Virus record (IMG/VR): IMGVR_UViG_3300035698_012898 | Span: 1 to 64,000 of that record | Source: a virus | Strand: one strand, 5' to 3' | DNA length: 64,000 bases | In this document: in pieces, positions 1-64,000 of the stretch | Layout of the letters: each line of letters opens with the position of its first letter | Numbering within the stretch: the stretch's first letter is position 1 | Program-made: the position numbers and the translations under genes | Notes under the pieces: generated by a model | What the model was told of the DNA's origin: nothing | Seen by the model: the letters and a program-made list of their open reading frames with translations, nothing else | Database searches by the model: none

Positions 1-1845
1 ACTACTAGACAAGCGCCCCGTCCGCGCCCTTCCTTGATTGAAAGACGCATGCACACAGCCGTCCACGCCAACGTGCTTAAGCATACCTTCAATGTTAACG
101 CTTTGAAGTTTATCCGCCTTCTTAAACTCCAGAAGAACAGTAGCAAACTGACGAACCTCCAGGTCTGGCACCCACGCAAACGTCTTCAACACATCTGCCT
201 TGACAGAAGGCTGTCCTGAATCCGTATCCTCTACAGACAACTGCGCCAGATACTCTGCTGAAAAAAGAACAGTACGAATGTTGGCGTCACTTCCTGGATT
301 GAACCTCGCCTTAACCGCCTTAGCAAGCCATGACGCTTCTCTGAACCGTCTACCGGCTACAAGTCCTGCTTGATACTCCGCCATAATTGTGTCGCTGGCC
401 TGCTGTGAGAACCTTTGTACACAAGGCAACCCTGCTATGTCTTGCTGAAGCTTACTAATCTTCCGCGCGTACTCGGCTATAAGCTTCTGCAAGGTCTCCT
501 GATGCACATACAAACCCGCCTGCTCCATACGGTATAGCGGCACCAACGCTTTCATTACAAGGCCGAAAAAGACTTGCGACGATTTGAAAGCCACTCTAGA
601 AGAATCATATTGCCCATCTGCTTGAGCCAGCTTCGCCAACAGCTTCCTGTTTATACGCCACGTTGCTAGAGCATCTAATGCACACCTTTCCGCCAACACG
701 TTATAAGGCACCTTCCCAAACCGTTCCGGGTCACCCACCTCCCCAAGATACCTCTTAGACCGCGCCTTAATACTCGATATACCCAACACCTCGCTCGCTA
801 CCATGTCTAAATCATGCCCGCCAAGAATAGGATATAAGTGTGCATGAAGCAACAGGGTATCCACGTACACACCACGTACCTCAACACCCGTCCGCCTAGA
901 GACAGCGTGCAGATCAAACTTAATATTATGCCCAACCTTTTTGACCGCAGGATCGTGCAACAAAGACAACATCGCCTTCCAAGCAGCAGCATACCTTGGC
1001 AACGGCTGCTTCACACGTTGCCGCAAGAAGCGCACACCGGGAGGGTCATACGGGAGAACAAGTACCTTCGCCCCATCCGTTGCTGCTAAGCACAGCAAAC
1101 GCCAGTCATCCCGCGTGTAAAGTAAAAGTGCATCTGTCTCCACGTCAAAAGCAATCGGCGTCCCCTTCTCAACAGCACGCTTATGCATCCGCGTAATCTC
1201 TTCAGCACTTGGAATATATGACACAATGTCCTTGACTGATAACGTCCGCCGCTCAATACTCTTATCCCCCTTAAGTGCGTTGCAAAAATACTTAATGTCG
1301 CCAACAACACGATCCATCTGGTCATTATCATGTAATGCGAATGACGGATGAAATGCTGCAACTACAGGGATACTTGTTCCATCACGCAACTTATGCTCAA
1401 ACATTTGTCGCCGCTTAGTCGTTATCCCAGACTTATGAAGGAGAGACGACAAAGCAAAGTTACCAAGCAACAAGATCGCCCTTGGCCGTAACGCCTCAAT
1501 TTCATCAAGCAGAAACCCTGCACACGCCTTTACTTGACCCCCTTTTGGTTTACGCTTCGCTTGGATAGCTGGAAAGCACCGGATTGCATTTGTATATACC
1601 ACACCTGTATCCGGGTCTACACCCGCAGCCCGCAAAGTCTTCTTAAGCAGCTTCCCAGACTCCCCTACAAACGCAATGCCTATAGCATCTTCCTCGTACC
1701 CAGGAGCTTCACCGACAATCAGAATTGGATGCTTATTCATAGACCTGGATGGCATTATGAACGGATGATGAACGTGCATATACAAACCGCACTTAATACA
1801 CGACGGGTTCTCAGAACAGGGCAGGCTTCGTAGTACCTTCGGCAT
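1..1845 (-). CDS. Uracil-DNA glycosylase-like domain fused to family A DNA polymerase (3' part outside window)
   Basis: Open from an ATG at 1845, behind a GGAGG site, to the window edge without a stop: 615 codons. Residues about 1-200 look like an Fe-S family 4/5 uracil-DNA glycosylase: a CxxC near residue 18, GEAPG followed by ED, FVGESG, a TNAIRC segment, a further Cys, and AFHPS. Residues about 225-420 are a DnaQ-like 3'-5' exonuclease with FDVETD (motif I) and GHNIKFD (motif II). Then comes the start of a PolA polymerase domain, cut at the RTGRLSS motif at the very edge. It should be the replicative polymerase of the phage; the UDG part may check for uracil or bind DNA. The domain calls are from motifs only. 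The palm motifs A-C lie outside the window. Confidence 0.9.
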   Translation of the reverse strand, partial: MPKVLRSLPCSENPSCIKCGLYMHVHHPFIMPSRSMNKHPILIVGEAPGYEEDAIGIAFVGESGKLLKKTLRAAGVDPDTGVVYTNAIRCFPAIQAKRKPKGGQVKACAGFLLDEIEALRPRAILLLGNFALSSLLHKSGITTKRRQMFEHKLRDGTSIPVVAAFHPSFALHDNDQMDRVVGDIKYFCNALKGDKSIERRTLSVKDIVSYIPSAEEITRMHKRAVEKGTPIAFDVETDALLLYTRDDWRLLCLAATDGAKVLVLPYDPPGVRFLRQRVKQPLPRYAAAWKAMLSLLHDPAVKKVGHNIKFDLHAVSRRTGVEVRGVYVDTLLLHAHLYPILGGHDLDMVASEVLGISSIKARSKRYLGEVGDPERFGKVPYNVLAERCALDALATWRINRKLLAKLAQADGQYDSSRVAFKSSQVFFGLVMKALVPLYRMEQAGLYVHQETLQKLIAEYARKISKLQQDIAGLPCVQRFSQQASDTIMAEYQAGLVAGRRFREASWLAKAVKARFNPGSDANIRTVLFSAEYLAQLSVEDTDSGQPSVKADVLKTFAWVPDLEVRQFATVLLEFKKADKLQSVNIEGMLKHVGVDGCVHASFNQGRARTGRLSSS

Positions 1846-1858
1846 AAAAGAATCCTCC

Positions 1859-1913
1859 AAAAAAAACACGGCGGGGTAAGAGAACGGCTCACCGCTCCCC
1901 TACCCCAACGCGC
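1859..1913 (-). terminator. Rho-independent terminator before the DNA polymerase gene
   Basis: On the minus strand a GC-rich stem, core GGGGTA (1906-1901) with TACCCC (1878-1873), extends outward with one mismatch and is followed directly by eight T residues (1866-1859). It lies between the stop of the 360-residue protein gene and the ribosome binding site of the polymerase gene. It probably ends or attenuates the upstream transcript. Confidence 0.8.
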
Positions 1914-1917
1914 CCAA

Positions 1918-3000
1918 CTACGCTTGCTTCACACAGGTAGTTGTAAACCACTTCGTAATCATCCGACCAAGCACGGAGGTTGTCAACTCCTCCAAAGGCG
2001 TTTGCTTCCTCGTTGAGAAATCAATCTTGTTCGCCATGATAAACTTCCTACGAGCATCCGCTTCCTTCAACACGCCGAGCGTCAGCGTATGTGACGCTTC
2101 CTTGGCCGCGTCCACATCTACATACTGCTTACGCCGCATTTTGAACGGAGCCAACTCCTCTTTGGAGTAGACAACAGGCTCTTGCGGTGGCGCTTCCACA
2201 GGCGGATCATCTTCTACCGGCGCAGGCGCCTCCGGCTTACCCATAGGAACATCAGCTGCCTGCGCAGCCTTCGCTGACGCATCAGACTCTGCCGGCGCAC
2301 CAATCGTAGGCACCTCTCCCGCCTCAAATGCCGAGATCTCATACGCACCAATCACCACGACCTTACCAGCCGCTAACAGGTCCGCTATGACGATCACTGC
2401 TGCCTCTGCGTTCGGCACAGCTACTGTAGCCGACACCACCTTAGCCGGACACGGCACAGGCTGCTCTGCCGCCAGCCTACGCAGCTTAGCATCCGCTGTC
2501 TGCGCAGGCGCACCCGCAAAAGGCAAAGCCAGGGGCGCAGACTCACGCGGAAATACAATGTCTTCAGGCGCATCACCACCCAAAGCGGCCTCGATTGCAG
2601 CACCAAACTCATCTGCCACATCCGGAGCAACACCCAAGGCACCAAGGGCAGCCCCGTCAGGCGAAGGAGGTCCTCCAAACCCTTCCTCTTCTTCAGGAAC
2701 CGTCCCAGCAGGCCCAGGAGACACAGCCCCGTCTTCCTCTTCAGCAGACTGCAAAAGATCCTGGTCAAACAAAAACGCAACTAGGTTCTCCGGTGCAGCG
2801 TCAACACCCTTCCCACCGAAGTCATTTGCCACCGCTTGCTCACAAGCAGCAAGCAACGCGCCATGGACTTGCGCATCATCCATGTTGACATACACCGCAA
2901 ACGGCTTGTTAGGATCTTTACGATCAAACCCAAGGTACGTAATCAACTCAAGGCCAATCTCTTTCAACAAGGCGCGTGTTAATACCATCGTACTCATCAT
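1918..3000 (-). CDS. Hypothetical protein with acidic, Ala/Pro-rich central region
   Basis: 360 residues with AGGAG five bases before the ATG. I do not recognise the family. The N-terminal 75 residues and C-terminal 85 residues look folded. The middle is low complexity, rich in Glu, Ala, Pro and Gly, with runs such as EEEDG and PPVEAPPQEP, and is probably disordered. Such an acidic linker would fit a partner-binding or DNA-mimic role, but that is speculation. It is the last gene before a strong terminator and sits just ahead of the polymerase, so a replication or regulation role is plausible. The reverse strand carries a 208-codon open frame that is a composition shadow. Confidence 0.8.
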   Translation of the reverse strand: MMSTMVLTRALLKEIGLELITYLGFDRKDPNKPFAVYVNMDDAQVHGALLAACEQAVANDFGGKGVDAAPENLVAFLFDQDLLQSAEEEDGAVSPGPAGTVPEEEEGFGGPPSPDGAALGALGVAPDVADEFGAAIEAALGGDAPEDIVFPRESAPLALPFAGAPAQTADAKLRRLAAEQPVPCPAKVVSATVAVPNAEAAVIVIADLLAAGKVVVIGAYEISAFEAGEVPTIGAPAESDASAKAAQAADVPMGKPEAPAPVEDDPPVEAPPQEPVVYSKEELAPFKMRRKQYVDVDAAKEASHTLTLGVLKEADARRKFIMANKIDFSTRKQTPLEELTTSVLGRMITKWFTTTCVKQA

Positions 3001-3035
3001 TCTTTCTCCTTAATCCATTTCGTTTCTTGTTTACC

Positions 3036-3266
3036 CTACACCATTCTCCGAATAAACGGCAACCCACCCATCTCCTTCTCATACAACACCGTAAAGGCAG
3101 CTAGCACAGCACTCTGAACCTTCAACACACCCTTCTTCTGTCTCTGCCACCGATACATTGTTGACGTACTAACGGACATCTGATGCGCGAGTTCGTAGTC
3201 CGGCCACCCGGTTTTAGCACGCAACTTTCGCAAAGATTCCGAAAGCCCGACAACCCTAATCCACAT
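3036..3266 (-). CDS. Small helix-turn-helix DNA-binding protein
   Basis: 76 residues from the ATG at 3266, chosen because AGGAGG lies eight bases upstream; a longer TTG start would overlap the previous gene. Residues about 22-45 (WPDYELAHQMSVSTSTMYRW) read as a helix-turn-helix of the Cro/C1 or excisionase kind, followed by a basic QRQKKG. Likely a small transcriptional regulator. It follows the sigma-like gene by 17 bases and probably shares its transcript. Confidence 0.75.
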   Translation of the reverse strand: MWIRVVGLSESLRKLRAKTGWPDYELAHQMSVSTSTMYRWQRQKKGVLKVQSAVLAAFTVLYEKEMGGLPFIRRMV

Positions 3267-3283
3267 ACGGAACACCTCCTCTC

Positions 3284-3775
3284 TTATCCGGGCCAATTAT
3301 CACGGACCCACGCCACTGCTATACGAACACGGTTCGTTGACACACCAAAACAAGCACCCATCCTACTAACAGTTGGAAGCCTTCTACCTTTGTCCATACC
3401 AAAGACCTTAAACGACCATGCCCAATACAACTCAGGTCGTGCAATGATCTGCAAGATAGCCAAACAAACGCCATCATCAGTCTGCCCACGCAGGTATTCA
3501 ATGGCGTCGTGTATAACCGTACGACGCATAACTGTCTGACAAAACGCGCAAGGCCAGTCCTCCCTCGTCAAGCCTACAAAACGCTTCTCTCGACGTAACT
3601 CCATACCAACAGCACTCCGTACTACACGCCGCACATAACCAGACTCCGGGTCTAACGCTTGGTCCGGCGCATACTGCAATAAACGGCAGCACGTCTCCTG
3701 AGCAACGTCTTCACGCAGCCGAGCGGGGATTGACGCCGTAGCCTTAGCCAGGACATCCAACAGCGGGATACTCAA
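3284..3775 (-). CDS. Sigma-factor-like protein (degenerate sigma-70/ECF type)
   Basis: 163 residues from a TTG at 3775 that overlaps the previous stop as TTGA, with AGGAGG seven bases before it. The first part (RLREDVAQETCCRLLQY, then YVRRVVRSAV and RREKR) resembles sigma region 2 of ECF-like sigma factors. The last part (LPTVSRMGACFGVSTNRVRI) reads as a helix-turn-helix like region 4. A CAFC pair lies between. Likely an alternative sigma or sigma-like regulator for phage genes. Similarity is weak, so another helical DNA-binding protein remains possible. Confidence 0.55.
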   Translation of the reverse strand: MSIPLLDVLAKATASIPARLREDVAQETCCRLLQYAPDQALDPESGYVRRVVRSAVGMELRREKRFVGLTREDWPCAFCQTVMRRTVIHDAIEYLRGQTDDGVCLAILQIIARPELYWAWSFKVFGMDKGRRLPTVSRMGACFGVSTNRVRIAVAWVRDNWPG

Positions 3776-4386
3776 AGCGCTTCCTCCTCTCCAAGACTTT
3801 CTTCCATGCAACCCAATGGCTCCTCAGCTTCTTCCGGCACCACACAAGGTGCCTCTTCTAAGGCAGCCTCACGCATTGGAGACACGTCACCCAACACACC
3901 GCCCTCCGGGATCACTTTGCCGTTGACCCGTAAGGGCCGGACGCCTGCTTTGTTTGGCGGCGCGTTACTATATAGAATCGTAACTGCCTCGTCACCCATT
4001 TCCTGTATTGCCATGCGTGCGTCTCGTGCCAGCAACTCGACAGTGTCACCCTCTACGGCCTCAAGCATGGCAATCAAGGAATCTACCTGGACAACAACGC
4101 CCGTTTCCCTAATTCCGCCGCTAACAGACAGTTCACGCACGTAAAAAGCCGCGGCGGAACCAAGACGATCTTCCATAAGCCTTTCATCGCGCAGCAACAT
4201 CGTTACCCCATGAGGACACTTTTCCTCAACAGCGCTCGCACGAACACCACGTGCCACCAAAGCGCGTACTGGAGACCCATCATTGCTTATGGCAATCACG
4301 CACGCATCGCCATACTCATAAAGGTCAACGCAGGCTTTTCCGTCTTCCCCACGTGGTAGGTTAAATATCATATCCGTCACGTTCAT
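3772..4386 (-). CDS. Hypothetical protein with acidic C-terminus
   Basis: 204 residues from ATG 4386, nine bases after GGAGG. The stop overlaps the start of the sigma-like gene, so the two are translationally coupled. The first 150 residues look like a mixed alpha/beta domain. The last 40 residues are strongly acidic (EEAEEPLG, EESLGEEEAL). No family recognised. Sitting between the SNF2 helicase and the sigma-like protein, it may belong to the same replication or transcription-control operon. Confidence 0.75.
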   Translation of the reverse strand: MNVTDMIFNLPRGEDGKACVDLYEYGDACVIAISNDGSPVRALVARGVRASAVEEKCPHGVTMLLRDERLMEDRLGSAAAFYVRELSVSGGIRETGVVVQVDSLIAMLEAVEGDTVELLARDARMAIQEMGDEAVTILYSNAPPNKAGVRPLRVNGKVIPEGGVLGDVSPMREAALEEAPCVVPEEAEEPLGCMEESLGEEEAL

Positions 4387-4390
4387 AGCC

Positions 4391-6271
4391 TTAATCCTCC
4401 CATGCAAGGTGCTGAAGAAAGTCCCGCTTGTTCAAAGACACAACGCTCTGCCCTGACCGAGATGTAACCCCGCGCACCGCTTCCTGTTTCTGCATCACCA
4501 TCCTGTCAATGTATCCGTCCAAACTCGGCCTAAGCAGAAGCCGTTCAATCACGACAGTACGGTCCTGCCCAATCCGATGTATCCTATCCTGCGACTGCGA
4601 CCAAGACAATAACGACCAGTCCATCTGAAAGTACACAGCATGCGCTGCCCGTTGTAAGTTATGCCCTTCACGCAAGGCGGCTACCGTAGCCACCAGCACA
4701 CGAACGTCGCCTGACACGAACCCTGCTAACGCCTGCGTCTTCTCCTGTCCTGGCAACCCACCGTAGACCCTGGTAACAAACCCGCCACCAAACTTCTCTA
4801 CAAGCCTCTGACGAATTGCATCTACAACATTGCGATGCACACACCATACAACAACCTTACCTGTTGTTTCATTCAACGTCTCCAGCAAGGCGTCAAACTT
4901 CGCCGACGCAGTACATGCCGGATCAACAACCTCTGGCATTGCTGCCGCACGAATCACACGCTGCATACCTGCCGCCAAGTTGCTTCCGGGACGCACACGA
5001 ACGACGTCCCCCTTCTCCTGCTTGACCCAATGTGTAAGATCATCCCGAATGCCATTGAGCAACGTACGCTGTGCCTTGCCCGGAACGGGCTCCCGTACCT
5101 TGTATATCTTCTCGGGCAGCCCCAGACATTCCGTCTTAGTCCGACGTAAGGATACCGCAGCCACCTTGGCACGCAGCCCCGCCAAGTTCTTGAACCCCAC
5201 AGTCTTCTCAATCCTACGCGGCCCATACTTAGTGGCCACAAACATATGTTCTACATCACAGTACTCATGACGATGCGCACGAAACGACCCACCTAGTAAA
5301 CGACCACCATCCAAGTAATGAATCTGTGACCATACATCTTCCGGCCCCTCAGCAAGCAGTGTACCTGTCAGTATAAACCGCACACGAGCTACGGCAGAGA
5401 CACTACACAGGACGTTCGTCGTCTTAGCAGACCACGACTTGATCTTGTGACTCTCGTCTAACACAAGTGCCGTTGGTTGCGCTTGCAATAACGTCAACAA
5501 CCCATGAGCATCCTTGTTCAAGGGTAATCTACGTCTTGTAAACGCATTCACGATAGTCACGTCTGCTTGTCCCTGGCCAGGACTACGCCCAAGCAACTCG
5601 TAATTCACTATGTACACATCCGCTCCTACTGACCAATCCCTATCCCGTGGAGGTAAGCCATAAAGCCGGCGCACACAAAGCCATGGTGTGTGCTGACGAA
5701 TCTCCCGCTCTCAATGCGCTACCAGATCCGGCTTGCAGACAATGACCACCGTTGACACCACACCGCCAGCCTTAAGGTCTGCTACTGCATAGATAGCTTG
5801 GATAGTCTTGCCCAAGCCGCACTCGTCAAGCAAGGCGAAATACCCGGTACGCTCACCAGCATCTATCATACGCACGATACCTTCAATCTCATGCACATAA
5901 AGAGGAGTCTGCGTAATAGTGCCGTGAGGCAGCTTTACCCGACGCCGACTATAAGAGGCCGGAACGGTGCCTTCCTGAACCACACCGCAGGAGGAATTGC
6001 GGCCGGAAGCTGCACCACGTATAGGTTCAGCATCATGGACACACATTACACAGACTCCTTTGTGTGCGCACGAGACACGTGCGCTGTAAACTACACTAAC
6101 GGGCAAACTCCACAACCCCATAGCAAGCAACGAGACGCGGGCCTCGGCCTTCTCAGCCCTAGCACATTCAGAAGCCCTAAGCACTTGTGCGCTACCCAGT
6201 ACACGCTGCATCACAGCCTGCTTGGTGGCCAAAGCATCCTCAAGCATAGCAATCTTCTCTTGTATCTTCAT
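4391..6271 (-). CDS. SNF2-family (DEAD-like) helicase interrupted by one in-frame TGA
   Basis: Reads in a single frame from ATG 6271 (AGGAG eight bases upstream) to 4391 as 626 residues, except for a TGA at codon 187 (5711-5713). Motif I is DECGLGKT (149-156), motif II DESH (272-275), motif III LTGT, and motif VI QDRIHRIGQ near the C-terminus, typical of SNF2/RapA-type translocases. The TGA follows VIVCKPDLVAH and precedes EREI. This is where SNF2 proteins usually carry a conserved Trp (as in SLLxxWxxEI), so a TGG to TGA change is the simplest reading. If real it gives a 186-residue fragment holding only motif I and leaves the other motifs untranslated unless the stop is suppressed. The N-terminal 120 residues hold several Cys and may bind metal. 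Role: DNA remodelling in replication or recombination. Confidence 0.85.
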
Positions 6272-6329
6272 TGTCATCTCTCCTTTTTGTGACGTGCGCG
6301 TCACCCGGACCCCTTTGTATGTGCTGGCA

Positions 6330-6926
6330 TCACCCATGCTCTGACATCTCTTCCTCACACCAGCACCCAAACCAACCACCACGCCGCAACAGCGGCCTAT
6401 ACAACTTCCGTAGCGCCCTCATCTCCTTGGCATAATCTGTACAGATGTTTGGCCAGATGTCCATGTAAATTACACTATACCGTCCAGGATACAAGGCATC
6501 CGGCGGATCGAACACATTGCCGTGAAGCACGGTAACCTTTCCGCCTGATGGTAACTGGGGTGCCACCAAAGTAATCACGTCTTGTTGTTTCTCGACAACA
6601 GTCACCTGATTTACTGCCTCCTTGGTGCAGGCACCGAGGACGGTCATACCCATGCCAAGACCGCCTATAAGAACGTCGCCTCGTGCCTGTTGCAAAAACT
6701 CGTCATTAGTATCACGCTCCATCTCGGTGTCGCTCATCACCAGTTCACCGTCGATTAGGAGGCTCATGTAGTCCCCCTCCGATACACACTGACAACGGCC
6801 CGGATTAAGCGCTTCCCTCAATCGGGACAGACTGGCAGCTTGCGTATCAACTGTGAACCTCTTGAGTTGTGCAGAACCAATATGCCCTTCCTGCAAAACC
6901 TCGGCCATCCGTGGAAACTTCAGCAT
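6330..6926 (-). CDS. SAM-dependent methyltransferase / spermidine-synthase-like Rossmann protein
   Basis: 198 residues; the ATG overlaps the stop of the previous gene and follows GGAGG. It shows a class I Rossmann core: GDVLIGGLGMGM (motif I), VTVVEKQQDVI (motif II, acidic end of strand 2), VLHGNVFD (motif III) and VIYMDIWPN (motif IV). The order matches spermidine synthase-like methyltransferases that find the product by position. Substrate unknown. Its place between the MoxR/VWA group and the SNF2 helicase may hint at modification of nucleic acid or protein. Confidence 0.75.
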   Translation of the reverse strand: MLKFPRMAEVLQEGHIGSAQLKRFTVDTQAASLSRLREALNPGRCQCVSEGDYMSLLIDGELVMSDTEMERDTNDEFLQQARGDVLIGGLGMGMTVLGACTKEAVNQVTVVEKQQDVITLVAPQLPSGGKVTVLHGNVFDPPDALYPGRYSVIYMDIWPNICTDYAKEMRALRKLYRPLLRRGGWFGCWCEEEMSEHG

Positions 6927-7849
6927 TCCATCCTCCTTTGCTTACGTGACTTATTCTGTCTCTGTTGCCGACGCGCTTCCGCACGACGTGCTCGACAAAT
7001 CTCCGTACACTTGTCCAGCTTGGCCGCAGTCTGTTCTGCAAATGCCCGAATCTCAGCAAAGCCCGCCGCGGACCCGAGCGTATCCCGATACACCTTGATC
7101 CGCCTAACAAGCTCACGCAACTTCACAGCACGGTGCGCGAAGCTAGACGGCTTCTGGTCAGCCAATGCGCGGAGCAAGGGCAATGCCTCCTGTACAATCT
7201 TCTCAACGGCTTCCTTAACGGACGACAAGTACACGGTAGCAATATCCTCTGCCTCTCGTGTACCCGCTACAACCCGTAAACGATTCAAGCGCACCTCCCC
7301 ACCCGTATTGACAGCAGAACCAATCGCTGTCTCCAAGGTAGTAAGCACATGCGCGTATCCACTTGGGACAAAGTACACACCACCGGTCTCCCGTATAGCC
7401 ACGCCACAAGCAAGACGAACAATCACGTCACGCAACAAACAGCCAACCTCAGCCGCCAACAAACCCCCACTCGTCGTGGACAATGCTTCCCTAACAGAAC
7501 GGGTAAACCCTGTGTCCATCTTGAACCGAACATCCCCAGTCCGCTTATCCAACGTCACCACCTCACGTAAAGCCCCGCGCCAACTCTCCGTACCCAGATC
7601 GGTATGCTCCTCAACAACAGCGAAACTAACCTTTATACCGTCCTCACCAATCTTACGTATGGTTCCTTCTGCAACAGCTTGGTCAATTGCACGTCGAAGA
7701 TACGTTGCCGGTTCAGTCTTCTTAGCCTTGGCCTTGATCCCTGCCTCGTCCAGAGCATTCTGGACGTCCTCGCGCTGCATGTACACGTTACGCAAAGACC
7801 AGCAAACGATCTCGCCGTATCCGTCAGCACCAACATCCTGCATATTCAT
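6920..7849 (-). CDS. Hypothetical phage protein of the MoxR/VWA group
   Basis: 309 residues; the ATG sits in an ATGA overlap with the VWA gene, behind GGAGG. No catalytic motif is evident. It has an N-terminal domain with SLRNVYMQREDVQNAL, a central beta-rich part and a long helical, basic C-terminus (RRAEARRQQRQNKSRKQRR). I suspect it belongs to a phage family of unknown function that travels with MoxR/CobS-like ATPases and VWA proteins, but cannot confirm this. Translational coupling implies a joint complex with the two upstream proteins. Confidence 0.75.
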   Translation of the reverse strand: MNMQDVGADGYGEIVCWSLRNVYMQREDVQNALDEAGIKAKAKKTEPATYLRRAIDQAVAEGTIRKIGEDGIKVSFAVVEEHTDLGTESWRGALREVVTLDKRTGDVRFKMDTGFTRSVREALSTTSGGLLAAEVGCLLRDVIVRLACGVAIRETGGVYFVPSGYAHVLTTLETAIGSAVNTGGEVRLNRLRVVAGTREAEDIATVYLSSVKEAVEKIVQEALPLLRALADQKPSSFAHRAVKLRELVRRIKVYRDTLGSAAGFAEIRAFAEQTAAKLDKCTEICRARRAEARRQQRQNKSRKQRRMEC

Positions 7850-9819
7850 CCTTGTTTCCTCCCGTGATTGCCATTGCCATCATCAAACCGATAGAACACA
7901 TTGCGCGTTACCGCGTCAACCATCCTTCGTATCCCAACCTCCATCGTGTCAGTACCAGATGCTACTACCACGTCAAAGAAGTAAGAGTTAGCCTGCTCTA
8001 CCGCAGCCAGCGCAGCCGCATCAGGTGACCCACCAAGAAGAACAAAGCCAAACAACCTGCATCCACGTGGCAAACCGTGCTCACGAATTTTCTGGATTGC
8101 CTGATAGGCACGAACAGCCCTCTCATCATAACTGTTGTTACAATGCCCACCCTGCAAGTATTGTTTAACCGCATCAGGACTAGGAGCATCACCCTGTCCA
8201 TCCGTCACGTAAAGCACATCCGCCATCTCAAAGTTGCCAACAAACTTATCCCGAAACAAACTAGGCAATCCCGTCAACGCCCTTACAAATGACGTACCCC
8301 CAGACGGCTGAAGGCCAAGACATTTACTAATCGCCTTGGCATATCGTGCCCTGCTAGCGTGCCTAGCCTGTGCCTCAAAGATCATCGCAGAATCACGACA
8401 TAACCCGGCAGTGAACGGCACAATAGCAAAGTCCCTACCACGACGCCTGGCATACTGCGCCATAGTCAGAGCGAACGCACCAGCAATTGCATGTCGTGTT
8501 ACCCTTTGCCCCCTAAACTTCGTCGTGGTCCCCATAGACCCGGACGTATCCACCAAGATTACAAACGGCCCATGTCCGCCATCGTCTACTGTCAACCGCT
8601 CCGCTTGTAGCAACGAAGCATCAACAAGACGGGCATAGTGCAGTACGTCCAACCCGTCATCGTCAGCAGCCAAAACGTACTCACTAGGCATCATCCTAAC
8701 ACGATCACCACCCAAGGTAACGCCTAGCATTTCACCATCACCATGCAAAGACGCTACCATAGCGTCCCCAACAATAGAATCCATTCGGCCTAAAATTGAC
8801 AAGACGGATGCATAAATGTCAGTAATACCGTCACCACGAATAAGCAACTCTGCCATCGCCTTAATAGAAGCCAACTCAGCAAGGTCGCCTTGTGGATCGA
8901 TATAAGTGTGCCCTATGCCTGTCCCTGTCAAATCACGCACCAGCTTATCAACTGTATCAACGCCTTGCTCCATGCCAGATGAATCCAACGCAGACCTTAA
9001 AGATCTAAAAGCGTCACCCAAATCCATTACAGGCAAAGAAACACTTTCCTGTTGCTGCTCGTCTACTGAACCCCCTTGTTGCTGGCCGCCTGGAGCATCC
9101 CCACTACCACCAGGCTCTTCACCGTCCTTCGCCTTAGCTTTATCCTTCTCTTCCTGTGCAGCTTCCTTACCAGCAGCGGCGCAGGCAGCAGCTAATCCAC
9201 CAGCAACCTTCTGTTTCTGATTCGTCATCTCTTCAAGAATCATAACAGCAGCAGCGGCAGCACGCGCAGGCTTACCCGCAACGGCAGAACGTATTGCCAA
9301 CCAACAATCACCTTCTTGTGCGCTTCGTAATAATCCAAGAGCAATAGGTGACCGTGGGTTAGGGTCCTCTACCATTTCCCGCATTAACAAAGAGCGGTAC
9401 AAATCACCAAACACTGTGTCCACACAAGCCTTCCCATTATAAACAACATCACGTACAAGTAAGTTGGCTTTCTCTTGCCTCTCCAGAGAAGGCATCCCAT
9501 AATAAACAGGCCACCCTTTGAGCACCCCCTTTAGGACACCTTTGGTCACATGCTTATATAGCGCGTCCAGCGTGCCTGCTAAAGAATCTCCTCGATGCAA
9601 AGCACGAACCAAAAACCTGTCAAAATGACTTGGCTCCTGAAGATACGGTGACCGAACATTATACTCTGCTACCGACAACATCCTATGCGCCGAAACCGCT
9701 ACACCTGAAAGAGACTCGGAAACATGCACCCCAGGCAACCTGTAAGCAGATGCCGCCTGTGCATCTTGCCCTCGTGGTAGCTTCTTAAACGGTACGATAG
9801 CCCGGCTTTTAGATAGCAT
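7846..9819 (-). CDS. CobT/ViaA-like protein with C-terminal VWA domain
   Basis: 657 residues; the start overlaps the AAA+ gene by 11 bases and follows GGAGGG. Residues 420-640 form a von Willebrand A domain with the MIDAS motif DTSGS (424-428) and a later VTDGQGD. Residues 200-265 are a charged, Gln/Gly-rich linker as in CobT. In bacteria such proteins pair with MoxR, CobS or RavA ATPases to insert metals or remodel proteins. The phage pair probably acts as a chaperone-like machine on an unknown client. Confidence 0.85.
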   Translation of the reverse strand: MLSKSRAIVPFKKLPRGQDAQAASAYRLPGVHVSESLSGVAVSAHRMLSVAEYNVRSPYLQEPSHFDRFLVRALHRGDSLAGTLDALYKHVTKGVLKGVLKGWPVYYGMPSLERQEKANLLVRDVVYNGKACVDTVFGDLYRSLLMREMVEDPNPRSPIALGLLRSAQEGDCWLAIRSAVAGKPARAAAAAVMILEEMTNQKQKVAGGLAAACAAAGKEAAQEEKDKAKAKDGEEPGGSGDAPGGQQQGGSVDEQQQESVSLPVMDLGDAFRSLRSALDSSGMEQGVDTVDKLVRDLTGTGIGHTYIDPQGDLAELASIKAMAELLIRGDGITDIYASVLSILGRMDSIVGDAMVASLHGDGEMLGVTLGGDRVRMMPSEYVLAADDDGLDVLHYARLVDASLLQAERLTVDDGGHGPFVILVDTSGSMGTTTKFRGQRVTRHAIAGAFALTMAQYARRRGRDFAIVPFTAGLCRDSAMIFEAQARHASRARYAKAISKCLGLQPSGGTSFVRALTGLPSLFRDKFVGNFEMADVLYVTDGQGDAPSPDAVKQYLQGGHCNNSYDERAVRAYQAIQKIREHGLPRGCRLFGFVLLGGSPDAAALAAVEQANSYFFDVVVASGTDTMEVGIRRMVDAVTRNVFYRFDDGNGNHGRKQG

Positions 9820-11053
9820 CCTGATCCCTCCCCTGCTGCGATTCTGCCTTAAACAGCAAGTCCTCCGCCTGGTCTACCAAAGATGACACCCGATCACGCG
9901 CCTCCCCAGCAGACACGCGGTCTACAATCTCACCAAGCGTTACGAGCGCGTTAGACAATAAAGTACCACGCTCGTCACCCGAAGCCTTCTCAGCGGCACT
10001 GAAAATCTCTTCAGCTTCCTCCACAGCAGAAACCTCTGCCTCGACAATCGTCTGCGTCGAATAGACAGCTAACATCTCCTCCACCACCGAAGCATGTTCC
10101 GCAGCCTCCCAGAGCACGTATTTCAAAGCGGCAAAGTCAACCGTGTCAGCTACGGATACACCACGCAACCATGCCGATGCACGGATTATGTTCTCCGCAT
10201 GTTTCCAACGCCGCATGCTCAACACAATTTCCTTCTCAACCATGCTTGTACGTAGCTCGAATAGCTTGTCTAACAAAGCTGACGTAATCTCCACCCGCGC
10301 CGCGTCTTGAATCGCCTTGCGAACATCCTCAATACCTAACAACGGCTTCTCCATACTTGGAGAAAACTCTGGTGCCTGCATCATCTTCACGAACATCAGA
10401 CGATCCCCCAACGGCAAATACTTTACCTCCATCCGCATAAGCAAGCGGTCATAGAACGGAGAGTCCTCATCCCTGTACGGAAATGTATTCGAGTCGCAAA
10501 ACAATGACAACAACGGCACAGACAACCGTTGCCCCCCATTGTCAATATACCGCTCGTTAATAAGCGTATGCAAAGCAGCACGAGTCGCACCATTAGCGCG
10601 AAACACTTCCCCGATAAAGGCAAATGGTGCTTCTGGTAGTAGACTCGTTACACTCCGCACCCATCGATCATCCTCACGCAATGCCTTCAGAGAATACTGT
10701 CCGAGCAACACTTCTGGCGTAGTCGTTTTGTCCAAGTTCGCATGAAACGTCTCGTCACCTACACCAAGCAAATGCGTGTACAGGTTAATGGCTAACGTCT
10801 TGCCACAACCCCACCTTCCAACAAACAAGACATGCTCACGTGCTAACGTAGCAAGCACCATCACATCAATCATACCTGCTTGCCCAACCAAATACTTCTG
10901 GGCCGTCTCACGAAGCCCCAAGAATCCCGCTACGATCCGCTTACGTTCTTTGGCCGGCAAGACACCGTTGCTCGATGCCTTTTCTTCCTTGGTAAGGTCC
11001 TCCTCCTGGCCCAAACCGGCTTGGGCCGTCACGCCGCCCTTCACCTTTTTCAT
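9809..11053 (-). CDS. MoxR/CobS-like AAA+ ATPase
   Basis: 414 residues; AGGAGG eight bases before ATG 11053. Walker A is GRWGCGKT (79-86). The Walker B region reads FAFIGEVFRAN where MoxR proteins have a FLDEIFKAN-like sequence: the Glu is kept but the Asp is Gly. Sensor 1 reads FCDSNTFP. The C-terminal helical domain is complete, so the protein looks intact despite the odd Walker B. Partner of the VWA protein encoded directly downstream. Its leader matches, with two mismatches in 30 bases, the leader of the gene at 11716. Confidence 0.85.
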   Translation of the reverse strand: MKKVKGGVTAQAGLGQEEDLTKEEKASSNGVLPAKERKRIVAGFLGLRETAQKYLVGQAGMIDVMVLATLAREHVLFVGRWGCGKTLAINLYTHLLGVGDETFHANLDKTTTPEVLLGQYSLKALREDDRWVRSVTSLLPEAPFAFIGEVFRANGATRAALHTLINERYIDNGGQRLSVPLLSLFCDSNTFPYRDEDSPFYDRLLMRMEVKYLPLGDRLMFVKMMQAPEFSPSMEKPLLGIEDVRKAIQDAARVEITSALLDKLFELRTSMVEKEIVLSMRRWKHAENIIRASAWLRGVSVADTVDFAALKYVLWEAAEHASVVEEMLAVYSTQTIVEAEVSAVEEAEEIFSAAEKASGDERGTLLSNALVTLGEIVDRVSAGEARDRVSSLVDQAEDLLFKAESQQGRDQDAI

Positions 11054-11075
11054 CCTGCTTTCCTCCTACGTTTGT
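11046..11075 (-). repeat. Repeated translation leader, copy 1
   Basis: Thirty bases covering the ribosome binding site and first codons of the MoxR gene recur at 11990-12019 with two mismatches (AGGAGGAAAG core, then AGGATGAAAAA). Probably a duplicated leader that gives matched expression of the two genes. Confidence 0.7.
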
Positions 11076-11081
11076 GCTACG

Positions 11082-11348
11082 TTAACCTACGTTCATCTGA
11101 CACGGGACTACGCGCCAACCTTGTCGCCGAAGTGCCTTACGTTGTTGTTCTCGATCCCAAACGGCCCGCTCACGTATTGCAAGTTCAGCATATATAAGAC
11201 GTGTCCAACATTCTTGGACAGTTTTTGCCGTCTTGTTAACTGCAACGTAGTCCCTCCTAACACCATAGTCATTTCGGCATGCCCACCTTTGAACTGGAAC
11301 AAATCGTCCACGAACAATCCCGTCAGCATCTCGTTTACCCAATTGCAT
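11082..11348 (-). CDS. Small hypothetical protein
   Basis: 88 residues from ATG 11348, seven bases after GGAGG. An alternative frame of similar length (11108-11383) lacks such a site. Basic and Arg-rich, with a Tyr/Trp-containing centre. No family recognised. It sits directly upstream of the MoxR gene, probably on the same transcript. Confidence 0.65.
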   Translation of the reverse strand: MQLGKRDADGIVRGRFVPVQRWACRNDYGVRRDYVAVNKTAKTVQECWTRLIYAELAIRERAVWDREQQRKALRRQGWRVVPCQMNVG

Positions 11349-11383
11349 AACATATCCTCCCACATTTGTATCTCCACTAGCAC

Positions 11384-11473
11384 CTACGGACGCCCCCAGA
11401 CTATCCAGGGGCTACCGTTGAGGCTAAGAAGTAAGCTGCATCCTTCTCCCGAAGGCACCGTTACAGTTGTCAT
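11384..11473 (-). CDS. Possible 29-residue small protein
   Basis: ATG 11473 follows GAGG with eight bases spacing and is open for 29 codons (MTTVTVPSGEGCSLLLSLNG...), ending 35 bases before the next start. Composition is protein-like but the ORF is very short and function is unknown. Confidence 0.4.
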   Translation of the reverse strand: MTTVTVPSGEGCSLLLSLNGSPWIVWGRP

Positions 11474-11537
11474 TACAACTTCCTCAATAAGCCGTACGTC
11501 TCATATTAAACGTGGCTGCCAACTGTCTAGGCACTGA

Positions 11538-11681
11538 TCACTTTGCCATCTTCAGAGGACAGCCCATCGTACCCGCTATCGCGTAATCGTACAGGCCATG
11601 GCCCTCTCCAGCCGCGTCTTGTAGAACGCCCATGACAGCCTGCTCTATGTCCTTGTTGAGCGCTATGGTATGCTTGCCCAT
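11538..11681 (-). CDS. 47-residue small protein
   Basis: ATG 11681 lies eight bases after AGGAGG. The frame MGKHTIALNKDIEQAVMGVL... runs 47 codons to TGA. The strong ribosome binding site and tight fit between neighbours support it over a longer frame starting at 11715, which has no such site. Function unknown. Confidence 0.6.
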   Translation of the reverse strand: MGKHTIALNKDIEQAVMGVLQDAAGEGHGLYDYAIAGTMGCPLKMAK

Positions 11682-11715
11682 GTCTCCGTCCTCCTGTGCC
11701 CTTGTTTATCGCCAC

Positions 11716-11997
11716 TCAGTACGTTACACGCGCCGTGTTGAACACCTCGACCAGCCTGGGCACCAGAACCCGCGTGAGTATGCGGGCCCGTGTCCGTGCC
11801 TCGTTCAACCCGATAGCTGACTTGCGTAACAAAGCCCGCTCACGAACGATGAACTGCTTCGCAGCCTTGCGGTTAGCGAACCGCTGACAGTACGTGCTAC
11901 CAGACGGAGACACCACTGCAAACGACCACCGATTGTGTGCTACCTCGTGACCCTGTACAAGCCACCCTTTGAACTGGCGCTCACTTGTCTTTTTCAT
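11716..11997 (-). CDS. Small basic hypothetical protein
   Basis: 93 residues with a strong AGGAGG before ATG 11997. Features a VVSPSGSTYCQRFANRKAAKQF segment and a basic helical C-terminus. No family recognised. The leader is a near copy of the one in front of the MoxR gene, suggesting co-regulation. Confidence 0.75.
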   Translation of the reverse strand: MKKTSERQFKGWLVQGHEVAHNRWSFAVVSPSGSTYCQRFANRKAAKQFIVRERALLRKSAIGLNEARTRARILTRVLVPRLVEVFNTARVTY

Positions 11998-12019
11998 CCT
12001 ACTTTCCTCCTGCGTTTGT
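11990..12019 (-). repeat. Repeated translation leader, copy 2
   Basis: Second copy of the 30-base leader at 11046-11075, covering AGGAGG and the MKK start of the 93-residue protein gene; two mismatches between the copies. Confidence 0.7.
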
Positions 12020-12036
12020 TTGCTTCTGTTCCGACT

Positions 12037-12345
12037 CTAGCGGTCGCCCCATCCAAGCAAGTCAGAAATCACACCGGGCAGATAGCCGATCTGTGTGCCT
12101 TCACTCAAGTACAAGATGTCCGGTTCGTCGCCGTCCTTGAACTCGAACTTCGGCGAACCTTGCTCACTTTCCCATTCTCGTGCATGCGCATTCCGCGCTG
12201 CCTCTTTACGAGCATCTTCATCAACAAGGATAACCTCGTTGATACTATACTCCATTGCCCAACGCGGCTGCATTGCAAGCCGAACCTTAACGTCATCGTC
12301 TAGGCCGTCAAGCTCTTGCCGAAGGCCACCTACCGTGATACTCAT
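12037..12345 (-). CDS. Conserved-looking small acidic phage protein
   Basis: 102 residues; AGGAG precedes ATG 12345. Starts MSITVGGLRQELDGLDDDVKVRLAMQ and ends with YLSEGTQIGYLPGVISDLLGW. From memory this layout, an N-terminal ELdgldpda-VRLA and a C-terminal EG-QiGYLP--ia--LGW, matches a widespread family of small phage and actinobacterial proteins of unknown function. Probably cytoplasmic. Confidence 0.75.
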   Translation of the reverse strand: MSITVGGLRQELDGLDDDVKVRLAMQPRWAMEYSINEVILVDEDARKEAARNAHAREWESEQGSPKFEFKDGDEPDILYLSEGTQIGYLPGVISDLLGWGDR

Positions 12346-12366
12346 TGTTCTTTCTCCTGTGTTTGC

Positions 12367-12391
12367 CGTTCTTTCTTGTAGTCATTTTATG
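12367..12391. repeat. 25-bp perfect inverted repeat, left arm
   Basis: Exact reverse complement of 12688-12712, with 296 bases between the arms. It overlaps the stop codon of the short ORF at 12382-12483 and lies 22 bases outside the start codon of the 102-residue protein. A match this long cannot reasonably be chance. Confidence 0.9.
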
Positions 12392-12483
12392 AACGGAATC
12401 TCACCGTTGTCAGGCATGGCCCATTTAAAAGCGCCCCACTGATTTCCCGCAGCGACGGGGTTCCATACAAAAGCAGATTCCAT
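12382..12483 (-). CDS. Possible 33-residue protein or 3' end of a frameshifted gene
   Basis: From ATG 12483, MESAFVWNPVAAGNQWGAFK... to a TGA inside the left inverted-repeat arm. GAGG lies about 13 bases upstream of the ATG (10 for a GTG just before it). The frame is protein-like and remains open upstream to about 12566 without a good start. A different frame (12525-12626, beginning MSDGRDGKRLPNLV) also looks coding. Together they could be one gene of about 80 residues broken by a one-base shift. Function unknown. Confidence 0.35.
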   Translation of the reverse strand: MESAFVWNPVAAGNQWGAFKWAMPDNGEIPFIK

Positions 12484-12687
12484 CACTAGAATCTGACCCT
12501 CTTTTCGGGCTACCGACTCAGGGATTATTGCGCATGGGGACTTGTATGCGCGGACTCTCGATTAAGACGTTCTAGGGGCCCTGTCACCAGATTAGGCAGG
12601 CGTTTGCCGTCACGGCCATCGCTCATACTTCGAGGCGCGGCCACCGGCGGTACCTGCTGTACCCTGTCTCTTTCCTCTGACAGTCTA

Positions 12688-12712
12688 CATAAAATGACTA
12701 CAAGAAAGAACG
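12688..12712. repeat. 25-bp perfect inverted repeat, right arm
   Basis: Exact reverse complement of 12367-12391. In a minus-strand transcript the two arms could pair into an uninterrupted 25-bp helix closing a 296-base loop. As DNA they could be terminal repeats of a small element or of an invertible segment. Confidence 0.9.
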
Positions 12713-13634
12713 AACAATGTCTTCCTCTCGACACCCTATCCAAACCAAACAAGGCGTCTAGGGGAAGACGTTGCTTAGTAGGACCAAAGTCCGTTCACCA
12801 ACGCCCTTCCTCGCGCTATTTCTACACGTTCATTCGCGTGAGCTTGCACCGTTGATGCATCCCAAAGATTGTTGTCCATCGCCGTACCGCTTGACCGGGC
12901 TCCATCTATCCGATGTGCCCTGTCCTGCCGCTACGTTCTACATGCTCACCGATTCTCGGCGACCGATTACCACACTGGGTGACCCCGTTACGCTGTCTGC
13001 CTCTGGTACTCGACGTACACTATGGGCTGCCACGTTTTTTGCAGTAGGTTTGGTGTCGTTCACCGGAAGCTGTCTGGGCTGTTGGCACTCGACGCGCGCT
13101 TATCCCTGCCACTTCCGTCCTCCAAACCGCGTCCCGAACTTCATTCCCGCTCTGGGCACCCGACTGGATTGCGCTGTAACCTTTCTACTGCTTCGAGGTA
13201 GGTCGTCCGCCAGACGTTAATGCAACTCCATCTATCAGATGTGTTGCATCTTAATAGCCCGACGATTCTCCGAGGGCTGTCTGACCGATGTGGTCTGCCG
13301 TCCTCGTTCTTGAGCACGCAACGATGACTGGCTCCTATAGCCTCGTCATCTTCTGCGAACCGCGTCCGCTTTGTTTCCCTATGCTTTGCAGCCCCGTTTG
13401 GGAGCCTGCGCCGCTACCAGCCTGCCGTGTCCTGTAAGGAGCGGAGATGCTAACCTTACCCGGCCTCTTTGACAAGCCTTCTCGCTGATTCATATGTCAA
13501 TACGTTGTCGCTTGCTAGCGACCCTATCGTCGGCGGAGTACCGTCCTTCGCCCCACCGACCGCTTCAATTGTCTTGGCCTGCCTTGTCAAGTGCCGTGGG
13601 CCAAACCGGCACGACCGCCCGAAGGCGGTTTCGG
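12690..13634 (-). ncRNA. Candidate large structured non-coding RNA (about 0.9 kb)
   Basis: The longest stretch without a convincing gene; its boundaries are approximate. Minus-strand hairpins: ACCGCC-TTCG-GGCGGT with a cUUCGg loop (13629-13614); GTGCCG/CGGCAC (13612-13591); a 10-bp stem 13560-13551 with 13538-13529 that needs two G-U pairs valid only on the minus strand; GTCGCT-AGCA-AGCGAC (13522-13507); GATGAC/GTCATC with inner GGCT/AGCC (13350-13323); and a 16-base module repeated at 13248-13221 and 12920-12897, closed by different but complementary stems. It lies downstream of a strong promoter. Large ornate phage RNAs such as GOLLD and ROOL are the nearest known idea; I cannot assign a family. 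Confidence 0.5.
13447..13475 (-). promoter_or_regulatory. Possible sigma70-type promoter inside the RNA region
   Basis: TTGTCA (13475-13470), 17 bases, TAGCAT (13452-13447) on the minus strand. The -35 box is good and the -10 box fair. If active it would give an RNA starting near 13440 and exclude the first four hairpins. Confidence 0.3.
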
Positions 13635-13871
13635 CTACGTCGTATATAGAACATACCATTCATTGTTATGCACACGAACCTGATACGTGCCGTCACCATG
13701 ATCACGTAGCCGCGCAAAGTCAAACCGAAGCCAGATCGCCTTTGCTGCATCACTTGGACAGTCCTCCCCGCGGAAGCAATTGCTAAGCGTATACGCAATA
13801 CACCGAGTGACCGATCCGAAAACCTCGTCAATCTTCTTTGTCCTATTTTTCGCTATCGTTCTTACCTTCAT
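13635..13871 (-). CDS. Small hypothetical protein
   Basis: 78 residues from ATG 13871, eight bases after AGGAGG. Basic N-terminus (MKVRTIAKNRTKKIDEVFG) and a C-terminus DGTYQVRVHNNEWYVLYTT. First gene after the strong promoter at 13921-13949 and directly upstream of the candidate RNA. No family recognised. Confidence 0.75.
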   Translation of the reverse strand: MKVRTIAKNRTKKIDEVFGSVTRCIAYTLSNCFRGEDCPSDAAKAIWLRFDFARLRDHGDGTYQVRVHNNEWYVLYTT

Positions 13872-13920
13872 CGTCTTGTCCTCCTGTTTGTCCCGCCGTT
13901 CCTCGTTCAACTCTGATCGA

Positions 13921-13949
13921 AGTATAGCAAAAAAAACGTCAAAAGTCAA
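13921..13949 (-). promoter_or_regulatory. Strong sigma70-type promoter
   Basis: TTGACT (13949-13944), exactly 17 bases, TATACT (13926-13921): five of six matches in each box, in an A/T-rich tract. Start of transcription would be near 13914, giving a leader of about 43 bases before ATG 13871. It should drive the 78-residue gene, the candidate RNA and possibly the MoxR operon. Confidence 0.8.
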
Positions 13950-14025
13950 GTCTTTTTTTCATCTTATATAACCTCTTTAGTATCAAGGACTTACAAGGCA
14001 GCATGCAACCAGACTCCCCCCTTTT

Positions 14026-15078
14026 TCACGTCAATGCCAGCCGTTTAGCCGCGCGAATGACATTAAAAAGAACGTCCCTAGGACTCCCTCCAAGGTAAGT
14101 ATTTTCCGCAGCGTCATTTATAAGAGGGGTCCATGGCCGTGACAGCAAGACGTTTGCACATCCCGCGTCCACAAGACTCCTTGCTACCATCTCCGCTGCT
14201 TCATCCGCACCATAATCCAACGCCACAATTATCCTTGTAAACCTTTGCGTCAACGTCCGCGCTTGAGCACCAGATACCGTACTCCCCAGCAGCGCCACTG
14301 CCATACCGGGCAGAGCAAGCACATCCATCGGACCCTCGACCAGCACGATTAACTTCCGCACAGGATGCACAGCATGCAGCCCATACACCGTCCCGCCTTT
14401 GCCAACACCAGGAGCATGATAACTCTTTGTCGGATACCCTTTACGCGTGCCTTTGAAGTCCGTAGTGCGCGTTGTCCAATGTACGAGCCGATCATCCTTG
14501 TATTCTGGAAACACAATGTGACCTTGGTAACGATCACCAATAGGCTTCCGTTCTACAAACAAAAGCCCATACTGTTGATAATGGGCGGGACCGAAGCCCC
14601 GCCCATGGAGATAGCGACGACCTTCCATTGCAGAAGGTGACGCGATGGGAACACATCCAAGAGGCAACAACACAGTTGGTTGTTCACCTTTCATTGGCAA
14701 AGCCGCCTTCAGAAGAAGACGCATACCACTTTCTAATGGACGATGATCATCTACCCATAGCTTAGCATACTGTCCTTGTCCAGATACTAACTCTGACGCA
14801 CGTTTAATAGCATCGTCTCTCGTAAGCTGTTCCAAGTCCATCAGCAAGCCGACAAGATTCCTCGCATATCCGCAACTGAAACAGTGCACCACTGCTTTCC
14901 GCACATTAAAGTATAAATGCCCAAGCGTCCCGCAAGAAGGGCAATCCGAAATCATTTCATCAGGATTCCCGGATGATACTGCACCAAGTGTCTCCTCACC
15001 AAAGTCTATCATGCAATCTGTAGCAACCCCCATAGGCGTTCCACCAATATACATATCCGCATCGCCTACAAAGCTCAT
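14026..15078 (-). CDS. DNA primase (CHC2 zinc finger plus TOPRIM)
   Basis: 350 residues from ATG 15078, which overlaps the helicase stop as ATGA and follows GGGAGG by nine bases. The N-terminal zinc-binding motif (CPSCG...HCFSCG) binds template DNA. A TOPRIM domain shows VLVEGPMDVLALP (catalytic Glu) and VALDYGADEAA (acidic pair). No helicase domain is fused; that function is in the upstream neighbour. Together they would prime lagging-strand synthesis for the PolA-type polymerase. Confidence 0.9.
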   Translation of the reverse strand: MSFVGDADMYIGGTPMGVATDCMIDFGEETLGAVSSGNPDEMISDCPSCGTLGHLYFNVRKAVVHCFSCGYARNLVGLLMDLEQLTRDDAIKRASELVSGQGQYAKLWVDDHRPLESGMRLLLKAALPMKGEQPTVLLPLGCVPIASPSAMEGRRYLHGRGFGPAHYQQYGLLFVERKPIGDRYQGHIVFPEYKDDRLVHWTTRTTDFKGTRKGYPTKSYHAPGVGKGGTVYGLHAVHPVRKLIVLVEGPMDVLALPGMAVALLGSTVSGAQARTLTQRFTRIIVALDYGADEAAEMVARSLVDAGCANVLLSRPWTPLINDAAENTYLGGSPRDVLFNVIRAAKRLALT

Positions 15079-16472
15079 GGTATGTAACCTCCCTTCGACC
15101 ACCCTTGCGTTGGGCACTGTCGGATAGTCATCGTACTTGGGTCAACAAAGCAATCCACCACAGTTGTGTCCCCACCTCCGAGCCTGTTACCAAGCATAGC
15201 CATTCGCATCCTACCCTTTTCCTTTTCAGCGTCCGTCTGACAGATACCAATTATTACATCAGCAATCATTACCTTCTGAAGATCCGCAGACACATCACTC
15301 AGACGAATGGTTTGCTTTGTGTAACTCGCACGATTTGTTTGGGAGGCTGTCCAGACAGCGCAGTTGAAGTCTGAAGCAAGTTGACGTAGCTCCGTAACAG
15401 TGTGGCCTATATCTGGTGAATCCCATTTCTGCTTCTTGCACACGAGCAAGTCTGCATAATCTACCAGCACCACGTCCATTTTAAACCCCGACTCTGCTTC
15501 TATTGCTCGTAGCCAAACGTACAAATCCCCCATCGTTGCACAATTCGATCCCCACTGCTTGATAAACACTTGACCTTTAAGAGCTATTGTTGCTCCAGCT
15601 ACCGCTGCCCTATGCGCCAATGGTTCTGCCGCCAAGGCATTAACGGCTATACCCGTATGATGTCCATCCAACCGCATAGCGTAATCTTTTTGACTAAGCT
15701 CAAAGGTAGCTATTGCAACATTATTTCCAAGAGCAGCCGCAGAAGCAGCAGCTTGTGCTAGAAACAAACTCTTGCCCTTTTTAGTTGGCCCCATGATAAG
15801 ACCAAGTGTGCCTATTTCCAAACCACCACGCATTAGTTCATCAAGGATTGGTATGCCTATTGGTGCGTGTTTAGCCATCTTCTTATGCTCTGCATATAAG
15901 CGCAACTTACTTACAGGGTCATTATAATTTATACCAAGATCCTTACTAACATCCTGACCGCGTACTGCTGCCTCAACCTTGCTTAGTATGCCTGTAAAGT
16001 CATCTTGATCCCATAACTTTACACTTGCTAACAAGGCATCACGAACACGGCTCTTAGTCAAAAAGGTTCCTACGGTTTTCTTAACGTGTTCGGCAGTTGT
16101 ACCGTTCAACGTAGGCCGTTGCACCAGGTCCCGACAAACACGTATAGCGTCTTCGTATTGTCCGTGTCTTGCAGACTTGGCAGGCATCACGTTGTACATG
16201 CGGACTAACTCAGAAAGGACCCCCACGACTCCGACAGGCTTGTTACTGGATGTACCATACAATGTTCGTGCTGCATGATAAATAATTGCATGCGTAGAAA
16301 TTGTAAATACATCTGCTCCTACTACTGGCAATAAGAGTCCTGCAAACTGCAAATCAAACAAGACAAGCCATACTACTGCCTGTTCAAACTCTTTGCCGTA
16401 CTCACGTTCAAATTGAATAGGCACTGGGGAAGTACCTACATCAACAGGGATATTCAAATCAACCTTTGTCAT
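15075..16472 (-). CDS. DnaB-like replicative helicase
   Basis: 465 residues. A helical N-terminal domain (about 1-180) is followed by a RecA-like ATPase: Walker A GPTKKGKS (228-235), a DnaB-type FELSQKD segment, Walker B VVLVDYADLL, and a WTASQTNRAS segment like the DnaB QLNR motif. It unwinds DNA at the phage fork and partners the primase, whose start it overlaps. First gene after the lysis terminator, so a promoter in 16473-16720 is expected. Confidence 0.9.
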   Translation of the reverse strand: MTKVDLNIPVDVGTSPVPIQFEREYGKEFEQAVVWLVLFDLQFAGLLLPVVGADVFTISTHAIIYHAARTLYGTSSNKPVGVVGVLSELVRMYNVMPAKSARHGQYEDAIRVCRDLVQRPTLNGTTAEHVKKTVGTFLTKSRVRDALLASVKLWDQDDFTGILSKVEAAVRGQDVSKDLGINYNDPVSKLRLYAEHKKMAKHAPIGIPILDELMRGGLEIGTLGLIMGPTKKGKSLFLAQAAASAAALGNNVAIATFELSQKDYAMRLDGHHTGIAVNALAAEPLAHRAAVAGATIALKGQVFIKQWGSNCATMGDLYVWLRAIEAESGFKMDVVLVDYADLLVCKKQKWDSPDIGHTVTELRQLASDFNCAVWTASQTNRASYTKQTIRLSDVSADLQKVMIADVIIGICQTDAEKEKGRMRMAMLGNRLGGGDTTVVDCFVDPSTMTIRQCPTQGWSKGGYIP

Positions 16473-16575
16473 ACGCCATTAGCTCCCATCGCTTTTGCTA
16501 CTTACTATCTCCAAAGTTTCGTAGCCCGCACTATATACCCCCTCATACTTTATCTCTTATATGATCTCCTTTATT

Positions 16576-16599
16576 GTATACCGTATACACCATGTATAC
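16576..16599. promoter_or_regulatory. Cluster of three GTATAC palindromes (possible operator)
   Basis: GTATAC at 16576, 16583 and 16594, in the 279-base intergenic region upstream of the helicase gene. Spacers are one and five bases. The region is A/T-rich. A dimeric repressor or activator of the replication operon could bind here. I found no promoter of quality beside it. Confidence 0.35.
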
Positions 16600-16723
16600 T
16601 TCTTTTTTTCTTAACAACTTTACCAAAAAGACTCTACCTATAATAAGCGTTTTGGAAGGGAAAGTTGAACAAGTATTTTTGACTAAGCATAGCTAACGTG
16701 TTGCGGCGTATAGAGTTAGCGTC

Positions 16724-16752
16724 GGAAAAATATAAAGCGGCCTTTATATTAT
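16724..16752 (-). terminator. A/T-rich Rho-independent terminator after the lysis genes
   Basis: Nine-bp perfect stem AATATAAAG/CTTTATATT (16750-16742 with 16737-16729), loop of four, merging into five T residues on the minus strand. It begins at the stop codon of the holin-like gene and separates the late/lysis transcript from the replication genes. Confidence 0.7.
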
Positions 16753-17024
16753 TACATTTTTCCCTTTGAAAACAAGACTTCCCAAGGCCAGTGCCATAAG
16801 TAAACGCCACCACCCCGGTAGTTCTTTCTCAGGTTGTCAATAGCTTTGTACACAGCAGGTACAATAGCCACAAGCAATACCTGCCAATTGGCTGCGAAGG
16901 TATCCCATGCAGCAGGCAAGTCTTCCGAAGCGACAACGACGGCAGAGCCCACACCAAACGTGGCGACTGCCCACACCCAAACGGCTTTCCATAAGGTTAC
17001 TGCTAAGCTGTACTTCATTCCCAT
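16752..17024 (-). CDS. Holin-like membrane protein
   Basis: 90 residues; AGGAG eight bases before ATG 17024. Two hydrophobic segments, about residues 8-33 (LWKAVWVWAVATFGVGSAVV) and 46-62 (WQVLLVAIVPAVYKAI), then a basic, aromatic C-terminus. Size, topology and its place next to the endolysin gene fit a holin that releases the endolysin through the inner membrane. No family signature beyond that. Confidence 0.65.
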   Translation of the reverse strand: MGMKYSLAVTLWKAVWVWAVATFGVGSAVVVASEDLPAAWDTFAANWQVLLVAIVPAVYKAIDNLRKNYRGGGVYLWHWPWEVLFSKGKM

Positions 17025-17049
17025 GTCTCACGCTCCTTTTGTTAGTTAC

Positions 17050-17826
17050 TTACTCGTACGTATCACCAAAAGGATCACCAACCAAAGGTGACCCATAGAC
17101 GCTGTTAAAGGCAAAGCTTGTATGCGGCCCAAGATGACCATCCACAAGAAGAACTATCCCTGGAAATGTATTGAGATGTTCTTGCACCAGCATGCTTTGT
17201 ACTTTATCCATTGACGCATATGTTACAAGCGGCGAAAACTGATTACGTGTTATAGACACGATACCCAATTCTGCCAGCCTACGCAAAATTACACCGGCCC
17301 CACATTGTCTTGATCGTGCTGTCGCTGCGAACTTTCCATCAGCAACGTACTTGCCTTTATCATAATGATTTGACCCAGCCCACAGGTACGGGGACAACAC
17401 GTTAGGATGGTGCAGGCGATAGCCCCAACCATTGTATCGCTCCAGAATGTACAGCACATCTGCAATGCCCCAATGTGTCCGACAATGCATCCTGGTCATC
17501 CTGATAGCATCCAAGGCACTTTCTTCCCACGTGTACGGAGGGTCATGTGTCTTAGGTCTACCAGCAGGTACACGAGTTGTCTTGCCGGTCAAGGGATCGC
17601 CATTGTGCAGGTGCGCCGTAAAAGATGACGCACTTTCCATGTGGTGAAGCAAGCCAACGATATACCAAGGAATTCCCAGGATGTTCCCTACTGCGTTGTA
17701 CACCTTTTGATGACCGAGAACCTTAGCCAACACTATGTTGGCACCGCTACGGCGATCCTCACGTATACGACAAGTCTTGAAGAGTATGTCATATTCCGTG
17801 CGCAAACGTTTGGTTAGGTGAATCAT
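17050..17826 (-). CDS. Endolysin (muramidase-type) with C-terminal peptidoglycan-binding motif
   Basis: 258 residues. Residues 40-195 match a phage lysozyme-type domain: LLHHMES with candidate catalytic Glu64, HLHNGDPLTG, TWEESALDAI, and YNGWGYR followed by SPYLWAGSNHYDKGKYVADG. Residues about 220-245 (LLVDGHLGPHTSFAFNSVYG) fit the VDG-xxGP-T--A-F core of a peptidoglycan-binding domain. It degrades cell wall at lysis. No signal peptide, so release depends on the holin-like protein downstream. Confidence 0.8.
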   Translation of the reverse strand: MIHLTKRLRTEYDILFKTCRIREDRRSGANIVLAKVLGHQKVYNAVGNILGIPWYIVGLLHHMESASSFTAHLHNGDPLTGKTTRVPAGRPKTHDPPYTWEESALDAIRMTRMHCRTHWGIADVLYILERYNGWGYRLHHPNVLSPYLWAGSNHYDKGKYVADGKFAATARSRQCGAGVILRRLAELGIVSITRNQFSPLVTYASMDKVQSMLVQEHLNTFPGIVLLVDGHLGPHTSFAFNSVYGSPLVGDPFGDTYE

Positions 17827-17870
17827 CTTATCATCTTTCTCTCGTGCTGCCCAGGATTGATATGGAATTG

Positions 17871-18215
17871 TTATTCCCCCGATGAAGATGTCTCTTGTTC
17901 GACCTCCTCAGCAAGGGCAGCTTGTGCAGCAAGTGCTTTGGCCGTTACTTGCTGCTGCTGTTGTTCAGCAACAAGGGCAATGAATGTCCGAAGCGTACGG
18001 CCTGCTAACTGGATAGTAGCATGTTCATCCAAATAGCCTCTGTACCCTCCGTCAAGACCACTAGCTGAGGCTGTCTCCAGGATAAGCACAGCATCCGTTA
18101 CCGTCATGTTTGGAACTGGTAGGATACGATCTTCCTTAGCCATGTTCCAACAGATGACACCTGCAATCGTAGCCGCAAGAAACGCCACTAACACCATACC
18201 TAGAATCTGTTTCAT
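17871..18215 (-). CDS. Single-pass membrane protein, possible inner-membrane spanin
   Basis: 114 residues from ATG 18215, seven bases after AAGGAG. A hydrophobic segment at 4-25 (ILGMVLVAFLAATIAGVICW), then a soluble helical part with a Gln run (EQQQQQ) and an acidic end. N-terminal anchor plus helical periplasmic part in the lysis cluster fits an i-spanin, but the coiled coil is short. A simple membrane accessory protein is the alternative. Confidence 0.55.
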   Translation of the reverse strand: MKQILGMVLVAFLAATIAGVICWNMAKEDRILPVPNMTVTDAVLILETASASGLDGGYRGYLDEHATIQLAGRTLRTFIALVAEQQQQQVTAKALAAQAALAEEVEQETSSSGE

Positions 18216-18289
18216 CTTTCGTCTCCTTATCTTATCCTCATTGTACACAACACCTCAGCCACAATGGCAAAGGTAACATCTCCATATGA

Positions 18290-18697
18290 TTATTCTTCCA
18301 GCGCAAAAGGGTCTTTTGGTATTGTCTCTTCGACTGATATAAGCCATTTGGTTATCTCGGTTATAGTATCCGCACTTCCTGTACCCAATCTGAGTAATGC
18401 TTCACGTGCAGCAGCTATACTTTTTGCCTTGTCTATTGCTGCTGGTTCTGGAAATACGTAGGCAACCCATGCTGCCTTTTGTTCATTTGTTAATGTGGCA
18501 TCCAGGAATGCCCACATGATGCGCCATTCCTGATTACATTTGATTTGCATGCTGTCCTCATTCCATAGTGCAGGTACAGCAAGTTGTGCGTTTGCACGAC
18601 AACATCCAAGCGCAATTGCCAGTACCACTGCTATACCAAGCACTACAGAAAGTACGCCCTTTCCACCTCGTGTTGCTATCAAAAATCCTCGTATCAT
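18290..18697 (-). CDS. Small exported protein
   Basis: 135 residues from ATG 18697, eight bases after AAAGGAG; the open frame extends upstream but without a ribosome binding site. Signal peptide: RGGK, hydrophobic VLSVVLGIAVVLAIALGCC, then RANA-Q, a good signal peptidase I site. LGC could act as a weak lipobox. The mature 100 residues are helical with Trp and acidic residues. Probably periplasmic or outer-membrane associated; may serve lysis or host-surface alteration. Confidence 0.65.
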   Translation of the reverse strand: MIRGFLIATRGGKGVLSVVLGIAVVLAIALGCCRANAQLAVPALWNEDSMQIKCNQEWRIMWAFLDATLTNEQKAAWVAYVFPEPAAIDKAKSIAAAREALLRLGTGSADTITEITKWLISVEETIPKDPFALEE

Positions 18698-18829
18698 TTT
18701 GTCGTCTCCTTTGGTCGCGTTATCCTCAATCATACATACTGCCTTGCCAAAAGCCAACAAGCGTTTGTAAGCACACTTACAAGCACCACTGCATACCAAT
18801 GCCAACCCGTTTGTCTCCGTTGCGTTTCA

Positions 18830-21337
18830 CTACACATGCTTCGCGTGGCTCGCATCGAACCAGCTTGTCCCGTCACATACCAGATTCCATCCGCCGTATT
18901 CTGCCGTCAATGTCTCGTCGCCCGCGCCAGCATGGAGATAAATGTCCTGACTGCCACCGCCTTCCGCATGTTCAAGTATTGCAGCATTCGCTGCCGTTGC
19001 ATCGGTTTTGACAACGGTTAGCTTTTGGCCAGCTACGCCGCCCGCGAACCCGCCGATGGTGACAGAGCCGCCCGTCGTGTCAATGAATAGCGTGTTGACG
19101 CCGGACACGTCTACGTTGTCAGTGGGCCCAACCGTTGAGAATGAAGACGAGCCGGAAGCAATTGCATTTGTCACCTGAACAAGACCAGCGGCAGAAATCT
19201 TGAGGTTGGTCACCGGCACACTTGAGCCATTTAGCGTGGTCATAAATAACAACTCGCCGGGCATGTCCGAAGTATCGTCTCCGGGCGTCCCGTCCACCCT
19301 GCATTCGATGTAGGCCGCGTCGTTATATTGACCCGCTGTGTGATCGTTGTAGCCACGGAACCTAAAGCGCCCAAGAATGTCCCCGTCTACACTGACGGTT
19401 GGGCTTGCAGCCGTGCCCCTGCTTGCCCGCAGAATGACCTGTGCTGGCGAAATGCCATCGTTATAATGGGCTTGGACTTGCATCACGGTTCCATATTGGG
19501 TATCAGCCGAGATGTCCAGCGATAGGGCAGGCGTAATCCCGATGCCTATCCGGTTGGCAAAAATCGCGTAACCGTCCGTGTCGAACGTGATGATGTTCGC
19601 AACCTCATCGTTGCCGATCTGGTCGCCGCCGACCACGAGGTCATCTATCAAGGTAAGGCCACCGGCAGCAAGGAAAGTACCTCGTTTTGTGCTGTTAGTC
19701 CAGAAGTTGATCTCATAAGCGCCTGCAGCCGATAACGAAAGGCCACCCGATGCATCAATAGCTTCAAGCAACACACTATCAGCAACATATTGATTGCTCG
19801 TAGTATACGCACTACTCAGTGCCCACATGCTAATGTGTGCGGCGTTAGCTTCGGCTCGTACCCGTGATGACGCTGCCGTGCCAGACGTGTTGTTGTCCAA
19901 CAAGATCTCGGTCACACCATTCCAGTCTTTTTCAACCTCTAACTCTGCGCTTGGCGTAGATGTCCCAATACCCAAATTTCCACCGTAGGTCAGACGCATT
20001 TCCTCTTCGACAGCCCCATTCTTGCCCGTCGCAAACACCAATTCCGTCTTGTTAATTGCCGCAGTAAATTCCGCATCTGCCTCTGCCCAGATGGATGCGG
20101 CAACAAGCCTGGAATCACCTTCATCGGTCTCCAACGGAGCCTGGAAATTTATCTGACCCAACACGTTGCCAGCTACTACGTCAACGTCAGAGGTGCTAAG
20201 CGTCAGGATACCGCCAGTATTCGCGTCCCCCCGCACGTCAACCTGTGTCTGTGGCGCCGCCGTGTTGAAGCCAGTGAAGCCATCACTGCCCTGGACAAAC
20301 AGTGCGTTGACTTGACCGACGCCCTCAACACGGAAGTCAAGGTCTGCCCCCGCCTCGTTAAGGATAACCGCACCCATTGTCACTGTTGCCGCAACGCCGA
20401 AACTGATTGCCGTCGGGGTCGTATTGAACAGCGCTACGCTCGCTTCATCGTTTGTAATGGTTGTGGAGTTGATTGCCGTGGTTGCGCCGTTCACGGTCAG
20501 GCCAACGAGGGTCGCAAGGCCGGTGCTGTGGTCCATCAAAATAATGTTATCAATCAGTGCCGCACCATCTTCATCGACCGAAGCAAACTTTGTCGTTCCC
20601 CCGTCGGTGCGTAGTAATATGGTTTTTTCGTCTGCACCAGCGCCAGAATCGACCAACACCAGGCCAGCAGTGGCGGTCCCCTGTATCAACACAGATGGAT
20701 TCGCGCCATCGGCCACTATGATGCCAGCGCCCACTAAATCAGTGTCTACCGATGATGCCCCTACGTGTAATCCTACTTGCGGCGTGTTCGTGTCGATGCC
20801 TATGTTACCGTCCGTGAAGATGTCACCATCGGCTTCATGATCTGCACCGGTATCTCCGAACCCGCCACCAACCTCCAAAGAATCTATGGCTACCGTAGAA
20901 GTTGCGTTGAACGTAGAAGGTGAAATGATAACACAATTAGCCGTGTCTCCTGCACTTGCTGCCGTCGAGGTGGCAATGGCAAACACTCCCGTAAATTCCC
21001 CAGCACCAGCAGGTGTTGCCCTGCCTTTTACAGCAGACGTGGTAAGGTAGTCCCCAATAGCTGTCGTAGCGTTCATCGTAACGGTAGCATAACTACTAGG
21101 TAAGCGCACTGCTCCGGTCTCACCGTTACCTGTATCTTCCCAGAGAACACCAAGTACATATCCATTGGCGGGTGTGTCCGTGGTTTCAAATGCATTGGCT
21201 GTACCCGTGTCTATAATAACCACATCATACTTGGATGCTGCGTCACCTCCATTTTCAAAGCGGTAAGCTACTTGTGCTCTCGCAGGTAGGCTGAAAAAGA
21301 TTAACAACGCCAAAGCAAGTAGGCTCTTGTATCGCAT
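18830..21337 (-). CDS. Large fibre-like protein with an N-terminal signal peptide
   Basis: 835 residues; AAGGAG nine bases before ATG 21337. Begins MRYKSLLALALLIFFSLPARA then Q, a textbook Sec signal peptide. The rest is low-helix, rich in Gly, Thr, Asp and Ala, with recurring NIGIDTNTP/NLGIGTSTP/RIGIGITP segments and LEVGG/LVVGG/GLTVNG patterns typical of beta-rich phage fibres. No peptidase S74 chaperone is apparent. A tail fibre should not need a signal peptide, so it may instead be secreted or displayed on the infected cell. Confidence 0.75.
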   Translation of the reverse strand: MRYKSLLALALLIFFSLPARAQVAYRFENGGDAASKYDVVIIDTGTANAFETTDTPANGYVLGVLWEDTGNGETGAVRLPSSYATVTMNATTAIGDYLTTSAVKGRATPAGAGEFTGVFAIATSTAASAGDTANCVIISPSTFNATSTVAIDSLEVGGGFGDTGADHEADGDIFTDGNIGIDTNTPQVGLHVGASSVDTDLVGAGIIVADGANPSVLIQGTATAGLVLVDSGAGADEKTILLRTDGGTTKFASVDEDGAALIDNIILMDHSTGLATLVGLTVNGATTAINSTTITNDEASVALFNTTPTAISFGVAATVTMGAVILNEAGADLDFRVEGVGQVNALFVQGSDGFTGFNTAAPQTQVDVRGDANTGGILTLSTSDVDVVAGNVLGQINFQAPLETDEGDSRLVAASIWAEADAEFTAAINKTELVFATGKNGAVEEEMRLTYGGNLGIGTSTPSAELEVEKDWNGVTEILLDNNTSGTAASSRVRAEANAAHISMWALSSAYTTSNQYVADSVLLEAIDASGGLSLSAAGAYEINFWTNSTKRGTFLAAGGLTLIDDLVVGGDQIGNDEVANIITFDTDGYAIFANRIGIGITPALSLDISADTQYGTVMQVQAHYNDGISPAQVILRASRGTAASPTVSVDGDILGRFRFRGYNDHTAGQYNDAAYIECRVDGTPGDDTSDMPGELLFMTTLNGSSVPVTNLKISAAGLVQVTNAIASGSSSFSTVGPTDNVDVSGVNTLFIDTTGGSVTIGGFAGGVAGQKLTVVKTDATAANAAILEHAEGGGSQDIYLHAGAGDETLTAEYGGWNLVCDGTSWFDASHAKHV

Positions 21338-21349
21338 GAGACTATCTCC

Positions 21350-21685
21350 TTATCGTCCTGGAAAAAAGGATATTATTACAGTTCGCAAGACTTGGACAAG
21401 AAGTGCTGCGCCAAGACCTATGCCGCCCATAATAAACCCCAGTCGTGTCTTTTGTATTGCCTGGTTTGTCTTGACCGTATTAAGTCCGTTTGTGAGTAGA
21501 AGACACTGTGCTGTACAATGTTCTTGCTGCTTGCTAACTATAGCATTAATCCGACTAAATAGCTTCTCCGTGTTTTCACGGTGGCTTGTTTCTAGTGTGG
21601 TAAATCCTGTCTTTAACCAACCGATATCGGTTTGAATCTGCCCCAATTCACGTCCACCGTTAGTTTGCTTAGGTGTATCGGCCAT
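21350..21685 (-). CDS. XhlA-like coiled-coil protein with C-terminal membrane anchor
   Basis: 111 residues. Residues 15-75 form an amphipathic helical region (LGQIQTDIGWLKTGFTTLET, then a LFSRINAIVSKQQEH stretch). Residues 83-108 are one hydrophobic segment (LGFIMGGIGLGAALLVQVLR). This layout resembles haemolysin XhlA-type proteins that assist holins. It begins the cluster of exported and lysis genes. Confidence 0.6.
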   Translation of the reverse strand: MADTPKQTNGGRELGQIQTDIGWLKTGFTTLETSHRENTEKLFSRINAIVSKQQEHCTAQCLLLTNGLNTVKTNQAIQKTRLGFIMGGIGLGAALLVQVLRTVIISFFPGR

Positions 21686-21707
21686 TATTTATAAGTCCTT
21701 CTAGCCG

Positions 21708-22139
21708 CTATGGCGTGTCCGCTGCTTCTAACGTTTTAATACACTCCTCAATTTCACCAAGGTCAATATCGTACAACCAATCGTTGGCTCCTGTCAAGGC
21801 CGCTTCATTCCTAGTCCAGTCATACGCCGCGCCACCAGTGGCGCCATACTTAGTCCTGTCACCCAACGCAACATAGTACAAGTTGTTTGCATCACTGTCT
21901 GTCCAATTGTACACAACGCTGGTCGCCGGATTGATGTAATAGCCGTAATCAAGAAGCCTCTCAATAGCAATACGCATGTCAGCAAGTGGCGCAGTTATAT
22001 TGTAATCTACACCAACACCCCCAAAGGCAGAATCCAATGCATCAGCATCAGGTACAGCAACACCGCCATCAGGTGTTCCAAGAGACTCAAATACTGCCTG
22101 GGTATACCCTTTGAATTCTGTATAACTATATTGTGTCAC
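21708..22139 (-). CDS. Hypothetical tail-region protein
   Basis: 143 residues from a GTG with GGGAG seven bases upstream. Acidic, Tyr-rich (YINPATSVVYNWTDSDANNL). No family recognised. Its place between the BACON protein and the lysis cluster suggests a minor tail or host-recognition part. Confidence 0.65.
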   Translation of the reverse strand: MTQYSYTEFKGYTQAVFESLGTPDGGVAVPDADALDSAFGGVGVDYNITAPLADMRIAIERLLDYGYYINPATSVVYNWTDSDANNLYYVALGDRTKYGATGGAAYDWTRNEAALTGANDWLYDIDLGEIEECIKTLEAADTP

Positions 22140-22142
22140 ATC

Positions 22143-23198
22143 TTAGCTCCCTGCCGCCTGAGTTACAACAACATCTACCGGACTGTATAATGCACCATCT
22201 GCTGTAACCCGAATAGTCGCTTGCCGAGATCCACCAGTATTTGTAAGCCAATAAAACACAACCCCAAATTGGGTTGTCTCTCCTGGCCCAAGCGTTCCGT
22301 AAAGCACAAGATCTGCGCCGTCATAATAATAATCAAAGGCACTTGCGCTTAAAAAAAGCCAAGAACTTGAAGGCGTAACCCGCACCGTAAAGTACATTGA
22401 TCCAATGCCGCTATTCTTAATGAAGAAATACTTATATGGCGAAAGGTCGTAAGAAGACCCTCTAGGTGCTGGAGCAGCGAAGCTGGTAGGCCAAACAACC
22501 AGGACGGAAGAACTGGCTAACTGTTGTACAGTTACCTCTGTCGGTGTGCCGACAGCCCCTGCGGCAACTACGCGGAGCGTTCCTACTCTTGTAGCCCCTG
22601 TATTCTCCGTAAAGTCTAAAGTAACTGTACCACTATCTGTTCCGCTTCCTCCAGAGGCGACAGTCAACCACGATCCGCCATCCGTTACGGATGCGGTCCA
22701 CGGCATAGATCCACCACCAGTATTCGTCACATCAAAAGTAGTTGAACTCGCACCAGCTGCTACCTCTCGGCTACTCGGCGCAACATTTAGAACAGGTTGA
22801 TCAGACGCAGCTTGAACTACGCTTACATCTATAGGACTTCCGGTAGCACCAGACGCTGTTACACGAACAGTCCCCGTACGTTCTACGCCGGCATTTTCTG
22901 TATATGATAGAGAGATCGTACCCGCATTAGTACCGCTTGAACCATCTGTGATCGTTAGCCAGGCACCCCCTGAGATAACGGTAGCTGTCCATCCCATTGA
23001 ACCATCACCGCTATTTGATACAGAAAACGAAGTTGATCCTGCTGCGTTACTTGCTTCCCTGCTACTTGGTGACACAGCAAGAATGGAAGTCCCGTTGTCA
23101 CGTATTCCTTTCTCTAGAGCATTGATCCGTCGCATCAGCCCACAGTACTGCGCAGAAGTCCGACTAGTGTCCGCAAAGTCGTTTGTGTTCTGCGGCAT
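22143..23198 (-). CDS. Protein with three BACON-type immunoglobulin-like domains
   Basis: 351 residues. A helical N-terminus (about 1-38, RINALEKGIRDNG) is followed by three beta-sandwich repeats at about 40-132, 135-228 and 230-349. The first two share VAPSSREV/VSPSSREA, FxVxNxGxGSMxWTA, a GGxWLT segment, TENxGxxRxGTxRV and a Val/Gln end; the third is diverged. This is the BACON pattern, linked to glycan or mucin binding in gut bacteria and phages. Probably a tail-surface adhesion protein. Confidence 0.8.
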   Translation of the reverse strand: MPQNTNDFADTSRTSAQYCGLMRRINALEKGIRDNGTSILAVSPSSREASNAAGSTSFSVSNSGDGSMGWTATVISGGAWLTITDGSSGTNAGTISLSYTENAGVERTGTVRVTASGATGSPIDVSVVQAASDQPVLNVAPSSREVAAGASSTTFDVTNTGGGSMPWTASVTDGGSWLTVASGGSGTDSGTVTLDFTENTGATRVGTLRVVAAGAVGTPTEVTVQQLASSSVLVVWPTSFAAPAPRGSSYDLSPYKYFFIKNSGIGSMYFTVRVTPSSSWLFLSASAFDYYYDGADLVLYGTLGPGETTQFGVVFYWLTNTGGSRQATIRVTADGALYSPVDVVVTQAAGS

Positions 23199-23201
23199 AC
23201 C

Positions 23202-25523
23202 TTATGCTCCCGTATACGACGACCAGCCGCTAACGCGCTTCCACTCTACGGCTACGTCTTGTGCATCCGAGTCATACCCGACGTACTCATAACGAGCACC
23301 CGTACTTGTTATCACAGCAAGATCCCCTACACGATATTTCAACCCTTCCACGTAGGTTGCATGTGCGTCATCAATAAGGTCATGAAGTGCATCCAAAGAA
23401 GCCACTTGGAATATCCTGGGCATGTGTGTCAGCCTGGACCCGTCTGTCGTTTGCAGCTTGTCCAAGGCAGCGGAGCTTATAGCGTGTTCATGATCCAAAG
23501 AAGCGGCTGCCCTGGACGTGCCTAAAGAAGACCGTCCAAACGTAGTCGCTCGTGTTCGTTGTTCACGTGCATTCAATTTGCCTGCTTGTACAGATGCCCG
23601 CATTTCGCCCATCATTGCATTTCCAATACCAGGCATTAAGTACGGGGATGAATCAGATGAAGCCAGCCGACGTAAGACACGTGCATCATTCTTCTTGGCT
23701 AAACCAAACAAGTCTACTTCGCCGCAAGTCAACGTAGCTACCACGTCATCCCCAAACGAAATACTAACCGCCAGAATTTTCATGTAATACGTGTCCCCTT
23801 TGCGAGCCCGCACTGCTACCAAAGATTCTCCTGGCCAGTAGTCTAAAGCAACGCGAGTAACCTTTACTTGCCACTGCCCTCCTGTGGATTGTGTCATGTC
23901 CATGACGTTCGTGGCAGCCCTGGACATATCTTTGTGACTACTAATCCCGTCCAGCACGAGCAATGGCCCCCTACGGCGTGGTCCGTTATTCACGTATCTA
24001 CCAATAAGCCGTGGTTGCATCCTATCCCGTATAGTTGTCAGTACCTCGCCTACCCTTGTGTCCCCAAGAGCAGTACGATCCCGATATAACCAACCCAAGC
24101 CTGGATGGGCAGCTTCAATTTCTTGAACGTCAGCATATGAAGCAAAAAACGCTGTCGGGTCTACGCTAATCGGCGTCGTTTCAGATGTTGCTTCCCTACG
24201 ACGTAACGGATGGTTCCACTGACTCATTGGGCCGTACCCAAGATTCCATCGAGCGCTTGCTTGCATTGCGGAAGTTTCACGATACATAAATTCCATGTCA
24301 CGGTTTGCAGTAACCCTTGCTTTTGTCCGTTGCTCTGGTACTACTGTTACGTCTGTTGCGCCGTCTCTGGTAACTCCCCGTGTTGCATCTTCAAGAACAT
24401 CCGAAACTATTTCTACAGCACCATGCATCGTTTCTAAATCGTATTGCTGGCCAATACGGAACAGCTTAATCGTGTCAGTATCAAGTTGGCTTTGTGTACT
24501 TGTAGTCACCACGGCCGGTTTGAAAAAGACTTCACCTGCTGCGTCTACGCCAAACGTCACATCACCGACAAGAAGTGCAAGGGTTTCTAACACCTCGATT
24601 AACGTGGCATCCGTATCATCTAAATTGAGAACATCCACATCCACACTGCCACCAGCCGTAATCTTAGCTGCGTCATAACCACCAGAATAATATGTGCTGA
24701 CAAGATCCTTCACAATATTTTGAATGTCCGTATCAGCAATAGATTGTTCCCTGGAAGTAGCCGTGGCCGTAAACGATTCCACGTACTCGTAGTCGGCTTC
24801 CCAATCGACTGTCCCGTCATCAACAAATTCAGGTACAGCAACATCCACGTAGTAATACTTTGTCGGACTTCCGCCAAGTCCCGTATCGTGGCCGCCACCA
24901 ACACGCCTACCAGTACCAGCATACATATCGGCATAGAATGCTTTGAACACTCTGTACCTGGTTGCATTAGCTTCATCATCCCACGTTAGACTTGCTGCCT
25001 TTGGTTCTAATGCCGGTGGGTCTGACCCGACAAGCGTCATCGTTGTAGTACATTTAGACCCGGCATCCGGTGTGCTGCCTGTCCATTTCCAACCAACCTC
25101 ATCTCCGGCAAACACGTAGTATTCATGAAGCCCTTTGCCAAGGTACCCGTCAGCAACTTGTGCTGCCGCTAAGTTGCTTGGAGCACTTATCTCCACATCG
25201 CCATACAACCCCATCGGATCAATCTCTGCCAGTTCGGTCTGCGCGTATCCTGTGCCGGAGATAGTCAGCCCTTGTGTTAAGGACGTTTGTAAGTTTGCAA
25301 CAATGCCTTTCCACCATACAGTAACCGCATCAAACTTAATCTCAATAACAGAGCCAAGGTTGATGCCAAGAAAATCGTCAAACTCTGCCGTTGAAATCTG
25401 CAAGGTGGCAGAACCACAACCTACACCGCGTTCTCGCGTAAACGTACAAGAGTCCGCACGGCTAGTAAAGTCCACGCCGTCTATTTCAATGACTCTTGTG
25501 TACCCATATTCAGGCGCTGCCAT
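23202..25523 (-). CDS. Tail hub/tip-like structural protein
   Basis: 773 residues. The N-terminal 100 residues (VIEIDGVDFTSRADSCTFTR, then beta strands) resemble phage tail hub proteins that close the tube. The middle has a fibronectin-like segment (TWDDEANATRYRVFKAFYAD) and the C-terminus ends in a beta-rich tip with YVEGLKYRVGDLAVIT. Position after the tape measure and distal-tail genes supports a baseplate or tail-tip hub. Assignment is from context and fold impression. Confidence 0.65.
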   Translation of the reverse strand: MAAPEYGYTRVIEIDGVDFTSRADSCTFTRERGVGCGSATLQISTAEFDDFLGINLGSVIEIKFDAVTVWWKGIVANLQTSLTQGLTISGTGYAQTELAEIDPMGLYGDVEISAPSNLAAAQVADGYLGKGLHEYYVFAGDEVGWKWTGSTPDAGSKCTTTMTLVGSDPPALEPKAASLTWDDEANATRYRVFKAFYADMYAGTGRRVGGGHDTGLGGSPTKYYYVDVAVPEFVDDGTVDWEADYEYVESFTATATSREQSIADTDIQNIVKDLVSTYYSGGYDAAKITAGGSVDVDVLNLDDTDATLIEVLETLALLVGDVTFGVDAAGEVFFKPAVVTTSTQSQLDTDTIKLFRIGQQYDLETMHGAVEIVSDVLEDATRGVTRDGATDVTVVPEQRTKARVTANRDMEFMYRETSAMQASARWNLGYGPMSQWNHPLRRREATSETTPISVDPTAFFASYADVQEIEAAHPGLGWLYRDRTALGDTRVGEVLTTIRDRMQPRLIGRYVNNGPRRRGPLLVLDGISSHKDMSRAATNVMDMTQSTGGQWQVKVTRVALDYWPGESLVAVRARKGDTYYMKILAVSISFGDDVVATLTCGEVDLFGLAKKNDARVLRRLASSDSSPYLMPGIGNAMMGEMRASVQAGKLNAREQRTRATTFGRSSLGTSRAAASLDHEHAISSAALDKLQTTDGSRLTHMPRIFQVASLDALHDLIDDAHATYVEGLKYRVGDLAVITSTGARYEYVGYDSDAQDVAVEWKRVSGWSSYTGA

Positions 25524-26158
25524 TAGTAACTTCCCCGAACCATAGACCCAAATTGTGTCAACCCAACTTGCACGCCACCAACAGTTATAATCGTTCCATC
25601 TTGCTTTACCTTAATTACGCAATCCCCAGACAAGTTAAGCACTTGCAAAATTGGAATCGAAGCTCCTGCCTCAGACCCAAGAGCAAATACAATCTGTGGG
25701 AACACCCCAAAGGTTAGTACCGTTGACCTATATGGAAAGTCGCCTATAGTTTCCGGCAATTCTTCCAGCGTGATCGATGGTGCACCAACAACCATCTTGT
25801 CTTCTAACAACAACAGGTCTCCGTCCGTGTTGATTGCAACTACTGCGTCACCATCTGCGTCCTCAAAGTAAGCACCGATTGCTGTTGCAGCCAACGGTGC
25901 CGAATAACCACCGATCAATGTACCCGCCAGCATTATCCTGCCGTCAGACAAAAACTGTGCAACTGAATTGCCATCTAGCCCGCATACTACTAAGCCGCTT
26001 TCTCCTACATCGTCAGAGCACTTTAAATAGGTAGGCCCATGAATCGTGTACTTGTTTTGTGCACTGTTCCCAGCATAGTCAGTTACGGCTGCAACCTTTG
26101 CATATACAGTACCGAACAGCAAGAGTTCCAGCTTTGGTAGTGTCGCTGCTTCTGCCAT
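25523..26158 (-). CDS. Tail-associated hypothetical protein
   Basis: 211 residues; the downstream hub gene start shares one base with this gene's end. Beta-rich with short repeats built around DGD/DG turns (LDGNSVAQFLSDGRIMLAGT; DADGDAVVAINTDGDLLLLE; VIKVKQDGTIITVGG), as seen in fibre shafts. Likely a minor tail protein. No family recognised. Confidence 0.65.
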   Translation of the reverse strand: MAEAATLPKLELLLFGTVYAKVAAVTDYAGNSAQNKYTIHGPTYLKCSDDVGESGLVVCGLDGNSVAQFLSDGRIMLAGTLIGGYSAPLAATAIGAYFEDADGDAVVAINTDGDLLLLEDKMVVGAPSITLEELPETIGDFPYRSTVLTFGVFPQIVFALGSEAGASIPILQVLNLSGDCVIKVKQDGTIITVGGVQVGLTQFGSMVRGSY

Positions 26159-26183
26159 TGAATACCACTCTTACCCTTCAAGA

Positions 26184-26660
26184 CTACCTCTTATGCCAGA
26201 CCACGCCGTCAGGAACTAACAAGGTGAATGCATACGGCAAGTACAATACGGTCTGATTGGAATAATCAAAACTCAGGTCCGTACAGTAACAGTCTTTATA
26301 GAACACCGTACCTGCTGCTGCATTATATTCGCGGTTGCCAATCTTAACACCAGAGACAAACCGATAGAAGACAAATGGATCATTCGCCTCCATCAGGTGC
26401 TCGGTCATAATCTCACTTTCAAGAATGATATTCGTAACCATCCCTAAGGACCTAGCTGCGTCTTGCGGATTACCAATAACGATTTGTCCTTGGAATGATA
26501 CTATAAGTTCACCACGTGTGCTCTCCGTTGCAAACACACCATCCTGAAGAGGCACAACCGTACTGCGTACACGCCGAGAATGTCGCACATTGATCTGCTG
26601 TAACGGCAACGGCAAGTCATACGTGGTTCCTCCGCGCTTTACCCTTGGCCGGTATCCCAT
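26184..26660 (-). CDS. Probable distal tail protein
   Basis: 158 residues, GGAGAGG before ATG 26660. Begins MGYRPRVKRGGTTYDLPLPL followed by alternating strands, with FYRFVSGVKI and YKDCYCTDLSFDYS. Size and position directly after the tape measure gene fit a distal tail (Dit-like) or tail-tube cap protein. Sequence similarity alone would not prove this. Confidence 0.6.
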   Translation of the reverse strand: MGYRPRVKRGGTTYDLPLPLQQINVRHSRRVRSTVVPLQDGVFATESTRGELIVSFQGQIVIGNPQDAARSLGMVTNIILESEIMTEHLMEANDPFVFYRFVSGVKIGNREYNAAAGTVFYKDCYCTDLSFDYSNQTVLYLPYAFTLLVPDGVVWHKR

Positions 26661-26665
26661 GGTTG

Positions 26666-29600
26666 TTACCTCTCCGTTCGCCAGTTCAGCTGTTCCAATT
26701 CACGAATCGCTTCCGCTGCTAACGTCCGTATCTGTGTATCGTTCCTTACCTCAGCTACGTTAAGATTTACTTCCTGGTAAATAGTAGTCGGCGAACCTGT
26801 TCCACCTCCCCCACCGATACCGCCACCTATAGGAGAAACAAGCCCTTGCGCTACAGCTTCCTCATGCGTGAGCGTTGTAGTGCCTTGCATAGCAGACAAC
26901 ACGGTTGACTGCCCTGGCTGCGGATTTAAGGCTGCCCTAAACGCAGACTCCCATACATCGCTTACAGCATCCCATGCCGCTTCGTGTTCTGCTTCTTGTC
27001 TTGCTGCCTGCGCCGCTGCCTCAGATACCCGTAATGCTTCTTGTTCCGGACTACCTAAAGCCGCGAGTTCTCGTGATTCAGATACCCATTCTCTATATGC
27101 TGTTGCCGCTTCCCTTGCTGCATCTATCGCTACTTGTTGTGCAGCTTCTTCCCCAGGACCACCCATAGCGGCTGCTTGTGCTTGTCTTGCTTCTGCCGCT
27201 AAAGCTGCAGTAGTAGTCATTTCTTCTTCAAGATCTGTTACACGTTTTTTTGCGTCTTCTCTTGATTCCCATGCGCCTCGTGCTGTATCTTCTAACTCTT
27301 CACGTTTTGCCCTACTAGCAGCCGCCCTGCGTTGAGCGCGTTCTTGTTGTGCTCTCACTGACACATTTATATCTTCCACAGCGTCCGTAATTGTAGACAC
27401 TGCATCCTGCGCAGTATCGATCACTGTCTCGGAAGCTCGGATCTCCTCACGTACTAAGGCACCTTCAAGCTCCATTCTTTGTGTTGCCAAGTTCTCTCGT
27501 GATAAAGCAAGTTCAAGCTTAAGGCGTTCTAAGTCCCCTTCACTTTCCGCCATTGCCATCTCAAATTCAATTCTCTTGATCGTATCCAGGCTACGGTCTA
27601 CTACCTGTTGGAGTCGAAGTACACCAGCCGCAGCTTCCTTTTGCGCTAAGTCTTCTTCAAGCGCAAGTATTATTTCCGCAATTTCGCCAGAAGCAATAGC
27701 CTGCGTAAGTTTAAGCTCCGCAGCTTCTAGTTCTTTTGCCGCAACCGCCTGAGCAAGACTAAGTATCAACTCAGACATTTCTTTTGCAGCGGCAGCTTCT
27801 TCTTTAGCCCTAACCTTTGCTTCTTCAAGAGCTGCTTCAGCCCTAGCTTCCGCAGCGGCTTTCATCTCTTCAGCAACACGTACATCCTCAGATATTTTAA
27901 CCTGTTCAAGAACTATCCGATCTGCCGCCATCAGAGACAACACTTTAGCCCGCTCAAGTTTAAGCAGCTCAAGTTCCTGTTCATCTGTTGTCATTGCAAC
28001 TTCAAGGTCGATCCTCTCAAGCTGTATAGCTCCTAGAGCAATTACACGTTCAAGGGCAAGCTCTGTGGCTTCAACACGCCTCTCAGCAATGTCTTGCTCA
28101 AGAGCCTGTATCTTTTTCTCGGAAGCGCCAGCTACTATCGCCTGGTCAAGCCTAAGTTCCGCCGCCTCAATCGTCTCATTTAGCTTGGCTTGTTCAAGTT
28201 CAATTCGTCTTGCTGCAATCTCCGCTTCTGTAATCTCCTGTTCATGCTGAAGTCGTAATGCCTCTTCAGCAGCCTTAGCGATTTCTTCTGCCAGCTTTTT
28301 CGCAGCAGCTATCCTTTCCTCTTCAATCCGAAGTTCTTCGGCTATAAGTTCTTCACGAATCTTTTGCGCTTTCTCTGCAGCAGCAGCTACTTCTTCCGCC
28401 GCCTTTATCGCAGCTTCGGCAGCAGCAAGGTCACGTTGAATCTTAGCAGTGGCGATCTGCTCTTGTAAGATTGCCAAGTCCAGAAGAAGAAGTTCCTTCT
28501 CTTTTTCATCGGTTGATAAGGCAATCTCCAGTTCAATACGCCTCTCCTGTAATTCCTTGGTTGCAATAGCGTGGTCATATTGTAGCTGGATTGCTTCTGC
28601 TTCTTTCGCCAACACCACTAAAGTTAATTTATGAATGGTAGTAGCAGAAGCCTCCGCAGCAATAGCCTGCGCAAGTTTAAGCTGTGCTGCCTCTAGTTCT
28701 GTATCGACAGTAGCTTGGACCAACTCTATTTGCTTAGCAGCTAACGCAGACTCCTCAATCGCTTGGTCATACTTGGTTGTGTCTATAACCGTTGCCGTAG
28801 CCGCCGCAGCATCTTCGGCTGCAAGAGCAATAGCATCTAGAGCAGCAACGCCGTCTGCTTGAAGCTGGCCAAACTTACCGGATAGGTCTGGCGGCACTAT
28901 CATCTTCATATTCTCACCAGTGCCTTCAAGCGTTGCATTGATGCTATCCAACATCTGAAGCATGCCAAGCAGTGATGTTTCAGATAACCCTTCTGGCCCA
29001 CTCATAATGCTTAGCGATTGCGTGCCTCCAATGCTCGTTTGCATTTCTGTTGAAAGTACGCCTCCGGCCGCATAGTATTCTTTAAGCATCTGAATTTGGC
29101 TAGCATACATCTTCTGGTACAACGCATACATAGTGTCGGCAAAGTCCACGTTGATCTTGGTCATGTAATCCACACCAGACTGTACCTCAGATACAAGTGC
29201 GGGTGAATGCGTTGCCCACGGGTTAATATACTGCATCGCATCGTAAATGCCTGAGAAGATACCAGTTACCGTAGCAGAGAATCCTTGCCACAGGCTAGCC
29301 ATGTAGTTCGTGGCTGACGCAAGACTTGCACCCGCTTGTACATACATAGCATCCATGGTTGTAAAGTCAATGCCAAGCTGTTCAAGGACAGAAGCACTAT
29401 GCTGTGCGCTGGGCAAGAAGTCTTTTAAAGCCTCGGCAGCCCGTGGTGTAATCTCTTCTACCTTGGCAGCACCAGCAGCAATAGTATCAACCATATCTTG
29501 TACGTCAGAAGCTAACACCTCTGGATGTGTCTCTACCAGCCTTTCAAGCATGACAGGAAAGTCTTGTGTAAGATCGTCTACTGTTCTTCCGTGCGCTAAG

Positions 29601-32230
29601 AGGTTGCCGATGTTAGTGTCAAGTTGCATGCGCGCTTCTTGTGTCAAGTTCTTCCAGGAATCTACAAGATTCTGATTCCCTATAAGAATACTCGTACGCG
29701 CTTGCTCACCAACCTTGGCGTATTCTGCGTCTGCGGCAGCCATCATATCCATAGCGGTCAACTTCGCAAGGGCCACCTCTTCTTCAAGGTCCGCCTGCTT
29801 AGCCAGTTTCGCTATCATGCTATCAATGACCTTCTCTTCAACCTCGCTAAGCTTTAGCTTTAGCCCATGTGCAAGGCGTCGGATAGCCATAAATGCTTCT
29901 TGTGTACCGCGCTCAACTTCTCCCGTCTCTGCAATCTGCTTCTTTGCCAGTTCCGTTAGCTCAGTACGCTTGGCCATTAGTTCATCGTATTGATCACGAA
30001 GAGCATCCGCATACTTGTTCCAGGTAGCCAGCTCTGCTTGTAAATCTTCCTCCTGTCCTGAAAGATCTTCCTTACGTGCTTGTGCTCGGGCGTCAATGAA
30101 TTCCTTTTCTGCGCCGTAACGAACACGGAATAACCGCTGTGCTTCGTCAGACAAAAATTCGTACGCTCTTATCTCTTCCTTCGTTGCACCGTTTATTGTT
30201 GCAAGTGCAGCTAACCGCACGTCATTCTCAAGCATCTTAATGCTTTGCCACGCCATGCTGATTTGTTCACGTGTTGCCTGCTGGCCAAGCTCCGCAGCAA
30301 GTGCTTCTTTAATCTCTGCTAAATGCTGCTTACCAAGTTTCTTCCGGTTCTCGTTTTCAATCTTAACAAGTTCAGTATATTTTTCTTGTATATCTGTCAG
30401 CTTAGAAAGACTGGCGAACTGCTCATCAGTAATTTCATTCTCTTCTTTGAGCAACGCAATCCGCGCCGTCGTTGCTTCGTTAAGCGAAAGTTCTGTCCCT
30501 TCCAATTCATCGTACGCATCACGATTTTCTTTTGCTTTCTTTATCAGGATACCAAGAAAACCAACGATAACGGCAAACGCGGCAACAGGTAGGGCACTCG
30601 CGCCAGCAATAGCAGCCATCCCTTTAAGCGCCAACGAAACAAAGCCGCTGAAAGCCACTGAGAGCATACCTGTTATTGAAAGTGCAGCACCGTTTGCTGC
30701 AAGCGTCATCCCAGTAAGTGCGATGGTGATACTATGCAAACCTTGGATTAGTACAGTAAAGGAAATTGCACCCATAGCTATAAAGGCCGCACTGATACCG
30801 CGGATACCAACAAGTATAAGCGGAAACGCCTTTGGAATTAGAAGGAGGCTTGTATAGATTAGCTTAAGCGCAGCCGGAATATTTCCAAGAAATGTAAGGA
30901 ACACAGGCCCAACTATTACAAGGCTTGAAAGAAGGCCAAAGAACTGACCAAGGACAATATTTACCGAACCGAAAATAAGAAGGCTACCAGCCGCTGTGGC
31001 AATCCGATTAATTAACTGCTCAAACTCTTCCGGATTCTTCTCAATCCAGGCAGACCACTCATCTAGCTTCTCACGTACCTTACCGATAGCTTCAACGATC
31101 TTAGGCATCAGTACTTCGCCAATTGGTATAAGTGCCGCAACAGCGGCGTTCTTAAACATTGTAATCTGCGACTGTAAAGTCTTATAGCGTTTCTCTGATT
31201 CTATAGTAAGTGCTATGTTCTCCTCAACGCCCCTATTACCACGTGCTATACTTTCATCCATTGCATCTGCGGATAATGCCATGCGTCCAAACACATCAAC
31301 CATTCGAGCACCCTTAAACCCAAGAGTCTCAATAGTTCCTGCCAAATCCCCACCACTTGTCCGGATTTTATTGAGCCCCTGAATAAAAGATGTTACCGTG
31401 GCAGCCGCGTCATCCTTGAAGGACTTCTTGAATTGATCACCAGCCATGCCCGCAATTTTGGCGTATGTTTTCAGGTTTTCCCCGCCTGAAATTACAGCGG
31501 TATTCATATCTGTAATAAATCGAGAAGCAGCAGTACCTCCTAATTGCGCCTCTAACCCGACACTTGAAAGTGCCGTTGCTATTCCAAGAATATCCCCTTG
31601 TGTCATACCGGCAATAGTACCTGTCGCAGCAATTCTCGTAGCCATCCGCAGAATATCATTCTCAGTTGTAGCCGCATTGTTACCGAGGTCAACAATAGCA
31701 GAACCAAGATTACGAACGTACTTCTGATCCATCTGAGTAACGTTAATAAACTTAGCTATCATCAACGCGCCTTCTTCACCAGCAATATTAGTGGAGACGC
31801 TAAGGTCTGCAATAGCTCTGGTAAACTCAACTATACTTTCTTTCTGGATACCAAGCTGGCCTGCTATTTCTCCTATCTTGGCTAACTCATTTGCGGAGAC
31901 AGGGATTTCTTTTGAAAGGTTAAGGATAGCTTTACGCATTGCCTGAAATTCAGGCTCGGTTGCTTCGACGGTCTTACGGATGCCTGCGAACGCATCCTCA
32001 TAATCAATAGCCGCTTTTGTCCCCGCAACAAGTGGCGCAGCTAAAAGGCCCCCTATCTTCATAGCAGCAATGCCGACTTTTGTAAAGCTCTTGCCGACAG
32101 ATGCTAACTTGTTGGAAAACTTATCCAACTGACCGGCCATCTTATCAAGGCCGCCCTTGAACTCCTTGTCATCCGCCATAAACCGTACAACAGCAGTTCC
32201 AAGTTCTTTTGCGCCTCCACCAAAAGCCAT
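26666..32230 (-). CDS. Tape measure protein (TP901 type)
   Basis: 1,854 residues from ATG 32230, with GGAGG eight bases upstream. Residues about 75-320 carry the TP901-type domain (DYEDAFAGIRKTVEA, EIPVSANELAKIGEIAGQLG, ATRIAATGTIAGMTQGDILG). Residues 350-560 hold several hydrophobic segments that probably insert into the host membrane. About 1150-1600 is a long helical region of three imperfect repeats. By the usual ruler of about 0.15 nm per residue the tail would be near 280 nm, an inference. It sets tail length and aids DNA entry. Confidence 0.93.
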   Translation of the reverse strand: MAFGGGAKELGTAVVRFMADDKEFKGGLDKMAGQLDKFSNKLASVGKSFTKVGIAAMKIGGLLAAPLVAGTKAAIDYEDAFAGIRKTVEATEPEFQAMRKAILNLSKEIPVSANELAKIGEIAGQLGIQKESIVEFTRAIADLSVSTNIAGEEGALMIAKFINVTQMDQKYVRNLGSAIVDLGNNAATTENDILRMATRIAATGTIAGMTQGDILGIATALSSVGLEAQLGGTAASRFITDMNTAVISGGENLKTYAKIAGMAGDQFKKSFKDDAAATVTSFIQGLNKIRTSGGDLAGTIETLGFKGARMVDVFGRMALSADAMDESIARGNRGVEENIALTIESEKRYKTLQSQITMFKNAAVAALIPIGEVLMPKIVEAIGKVREKLDEWSAWIEKNPEEFEQLINRIATAAGSLLIFGSVNIVLGQFFGLLSSLVIVGPVFLTFLGNIPAALKLIYTSLLLIPKAFPLILVGIRGISAAFIAMGAISFTVLIQGLHSITIALTGMTLAANGAALSITGMLSVAFSGFVSLALKGMAAIAGASALPVAAFAVIVGFLGILIKKAKENRDAYDELEGTELSLNEATTARIALLKEENEITDEQFASLSKLTDIQEKYTELVKIENENRKKLGKQHLAEIKEALAAELGQQATREQISMAWQSIKMLENDVRLAALATINGATKEEIRAYEFLSDEAQRLFRVRYGAEKEFIDARAQARKEDLSGQEEDLQAELATWNKYADALRDQYDELMAKRTELTELAKKQIAETGEVERGTQEAFMAIRRLAHGLKLKLSEVEEKVIDSMIAKLAKQADLEEEVALAKLTAMDMMAAADAEYAKVGEQARTSILIGNQNLVDSWKNLTQEARMQLDTNIGNLLAHGRTVDDLTQDFPVMLERLVETHPEVLASDVQDMVDTIAAGAAKVEEITPRAAEALKDFLPSAQHSASVLEQLGIDFTTMDAMYVQAGASLASATNYMASLWQGFSATVTGIFSGIYDAMQYINPWATHSPALVSEVQSGVDYMTKINVDFADTMYALYQKMYASQIQMLKEYYAAGGVLSTEMQTSIGGTQSLSIMSGPEGLSETSLLGMLQMLDSINATLEGTGENMKMIVPPDLSGKFGQLQADGVAALDAIALAAEDAAAATATVIDTTKYDQAIEESALAAKQIELVQATVDTELEAAQLKLAQAIAAEASATTIHKLTLVVLAKEAEAIQLQYDHAIATKELQERRIELEIALSTDEKEKELLLLDLAILQEQIATAKIQRDLAAAEAAIKAAEEVAAAAEKAQKIREELIAEELRIEEERIAAAKKLAEEIAKAAEEALRLQHEQEITEAEIAARRIELEQAKLNETIEAAELRLDQAIVAGASEKKIQALEQDIAERRVEATELALERVIALGAIQLERIDLEVAMTTDEQELELLKLERAKVLSLMAADRIVLEQVKISEDVRVAEEMKAAAEARAEAALEEAKVRAKEEAAAAKEMSELILSLAQAVAAKELEAAELKLTQAIASGEIAEIILALEEDLAQKEAAAGVLRLQQVVDRSLDTIKRIEFEMAMAESEGDLERLKLELALSRENLATQRMELEGALVREEIRASETVIDTAQDAVSTITDAVEDINVSVRAQQERAQRRAAASRAKREELEDTARGAWESREDAKKRVTDLEEEMTTTAALAAEARQAQAAAMGGPGEEAAQQVAIDAAREAATAYREWVSESRELAALGSPEQEALRVSEAAAQAARQEAEHEAAWDAVSDVWESAFRAALNPQPGQSTVLSAMQGTTTLTHEEAVAQGLVSPIGGGIGGGGGTGSPTTIYQEVNLNVAEVRNDTQIRTLAAEAIRELEQLNWRTER

Positions 32231-32258
32231 CGTTAACACCTCCGAACCCGTCTACGCC

Positions 32259-32723
32259 CTACTTCTTTTTACGGCGTATACCACTTGCTTCAAGACTAGC
32301 ATCCGTCGCATCAATCACGGGCACGCATGCACTGTCCATTACGTTGCCTATAACTGATCGCAAAACAATGTCATCGCGATCCTCGTCTACATTGGATCGC
32401 AAGGTTGCTATGTCTCCTAATACTTGGGCGACGCCTTCGCGGGTGAGGTGAGTGCCTCTCGCTACCTCAAGGATACGTCGTAGTCGGCGGACGTTACCCG
32501 CCGTCACGAACGCATCAGCAGCCTCATTCGACACATACTGTACGTCAGACAACTGCAACGTCGGAAAAGCCTCTGTTAAGCCAAGGATATACTCGGCTGC
32601 TATGACTCGGGCGTTGCGCTGTTCAAAGGCTCTTCTTCTGTCGGCAATTCGTTGCTGATCGGCTTCGGAACGTCTGACTCGGATGTCTTCGAGGTTACGC
32701 TGTTGAGCATCTGGGACAGGCCG
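32259..32723 (-). CDS. Tail assembly chaperone, C-terminal extension reached by -1 frameshift
   Basis: The -1 frame is open from just after a TAG at 32735-32733 to 32259 and adds 154 residues (RPVPDAQQRNLEDIRVRRSE...). It starts at the slippery site in the upstream chaperone gene, giving a fusion of about 315 residues, like G-GT of lambda. The charged N-terminal part (ADRRRAFEQRNARVIAAEYI) looks like real protein although it has no start codon of its own. An independent TTG start at 32558 without a good ribosome binding site is less likely. Confidence 0.75.
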   Translation of the reverse strand, partial: RPVPDAQQRNLEDIRVRRSEADQQRIADRRRAFEQRNARVIAAEYILGLTEAFPTLQLSDVQYVSNEAADAFVTAGNVRRLRRILEVARGTHLTREGVAQVLGDIATLRSNVDEDRDDIVLRSVIGNVMDSACVPVIDATDASLEASGIRRKKK

Positions 32724-33205
32724 AAAAAAACCCTATCCACCTGACTGCCCAGCACCGCTTTGTCCATACGACTGAACGCCTCTTCAATGACGGCAAATCC
32801 ATCCTCTACCGCAAGACAACGGATGACAGCAGCATTTGCTCCAACTATTACGTCTAACAGAACTCGTTCCAAAAAGTGCGGCGCTGTACCGATAATGCCA
32901 GAGAGTACTGGAAGGACTACCCCAAGAAGGCGTGACGCACCTTCCGGGCTAGACAAGATACTCTTCCATCCAGCTTTCCCACGTGCCATGTCTGGAGACA
33001 AGGCTTTCAACTCAGTAACAATAACCCTACGCGCTTCGGCAATCTCTGCCTGGGCACTGGTTGCTACCTCTGCTAAAATATGCGTCACCGTGGTAAACGG
33101 TACGCGCCTGCACACAAGAGCCATCCCGGCAACGGGACATTGTACCTCGTATGTGTTGCGTAGTAACTGCTCAAAGGCGTCATGATTGTCTTCGTTGTTC
33201 TTCAT
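32600..33205 (-). CDS. Tail assembly chaperone (G-like)
   Basis: 201 residues; GAGG seven bases before ATG 33205. Helical, with a low-complexity C-terminus (SNELPTEEEPLNSATPES) as expected for the unshifted form. Position between tail tube genes and tape measure is the canonical place of the G/GT chaperones that fold the tape measure protein. Frameshifting at Phe161 yields the longer form. Confidence 0.75.
   Translation of the reverse strand: MKNNEDNHDAFEQLLRNTYEVQCPVAGMALVCRRVPFTTVTHILAEVATSAQAEIAEARRVIVTELKALSPDMARGKAGWKSILSSPEGASRLLGVVLPVLSGIIGTAPHFLERVLLDVIVGANAAVIRCLAVEDGFAVIEEAFSRMDKAVLGSQVDRVFFGLSQMLNSVTSKTSESDVPKPISNELPTEEEPLNSATPES
32723..32731 (-). other. Programmed -1 ribosomal frameshift site
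   Basis: On the minus strand the zero frame reads GTT TTT TTC, containing the canonical heptamer T TTT TTC in a run of seven T. The -1 frame has a stop (TAG, 32735-32733) only three bases before it and is then open for 154 codons, ending just before the tape measure gene. Confidence 0.75.
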
Positions 33206-33593
33206 CTTTATTCCTCATCTGTTGTTGTCTCGTGTGATCTCTTCGTCTTTGCTCTTTTCGTTCCCGAAGCTTCTCCTGATCTATTAGCGCACGAATCTGC
33301 CTACGCTGTACTTCAAAGGCAATCGGCTCTACTGTGCAAAGCCGATTCGTATACTTGGTAAACAGGTCCGAAAAATACTTGTCAGCAGGTCCACCATCCG
33401 CCCGTACAAGGCTAAAGGAAAACCGAATACCCATACCAGCCCCATCTGTCCGACGAAACGGCTTAATGTCGGCTATGCGAGCAACAGGCTTTCCGTCTTC
33501 ACCGCGAACAGTCAGCATGTACGCTGTAAAGTCAAAATCGGTTGTGCTAAAGGCTTCATATAGCCTGTTGTCTGGTTGTAGGTTTTGTTTCAT
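33180..33593 (-). CDS. Tail-region hypothetical protein with basic helical C-terminus
   Basis: 137 residues; overlaps the chaperone start by 26 bases. The first 90 residues look like a beta-rich tail domain (YMLTVRGEDGKPVARIADIK, FSFSLVRADGG). The last 45 residues are one highly charged helix rich in Arg and Gln (RERKEQRRRDHTRQQQMRNK). No family recognised; may be a tail assembly factor. Confidence 0.65.
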   Translation of the reverse strand: MKQNLQPDNRLYEAFSTTDFDFTAYMLTVRGEDGKPVARIADIKPFRRTDGAGMGIRFSFSLVRADGGPADKYFSDLFTKYTNRLCTVEPIAFEVQRRQIRALIDQEKLRERKEQRRRDHTRQQQMRNKDEEQRRQS

Positions 33594-33656
33594 GTCGTTA
33601 TCCTTTTGCCTTCGTTTGTAAAATAAAGTCTTTCATCCTCATACTACTTTCTCGCC

Positions 33657-34154
33657 TTACGCTGAATCCTCGTAATACCCAACCGCGTCGTCTTGATTCG
33701 AGTCCTTCAAAAGCTCGAATGTAACAGGCAGGAGTGACACCTCAGTCCGTGAACCAAGATTCGTTTCCAAACCCTCAGACACAACACAGCGATAGAAAAT
33801 ATACGTACGAGTAACATCAGCCGGACCTGGACCAGCAATAGTCAACGTGTGTTCCGTCGCAGGCGGTGACGCCGACCCGAACTCTAGATCGCCAGATCCT
33901 GCCGTATTAGCAGGTGGCTCTGCCATTGCCATAAGTAAGTTCGCCACAGATGCTTCAAGCATTGTAAACACAATGTAAAAGCGTTCCATGACAACACCTT
34001 TCTTGACAATCCCGGCAGCCTGGTCAGCCTCAACGTCTAGCATTGTTCGATCCTTGCGGAGCTGGACACCACCTTGGGTATACCCAACGTCGGTAGCTCC
34101 GTCTACGGTAACTGTACAGGAACCGTGTAGAATGTTTTCTACTTCAACAGCCAT
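33657..34154 (-). CDS. Major tail (tube) protein
   Basis: 165 residues from ATG 34154 with AGGAGG eight bases upstream. Beta-rich: VEVENILHGSCTVTVDGATD, QLRKDRTMLDVEADQ, RTYIFYRCVVSEGLETNLGS, SLLPVTFELL. This matches phage tail-tube proteins built from one domain, and the place before the chaperone and tape measure genes is standard. It polymerises around the tape measure protein. Confidence 0.75.
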   Translation of the reverse strand: MAVEVENILHGSCTVTVDGATDVGYTQGGVQLRKDRTMLDVEADQAAGIVKKGVVMERFYIVFTMLEASVANLLMAMAEPPANTAGSGDLEFGSASPPATEHTLTIAGPGPADVTRTYIFYRCVVSEGLETNLGSRTEVSLLPVTFELLKDSNQDDAVGYYEDSA

Positions 34155-34178
34155 TCTTCTCACCTCCTCTCACAACAA

Positions 34179-34634
34179 TTAGGACGCCGTATCAATCCAG
34201 CGGATCTCTACTTCTACCGAAGACACGTACACTTCAACTCGTGAATCCGGCGCAGTCTTCTCGCCTGCTTTACGGACGCCCAACGACCGAATACCTATTG
34301 TTCTTATATCGTCTGACTCAAACTTGGCATCAACCAAAGTAGCCTGACTCTGTTTCACGTGTTCTTCTATCGCGCCAATCATTTCCAGCGTCACACCTGG
34401 CGTAGCAGCAAACGTCTCGCATAAAGCGCGAGTCACGTATATGCCATCCACGTCTTCTAACAATGGCCCAAGATGTGTCAGTATTGTAGGAGCACTTGGT
34501 AGCGCAGGCTTCATGGTCCCATCCGTGATAAGAATATACTTGCTTGCAGATACCAAGGTTACTAAGTCTTCACACGCACGTAACCACGTTGTGAACGCCT
34601 TCTCAAACCGACGATATCGTGTCTTGCTTCCCAC
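34179..34634 (-). CDS. Tail completion/terminator-like protein
   Basis: 151 residues from a GTG eight bases after GAGG. Alpha/beta protein with ACEDLVTLVSASKYILITDG and VEVYVSSVEVEIRWID. Size and order between a HK97 gp10-like protein and the tail tube protein fit the tail terminator or neck protein. Function is by synteny. Confidence 0.6.
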   Translation of the reverse strand: MGSKTRYRRFEKAFTTWLRACEDLVTLVSASKYILITDGTMKPALPSAPTILTHLGPLLEDVDGIYVTRALCETFAATPGVTLEMIGAIEEHVKQSQATLVDAKFESDDIRTIGIRSLGVRKAGEKTAPDSRVEVYVSSVEVEIRWIDTAS

Positions 34635-34638
34635 AAGG

Positions 34639-35160
34639 CTATCCTCGCTGCATCATTGCCTGGCTTTGTTCTGCTGCTATGTCAGACGTTGCGCGCTCTG
34701 TTGGATACCCGCTGATTGACCGAATATGAAAGCCGTATTGAAATACTTCCATCGCCCTAGCCCATTGAACAGCATCAGTCCTAACAGGACCTATAAGCAC
34801 TTGCGTCCACGCATTGTGATACATCTTCTTGATGTTTGCCTTGCCCGGACTGGTAAAGACTGCGTGCGCAATTGCCGTTGCAAGGTCAGCCATCTTCCGA
34901 GTGATTGCGCCCGCATTCTTTTCAACAGCAGGTACAATGTGCGGACGTGGACGCAGCTTCCAACTTCCATCTGGATTGTGCGTGCCCTCTTCTAAGTACC
35001 GGCTATAAAGCATGTATGCCCCAAACTCCGGGCGCGTATTACGCATTATCGGTCCTACTTGACCTGCTAGACGAGACAACTTTTCCTTTAACTCCTTAAT
35101 ATCCATCCCATCTATAGCAGCAAAGTCGCTACCCCAAGTTGTTGTACTTAATCCGGCCAT
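34639..35160 (-). CDS. HK97 gp10-like head-tail joining protein
   Basis: 173 residues. The central segment YSRYLEEGTHNPDGSWKLRP followed by RPHIVPAVEKN is the signature of the HK97 gp10/minor tail component family (YLExGT ... RPFLRPA). Contributes to the neck joining filled heads to tails. Its ATG shares its last coordinate with the previous gene's end. Confidence 0.75.
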   Translation of the reverse strand: MAGLSTTTWGSDFAAIDGMDIKELKEKLSRLAGQVGPIMRNTRPEFGAYMLYSRYLEEGTHNPDGSWKLRPRPHIVPAVEKNAGAITRKMADLATAIAHAVFTSPGKANIKKMYHNAWTQVLIGPVRTDAVQWARAMEVFQYGFHIRSISGYPTERATSDIAAEQSQAMMQRG

Positions 35161-35429
35161 TACGGATGCCCCTGATCAATTGCTGTTCGCTTCAAAATCT
35201 CTTCTCGTGTCAGCGGCGTATCTCCTGGAATCTCTTCTTTAGCTCTCCTGTCCTTCGCGTCGGCATTGCCCAGTGCAAGCGGCATCAAAGCCGTTGCTAC
35301 AATATGAAGAGAGTGTAGACCAAAGACAACTGGACACGTTTCAATGTCCTCCCCTCTATGAAGTATTTCTCCGAGCATGTGTGCCGGGAAACAACTATCA
35401 CATTCCATTTTTGTCAACGGGCAAATCAT
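35160..35429 (-). CDS. Small Cys-rich hypothetical protein of the neck region
   Basis: 89 residues from ATG 35429, seven bases after TAGGAG; the upstream extension lacks a site. The N-terminus MICPLTKMECDSCFPAHMLG contains three Cys and a His that could bind a metal ion. No family recognised. Position is among head-tail joining genes. Confidence 0.6.
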   Translation of the reverse strand: MICPLTKMECDSCFPAHMLGEILHRGEDIETCPVVFGLHSLHIVATALMPLALGNADAKDRRAKEEIPGDTPLTREEILKRTAIDQGHP

Positions 35430-35785
35430 GAACTGTCTCCTACACGTAAAGCCAGCATTGCTAACCGCCAATCCTTTGTCTTGCCCTTCTGTCCTTTAAC
35501 AACTCGCCTTGACAAAATCTTCCAGTCTCCCCCATCAATCGTCACGTGACAACCAAGAGCCACAGCAGCAACATACGGCCCTGAGAGGTGCACCATGTCT
35601 GCGTTATTCGTAAGACCGTACTTGGTTATAACCTGTGCCTGCGTCCACAATGAAGCTGGCCACCACATAAACGTGTAATCACTAGCTACAGTCTCTTCCT
35701 CATACGTTAATCTACCGTACCCATCGTCAACCTCTTTATCCTTGTTCACAACATCAGAGGTCGTATCGTCTCTGGAGGCTCGCAT
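35426..35785 (-). CDS. Probable head-tail adaptor (stopper) protein
   Basis: 119 residues. Beta-rich: DYTFMWWPASLWTQAQVI, HVTIDGGDWKILSRRVVKGQ. The small beta-barrel character and the place directly after the connector gene fit a head-completion stopper, such as the SPP1 gp16 type. Family assignment is by context. Confidence 0.55.
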   Translation of the reverse strand: MRASRDDTTSDVVNKDKEVDDGYGRLTYEEETVASDYTFMWWPASLWTQAQVITKYGLTNNADMVHLSGPYVAAVALGCHVTIDGGDWKILSRRVVKGQKGKTKDWRLAMLALRVGDSS

Positions 35786-35788
35786 AAG

Positions 35789-36454
35789 CTATCCCCCCAT
35801 TGATATAACCAGCGGAACATTAAACTGGAAAGGCGTTAACAAGTCATCTACAAACGTAATCCCAGTTGTAATGCCGGCACTGGGAACTGCTCTAGTTGAC
35901 ACACCAGATCTTGAAGATCGCGTATACGTATACGTGTCAGGAAACCGCTCAGAATCAAACTGACCAAGTTGTTGTGTAGTTCCCGGTATAATCTCCTCTT
36001 GCACGAGGAGCACAGTCGCCTGCTTAATCTCCGGAGGCGTCTCCGTGTAACCCCATGAAATGTCTGCCGAGTAATTAAAGAACGCCGCCTTAGTCCAAAT
36101 ACTGTAATGGTTTTCAATGGCACGCAGAGATGTATGAATGGAATAATTCTCTGCGTCTACTGCCTCCCCATCGTCTGCAAACGTATCGTCATACGCTTCG
36201 CGTTTTGTAATGGAATGAATGCTATTGATAGCCCAGAACGTTCTTCGTGCTGTAAAAAGAATGTGCGTTCCATCCCCTTTGAGCGTAATAGTTCTGCGCG
36301 TCACCTCAAACCGGCTTCGTGTAAACCTATCAACCTTTTTGGTGGCCCGCGCAATCGCCAGGGTGAGATAGGCGTCATCATCAGCTGTCCAATGGGCAGG
36401 GATCGTGAATGACCCCAAGAGGTTCTGTACATCCGCTTTTGTTATGTACGCCAT
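35789..36454 (-). CDS. Head-tail connector (gp6-like) protein
   Basis: 221 residues from ATG 36454. Starts AYITKADVQNLLGSFTIPAH and has AIARATKKVDRFTRSRFEVT, then strands including ADISWGYTETPPEIKQATVL. This helical-plus-beta layout with PPEIKQA is usual for gp6/gp15-like connectors that bind beneath the portal. It follows directly after the carbohydrate island. Confidence 0.7.
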   Translation of the reverse strand: MAYITKADVQNLLGSFTIPAHWTADDDAYLTLAIARATKKVDRFTRSRFEVTRRTITLKGDGTHILFTARRTFWAINSIHSITKREAYDDTFADDGEAVDAENYSIHTSLRAIENHYSIWTKAAFFNYSADISWGYTETPPEIKQATVLLVQEEIIPGTTQQLGQFDSERFPDTYTYTRSSRSGVSTRAVPSAGITTGITFVDDLLTPFQFNVPLVISMGG

Positions 36455-36481
36455 AATCACAAGTCTCCATTTGGGAGCGTA

Positions 36482-37582
36482 TCACTTGTCGTGGCTCACG
36501 TCAACAACTTCCATATCCCGCAAAACACATAAGAGATTGCGCACCCTGGCGGAATTAGTATGGTATTCAATGACATGCTTTCGCCCGCAATTCCAAATAT
36601 GATCTGCCACGTTCGGATGCTCCAATAATTCACGGATCTTTTCAACGCACTCTTCAGGTGAACGATAAGAAACGTATGACTCCCCGTCTACAAAGCCATT
36701 CGGGATTACGATCTTGAGTTCGTCTGCTACCAAACAAGTAACAGCTGCCGTCTCCCAATATCGACACGTATCATATCCAGCACCCCGCACACTGACACCA
36801 ACCCTACTACGACCCAAAAGACACAAGTAGTCATTCCAACTTACCCACGGCTTGTTTTCCGGATGTGGAGACAAATGACATGCAATATACGTTTTGTACT
36901 CAGCATCGAGCACCCGTAAAGCTTCGGCAACCTTTGCGCGACTTGGATGTGTCACGCCAAGGAGCATAGATACATCTACTGCACTATCCCGGTGCTCCGC
37001 AAACACAGGGGCAACACAATTTGCCGGAACGCTAAAGGGAAATGGGAGCACAGGAACACCCGCAATCGTATCCAGGTTAGACTCTGTTGGGTACTCCCGT
37101 TTCAAAACCACAGTTGGATGCACATCGTTCTTAATCACGTTCAGAACGTTACCTGCTATTCCCCAAGAGTCTTCACCATCATGCAGGACAACAGGTGCAC
37201 CAGATATTTCTATGTCTTTAGCAAGTTGCCTATACGCCGTTACTGGACCAACTCTTGCAGACTCAAGAACCACCAATGAAATATCACCGCGCCGCAACAT
37301 CGCAGAAACAAGATGAAACTGATCATTCTCTGTTACTGCGAACGGCGTCTGCCCATAGTTTACACCGCATGCATGATGTGGCATCCAAACATAAGAGGAT
37401 ACGGACATAGGGTCTCGCATACCCCCTATCGGAACAAGGTCCGTACCACCGTGGTACGCCTTCTTAATCGGGAAGTCATATACGTTTGCAGCGCCAACTA
37501 CCTGACAGAACCCATTGAACAAATACGTCGCACCGTAATCCGCCCCAACGTTGGTCAAGATCAATACGTTAGTTCCGGCCAT
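36482..37582 (-). CDS. Glycosyltransferase (GT-B, GT4-like C-terminal domain)
   Basis: 366 residues; ATG in a TAATG overlap with the upstream methyltransferase, behind GGAGG. The N-terminal half is a Rossmann-type domain (VLILTNVGADYGATYLFNGF). The C-terminal half has LLGRSRVGVSVRGAGYDTCR, YWETAAV and YVSYRSPEECVEKIRELLEH, typical of GT4-like sugar-nucleotide binding. Donor and acceptor unknown. Last gene of the carbohydrate island. Confidence 0.75.
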   Translation of the reverse strand: MAGTNVLILTNVGADYGATYLFNGFCQVVGAANVYDFPIKKAYHGGTDLVPIGGMRDPMSVSSYVWMPHHACGVNYGQTPFAVTENDQFHLVSAMLRRGDISLVVLESARVGPVTAYRQLAKDIEISGAPVVLHDGEDSWGIAGNVLNVIKNDVHPTVVLKREYPTESNLDTIAGVPVLPFPFSVPANCVAPVFAEHRDSAVDVSMLLGVTHPSRAKVAEALRVLDAEYKTYIACHLSPHPENKPWVSWNDYLCLLGRSRVGVSVRGAGYDTCRYWETAAVTCLVADELKIVIPNGFVDGESYVSYRSPEECVEKIRELLEHPNVADHIWNCGRKHVIEYHTNSARVRNLLCVLRDMEVVDVSHDK

Positions 37583-38295
37583 TATTCCGTCCTCCGTAAC
37601 ACGGCGTTAAAGCTAAAGTTGTTATCCATCGTATTAAACTCAATCCACTCTGCTTTAATGTGCGTCCAAGTATCCAATACACCAAGCGCCCAATCATAAA
37701 ACTCCTGGGCGCTAAATTCTCTCGTATGCGATGGATCAAGAACTCCACGAGGAAGAAATTCCATGTCTGGAATAACAGCACAGAAGCATCCGCCAATACG
37801 TAGCAGCAACATCAGTGAATGTAATACCTCTACTTGATTCTCAAGATGCTCAAATACGTGATTTGAGATCACACCGTTAAAGGTTCCAGGTCGAAATGGG
37901 GAGTCCACTCCTGTGTCCGGACACCACGTCATATGAGGGACACCTTGTCCTTGTTTATAATCAGGATTCCAATTGGCATACTTGTCCGTACCAAACGTAG
38001 CAGGCCCATTCACGCCAGCCGTACCGACACCAAGACAACAACCGCCACCCTCATACCCAAGCTTGATACCCCAATACATATCAAAGGCACGTTGCTGATG
38101 CCCAACAAGATTCCCTTCCTTCCCATACGACCTGTGTTCGTCTGAGACATCCCAGTAATGCAGATCCGGGATAAGTGTTGGTGTCTCAGCACTCCACGGC
38201 TGACATGCCTTTCTAATAAGATCTGCTGGCATTTCTAATGCCGGCTCAATTCCTTGCCTCGGAATAACTACCTGCCCTCTGCAATCAACAGTCAT
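37582..38295 (-). CDS. Class I SAM-dependent methyltransferase
   Basis: 237 residues, GGGAG seven bases before ATG 38295. Contains a Gly-rich segment (GYEGGGCCLGVGTAGVNGPA), NGVISNHVFEHLENQVEVLH (motif IV/V of Methyltransf_11-like enzymes) and LLRIGGCFCAVIPDMEF. Motif I is unusual and may be split. Likely methylates a sugar or a biosynthetic intermediate of the island. Confidence 0.7.
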   Translation of the reverse strand: MTVDCRGQVVIPRQGIEPALEMPADLIRKACQPWSAETPTLIPDLHYWDVSDEHRSYGKEGNLVGHQQRAFDMYWGIKLGYEGGGCCLGVGTAGVNGPATFGTDKYANWNPDYKQGQGVPHMTWCPDTGVDSPFRPGTFNGVISNHVFEHLENQVEVLHSLMLLLRIGGCFCAVIPDMEFLPRGVLDPSHTREFSAQEFYDWALGVLDTWTHIKAEWIEFNTMDNNFSFNAVLRRTE

Positions 38296-39268
38296 AACCT
38301 AACTCCCTCATGGTGTCACCACAAACGTCAGCAAAAATCCTATGTTGTTCACTATCCCACTTCTCATAACGAGGAAAGGCAAAACCTGGTGCATTCTCAG
38401 GATCTGTCTCGAATCGTTTAGCCCGCTCTTCCTCTGGCTGTTTATAAAGAGGACCCGCAATAGCACCCAGGTTAAAGGTGGCTTTCTGCTCATCCGTTGC
38501 TTCTGGTAGAAGCATCGCTAGAACAAGAGTACTCGTCTCCGGTTTATTATAATCCTCTACGTGTATAACAGGTCGCTTTGCTTGCAAAAAGAACTGGTGA
38601 ATCTTAGCCCAGTAAGCACATACACGATAGAACCTACTTTCCCGATACTTCACATTGGCATCCTTGCGCATAGGCCAAACACGGGGATACTTACACTCGA
38701 CTGTATGCGTATTTTCAAGCCCGTACGTCCTGCCGCATTCTGGTGCAAACGTTTGCCACCACATCGCCTTCTGTACCCAGCGCTTTGCGTCCTTCGTCAA
38801 ATGAATTGATCGCGTTGTAATCCCAAGGTCCTCAACCAATGGCCAAAAATCCGCAATGTAACAAGAGCTGTCAAGGAAAAACCCATCCCCTTGAAGAAAG
38901 CGCAACATGGCAGACCTTAACGTCTCACGGCATTGCACCCACGTTGTGCTTTCCCCTGAATGAAAGTCAGACCACGAAGGTCTGATATGCACCCACGTAT
39001 CATGGTACATCCTAGCCAGCAACCCATCCCCTGTATCCCGCTCTGTGTCATTGGCCGCAACCTCTTCTCTGACATTAGCAGACCGTGCGTACTCTTCAGG
39101 GAACACTCGCATGTTATGCTTAAGGTGTCTAGGGTTGTCCCGGATAGAACCACTGGCGGACTGCCCAATAATCTCATGCCCACTAGGAACACCAATCCCG
39201 CCAAACGCTTGAGCAAGCGTGCGGGTTCCCTGCGAAAATGTACTAAGAGGATAGAGAAATGTCCGCAT
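38285..39268 (-). CDS. Sulfotransferase-like P-loop protein
   Basis: 327 residues from ATG 39268, five bases after AGGAGG. The N-terminus YPLSTFSQGTRTLAQAFGGI then GHE resembles the PAPS-binding loop and following GHE of phage and bacterial sulfotransferases. Later parts include HVEDYNKPETSTLVLAMLLP, similar to the C-terminal substrate region. It would sulfate a glycan made by the island. Alternative: another nucleotide-binding transferase. Confidence 0.55.
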   Translation of the reverse strand: MRTFLYPLSTFSQGTRTLAQAFGGIGVPSGHEIIGQSASGSIRDNPRHLKHNMRVFPEEYARSANVREEVAANDTERDTGDGLLARMYHDTWVHIRPSWSDFHSGESTTWVQCRETLRSAMLRFLQGDGFFLDSSCYIADFWPLVEDLGITTRSIHLTKDAKRWVQKAMWWQTFAPECGRTYGLENTHTVECKYPRVWPMRKDANVKYRESRFYRVCAYWAKIHQFFLQAKRPVIHVEDYNKPETSTLVLAMLLPEATDEQKATFNLGAIAGPLYKQPEEERAKRFETDPENAPGFAFPRYEKWDSEQHRIFADVCGDTMRELGYDC

Positions 39269-39306
39269 ATGCCCTCCTGCCAATCTGAAAATCCCACTCT
39301 GCCGTC

Positions 39307-40065
39307 TTAACCATCTTTGACAGCCACCCATCCTGCGAAGTTCATCCAACGCCAGAAACAATCAACGCTATGAAAACCCGCACCACGTAAGGCTTCCTCA
39401 TTCCACTTTGCTGTAAGAGGCACAAGGACACCTTCAAGAGATAACCGCTTCCGTTCAATCTGCGACTCCGTGTAATCATTATCACGCTTCATTCCGTAAT
39501 ACAGATCAACCATCGTCTGGTCAAGCAAGGCATCTGCGCCAATCACTTTTTCAACAAGAATAAGTACGCCACCAGGTACAGTAGACTTGTATATGTCTGA
39601 TAGAATCCGAAGCCTATGCTCAATAGGTGTAAACTGCAACACGAGAACCGCCAACGTAACACTAGCTTCTTCTTGCTCTAATGGGTATCCAGTCCGTAAA
39701 TCAAACTTGGATATCTTTACTAGCCCCTGCTCAATGCCTGCCTTGAACCGCATATTACATGCTGCAAGCATAGGCTCACTTACATCGACACCAATGAACC
39801 TATAATCCCTACCAAGGTGGTGATCTGCACCAAACCGATCCACTAATGGTGCAAGGGCTTCCCCACGACTACACCCCAGATCAAGCATCGTAGTATTAGG
39901 TTGCTGAAATCGCACCGCCAAGTTGAAGACGGACTTCCGCATAACGGCATATTGCGGAATAGACCGTTGCAACATGTCATCAAAAACACGCGCAACATCA
40001 CCGTCAAACTTCCAAGGCCCGTTCGGGTCTACAGCATCTACGATACTATTCTTGTCTACACTCAT
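39307..40065 (-). CDS. CmoA-like methyltransferase-fold protein
   Basis: 252 residues. Closely follows the layout of bacterial CmoA: WKFDGDVARVFDDMLQRSIP then QY, LDLGCSRGEAL, FIGVDVSEPML, VLQFTPIEHR, GGVLILVEKV, DNDYTESQIERKRLSLEGVL and AGFHSVDCFWRWMNF. CmoA makes carboxy-SAM from SAM and prephenate for tRNA wobble modification. No CmoB partner is in the window. In this place it may make or use carboxy-SAM for a glycan, which is an inference. Confidence 0.8.
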   Translation of the reverse strand: MSVDKNSIVDAVDPNGPWKFDGDVARVFDDMLQRSIPQYAVMRKSVFNLAVRFQQPNTTMLDLGCSRGEALAPLVDRFGADHHLGRDYRFIGVDVSEPMLAACNMRFKAGIEQGLVKISKFDLRTGYPLEQEEASVTLAVLVLQFTPIEHRLRILSDIYKSTVPGGVLILVEKVIGADALLDQTMVDLYYGMKRDNDYTESQIERKRLSLEGVLVPLTAKWNEEALRGAGFHSVDCFWRWMNFAGWVAVKDG

Positions 40066-40068
40066 GGC

Positions 40069-40887
40069 TTAGAACTCCTCAGCATCTAGCCAGCCGTACA
40101 ACGCATTCTCTGTCACGTCTTGCGTCATCACGCAGAAAATATCCTGCACCCGCTTGTCCACTTCAGACGGCTTGTAGTTCTTACCAATATACCACCCAAG
40201 GTATGAATCCGTAGAAACGGCCAGCTTCTTAAAATACATCTGCATCATAAAGCGTTCAAACGATTCCTGCTGAAGAAACCCCGGATAAACATGGCTATGT
40301 TTCCATGGCCCGTATCCCAAGTTAACCTCTGGCTTCGGATAAGATAAGACGAAAAGTCCACCATGCACCAGCATCCGCTTCACGTGCGCTACCATGAAGT
40401 ACGGATTCGATAGGTGCTCTATAGTTCCCGTGCAAAACGCAACGTCCACACTGTTGTCTTCCCAAGGAAGGGCATCATGAGATGCATCCAGTACTTCAAC
40501 CTGGAAGTCTATTTTATTCTTCTTAACGTTAGCTGTTACGGGCACAGTCTTAGTGCCCACCCATGGCCGAAGCGGACACACAGCCCGATCACAAAGCTCA
40601 GAGGCTCGCATATGGTCACACAAGCGTTCACGTGACAGCGGAGAAATGTCAACTGCATATATTCGTTGGCAACCAATTTCAAGAAGCCGTAAGAGTAAGT
40701 TACCTTGTCCGTAGCCAACTTCAAGACAACGGGTTTGTTCCGTAAGCTGGTACTTGATCAAGCTCGCTAGCTTTCCAACTCCTTGAGCATCTTGGCCAAT
40801 GCCGCCTGTCCGCGTAGAATGTGAAATTACGCCAGTTGGTTGTATCTTATGTATATTATGTGCGCCTTGTGGTGCTATCCTTAACAT
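40069..40887 (-). CDS. Class I SAM-dependent methyltransferase
   Basis: 272 residues. Motif I CLEVGYGQGNLLLRLLEIG, motif II IYAVDISPLS, a DALPWEDNSVDVAFCTGTIE segment then HL, and MLVHGGLFVLSYPKPE: a Methyltransf_11-type enzyme. Four bases separate it from the CmoA-like gene. Likely acts on a small molecule or sugar made in the island. Confidence 0.8.
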   Translation of the reverse strand: MLRIAPQGAHNIHKIQPTGVISHSTRTGGIGQDAQGVGKLASLIKYQLTEQTRCLEVGYGQGNLLLRLLEIGCQRIYAVDISPLSRERLCDHMRASELCDRAVCPLRPWVGTKTVPVTANVKKNKIDFQVEVLDASHDALPWEDNSVDVAFCTGTIEHLSNPYFMVAHVKRMLVHGGLFVLSYPKPEVNLGYGPWKHSHVYPGFLQQESFERFMMQMYFKKLAVSTDSYLGWYIGKNYKPSEVDKRVQDIFCVMTQDVTENALYGWLDAEEF

Positions 40888-40890
40888 AGT

Positions 40891-41721
40891 CTATACCTTT
40901 CTAAAGATTGTTTCACCTCGGGCATCTGTATCTTCCAAGACAAACCCGCAGCTCACCACAGCCTTTGTCCACTCCCCAAGATGGTGACTATAATGCTCGT
41001 GAATCTGTAAGTGACTCGGGTCACGCCCATTATCTGAATTGAAGAACGTACAGATGTGTGCAATCGCACCAGGACGCATTGCCTTCGCTAAAGAGGCTAC
41101 CTCCGCTACCGGATCTGGGATATGTTCCATCACATCAAGACTACTCACGTAGTCAAACTTAATGTCTGTCGTCTCCCAAAACGGAGGACCGCCGTTCGGG
41201 TCTACAAGATAAAACGTAACATCAAACTCTCCGTCACTGTACTTGGCCAACCCCATCTGCAACAACGTAAGAAGCTTTGATTGAAAGTCATATAAGCAAA
41301 CCTTCGCTTGCGGATAGTTATCGGCTACACCTAAACCGATACGGCCTACCCGACATCCGTGATCAAGAAACGTGAACTTCCCTTCAGTCTGACCAGCAAT
41401 ACGTTCCAGTAGTGGAGAAGTATGTTCTGACCCCGCACTTATCAATGGGGCAAGAAATCCTGGACCGGGAGGCAAACCATTCACAGCGATAACCCTAGCC
41501 ATAAGGTCACCGCCGTAAAATTCCGCCATAGTCTTTGGCAATAGATTGCCCCCTTGTTCCGTCAGATCATTAAACAAGTTCCGAAATAGCTCTGGCTGAT
41601 CTCCCCACGTATACTTTCTTTCTTCCATGATACAGCGGACAGGTTCCAAAAAGGCAGCGTAAGTTCCACCAGTTACTTCTTTCCAATCCGCATCTGTGAT
41701 GTCTCCAAGTAAACCAATCAT
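40891..41721 (-). CDS. Class I SAM-dependent methyltransferase
   Basis: 276 residues; the ATG at 41721 overlaps the GT2 stop (ATGA). Motif I FLDHGCRVGRIGLGVADNYP, VCLYDFQSKLL, then FDYVSSLDVMEHIPDPVAEV and RPGAIAHICTFF. Motif I has DHGCRVG in place of the usual DxGCGxG, still plausible. An N-terminal 90-residue helical part precedes the catalytic domain. Part of the island; substrate unknown. Confidence 0.75.
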   Translation of the reverse strand: MIGLLGDITDADWKEVTGGTYAAFLEPVRCIMEERKYTWGDQPELFRNLFNDLTEQGGNLLPKTMAEFYGGDLMARVIAVNGLPPGPGFLAPLISAGSEHTSPLLERIAGQTEGKFTFLDHGCRVGRIGLGVADNYPQAKVCLYDFQSKLLTLLQMGLAKYSDGEFDVTFYLVDPNGGPPFWETTDIKFDYVSSLDVMEHIPDPVAEVASLAKAMRPGAIAHICTFFNSDNGRDPSHLQIHEHYSHHLGEWTKAVVSCGFVLEDTDARGETIFRKV

Positions 41722-42716
41722 AAGACTGTACACATCCTCTTTAGTTTGTGAACACACGTACGATTAAGACGGCTTTCCAGCGGAAAGGCACTTTCTTCAT
41801 ACTCTGTTCCATGTGGAACAAGTGTATTCACGATAGTCTCTGGTATTGGATTAAGATACAACTCTGCTGTATGATCAAACGGATGTATAAATTCAGGAAC
41901 ACCCCACTTTGCGTCATAGTGCTTACGAGAATCATCCATCCGCTTTGTCGTATCAATTAAAGCCGCCTGCTCACTAAACGTCCTAGAACATGCATGGTAT
42001 GTTCGCGGCCACGGAATGCCCAATGAAAACATTCCGGCTTTTCCACACCGCGCACCAAAATCCGACTCTTCAAAGAAGGATATAAACTGTTCATCAAAAG
42101 GCCCTACATCCTGATATGTACTTGCAAGCGTAGCAAAACCCGATCCATTTGGGGAGAGAGTACGTAATACCTTTGCTAGTTCCCACCCTGATGAAGAAGA
42201 AACAAACTTCCGTGGTGCTGCTGGCGCAAAACCAAAAGTCCTATCCCAAAGCAAAGGAGCCATCGTCGCCAACAGTTGCTTTATCCCCTCCGCAGGCGGC
42301 TGTATCGGATTCCAGTACACACTTCCTACCTTGCCACTTTTCTGATTACTTAGCAGAGCGTACACAGCGCAAGTAAGCCATTGGGGCGGCACAAGCATAT
42401 CGTTATTGAGAAAAACAAAAACACCGCAATCAGTTTTTTGCCCCACACGAGCAATGGAATTCCAAGCAGCAGCAACACCTTGATTCTTCGGATGTATAAT
42501 GAGACGCGCTCTATGAGTAGCACACAAATCAGCTAGCTCCTTAGCCTGCTCCGCATCCCAGGATGACCCGTCATCAACGACAACCACCCTGTAGTGTCTA
42601 TACAACGTGTAATCCCGAATGCACTCCAGGAGCAGCCGTACATAATAGGTATCATTAAACACAGGGATACCGATACAAACGCGCACCTCCTGGTCATAAA
42701 GTTCTTCGTTTGTCAT
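41718..42716 (-). CDS. Family 2 glycosyltransferase, copy A
   Basis: 332 residues; ATG overlaps the previous stop. GT-A core: VCIGIPVFNDTYYVRLLLEC, VVVVDDGSSWD, NQGVAAAWN and FVFLNNDMLVPPQWL, with NND in the DxD position, then DEQFISFFEESDFGARCGKA. About 40% similar by eye to the adjacent copy B, so a tandem duplication. Transfers a sugar from a nucleotide donor. Confidence 0.85.
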   Translation of the reverse strand: MTNEELYDQEVRVCIGIPVFNDTYYVRLLLECIRDYTLYRHYRVVVVDDGSSWDAEQAKELADLCATHRARLIIHPKNQGVAAAWNSIARVGQKTDCGVFVFLNNDMLVPPQWLTCAVYALLSNQKSGKVGSVYWNPIQPPAEGIKQLLATMAPLLWDRTFGFAPAAPRKFVSSSSGWELAKVLRTLSPNGSGFATLASTYQDVGPFDEQFISFFEESDFGARCGKAGMFSLGIPWPRTYHACSRTFSEQAALIDTTKRMDDSRKHYDAKWGVPEFIHPFDHTAELYLNPIPETIVNTLVPHGTEYEESAFPLESRLNRTCVHKLKRMCTVL

Positions 42717-43732
42717 AGCTCTACTTCTGCCGGTTCTAAGACATTCAGTTTTGCCAGCTTCTTCGGGTCCATTGGCATCGGAATCTCTTCATAAGACTTA
42801 CCAGTAACGTTAAGAACCTTCACCTTCGTCTTTGGGATCGGATGAAGATACTTCTCCGTAACATACGTGAACGGTAGATGGTTTGCTTGCATAACTTTCG
42901 GTACGTTCCACGTCTCAATGAATCGTTGCTTGGATTCCTTAAACCACTGGGCAACCGGTAAATTAGCCCCCTGCTCTACGAATGTCCGTGACATTGCATG
43001 GTACGTCCTGGGAAAAGGCAAGCCAAGGGAGAACCGGCCTAACGCACCACAGCCTACACCAAAGCTACTCTCCTCATGAAAAGCATGCATCTGCTCATCA
43101 AAGCCACCGACCTCTTCGTACACTTCGGGCAACACGGCAAACGCAGTTCCATTAGGAGCAAGGACACGAGCAGTCCCCCAACAGTATGCCAAAAAGAATT
43201 CCGTAGGATATGCCTCCATTGGAAAGTAACCAGTATGCCCATTCAATGTAATAAATGGAAAAGCCGTATGCCAAAGCTGATGAGCCATGATACCCATCTG
43301 CTCTTTAATGCTGTTAGGCGGAATACAAATAGGCTCCCAGTACACGCTACCTATTCGATTGCTTTCTTTGTTCTCCAATAGAGCGTACACACCACAGGCA
43401 AGCCATTGCGGAGGAACCATTACGTCACTGTTAAGAAAGACAAGAACGTCAGCACCGTCTTTAATACCCTGCTTCGCCAACGTGTTCCAAGAAGCTGCTA
43501 CACCACGATTTTCTTTATGACGAATAAAGTGCGTTTTGGTTACAGCACAAAACCGCTCAACCGCAGCAGACCGTTCCTTGATCGGCGACCCATCGTCAAC
43601 GACCACAATCTGATAGTTCTCGTACAAGGTGTACCATCGGATCGTGTTGATCAAGAACTGGAGATAATCCACGTCATTATAGACCGGAATACCTATGCTA
43701 ACCTTTGCATCGCCTTTGTAGTAATTACTCAT
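42713..43732 (-). CDS. Family 2 glycosyltransferase, copy B
   Basis: 339 residues. VSIGIPVYNDVDYLQFLINT, IVVVDDGSPIK, NRGVAASWN, VLVFLNSDVMVPPQWLACGV and DEQMHAFHEESSFGVGCGAL align with copy A throughout. Here the metal motif reads NSD. The two enzymes probably add successive sugars. GAGG lies about 13 bases before ATG 43732. Confidence 0.85.
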   Translation of the reverse strand: MSNYYKGDAKVSIGIPVYNDVDYLQFLINTIRWYTLYENYQIVVVDDGSPIKERSAAVERFCAVTKTHFIRHKENRGVAASWNTLAKQGIKDGADVLVFLNSDVMVPPQWLACGVYALLENKESNRIGSVYWEPICIPPNSIKEQMGIMAHQLWHTAFPFITLNGHTGYFPMEAYPTEFFLAYCWGTARVLAPNGTAFAVLPEVYEEVGGFDEQMHAFHEESSFGVGCGALGRFSLGLPFPRTYHAMSRTFVEQGANLPVAQWFKESKQRFIETWNVPKVMQANHLPFTYVTEKYLHPIPKTKVKVLNVTGKSYEEIPMPMDPKKLAKLNVLEPAEVEL

Positions 43733-43747
43733 GCGCTTATGTCTTCC

Positions 43748-48426
<4,679 letters not shown>

Positions 48427-48465
48427 GATCTATATCATCCTCATTATAAGATACAACTGAAACTG

Positions 48466-49482
48466 CTAATCTCCGTACCTGTCTGCAGTCGTATCCGTGT
48501 TGACCCCAGACGCTTTAACGATAGCATCTCCTTCTTCATAAACGAAGTCTGTCCGCATGTGGATAGTACCTTCATCCGTATCACTTCGCGGCACACGCTC
48601 CCACTCAACCGTGAGATCACGTTGCACCACATAAATGAAGTTGTTCGGATCAGCAAGGTAAACGATTGACCCTGTATCACCAGACGTACCAGTGATGGTC
48701 AAATCCTCGGGCATCAACGGAATCGCAAGCGGCTGAATACCGAGAATCGGCGGCAGCATCCCTGTCTTACGAAGCTGATCACCAAGGTCAGTAGATCGAC
48801 CACCCCATTCCTCCGCCAAATCAAGAACAGCATTCGTGTTCATGAACCATCGGAGTTGATTAAGGTTACGCCGCCACTTAGTCGGCATCGTCCGAAGCAT
48901 ATAAACCAGCAACGCAAACGAAATCCGATGACCAGCGGCATCAACATCATGAACAGCAGAGTCTGCTGCCGTCAAAGTATCAAAGCCATCATTAGTCTTC
49001 AACAGGTTAGCTAAATCTGTTGCACCTGCGGTCGTGGTATCACCCTCGAAAGCAAGCTGCTCCATGTCATTCGCAACTTGTTTGACGATGGTTCCCATGA
49101 TCGTATTACGCCCTGCGGCACCTTCAATGTTATCCTCTTGGACTTCACCTGAGATGTCAATAGCGGATACGGTCTTAACCGTGTTATACGTAACAACAGA
49201 ATTCGACGGCTTCTTAGTGTTCGTCGCCGCCGTACTCTCGGTCGCCTTCCCTGTAATTGGCCCTGTAATAGACAGCTTGCTGATATCACCAGCCGGAGCA
49301 TCAGTACGATGCACCCGAATGTTTCGCAGCAAAACAGACTCATCTACAACCTGGTCAATAAACCTGTCCGCGTCCTCACGTTTCAGTGATCGCGCATTCA
49401 AGTCACTAAGCGTCATGGCCGACTTCTGAACAAGGTCTAAACCAAGAGCCTCGGCTAAAAGTTCCATATGTGTTCGCGTCAT
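48466..49482 (-). CDS. Major capsid protein (HK97 fold)
   Basis: 338 residues with a very strong AAGGAGGTGA before the ATG, as expected for the most abundant protein. An N-terminal helix (LAEALGLDLVQKSAMTLSDL), RFIDQVVDESVLLRNIRVHR as N-arm/E-loop, then VSAIDISGEVQEDNIEG, a VANDMEQLAFEGDTTTA segment, FMNTNAVLDLAEEWGG and a C-terminal VVQRDLTVEWERVP. Downstream of protease/scaffold. Forms the icosahedral shell and may be the target of the glycan island. Confidence 0.88.
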   Translation of the reverse strand: MTRTHMELLAEALGLDLVQKSAMTLSDLNARSLKREDADRFIDQVVDESVLLRNIRVHRTDAPAGDISKLSITGPITGKATESTAATNTKKPSNSVVTYNTVKTVSAIDISGEVQEDNIEGAAGRNTIMGTIVKQVANDMEQLAFEGDTTTAGATDLANLLKTNDGFDTLTAADSAVHDVDAAGHRISFALLVYMLRTMPTKWRRNLNQLRWFMNTNAVLDLAEEWGGRSTDLGDQLRKTGMLPPILGIQPLAIPLMPEDLTITGTSGDTGSIVYLADPNNFIYVVQRDLTVEWERVPRSDTDEGTIHMRTDFVYEEGDAIVKASGVNTDTTADRYGD

Positions 49483-49594
49483 TTACATTCACCTCCTTTC
49501 CCTTAGATATCAGCAACGCCACTTCTTGCTGCTATGCTCAGGTGAGATGAACGTTATAGAACAGCTACACGACCAGCCATCCTATCTCTTAACA

Positions 49595-51025
49595 CTAATG
49601 CCCTTTCCGAACATCATCGGGAATCATCTGGCGTGATAGCACATCCAAGTGAACTGCTTTCCTTTTCTCCGGAGACAACTCCGCCAAGGCACTCTTTACG
49701 GCAGCAACAGCCGTTACACTAACGTCAGATTCAAGCGTCGGATCATCAACAAGAATGGCCTTTTTATCGGCAGGGGCCTTCTCCAAAGAACCAACGCGCT
49801 TCTCTAACCCACTGACGCCTTCACCAAGTGTGTCAACACTGGCTGCAAGCTTAGTGAGTAAATCAACGACCTGCTGATTCTCCGCAGGCACAGCCTCAGC
49901 CTGCGTCTTTTCTTCCGCCAAACGCAAGCCTTCTGCCTCATCGGCAGTAGCCTTTGCAGCCACATCCGCAGCAACCTTTGCCGCTACTTCTGCTTTCTGC
50001 TTCTCTTCCTCGGACTCAACCGGCTCTTCCAGAACCTTCATACGCCTATCGAGCGCACCAAGGGTTTCTGTAAAAGTACCGAGTTTACCGCCCAGATTCT
50101 CCAACTTCGCCAGGAGTTGTTTTGCCGTCTCGTTTTCCACGTCTACATCACCTCCCTTCGACTCGTTAATCACTACGGGAACCGCAGCAACCAAGGTATC
50201 ACATAATGCAAGCATATTACGCTCACGGTCTGTAAGCTGATTCACATCTTCATCGGGCTGCTTGATCGTACCAAGCACCCGCGTAAGCTCTTTAATAGCA
50301 TCCAGGTCCAAGTCAGCAACGTCACCCGCAATGGATTCTATGCGTAGCTTTTTACCTATCTGAAACAATGCTCGTTGGTTTGCCGGGATGTTGACCAAGC
50401 TAACCTCGAACAAGTCCACTTTGGCAATTGCTCCGTTAGCCCGACGATGCACAAGCCCTTGCCAAGAAAAAGCGTTTAACCGGCCTTCCCTGACGAGCTT
50501 AATTATTTCCGGCTCCATGATTCCACATACAACCCAAAGCCCCCTTGCTCCGTCAGTCACATGGAAACCGTCATCCTTCACGGTATGGAATGGAGCATCA
50601 GTTTCTAAGTCAACCAGAGTGATTACGCCGTTCTCTTTGTCATACAAAACACGAACAGCCGTAGCTTGCTCAGTAACGCCAACGCTAATACCGTTTCCTT
50701 GCGGAGTAAGCCAAAGCTGATGATTAACCCAAACTTGGCGGGTCTCCATGTAGGTCTTCAGATCAAACAAACGAGGATCAAATGCATCACCCTCCCGGTC
50801 CTTGTTTGACATGCTCATAAACCCACTAATGATCACGGATTCTGTCTCAGCTTTTTCCGTCGCCTTTAGAACAGTCGAGACAAACCGGCTGCTAAACATA
50901 ACACGTTCTTGCGTAACTACATCTGAAGGATCAACCTCTAACAGCACGTTAGGAGTGCCGTCAGGAAAAGCACTTGCAGGCCCGGCATCCCCTTTTGTCT
51001 TCACGCTTTCTACAGTAACTGTCAT
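49595..51025 (-). CDS. Prohead protease with C-terminal scaffold region
   Basis: 476 residues from ATG 51025, nine bases after AGGAGG. Residues 1-225 are an S78-type prohead protease: GFMSMSNKDREGDAFDPRLF, His102 in WVNHQ, Ser187 in NAFSWQG and Asp204/Glu207 in VDLFEVSLVNIP. Residues 260-476 are helical and charged with a long coiled coil rich in Ala, Glu and Lys, as in scaffold proteins. The fusion provides scaffold and maturation protease in one chain. Confidence 0.85.
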   Translation of the reverse strand: MTVTVESVKTKGDAGPASAFPDGTPNVLLEVDPSDVVTQERVMFSSRFVSTVLKATEKAETESVIISGFMSMSNKDREGDAFDPRLFDLKTYMETRQVWVNHQLWLTPQGNGISVGVTEQATAVRVLYDKENGVITLVDLETDAPFHTVKDDGFHVTDGARGLWVVCGIMEPEIIKLVREGRLNAFSWQGLVHRRANGAIAKVDLFEVSLVNIPANQRALFQIGKKLRIESIAGDVADLDLDAIKELTRVLGTIKQPDEDVNQLTDRERNMLALCDTLVAAVPVVINESKGGDVDVENETAKQLLAKLENLGGKLGTFTETLGALDRRMKVLEEPVESEEEKQKAEVAAKVAADVAAKATADEAEGLRLAEEKTQAEAVPAENQQVVDLLTKLAASVDTLGEGVSGLEKRVGSLEKAPADKKAILVDDPTLESDVSVTAVAAVKSALAELSPEKRKAVHLDVLSRQMIPDDVRKGH

Positions 51026-51126
51026 GGCGCAAATCCTCCTACCAATAGCAGCAAAAATGCACAACGCATTACTTCATAGCCAGTTCTACACCAGATGCGA
51101 GGTCCGTGTCAAGTGGAATCTGTTGA

Positions 51127-51336
51127 CTACTTCTTTGGTGCCTTCTCAAACCGAATACCATTGTCTCCTGAAAAGGGCTTCAGATGCTTGTTACGCCCGT
51201 ACGCAATCTCGTCAGGAATGCCGTCCGGAAATGCAGCGCACCAAACGAACTCAGTTGCCTCCTTGTCCTCGTCTTTTCGCTTGACCCCACCGAAATGATG
51301 ACACCGCCTACCATAACATTTAGGCTCACTAATCAT
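51127..51336 (-). CDS. Small Cys-containing head-module protein
   Basis: 69 residues; ATG overlaps the MuF stop (ATGA). MISEPKCYGRRCHHFGG... then CAAFPDGIPDEIAYGRN, HLKPFSGDNGIRFEK. From memory, small proteins with CxxRxCxHF and AFPxGIPxEI are common beside MuF genes, of unknown function. The Cys and His residues may bind a metal ion. Confidence 0.75.
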   Translation of the reverse strand: MISEPKCYGRRCHHFGGVKRKDEDKEATEFVWCAAFPDGIPDEIAYGRNKHLKPFSGDNGIRFEKAPKK

Positions 51337-53252
51337 AGCCCCTCCGTTATCTTTCGAACATCTCCCAAGGCAGCAGTCATATAATCATGCAGCTCCTTAG
51401 TCAATGTGTTCTTTGGGCTCGTCCCATACAGAGGCGACGTAAAGGCTGAAACAGCCTCTGACCATGCTTCTTTTGGCGACGAGGCACTGTACTCTGATAG
51501 GTTCTTTCTCCACCAATGTGCTGGCTTAGATTTTACAAACTCTCGCCAGGATTGCAACCCACGCGCCGGAAGCATCTCTGTGGTTGCCCAATGCCCGAGC
51601 TCATGCCGTAAGGAACCTACGGCGTCCCTCCCAGTCACGGTAAATGATCCAATATTCAGCACAGGCACTTTACTACGTTGACCGGCAGCAAGCTGTATGT
51701 ATGCGTCTATCAGGCTCCCATCCGGATCGAGAAGACTGACATAACGCCCCGCCTGACCAAGACTACCCCCCTTAAACTTAGGCAACTGCCAATCTCGGAA
51801 TAGTTCAAGCCTAGATATAGGAACGCCATCTCCAAAGCCGCTTGCCAACATTCGGTCTAGCCTTGGATGCTGTAGTAGCATTCGCTCCATATCGGCCCCC
51901 AACTCGCTCACAAGCGCATTAAACTTATCTACAGGCATCCCACGATTGACTACGTTCTGAATATACAACTGCTCTTCAAAACGTGTAGCGCGTTCTTCTG
52001 CCGTCAATGATCGCCACGTATTCAGCAGGTCATCTACTTCCGGCGCGGCTGGTACATCAGGAGCAACATCAACAGGTTTGGGCTTTGGCTTGGGTTTCAC
52101 AAGCGGCGGTGTCACACGTGAAGGAACAGGCTTCGCCCCCACGGCACCTACACGCCCTCTAAGTAGCACCGGCCCCGAAGTGCAACGACAATTAAATGGA
52201 TCTTCGTTACCGCTTCCAGCATCCGTTGACCCGTCGCCGGAGAACTGTTGGTCCATAGGAATCGGACCATCTGCGTCATTATCCCCGTGCGTCAACCTAG
52301 CAGGTGGCGCAGGGCCATTCATCCAGAACCACTGCTTCCCGTCCATACCCGCCGACTTGCCTATCGACATCAGAGCGTCATTCTGGACAACAACGGCTTC
52401 TGTTCGTGACCAGAGCATCAGCTTGCTTTTCGATAGCTCTGGTAACGTACCAGAATACTTGGCTGCCAAGTCTACGCCTATCTTCTTAGCAAGTGCCTCT
52501 GCCCCAAGTGCACCACCCGCACGTTCGTACATTTCCTTGCGGATTGTATCACGCAAAGTCTCAAACATTGCATCATCGAAACCGCCTATCGTAATCAGGT
52601 TCATCCGTGCTGCAATGGTGTTCGCCAACTCCGGCATAGCTTCAAGACCAATACGTATCAGCAACCAGTCTTCTAAGTTGAAAGCGTCACCAACCTGCTT
52701 TGATACCCAGACGATAGCCTTCTCCGCGAAAGCATCTTGAAATTTGACTACTCCTGAAATAGCCCGTGCTGCTGACTCCCACAAAAGGAAGTACGCCCCC
52801 ATAACAATATCAGGAAGTGCCTCGAATTCCGCCCCGGATGCATCTGCTGCTTCTCGTAAGGCTTGCCCAATAACACGCTCATCTCTAGTTGTTCTACGAA
52901 GGTGCTCACGTATTCGTCTTTGCACCTGTCTATCCGTATCGCCTTTCTTACGGAGAGAATGATACAGGTTTGCACTATCTACGGCTAGACGATCCATTGC
53001 ACCTGACGTTTGCATACGCTGTAACGTCTTAGCAAACTGGTCTTGCGCAAGAGTGCCTAGTTCCCCCATAAACTTATGGCCAATACGATCACGTTCTACG
53101 CGAGCAAGGGCGTATGCTACACCAAGACGACGGTTCATCTTGCGTGCGTCTAAAGCAGACTGTTTCTTGACAAAACCTGACACAGCAGACAAGGCTAGGA
53201 AGGATGCTCCTAGCCGTTGTCGTACTGCTCGTTCTCTTGCAGGTTCTACCAT
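51333..53252 (-). CDS. MuF head morphogenesis protein fused to a zinc metallopeptidase domain
   Basis: 639 residues. The N-terminal 360 residues are MuF-like, ending with SKLMLWSRTEAVVVQNDALM, MNGPAPPARLTH and DPFNCRCT. A Pro/Lys linker (KPKPKPKPVDVAPDVPAAPE) follows. The last 210 residues carry a gluzincin-type HELGH (550-554) in LRHELGHWATTE and a downstream EAWSEAVSAF whose Glu may be the third ligand. MuF proteins with C-terminal toxin domains are packaged and delivered with DNA; this looks like one with a protease warhead. Confidence 0.85.
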   Translation of the reverse strand: MVEPARERAVRQRLGASFLALSAVSGFVKKQSALDARKMNRRLGVAYALARVERDRIGHKFMGELGTLAQDQFAKTLQRMQTSGAMDRLAVDSANLYHSLRKKGDTDRQVQRRIREHLRRTTRDERVIGQALREAADASGAEFEALPDIVMGAYFLLWESAARAISGVVKFQDAFAEKAIVWVSKQVGDAFNLEDWLLIRIGLEAMPELANTIAARMNLITIGGFDDAMFETLRDTIRKEMYERAGGALGAEALAKKIGVDLAAKYSGTLPELSKSKLMLWSRTEAVVVQNDALMSIGKSAGMDGKQWFWMNGPAPPARLTHGDNDADGPIPMDQQFSGDGSTDAGSGNEDPFNCRCTSGPVLLRGRVGAVGAKPVPSRVTPPLVKPKPKPKPVDVAPDVPAAPEVDDLLNTWRSLTAEERATRFEEQLYIQNVVNRGMPVDKFNALVSELGADMERMLLQHPRLDRMLASGFGDGVPISRLELFRDWQLPKFKGGSLGQAGRYVSLLDPDGSLIDAYIQLAAGQRSKVPVLNIGSFTVTGRDAVGSLRHELGHWATTEMLPARGLQSWREFVKSKPAHWWRKNLSEYSASSPKEAWSEAVSAFTSPLYGTSPKNTLTKELHDYMTAALGDVRKITEGL

Positions 53253-53258
53253 TCAGAC

Positions 53259-53330
53259 CTACTTCGTTATTGCCTTCTTCTCAGACATTGCACCTTCCCT
53301 AACAACGGCATTAACTTTATCATCCTTCAT
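53259..53330 (-). CDS. Possible 23-residue peptide upstream of the MuF gene
   Basis: AAAGGAG lies eight bases before ATG 53330; MKDDKVNAVVREGAMSEKKA... ends at TAG seven bases before the MuF ATG. The MuF gene itself has only a weak site, so this may be a leader ORF allowing coupled translation. Confidence 0.4.
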   Translation of the reverse strand: MKDDKVNAVVREGAMSEKKAITK

Positions 53331-53354
53331 CACATATTCTCCTTTTCATCCTTC

Positions 53355-53765
53355 TTACTTCCCTTTTTTCTTCGGCATCGGTGGAACTTTAGGTATATGC
53401 GGAATGTAGCCTTCTTTCTTTGGCTTGCTGCGCCACAACGTTCGCACCCATGCCCACAACGGTCCCGTTACAAATGCAGCAAACGCTACGAGCACAGCGT
53501 CCTGCTCAATACCCCAAGGTAACGTACCTGGCCAAGCGTTACGAATGAACACCAGTATCCCGGCAACACCACCGCCACCTGCAGCTGTAACCACAGCCGT
53601 ACTGCGTACTGTCGCCATAGCAGGCGACTTCGGTTCCTTCTTCAGTTTCTTCCGCTCATACCGCATAGACGTACGCATGTTCTTCCCACGATCCTTTTTC
53701 GGTGACGACCCAAGATAAGCACGCCACCCTTTCCAACCTGCTCGTATTAGTCGCAAAGGTTTCAT
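53355..53765 (-). CDS. Membrane protein with two hydrophobic segments
   Basis: 136 residues from ATG 53765. Basic N-terminus, a segment STAVVTAAGGGGVAGILVFI, a second segment DAVLVAFAAFVTGPLWAWVR, and a very basic tail with HIPKVPPMPKKKGK. The layout resembles small holins, but it sits between lipoprotein and MuF genes, away from the endolysin. It may be a second holin-like or an injected membrane protein. Confidence 0.6.
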   Translation of the reverse strand: MKPLRLIRAGWKGWRAYLGSSPKKDRGKNMRTSMRYERKKLKKEPKSPAMATVRSTAVVTAAGGGGVAGILVFIRNAWPGTLPWGIEQDAVLVAFAAFVTGPLWAWVRTLWRSKPKKEGYIPHIPKVPPMPKKKGK

Positions 53766-53778
53766 GGTGTTACACCTG

Positions 53779-54111
53779 CTACGCTGGCGGAACGACCAAC
53801 CCAAGATTGACGATCTGCGTGGCAACCGTTTCAAGCAACGCTCGTAACGCTGCCTGTTCAGCCGCATCCTGTGCCGCTTCAATCTGCCCAGTCAAAACCG
53901 TATACTGTCCAAACAACGCAGCCGCTATCGGCGCAATGTCTGCTACGGCCTGCAAGGCTTCCGTATCCACGCTTACCGTCGTCGTTGCACCATCAGGACT
54001 GAGCGAACTCGTTGCACAACCAGGAAGCACGTATACACCAAATGCCAGCAACGCAATCACAACCACCGAAGGTAACGACGCAAAAGCCCAATTCCGTAAC
54101 GTCTTCTTCAT
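53779..54111 (-). CDS. Predicted small lipoprotein A
   Basis: 110 residues from ATG 54111, seven bases after AAAGGAG. Signal peptide with hydrophobic LPSVVVIALLAFGVYV and lipobox LPGCA. The mature part is Ala-rich and helical (QIEAAQDAAEQAALRALLET). Likely anchored to a membrane of a Gram-negative cell. Function could be spanin-like or superinfection exclusion. Confidence 0.7.
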   Translation of the reverse strand: MKKTLRNWAFASLPSVVVIALLAFGVYVLPGCATSSLSPDGATTTVSVDTEALQAVADIAPIAAALFGQYTVLTGQIEAAQDAAEQAALRALLETVATQIVNLGLVVPPA

Positions 54112-54167
54112 AACCATTCTCCTTTGTTGGACACCAGCCAATTCCAGTATCCACCAGATTCCACATA

Positions 54168-54563
54168 TCACCCAGCCGGGACAATACCCGGCAATAGGTC
54201 CAAAATAGGCGTCACGACGCCTGCTGCTACTGGTACACCTAAAGCTACGTTGACAGCCGTCAAAGCTGCGAGCGCCTGTCCTACGAGTTCAATCATCTTG
54301 GCCATATCCGTTTCGACGCCTGTAGCCGTAGAACCCGAAGACATCTCCCATGTCCCATCCTCCTTGATGGTCGAGCGCGTATTCGGTTGGGCTTGTTCTG
54401 CCTTGGCGGTACCTGCCACTATCGTGATAGTCGTCAGCGTGTTCTCCTCGGTAACCCCAGTCACAGGGTCCGTCGTCTTTGTTTCGTTTACGGTGCGTAA
54501 CGTCACACACCCGCTGGTCATCAGGACCAGGCACAGCCAGGCTGCTACATATCTCTTTCGCAT
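54168..54563 (-). CDS. Predicted small lipoprotein B
   Basis: 131 residues from ATG 54563, eight bases after GAGG. Signal peptide RKRYVAAWLCLVLMTSGC with the lipobox MTSGC, then a Thr-rich part (TVNETKTTDPVTGVTEENT) and a hydrophobic Ala/Val-rich end. Second of two lipoprotein genes separated by 56 bases; they may work as a pair. Confidence 0.7.
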   Translation of the reverse strand: MRKRYVAAWLCLVLMTSGCVTLRTVNETKTTDPVTGVTEENTLTTITIVAGTAKAEQAQPNTRSTIKEDGTWEMSSGSTATGVETDMAKMIELVGQALAALTAVNVALGVPVAAGVVTPILDLLPGIVPAG

Positions 54564-54625
54564 TTGCTTATCCTCTGTTACCTTGTCCCTACGTTCCATC
54601 GATTAGTGCCCGTGCTTGCGAAACG

Positions 54626-55474
54626 TCAGACACCAAGAGGTTCCTCTTCTAATTGCTCCGGCATAATTATACCGTAATTGTTATCGCCTTCAGGTATCGT
54701 AACACCTGGCTTAAGTCGTAAACGATTTTTCTTGAATGCGAGGTAATCCACCACGTGCTGCCAACGCCCCCAACGGCGCCGGATCTTTACAATGTCCGGA
54801 TGCTGTAGTTGCAGTGACCGCGCCATATCATAGCGTCCACTCCCCTGATAGAGTTCGTCAGTATTACCGCCCTTCATTTTCATTGTTGTTATCTTTTCTA
54901 CCAAAAACGCATTGAAAAGGACTGTACACCACCCGTCTTTCAAGGCCCGTATTGATAGATCAGTATCCTCATTGTACCGACCGCGCCATTGATAGGGTAT
55001 GCTGTTATTGATCAAAATGCAAGAATAAATCCGAGTATTCAAAGACAACGGCGCTCTTTTTTGTTTTCTTGGTAAAAATAGTGCGTACTGCATTCCAGCT
55101 ATCGCGATATTCTCATACCGATCAACGAAGCTCTCAATAATCCTAAAGGTGGTACCTGTTGTGGTATACCACTTTTTGTTTCGATTAAACAGGTAGAAGT
55201 ACATTAGATTATCATCAAGAATCCAGTGAAACTTGGCGCCCGATTCTACTGAGTGCTTCCATACCCAGTTCCGCGCCGGAATAGAACCCTGCCCAAGATT
55301 GCTGAATGGAAGTACTAAGATACGAGCAGCGTCAACCACCTTAGCGTATTCATCAAACTCTTGCGGTTCAATTACCAAACTATACGGGATGGTCCGTTTT
55401 TCAAGGGCCTTGGCGGTTAGTCGAGATTCCCAGCGCCCCTTTGAAATAATATAAACTGGATATTTAGGATTCAT
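54626..55474 (-). CDS. TET-associated-type DNA glycosyltransferase
   Basis: 282 residues from ATG 55474, inside the end of the ParB-like gene. Motifs: YPVYIISKGRWESRLTAKAL, EPQEFDEYA, ILVLPFSNLGQGSIPARNWV, FHWILDDN, NTRIYSCILINNS, WRGRYNEDTDLSIRALKDGW and MKMKGGNTDELYQGSGRYDM. These match my memory of phage TET-associated glycosyltransferases (TAGT), which sugar 5-hydroxymethylcytosine in phage DNA; LDDN and NEDTD are the likely donor/metal and acid motifs. No TET oxidase or C5-cytosine methylase is in the window, so partners may lie outside. Confidence 0.8.
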   Translation of the reverse strand: MNPKYPVYIISKGRWESRLTAKALEKRTIPYSLVIEPQEFDEYAKVVDAARILVLPFSNLGQGSIPARNWVWKHSVESGAKFHWILDDNLMYFYLFNRNKKWYTTTGTTFRIIESFVDRYENIAIAGMQYALFLPRKQKRAPLSLNTRIYSCILINNSIPYQWRGRYNEDTDLSIRALKDGWCTVLFNAFLVEKITTMKMKGGNTDELYQGSGRYDMARSLQLQHPDIVKIRRRWGRWQHVVDYLAFKKNRLRLKPGVTIPEGDNNYGIIMPEQLEEEPLGV

Positions 55475-63974: not shown

Positions 63975-64000
63975 TATTCCTCCCACAATGTTAATCGGTT

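Follow-up and report, generated by a model that had tools for sequence, protein, structure and literature searches.

The giant RNAs of phages are a long-standing puzzle in RNA biology, and the making of their ends is mostly obscure. GOLLD RNAs, for instance, are often found near tRNA islands (PMC12286853). Arrays of hammerhead ribozymes have been proposed to cut long phage transcripts to gene-length mRNAs (Perreault et al. 2011, PMC3088659), and the passages of that paper that deal with this imply mRNA processing without stating a stop-codon rule. In its treatment of type II hammerheads, the same paper gives a pseudoknot between loop I and the 3' tail as a typical, majority feature, and reports that U3-A8 covariation in the core occurs in several natural hammerheads, with in vitro activity cited there. 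Here, we describe a locus where such a hammerhead lies exactly at the front edge of a predicted large RNA, for which reason the phage probably cuts this RNA from a longer message with the ribozyme.

The stretch of DNA analyzed here (the window) comprises bases 1-64000 of an IMG/VR virus record of 78,715 bases in total. The capsid protein is only ~28% identical to those of known phages (of Rhizobium, Vibrio, and Streptomyces), and the phage therefore appears to be an orphan without a close relative; searches with the primase and capsid retrieved only relatives of ~23-38% identity, and no relatives of the MoxR ATPase and helicase were found in viral_contigs. On the minus strand, the order around the locus is DnaB-type helicase, primase, 78-aa ORF, gene-free block, 102-aa gene, small genes, MoxR-type ATPase, and von Willebrand-domain protein, the last two standing side by side at 7846-11053 in a phage and adjoining replication genes. 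Elsewhere on the minus strand of the window, 62541-63557 encodes a protein with HNH and AP2 domains, likely a homing endonuclease. Locus L068 contains two adjacent similar minus-strand ORFs (14095-14634 and 14672-15190), both with ILAIDVSTKRLSCA and RuvC-like by eye, which form a tandem duplication. TGA is the commonest stop codon (18 of 44 genes); the standard code therefore applies, and an alternative genetic code is ruled out. A single in-frame TGA at 5711-5713 (minus strand), between the ORFs 6382-5711 and 5674-4391, interrupts an SNF2-type helicase (..CKPDLVAH*EREIRQH..), the frame of which is open for 439 codons after it. The residue at this position is usually Trp, and since other genes use TGA as a stop, we read the codon as a nonsense change, a sequencing error, or a read-through site. 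The features of the locus are as follows:

15075-16472, minus strand: DnaB-type helicase gene, near the block
14026-15117, minus strand: primase gene, adjoining the region of the 78-aa ORF and the block
13921-13949, minus strand: sigma-70-type promoter, TTGACT-17-TATACT with extended TG, 10 of 12 consensus matches
13635-13871, minus strand: 78-aa ORF (ATG at 13871, AGGAGG at 13885-13880, TAG stop at 13637-13635; coding score 0.17 per codon)
13573-13637, minus strand: predicted type II hammerhead ribozyme with a U3-A8 core, per RF02276, a descriptor, and hand reading
12713-13612, minus strand: likely large structured non-coding RNA core, ~900 nt, per fold statistics and absence of coding signal (27 helices with mean pair probability of at least 0.85)
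13219-13250, minus strand: hairpin module copy 1, AUGCAAC-A-CAUCUGAUAGAUG-GA-GUUGCAU
12897-12920, minus strand: hairpin module copy 2, GGGC-A-CAUCGGAUAGAUG-GA-GCCC, with the apical 16 nt of copy 1 and another complementary outer stem
12713-12775, minus strand: long hairpin ending the structured core (stems 12775-12771/12717-12713, 12769-12763/12725-12719, and 12758-12747/12741-12730; mean pair probability 0.88-1.0)
12367-12712, minus strand: perfect 25-bp inverted repeat (12712-12688 and 12391-12367) around 296 nt
12474-12495, minus strand: weak terminator-like hairpin, CAGATTCTAGTGATGGAATCTG-CTTTTG
12037-12345, minus strand: next gene, 102 aa (own SD AGGAG at 12358-12354; 0.28 per codon)

The strong upstream promoter named in the first-pass annotation of this DNA was located at 13949-13921. 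It is near consensus with ideal spacing, but promoter-scan counts over a 5-kb stretch barely exceed those of shuffled sequence (7 vs 4.5). The 78-aa ORF, placed between this promoter and the large RNA, retrieved no PHROG match and no tblastn match and belongs to no known family.

In this otherwise gene-packed record, the minus strand is free of genes from 13634 to 12346 (~0.9 to 1.3 kb). The same annotation had described ~0.9 kb without a credible gene, and coding analyses bear this out. In none of the six frames does the codon score rise beyond a level near or below that of out-of-frame sequence (in this genome, genes average 0.24 per codon and out-of-frame sequence -0.13), and the six read-through frames yielded no match to PHROG at E<=1 and a single chance-level line against Pfam (E 0.09). 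The codon bias of one 45-codon frame that follows the ribozyme (13590-13456) is gene-like (9.1); the only start of this frame is a UUG inside the ribozyme core, and it lacks an SD. While the region was rightly picked out, the borders given to it earlier (12690-13634) cut through elements: hammerhead stem II already starts within the TAG codon that ends the 78-aa ORF, cleavage is predicted to leave a 5' end at 13612, and the gene-free stretch runs to 12346. A group I or group II intron reading found no support: the block sits between genes, the Rfam intron families gave nothing at E<=10 across 12300-13700, and RF01998 (group-II-D1D4-1), with 2 controls over the cut-off, did not match.

The best-supported functional element of the locus, absent from the first-pass annotation, is the hammerhead predicted from the sequence. 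Read by hand, it runs GCC-GAAA-C-CGCC-UUCG-GGCG-G-UC^GUGCCG-GUUUGGCCCA-CGGCAC-UUGACAA-GGC-A-GGCCAAG, with these parts:

13635-13633 with 13583-13581, minus strand: stem II, GCC/GGC, 3 bp, open
13632-13629, minus strand: GAAA
13628-13615, minus strand: hairpin CCGCC-UUCG-GGCGG, the UUCG-closed part of stem III (6 bp; A+CCGCC-UUCG-GGCGG+U)
13613, minus strand: H17=C, with predicted cleavage at 13613^13612
13612-13607 with 13596-13591, minus strand: stem I, GUGCCG/CGGCAC, 6 bp, hairpin-closed
13605-13599 with 13579-13573, minus strand: loop I/tail pseudoknot, UUUGGCC with GGCCAAG, 7 bp
13590-13584, minus strand: core UUGACAA

Three stems surround the core, with stems I and III closed by hairpins and stem II open, which is the type II layout. 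Compared to the consensus CUGANGA / GAAA / UH, only C3U and G8A differ, such that the 3-8 pair is kept, and both GAAA and UC17 are present. The 7-bp pseudoknot, which is not part of the Rfam score, was reached by 2% of shuffled tails. The UUCG hairpin had been noted before as a mere hairpin; it exists, but it is really stem III of the ribozyme.

An Rfam covariance-model search of 12300-13700, as suggested in the first-pass annotation, returned neither GOLLD nor ROOL, and instead a relaxed scan matched Hammerhead_II (RF02276) to 13573-13636 (minus strand) at 31.3 bits, with an E value of 4.7e-4 when 1.4 kb is searched and 0.021 when both strands of the 64 kb are; this was the best match in the window over all 4227 families. 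The score falls below the gathering score of 37 bits because the core is UUGACAA, with U3-A8 in place of C3-G8, and the related U3-A8 ribozymes of G002 and G004 score 35.5 and 31.3 bits. We would like to note that the 37-bit cut-off is a curation threshold and that the structural features of the family are present. A relaxed hammerhead descriptor passed this site as the only one in 78.7 kb, with 0 expected and none in shuffled sequence. Two further hammerhead candidates do not rise above chance level, one at 17937 (HH9) with 22 bits vs 52 and the other at 36628 with 15 bits. With no second self-cleaving ribozyme near the block, a ribozyme-flanked circular RNA (retrozyme or viroid-like) also found no support.

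Relatives of the ribozyme were sought by pattern scans. Scanning for the U3-A8 core recovered genuine relatives from two IMG/VR phages (L070 and L072), both at stop codons, as well as L224, L247, and L268 in bacterial contigs, all of which end a gene at its stop codon, and a weaker case, L251. Apart from the weaker case, these relatives have other stem sequences with pairing intact; the AGGCC tail is common to the window ribozyme and the L070/L072/L224/L247 group, and in L268 loop and tail are changed together to UGACC/GGUCA. A search with the tail pattern (GANNAGGCAGGCCAAGACAA) found one other ribozyme, in L082 and L209, with the core CCGACGA. RF02276 found no strong match in PaP3 or in seven phage records that are distantly related via the capsid or the 102-aa gene.

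The placement of such ribozymes was surveyed in 115 non-redundant, stem-checked type II hammerheads among the matches listed (loci L070-L200), with upstream ORFs of at least 45 codons. Among the matches listed, the distance to the end of the upstream ORF is at most 15 nt for 92 of 115 (control 11.8%) and at most 5 nt for 76 of 115 (66%; control 4.2%); per hit, again among the matches listed, a TAG that shares its G with stem II is the commonest arrangement and is also that of the window. The survey quantifies a pattern that was previously only implied, namely that phage type II hammerheads stand directly after stop codons and leave the ORF whole, with a cut that leaves a hairpin on both new ends. 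Given the 92 of 115, we take the ribozyme as part of the known phage mRNA-cutting element, and by analogy the locus may function as hammerhead elements do in the processing of phage mRNAs. The sequence that follows it is another matter. For 85 hammerhead loci with enough flank among the matches listed, the median gap from ribozyme to the next ORF with clear codon bias is 20 nt; in the window it is 1,230 nt, the longest among these 85, and the ribozyme here therefore appears to free a large RNA, not an mRNA. The runner-up (L147, 864 nt) proved on inspection to contain small genes with ribosome-binding sites. The survey also brought up L089 (IMGVR_UViG_3300038412_000035, minus strand, 3372-8350 of the reversed locus), which has ten type II hammerheads within 5 kb, at nearly every gene junction, two of them with the core CCGATGA (U4C); arrays at nearly every junction also occur in L143, L088, and L158, extending the arrangement of Perreault et al. 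2011.

The predicted RNA was then compared to shuffled sequence, a check suggested in the first-pass annotation. With a minimum free energy of -337.2 kcal/mol, 12713-13612 (minus strand) folds better than its shuffled versions (mean -304.1, z -4.1; 0 of 60 shuffles as good), in contrast to a z of -1.9 for the plus strand. The relative fold excess is 10.9%, and 47 genic control windows of the same length have a mean of 2.1% and a maximum of 7.9%. Base pairs with p>0.9 number 156 on the minus strand vs 59 on the plus strand, and the strand predicted to be transcribed has 2.6 times as many confident helices as the other. Local folding is uneven, however, with z values between +1.1 and -5.9 for 200-nt windows (the strongest in the block being 13201-13400, z -5.9), several of which are no better than shuffles. 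The RNA is low in U and high in purine (A 27, G 33, C 23, and U 17%). Besides the UUCG hairpin, the other minus-strand hairpins named earlier are also there, namely a 10-bp stem with two G-U pairs (13560-13551/13538-13529, mean pair probability 0.96) and a nested GAUGAC/GUCAUC stem (13350-13345/13328-13323, mean pair probability 1.0). A large structured RNA is likely in the block, and the first-pass proposal of a large, ornate minus-strand non-coding RNA, partly supported overall, best accounts for the fold statistics, the strand asymmetry, the missing coding signal, and the exact placement behind the ribozyme. As for the remainder of the window, its strongest local fold excess is at 5901-6100 (z -8.2 minus, -6.8 plus), in the N-terminal part of the SNF2-type helicase ORF, and 57701-58300 (minus strand) marks the second most hairpin-rich 1.2-kb minus stretch, at the start of a 635-aa ORF (56207-58114) and the gap before it.

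Within the RNA, a 16-nt block, ACAUCnGAUAGAUGGA, is present twice (13242-13227 and 12916-12901), with no third copy within the window even at 2 mismatches; two copies arise in 1 of 100 shuffles. Because the complementary stems below the two copies differ (AUGCAAC/GUUGCAU vs GGGC/GCCC), three of the four aligned outer pairs are changed on both sides, a count also reached by 58 of 500 shuffles, and these doubly changed pairs give a covariation hint from two copies that is suggestive, not proof. A scan of IMG/VR with the repeated-hairpin pattern retrieved 54 stretches, none with the outer stem, and a hairpin model searched against 88 loci gave nothing significant. Internal direct repeats other than the 18-nt one (D1, D8, CAGACAGC) are at about chance level. 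Beyond the ribozyme, no homologues of the large RNA were found in INPHARED, PLSDB, the phage's own genome, or ~280 fetched loci; a distant blastn search against phages and plasmids retrieved none, and in blastn against all collected loci only the ribozyme part matches convincingly.

On the 3' side, the 25-bp repeat directly follows the hairpin that ends the core. The window has no other perfect inverted repeat of 20 nt or more when arms no further than 1.5 kb from each other are considered. The 296 nt inside the 25-bp repeat are not unusually structured (z -0.73 minus, -2.15 plus), and there is a promoter-like site (12413-12384) at one edge of the segment. The repeat may be a stem for RNase III processing or may have arisen in the DNA as an inverted duplication. 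A repeat-arm-related sequence (12719-12707) is an inverted match, at 12 of 13 positions, to the SD and start region (12355-12343) of the 102-aa gene, and the repeat may therefore be an inverted duplication of that region or a switch on the gene; the segment 12367-12712 may also be an invertible segment, and the repeat may have come about at the DNA level, independently of the large RNA. A repeat arm plus AACAATG resembles the leader of the 102-aa gene, which itself has a distant relative in Gordonia phages (35% identity).

We consider it probable that a promoter-driven 78-aa mRNA and a large RNA are made in one unit, and that the hammerhead cut frees a structured RNA of ~0.9 kb with a stable folded role. 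This reading builds on what can be seen in the sequence: the ribozyme and its placement, the missing genes, the strand-specific fold excess, the repeated hairpin, and the promoter consensus. A single minus-strand transcript would start just downstream of 13921, with the order promoter, 78-aa ORF, hammerhead, ~0.9 kb of structured RNA, 25-bp stem region, and next gene. The hammerhead would cut it between 13613 and 13612, yielding upstream a short mRNA that ends in the stem III hairpin right after its stop codon, and downstream the large RNA with a 5'-OH, starting with the stem I hairpin. Hairpins at the new ends should shield both from decay. The 3' end would fall near 12713-12367, most simply by RNase III at the 25-bp stem, or at the weak terminator (12495-12474) inside. 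The freed RNA would probably be a stable, abundantly made folded RNA in infection, acting as a scaffold or as a decoy for proteins of host or phage, comparable to GOLLD and ROOL but unrelated to them; this role is the weakest step of the proposal.

Alternatively, the hammerhead could be an ordinary mRNA separator, with the following 1.2 kb a long structured 5' leader controlling translation or stability of the 12037-12345 gene and the 25-bp stem together with the 12-of-13 match serving as a switch. Block and next gene share one strand, the gene has an SD and is met by the inverted match to its start region, the promoter-like site at 12413-12384 could also serve this gene, and such ribozymes elsewhere mostly separate genes. 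Nevertheless, leaders of bacteria or phages rarely come near 0.9 kb, and a closed hairpin at 12713, ~370 nt before the start codon, terminates most of the structure; we judge a leader unlikely.

A reading in which a working ribozyme precedes decayed or newly acquired non-functional DNA, such as a dead gene or chance sequence, is improbable. The lack of homologues and the uneven local folding would suit this, as would the perfect 25-bp inverted repeat, which suggests a recent DNA rearrangement. In contrast, the six read-through frames hold no trace of a protein family, the fold excess is on one strand and above all genic control windows, confident helices are in excess on the strand predicted to be transcribed, U is low and purine high, and the genome is otherwise gene-packed. 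A DNA-level element, that is, a replication origin or invertible switch with hairpins acting in DNA, we hold to be very improbable: the primase and DnaB-type helicase genes adjoin, and the repeats around 296 bp with a promoter-like site at one edge have invertible-segment geometry, but the hairpin strength is strand-specific and uses G-U pairs, unlike DNA hairpins, no iterons or A+T-rich unwinding element were seen, and no recombinase is among the window proteins scanned against Pfam.

With the freed-RNA reading preferred, the locus can be set beside the known systems. A ribozyme that makes the 5' end allows the predicted cut to be placed at a single nucleotide, with a 5'-OH end expected in infected cells, and it provides a search rule: long gene-free stretches behind stop-codon hammerheads. 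More tentatively, and with clear doubt, the RNA could belong to a new giant phage RNA class, with a 5' border cut by a dedicated hammerhead and a 3' border by a long perfect stem, forming a folded RNA machine or assembly like, but unrelated to, GOLLD and ROOL. We found no precedent in the open-licence papers searched for a known kind of ribozyme before a large RNA such as this. The first-pass suggestion that the block may be GOLLD or ROOL was not borne out, as neither RF02032, which models the conserved 3' region of GOLLD, nor RF03087 matched at E<=10 (nor ROOL in cmscan), in searches where GOLLD was over the cut-off in none of 14 control genomes, leaving no strong positive control, and no control scored positive for ROOL. 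Similar to GOLLD, an ornate phage non-coding RNA of the 0.8-kb class with a mysterious role, and to ROOL, a large ornate RNA of phages and prophages, the block would give a large, ornate RNA in a phage; unlike them, it has no tRNA or tRNA island (none was found in the window or in L068), and unlike GOLLD it has a ribozyme at its 5' end. The window ribozyme resembles the type II hammerheads of phages and prophages (RF02276), as far as these are covered in the relevant passages of PMC3088659, in having stems I and III closed and stem II open, GAAA, H17=C, the pseudoknot, and a phage genome as its setting, and it differs in its rare but reported U3-A8 core, its sub-cut-off score, and the ~1.2 kb of gene-free structured RNA that follows it in place of a next gene. 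The Theta ribozymes of gut phages, per the passages of PMC10879173 that describe them, are likewise self-cleaving phage ribozymes that process non-coding RNA, with an HDV-like fold and tRNAs as their targets, whereas the block pairs a hammerhead fold with a large RNA.
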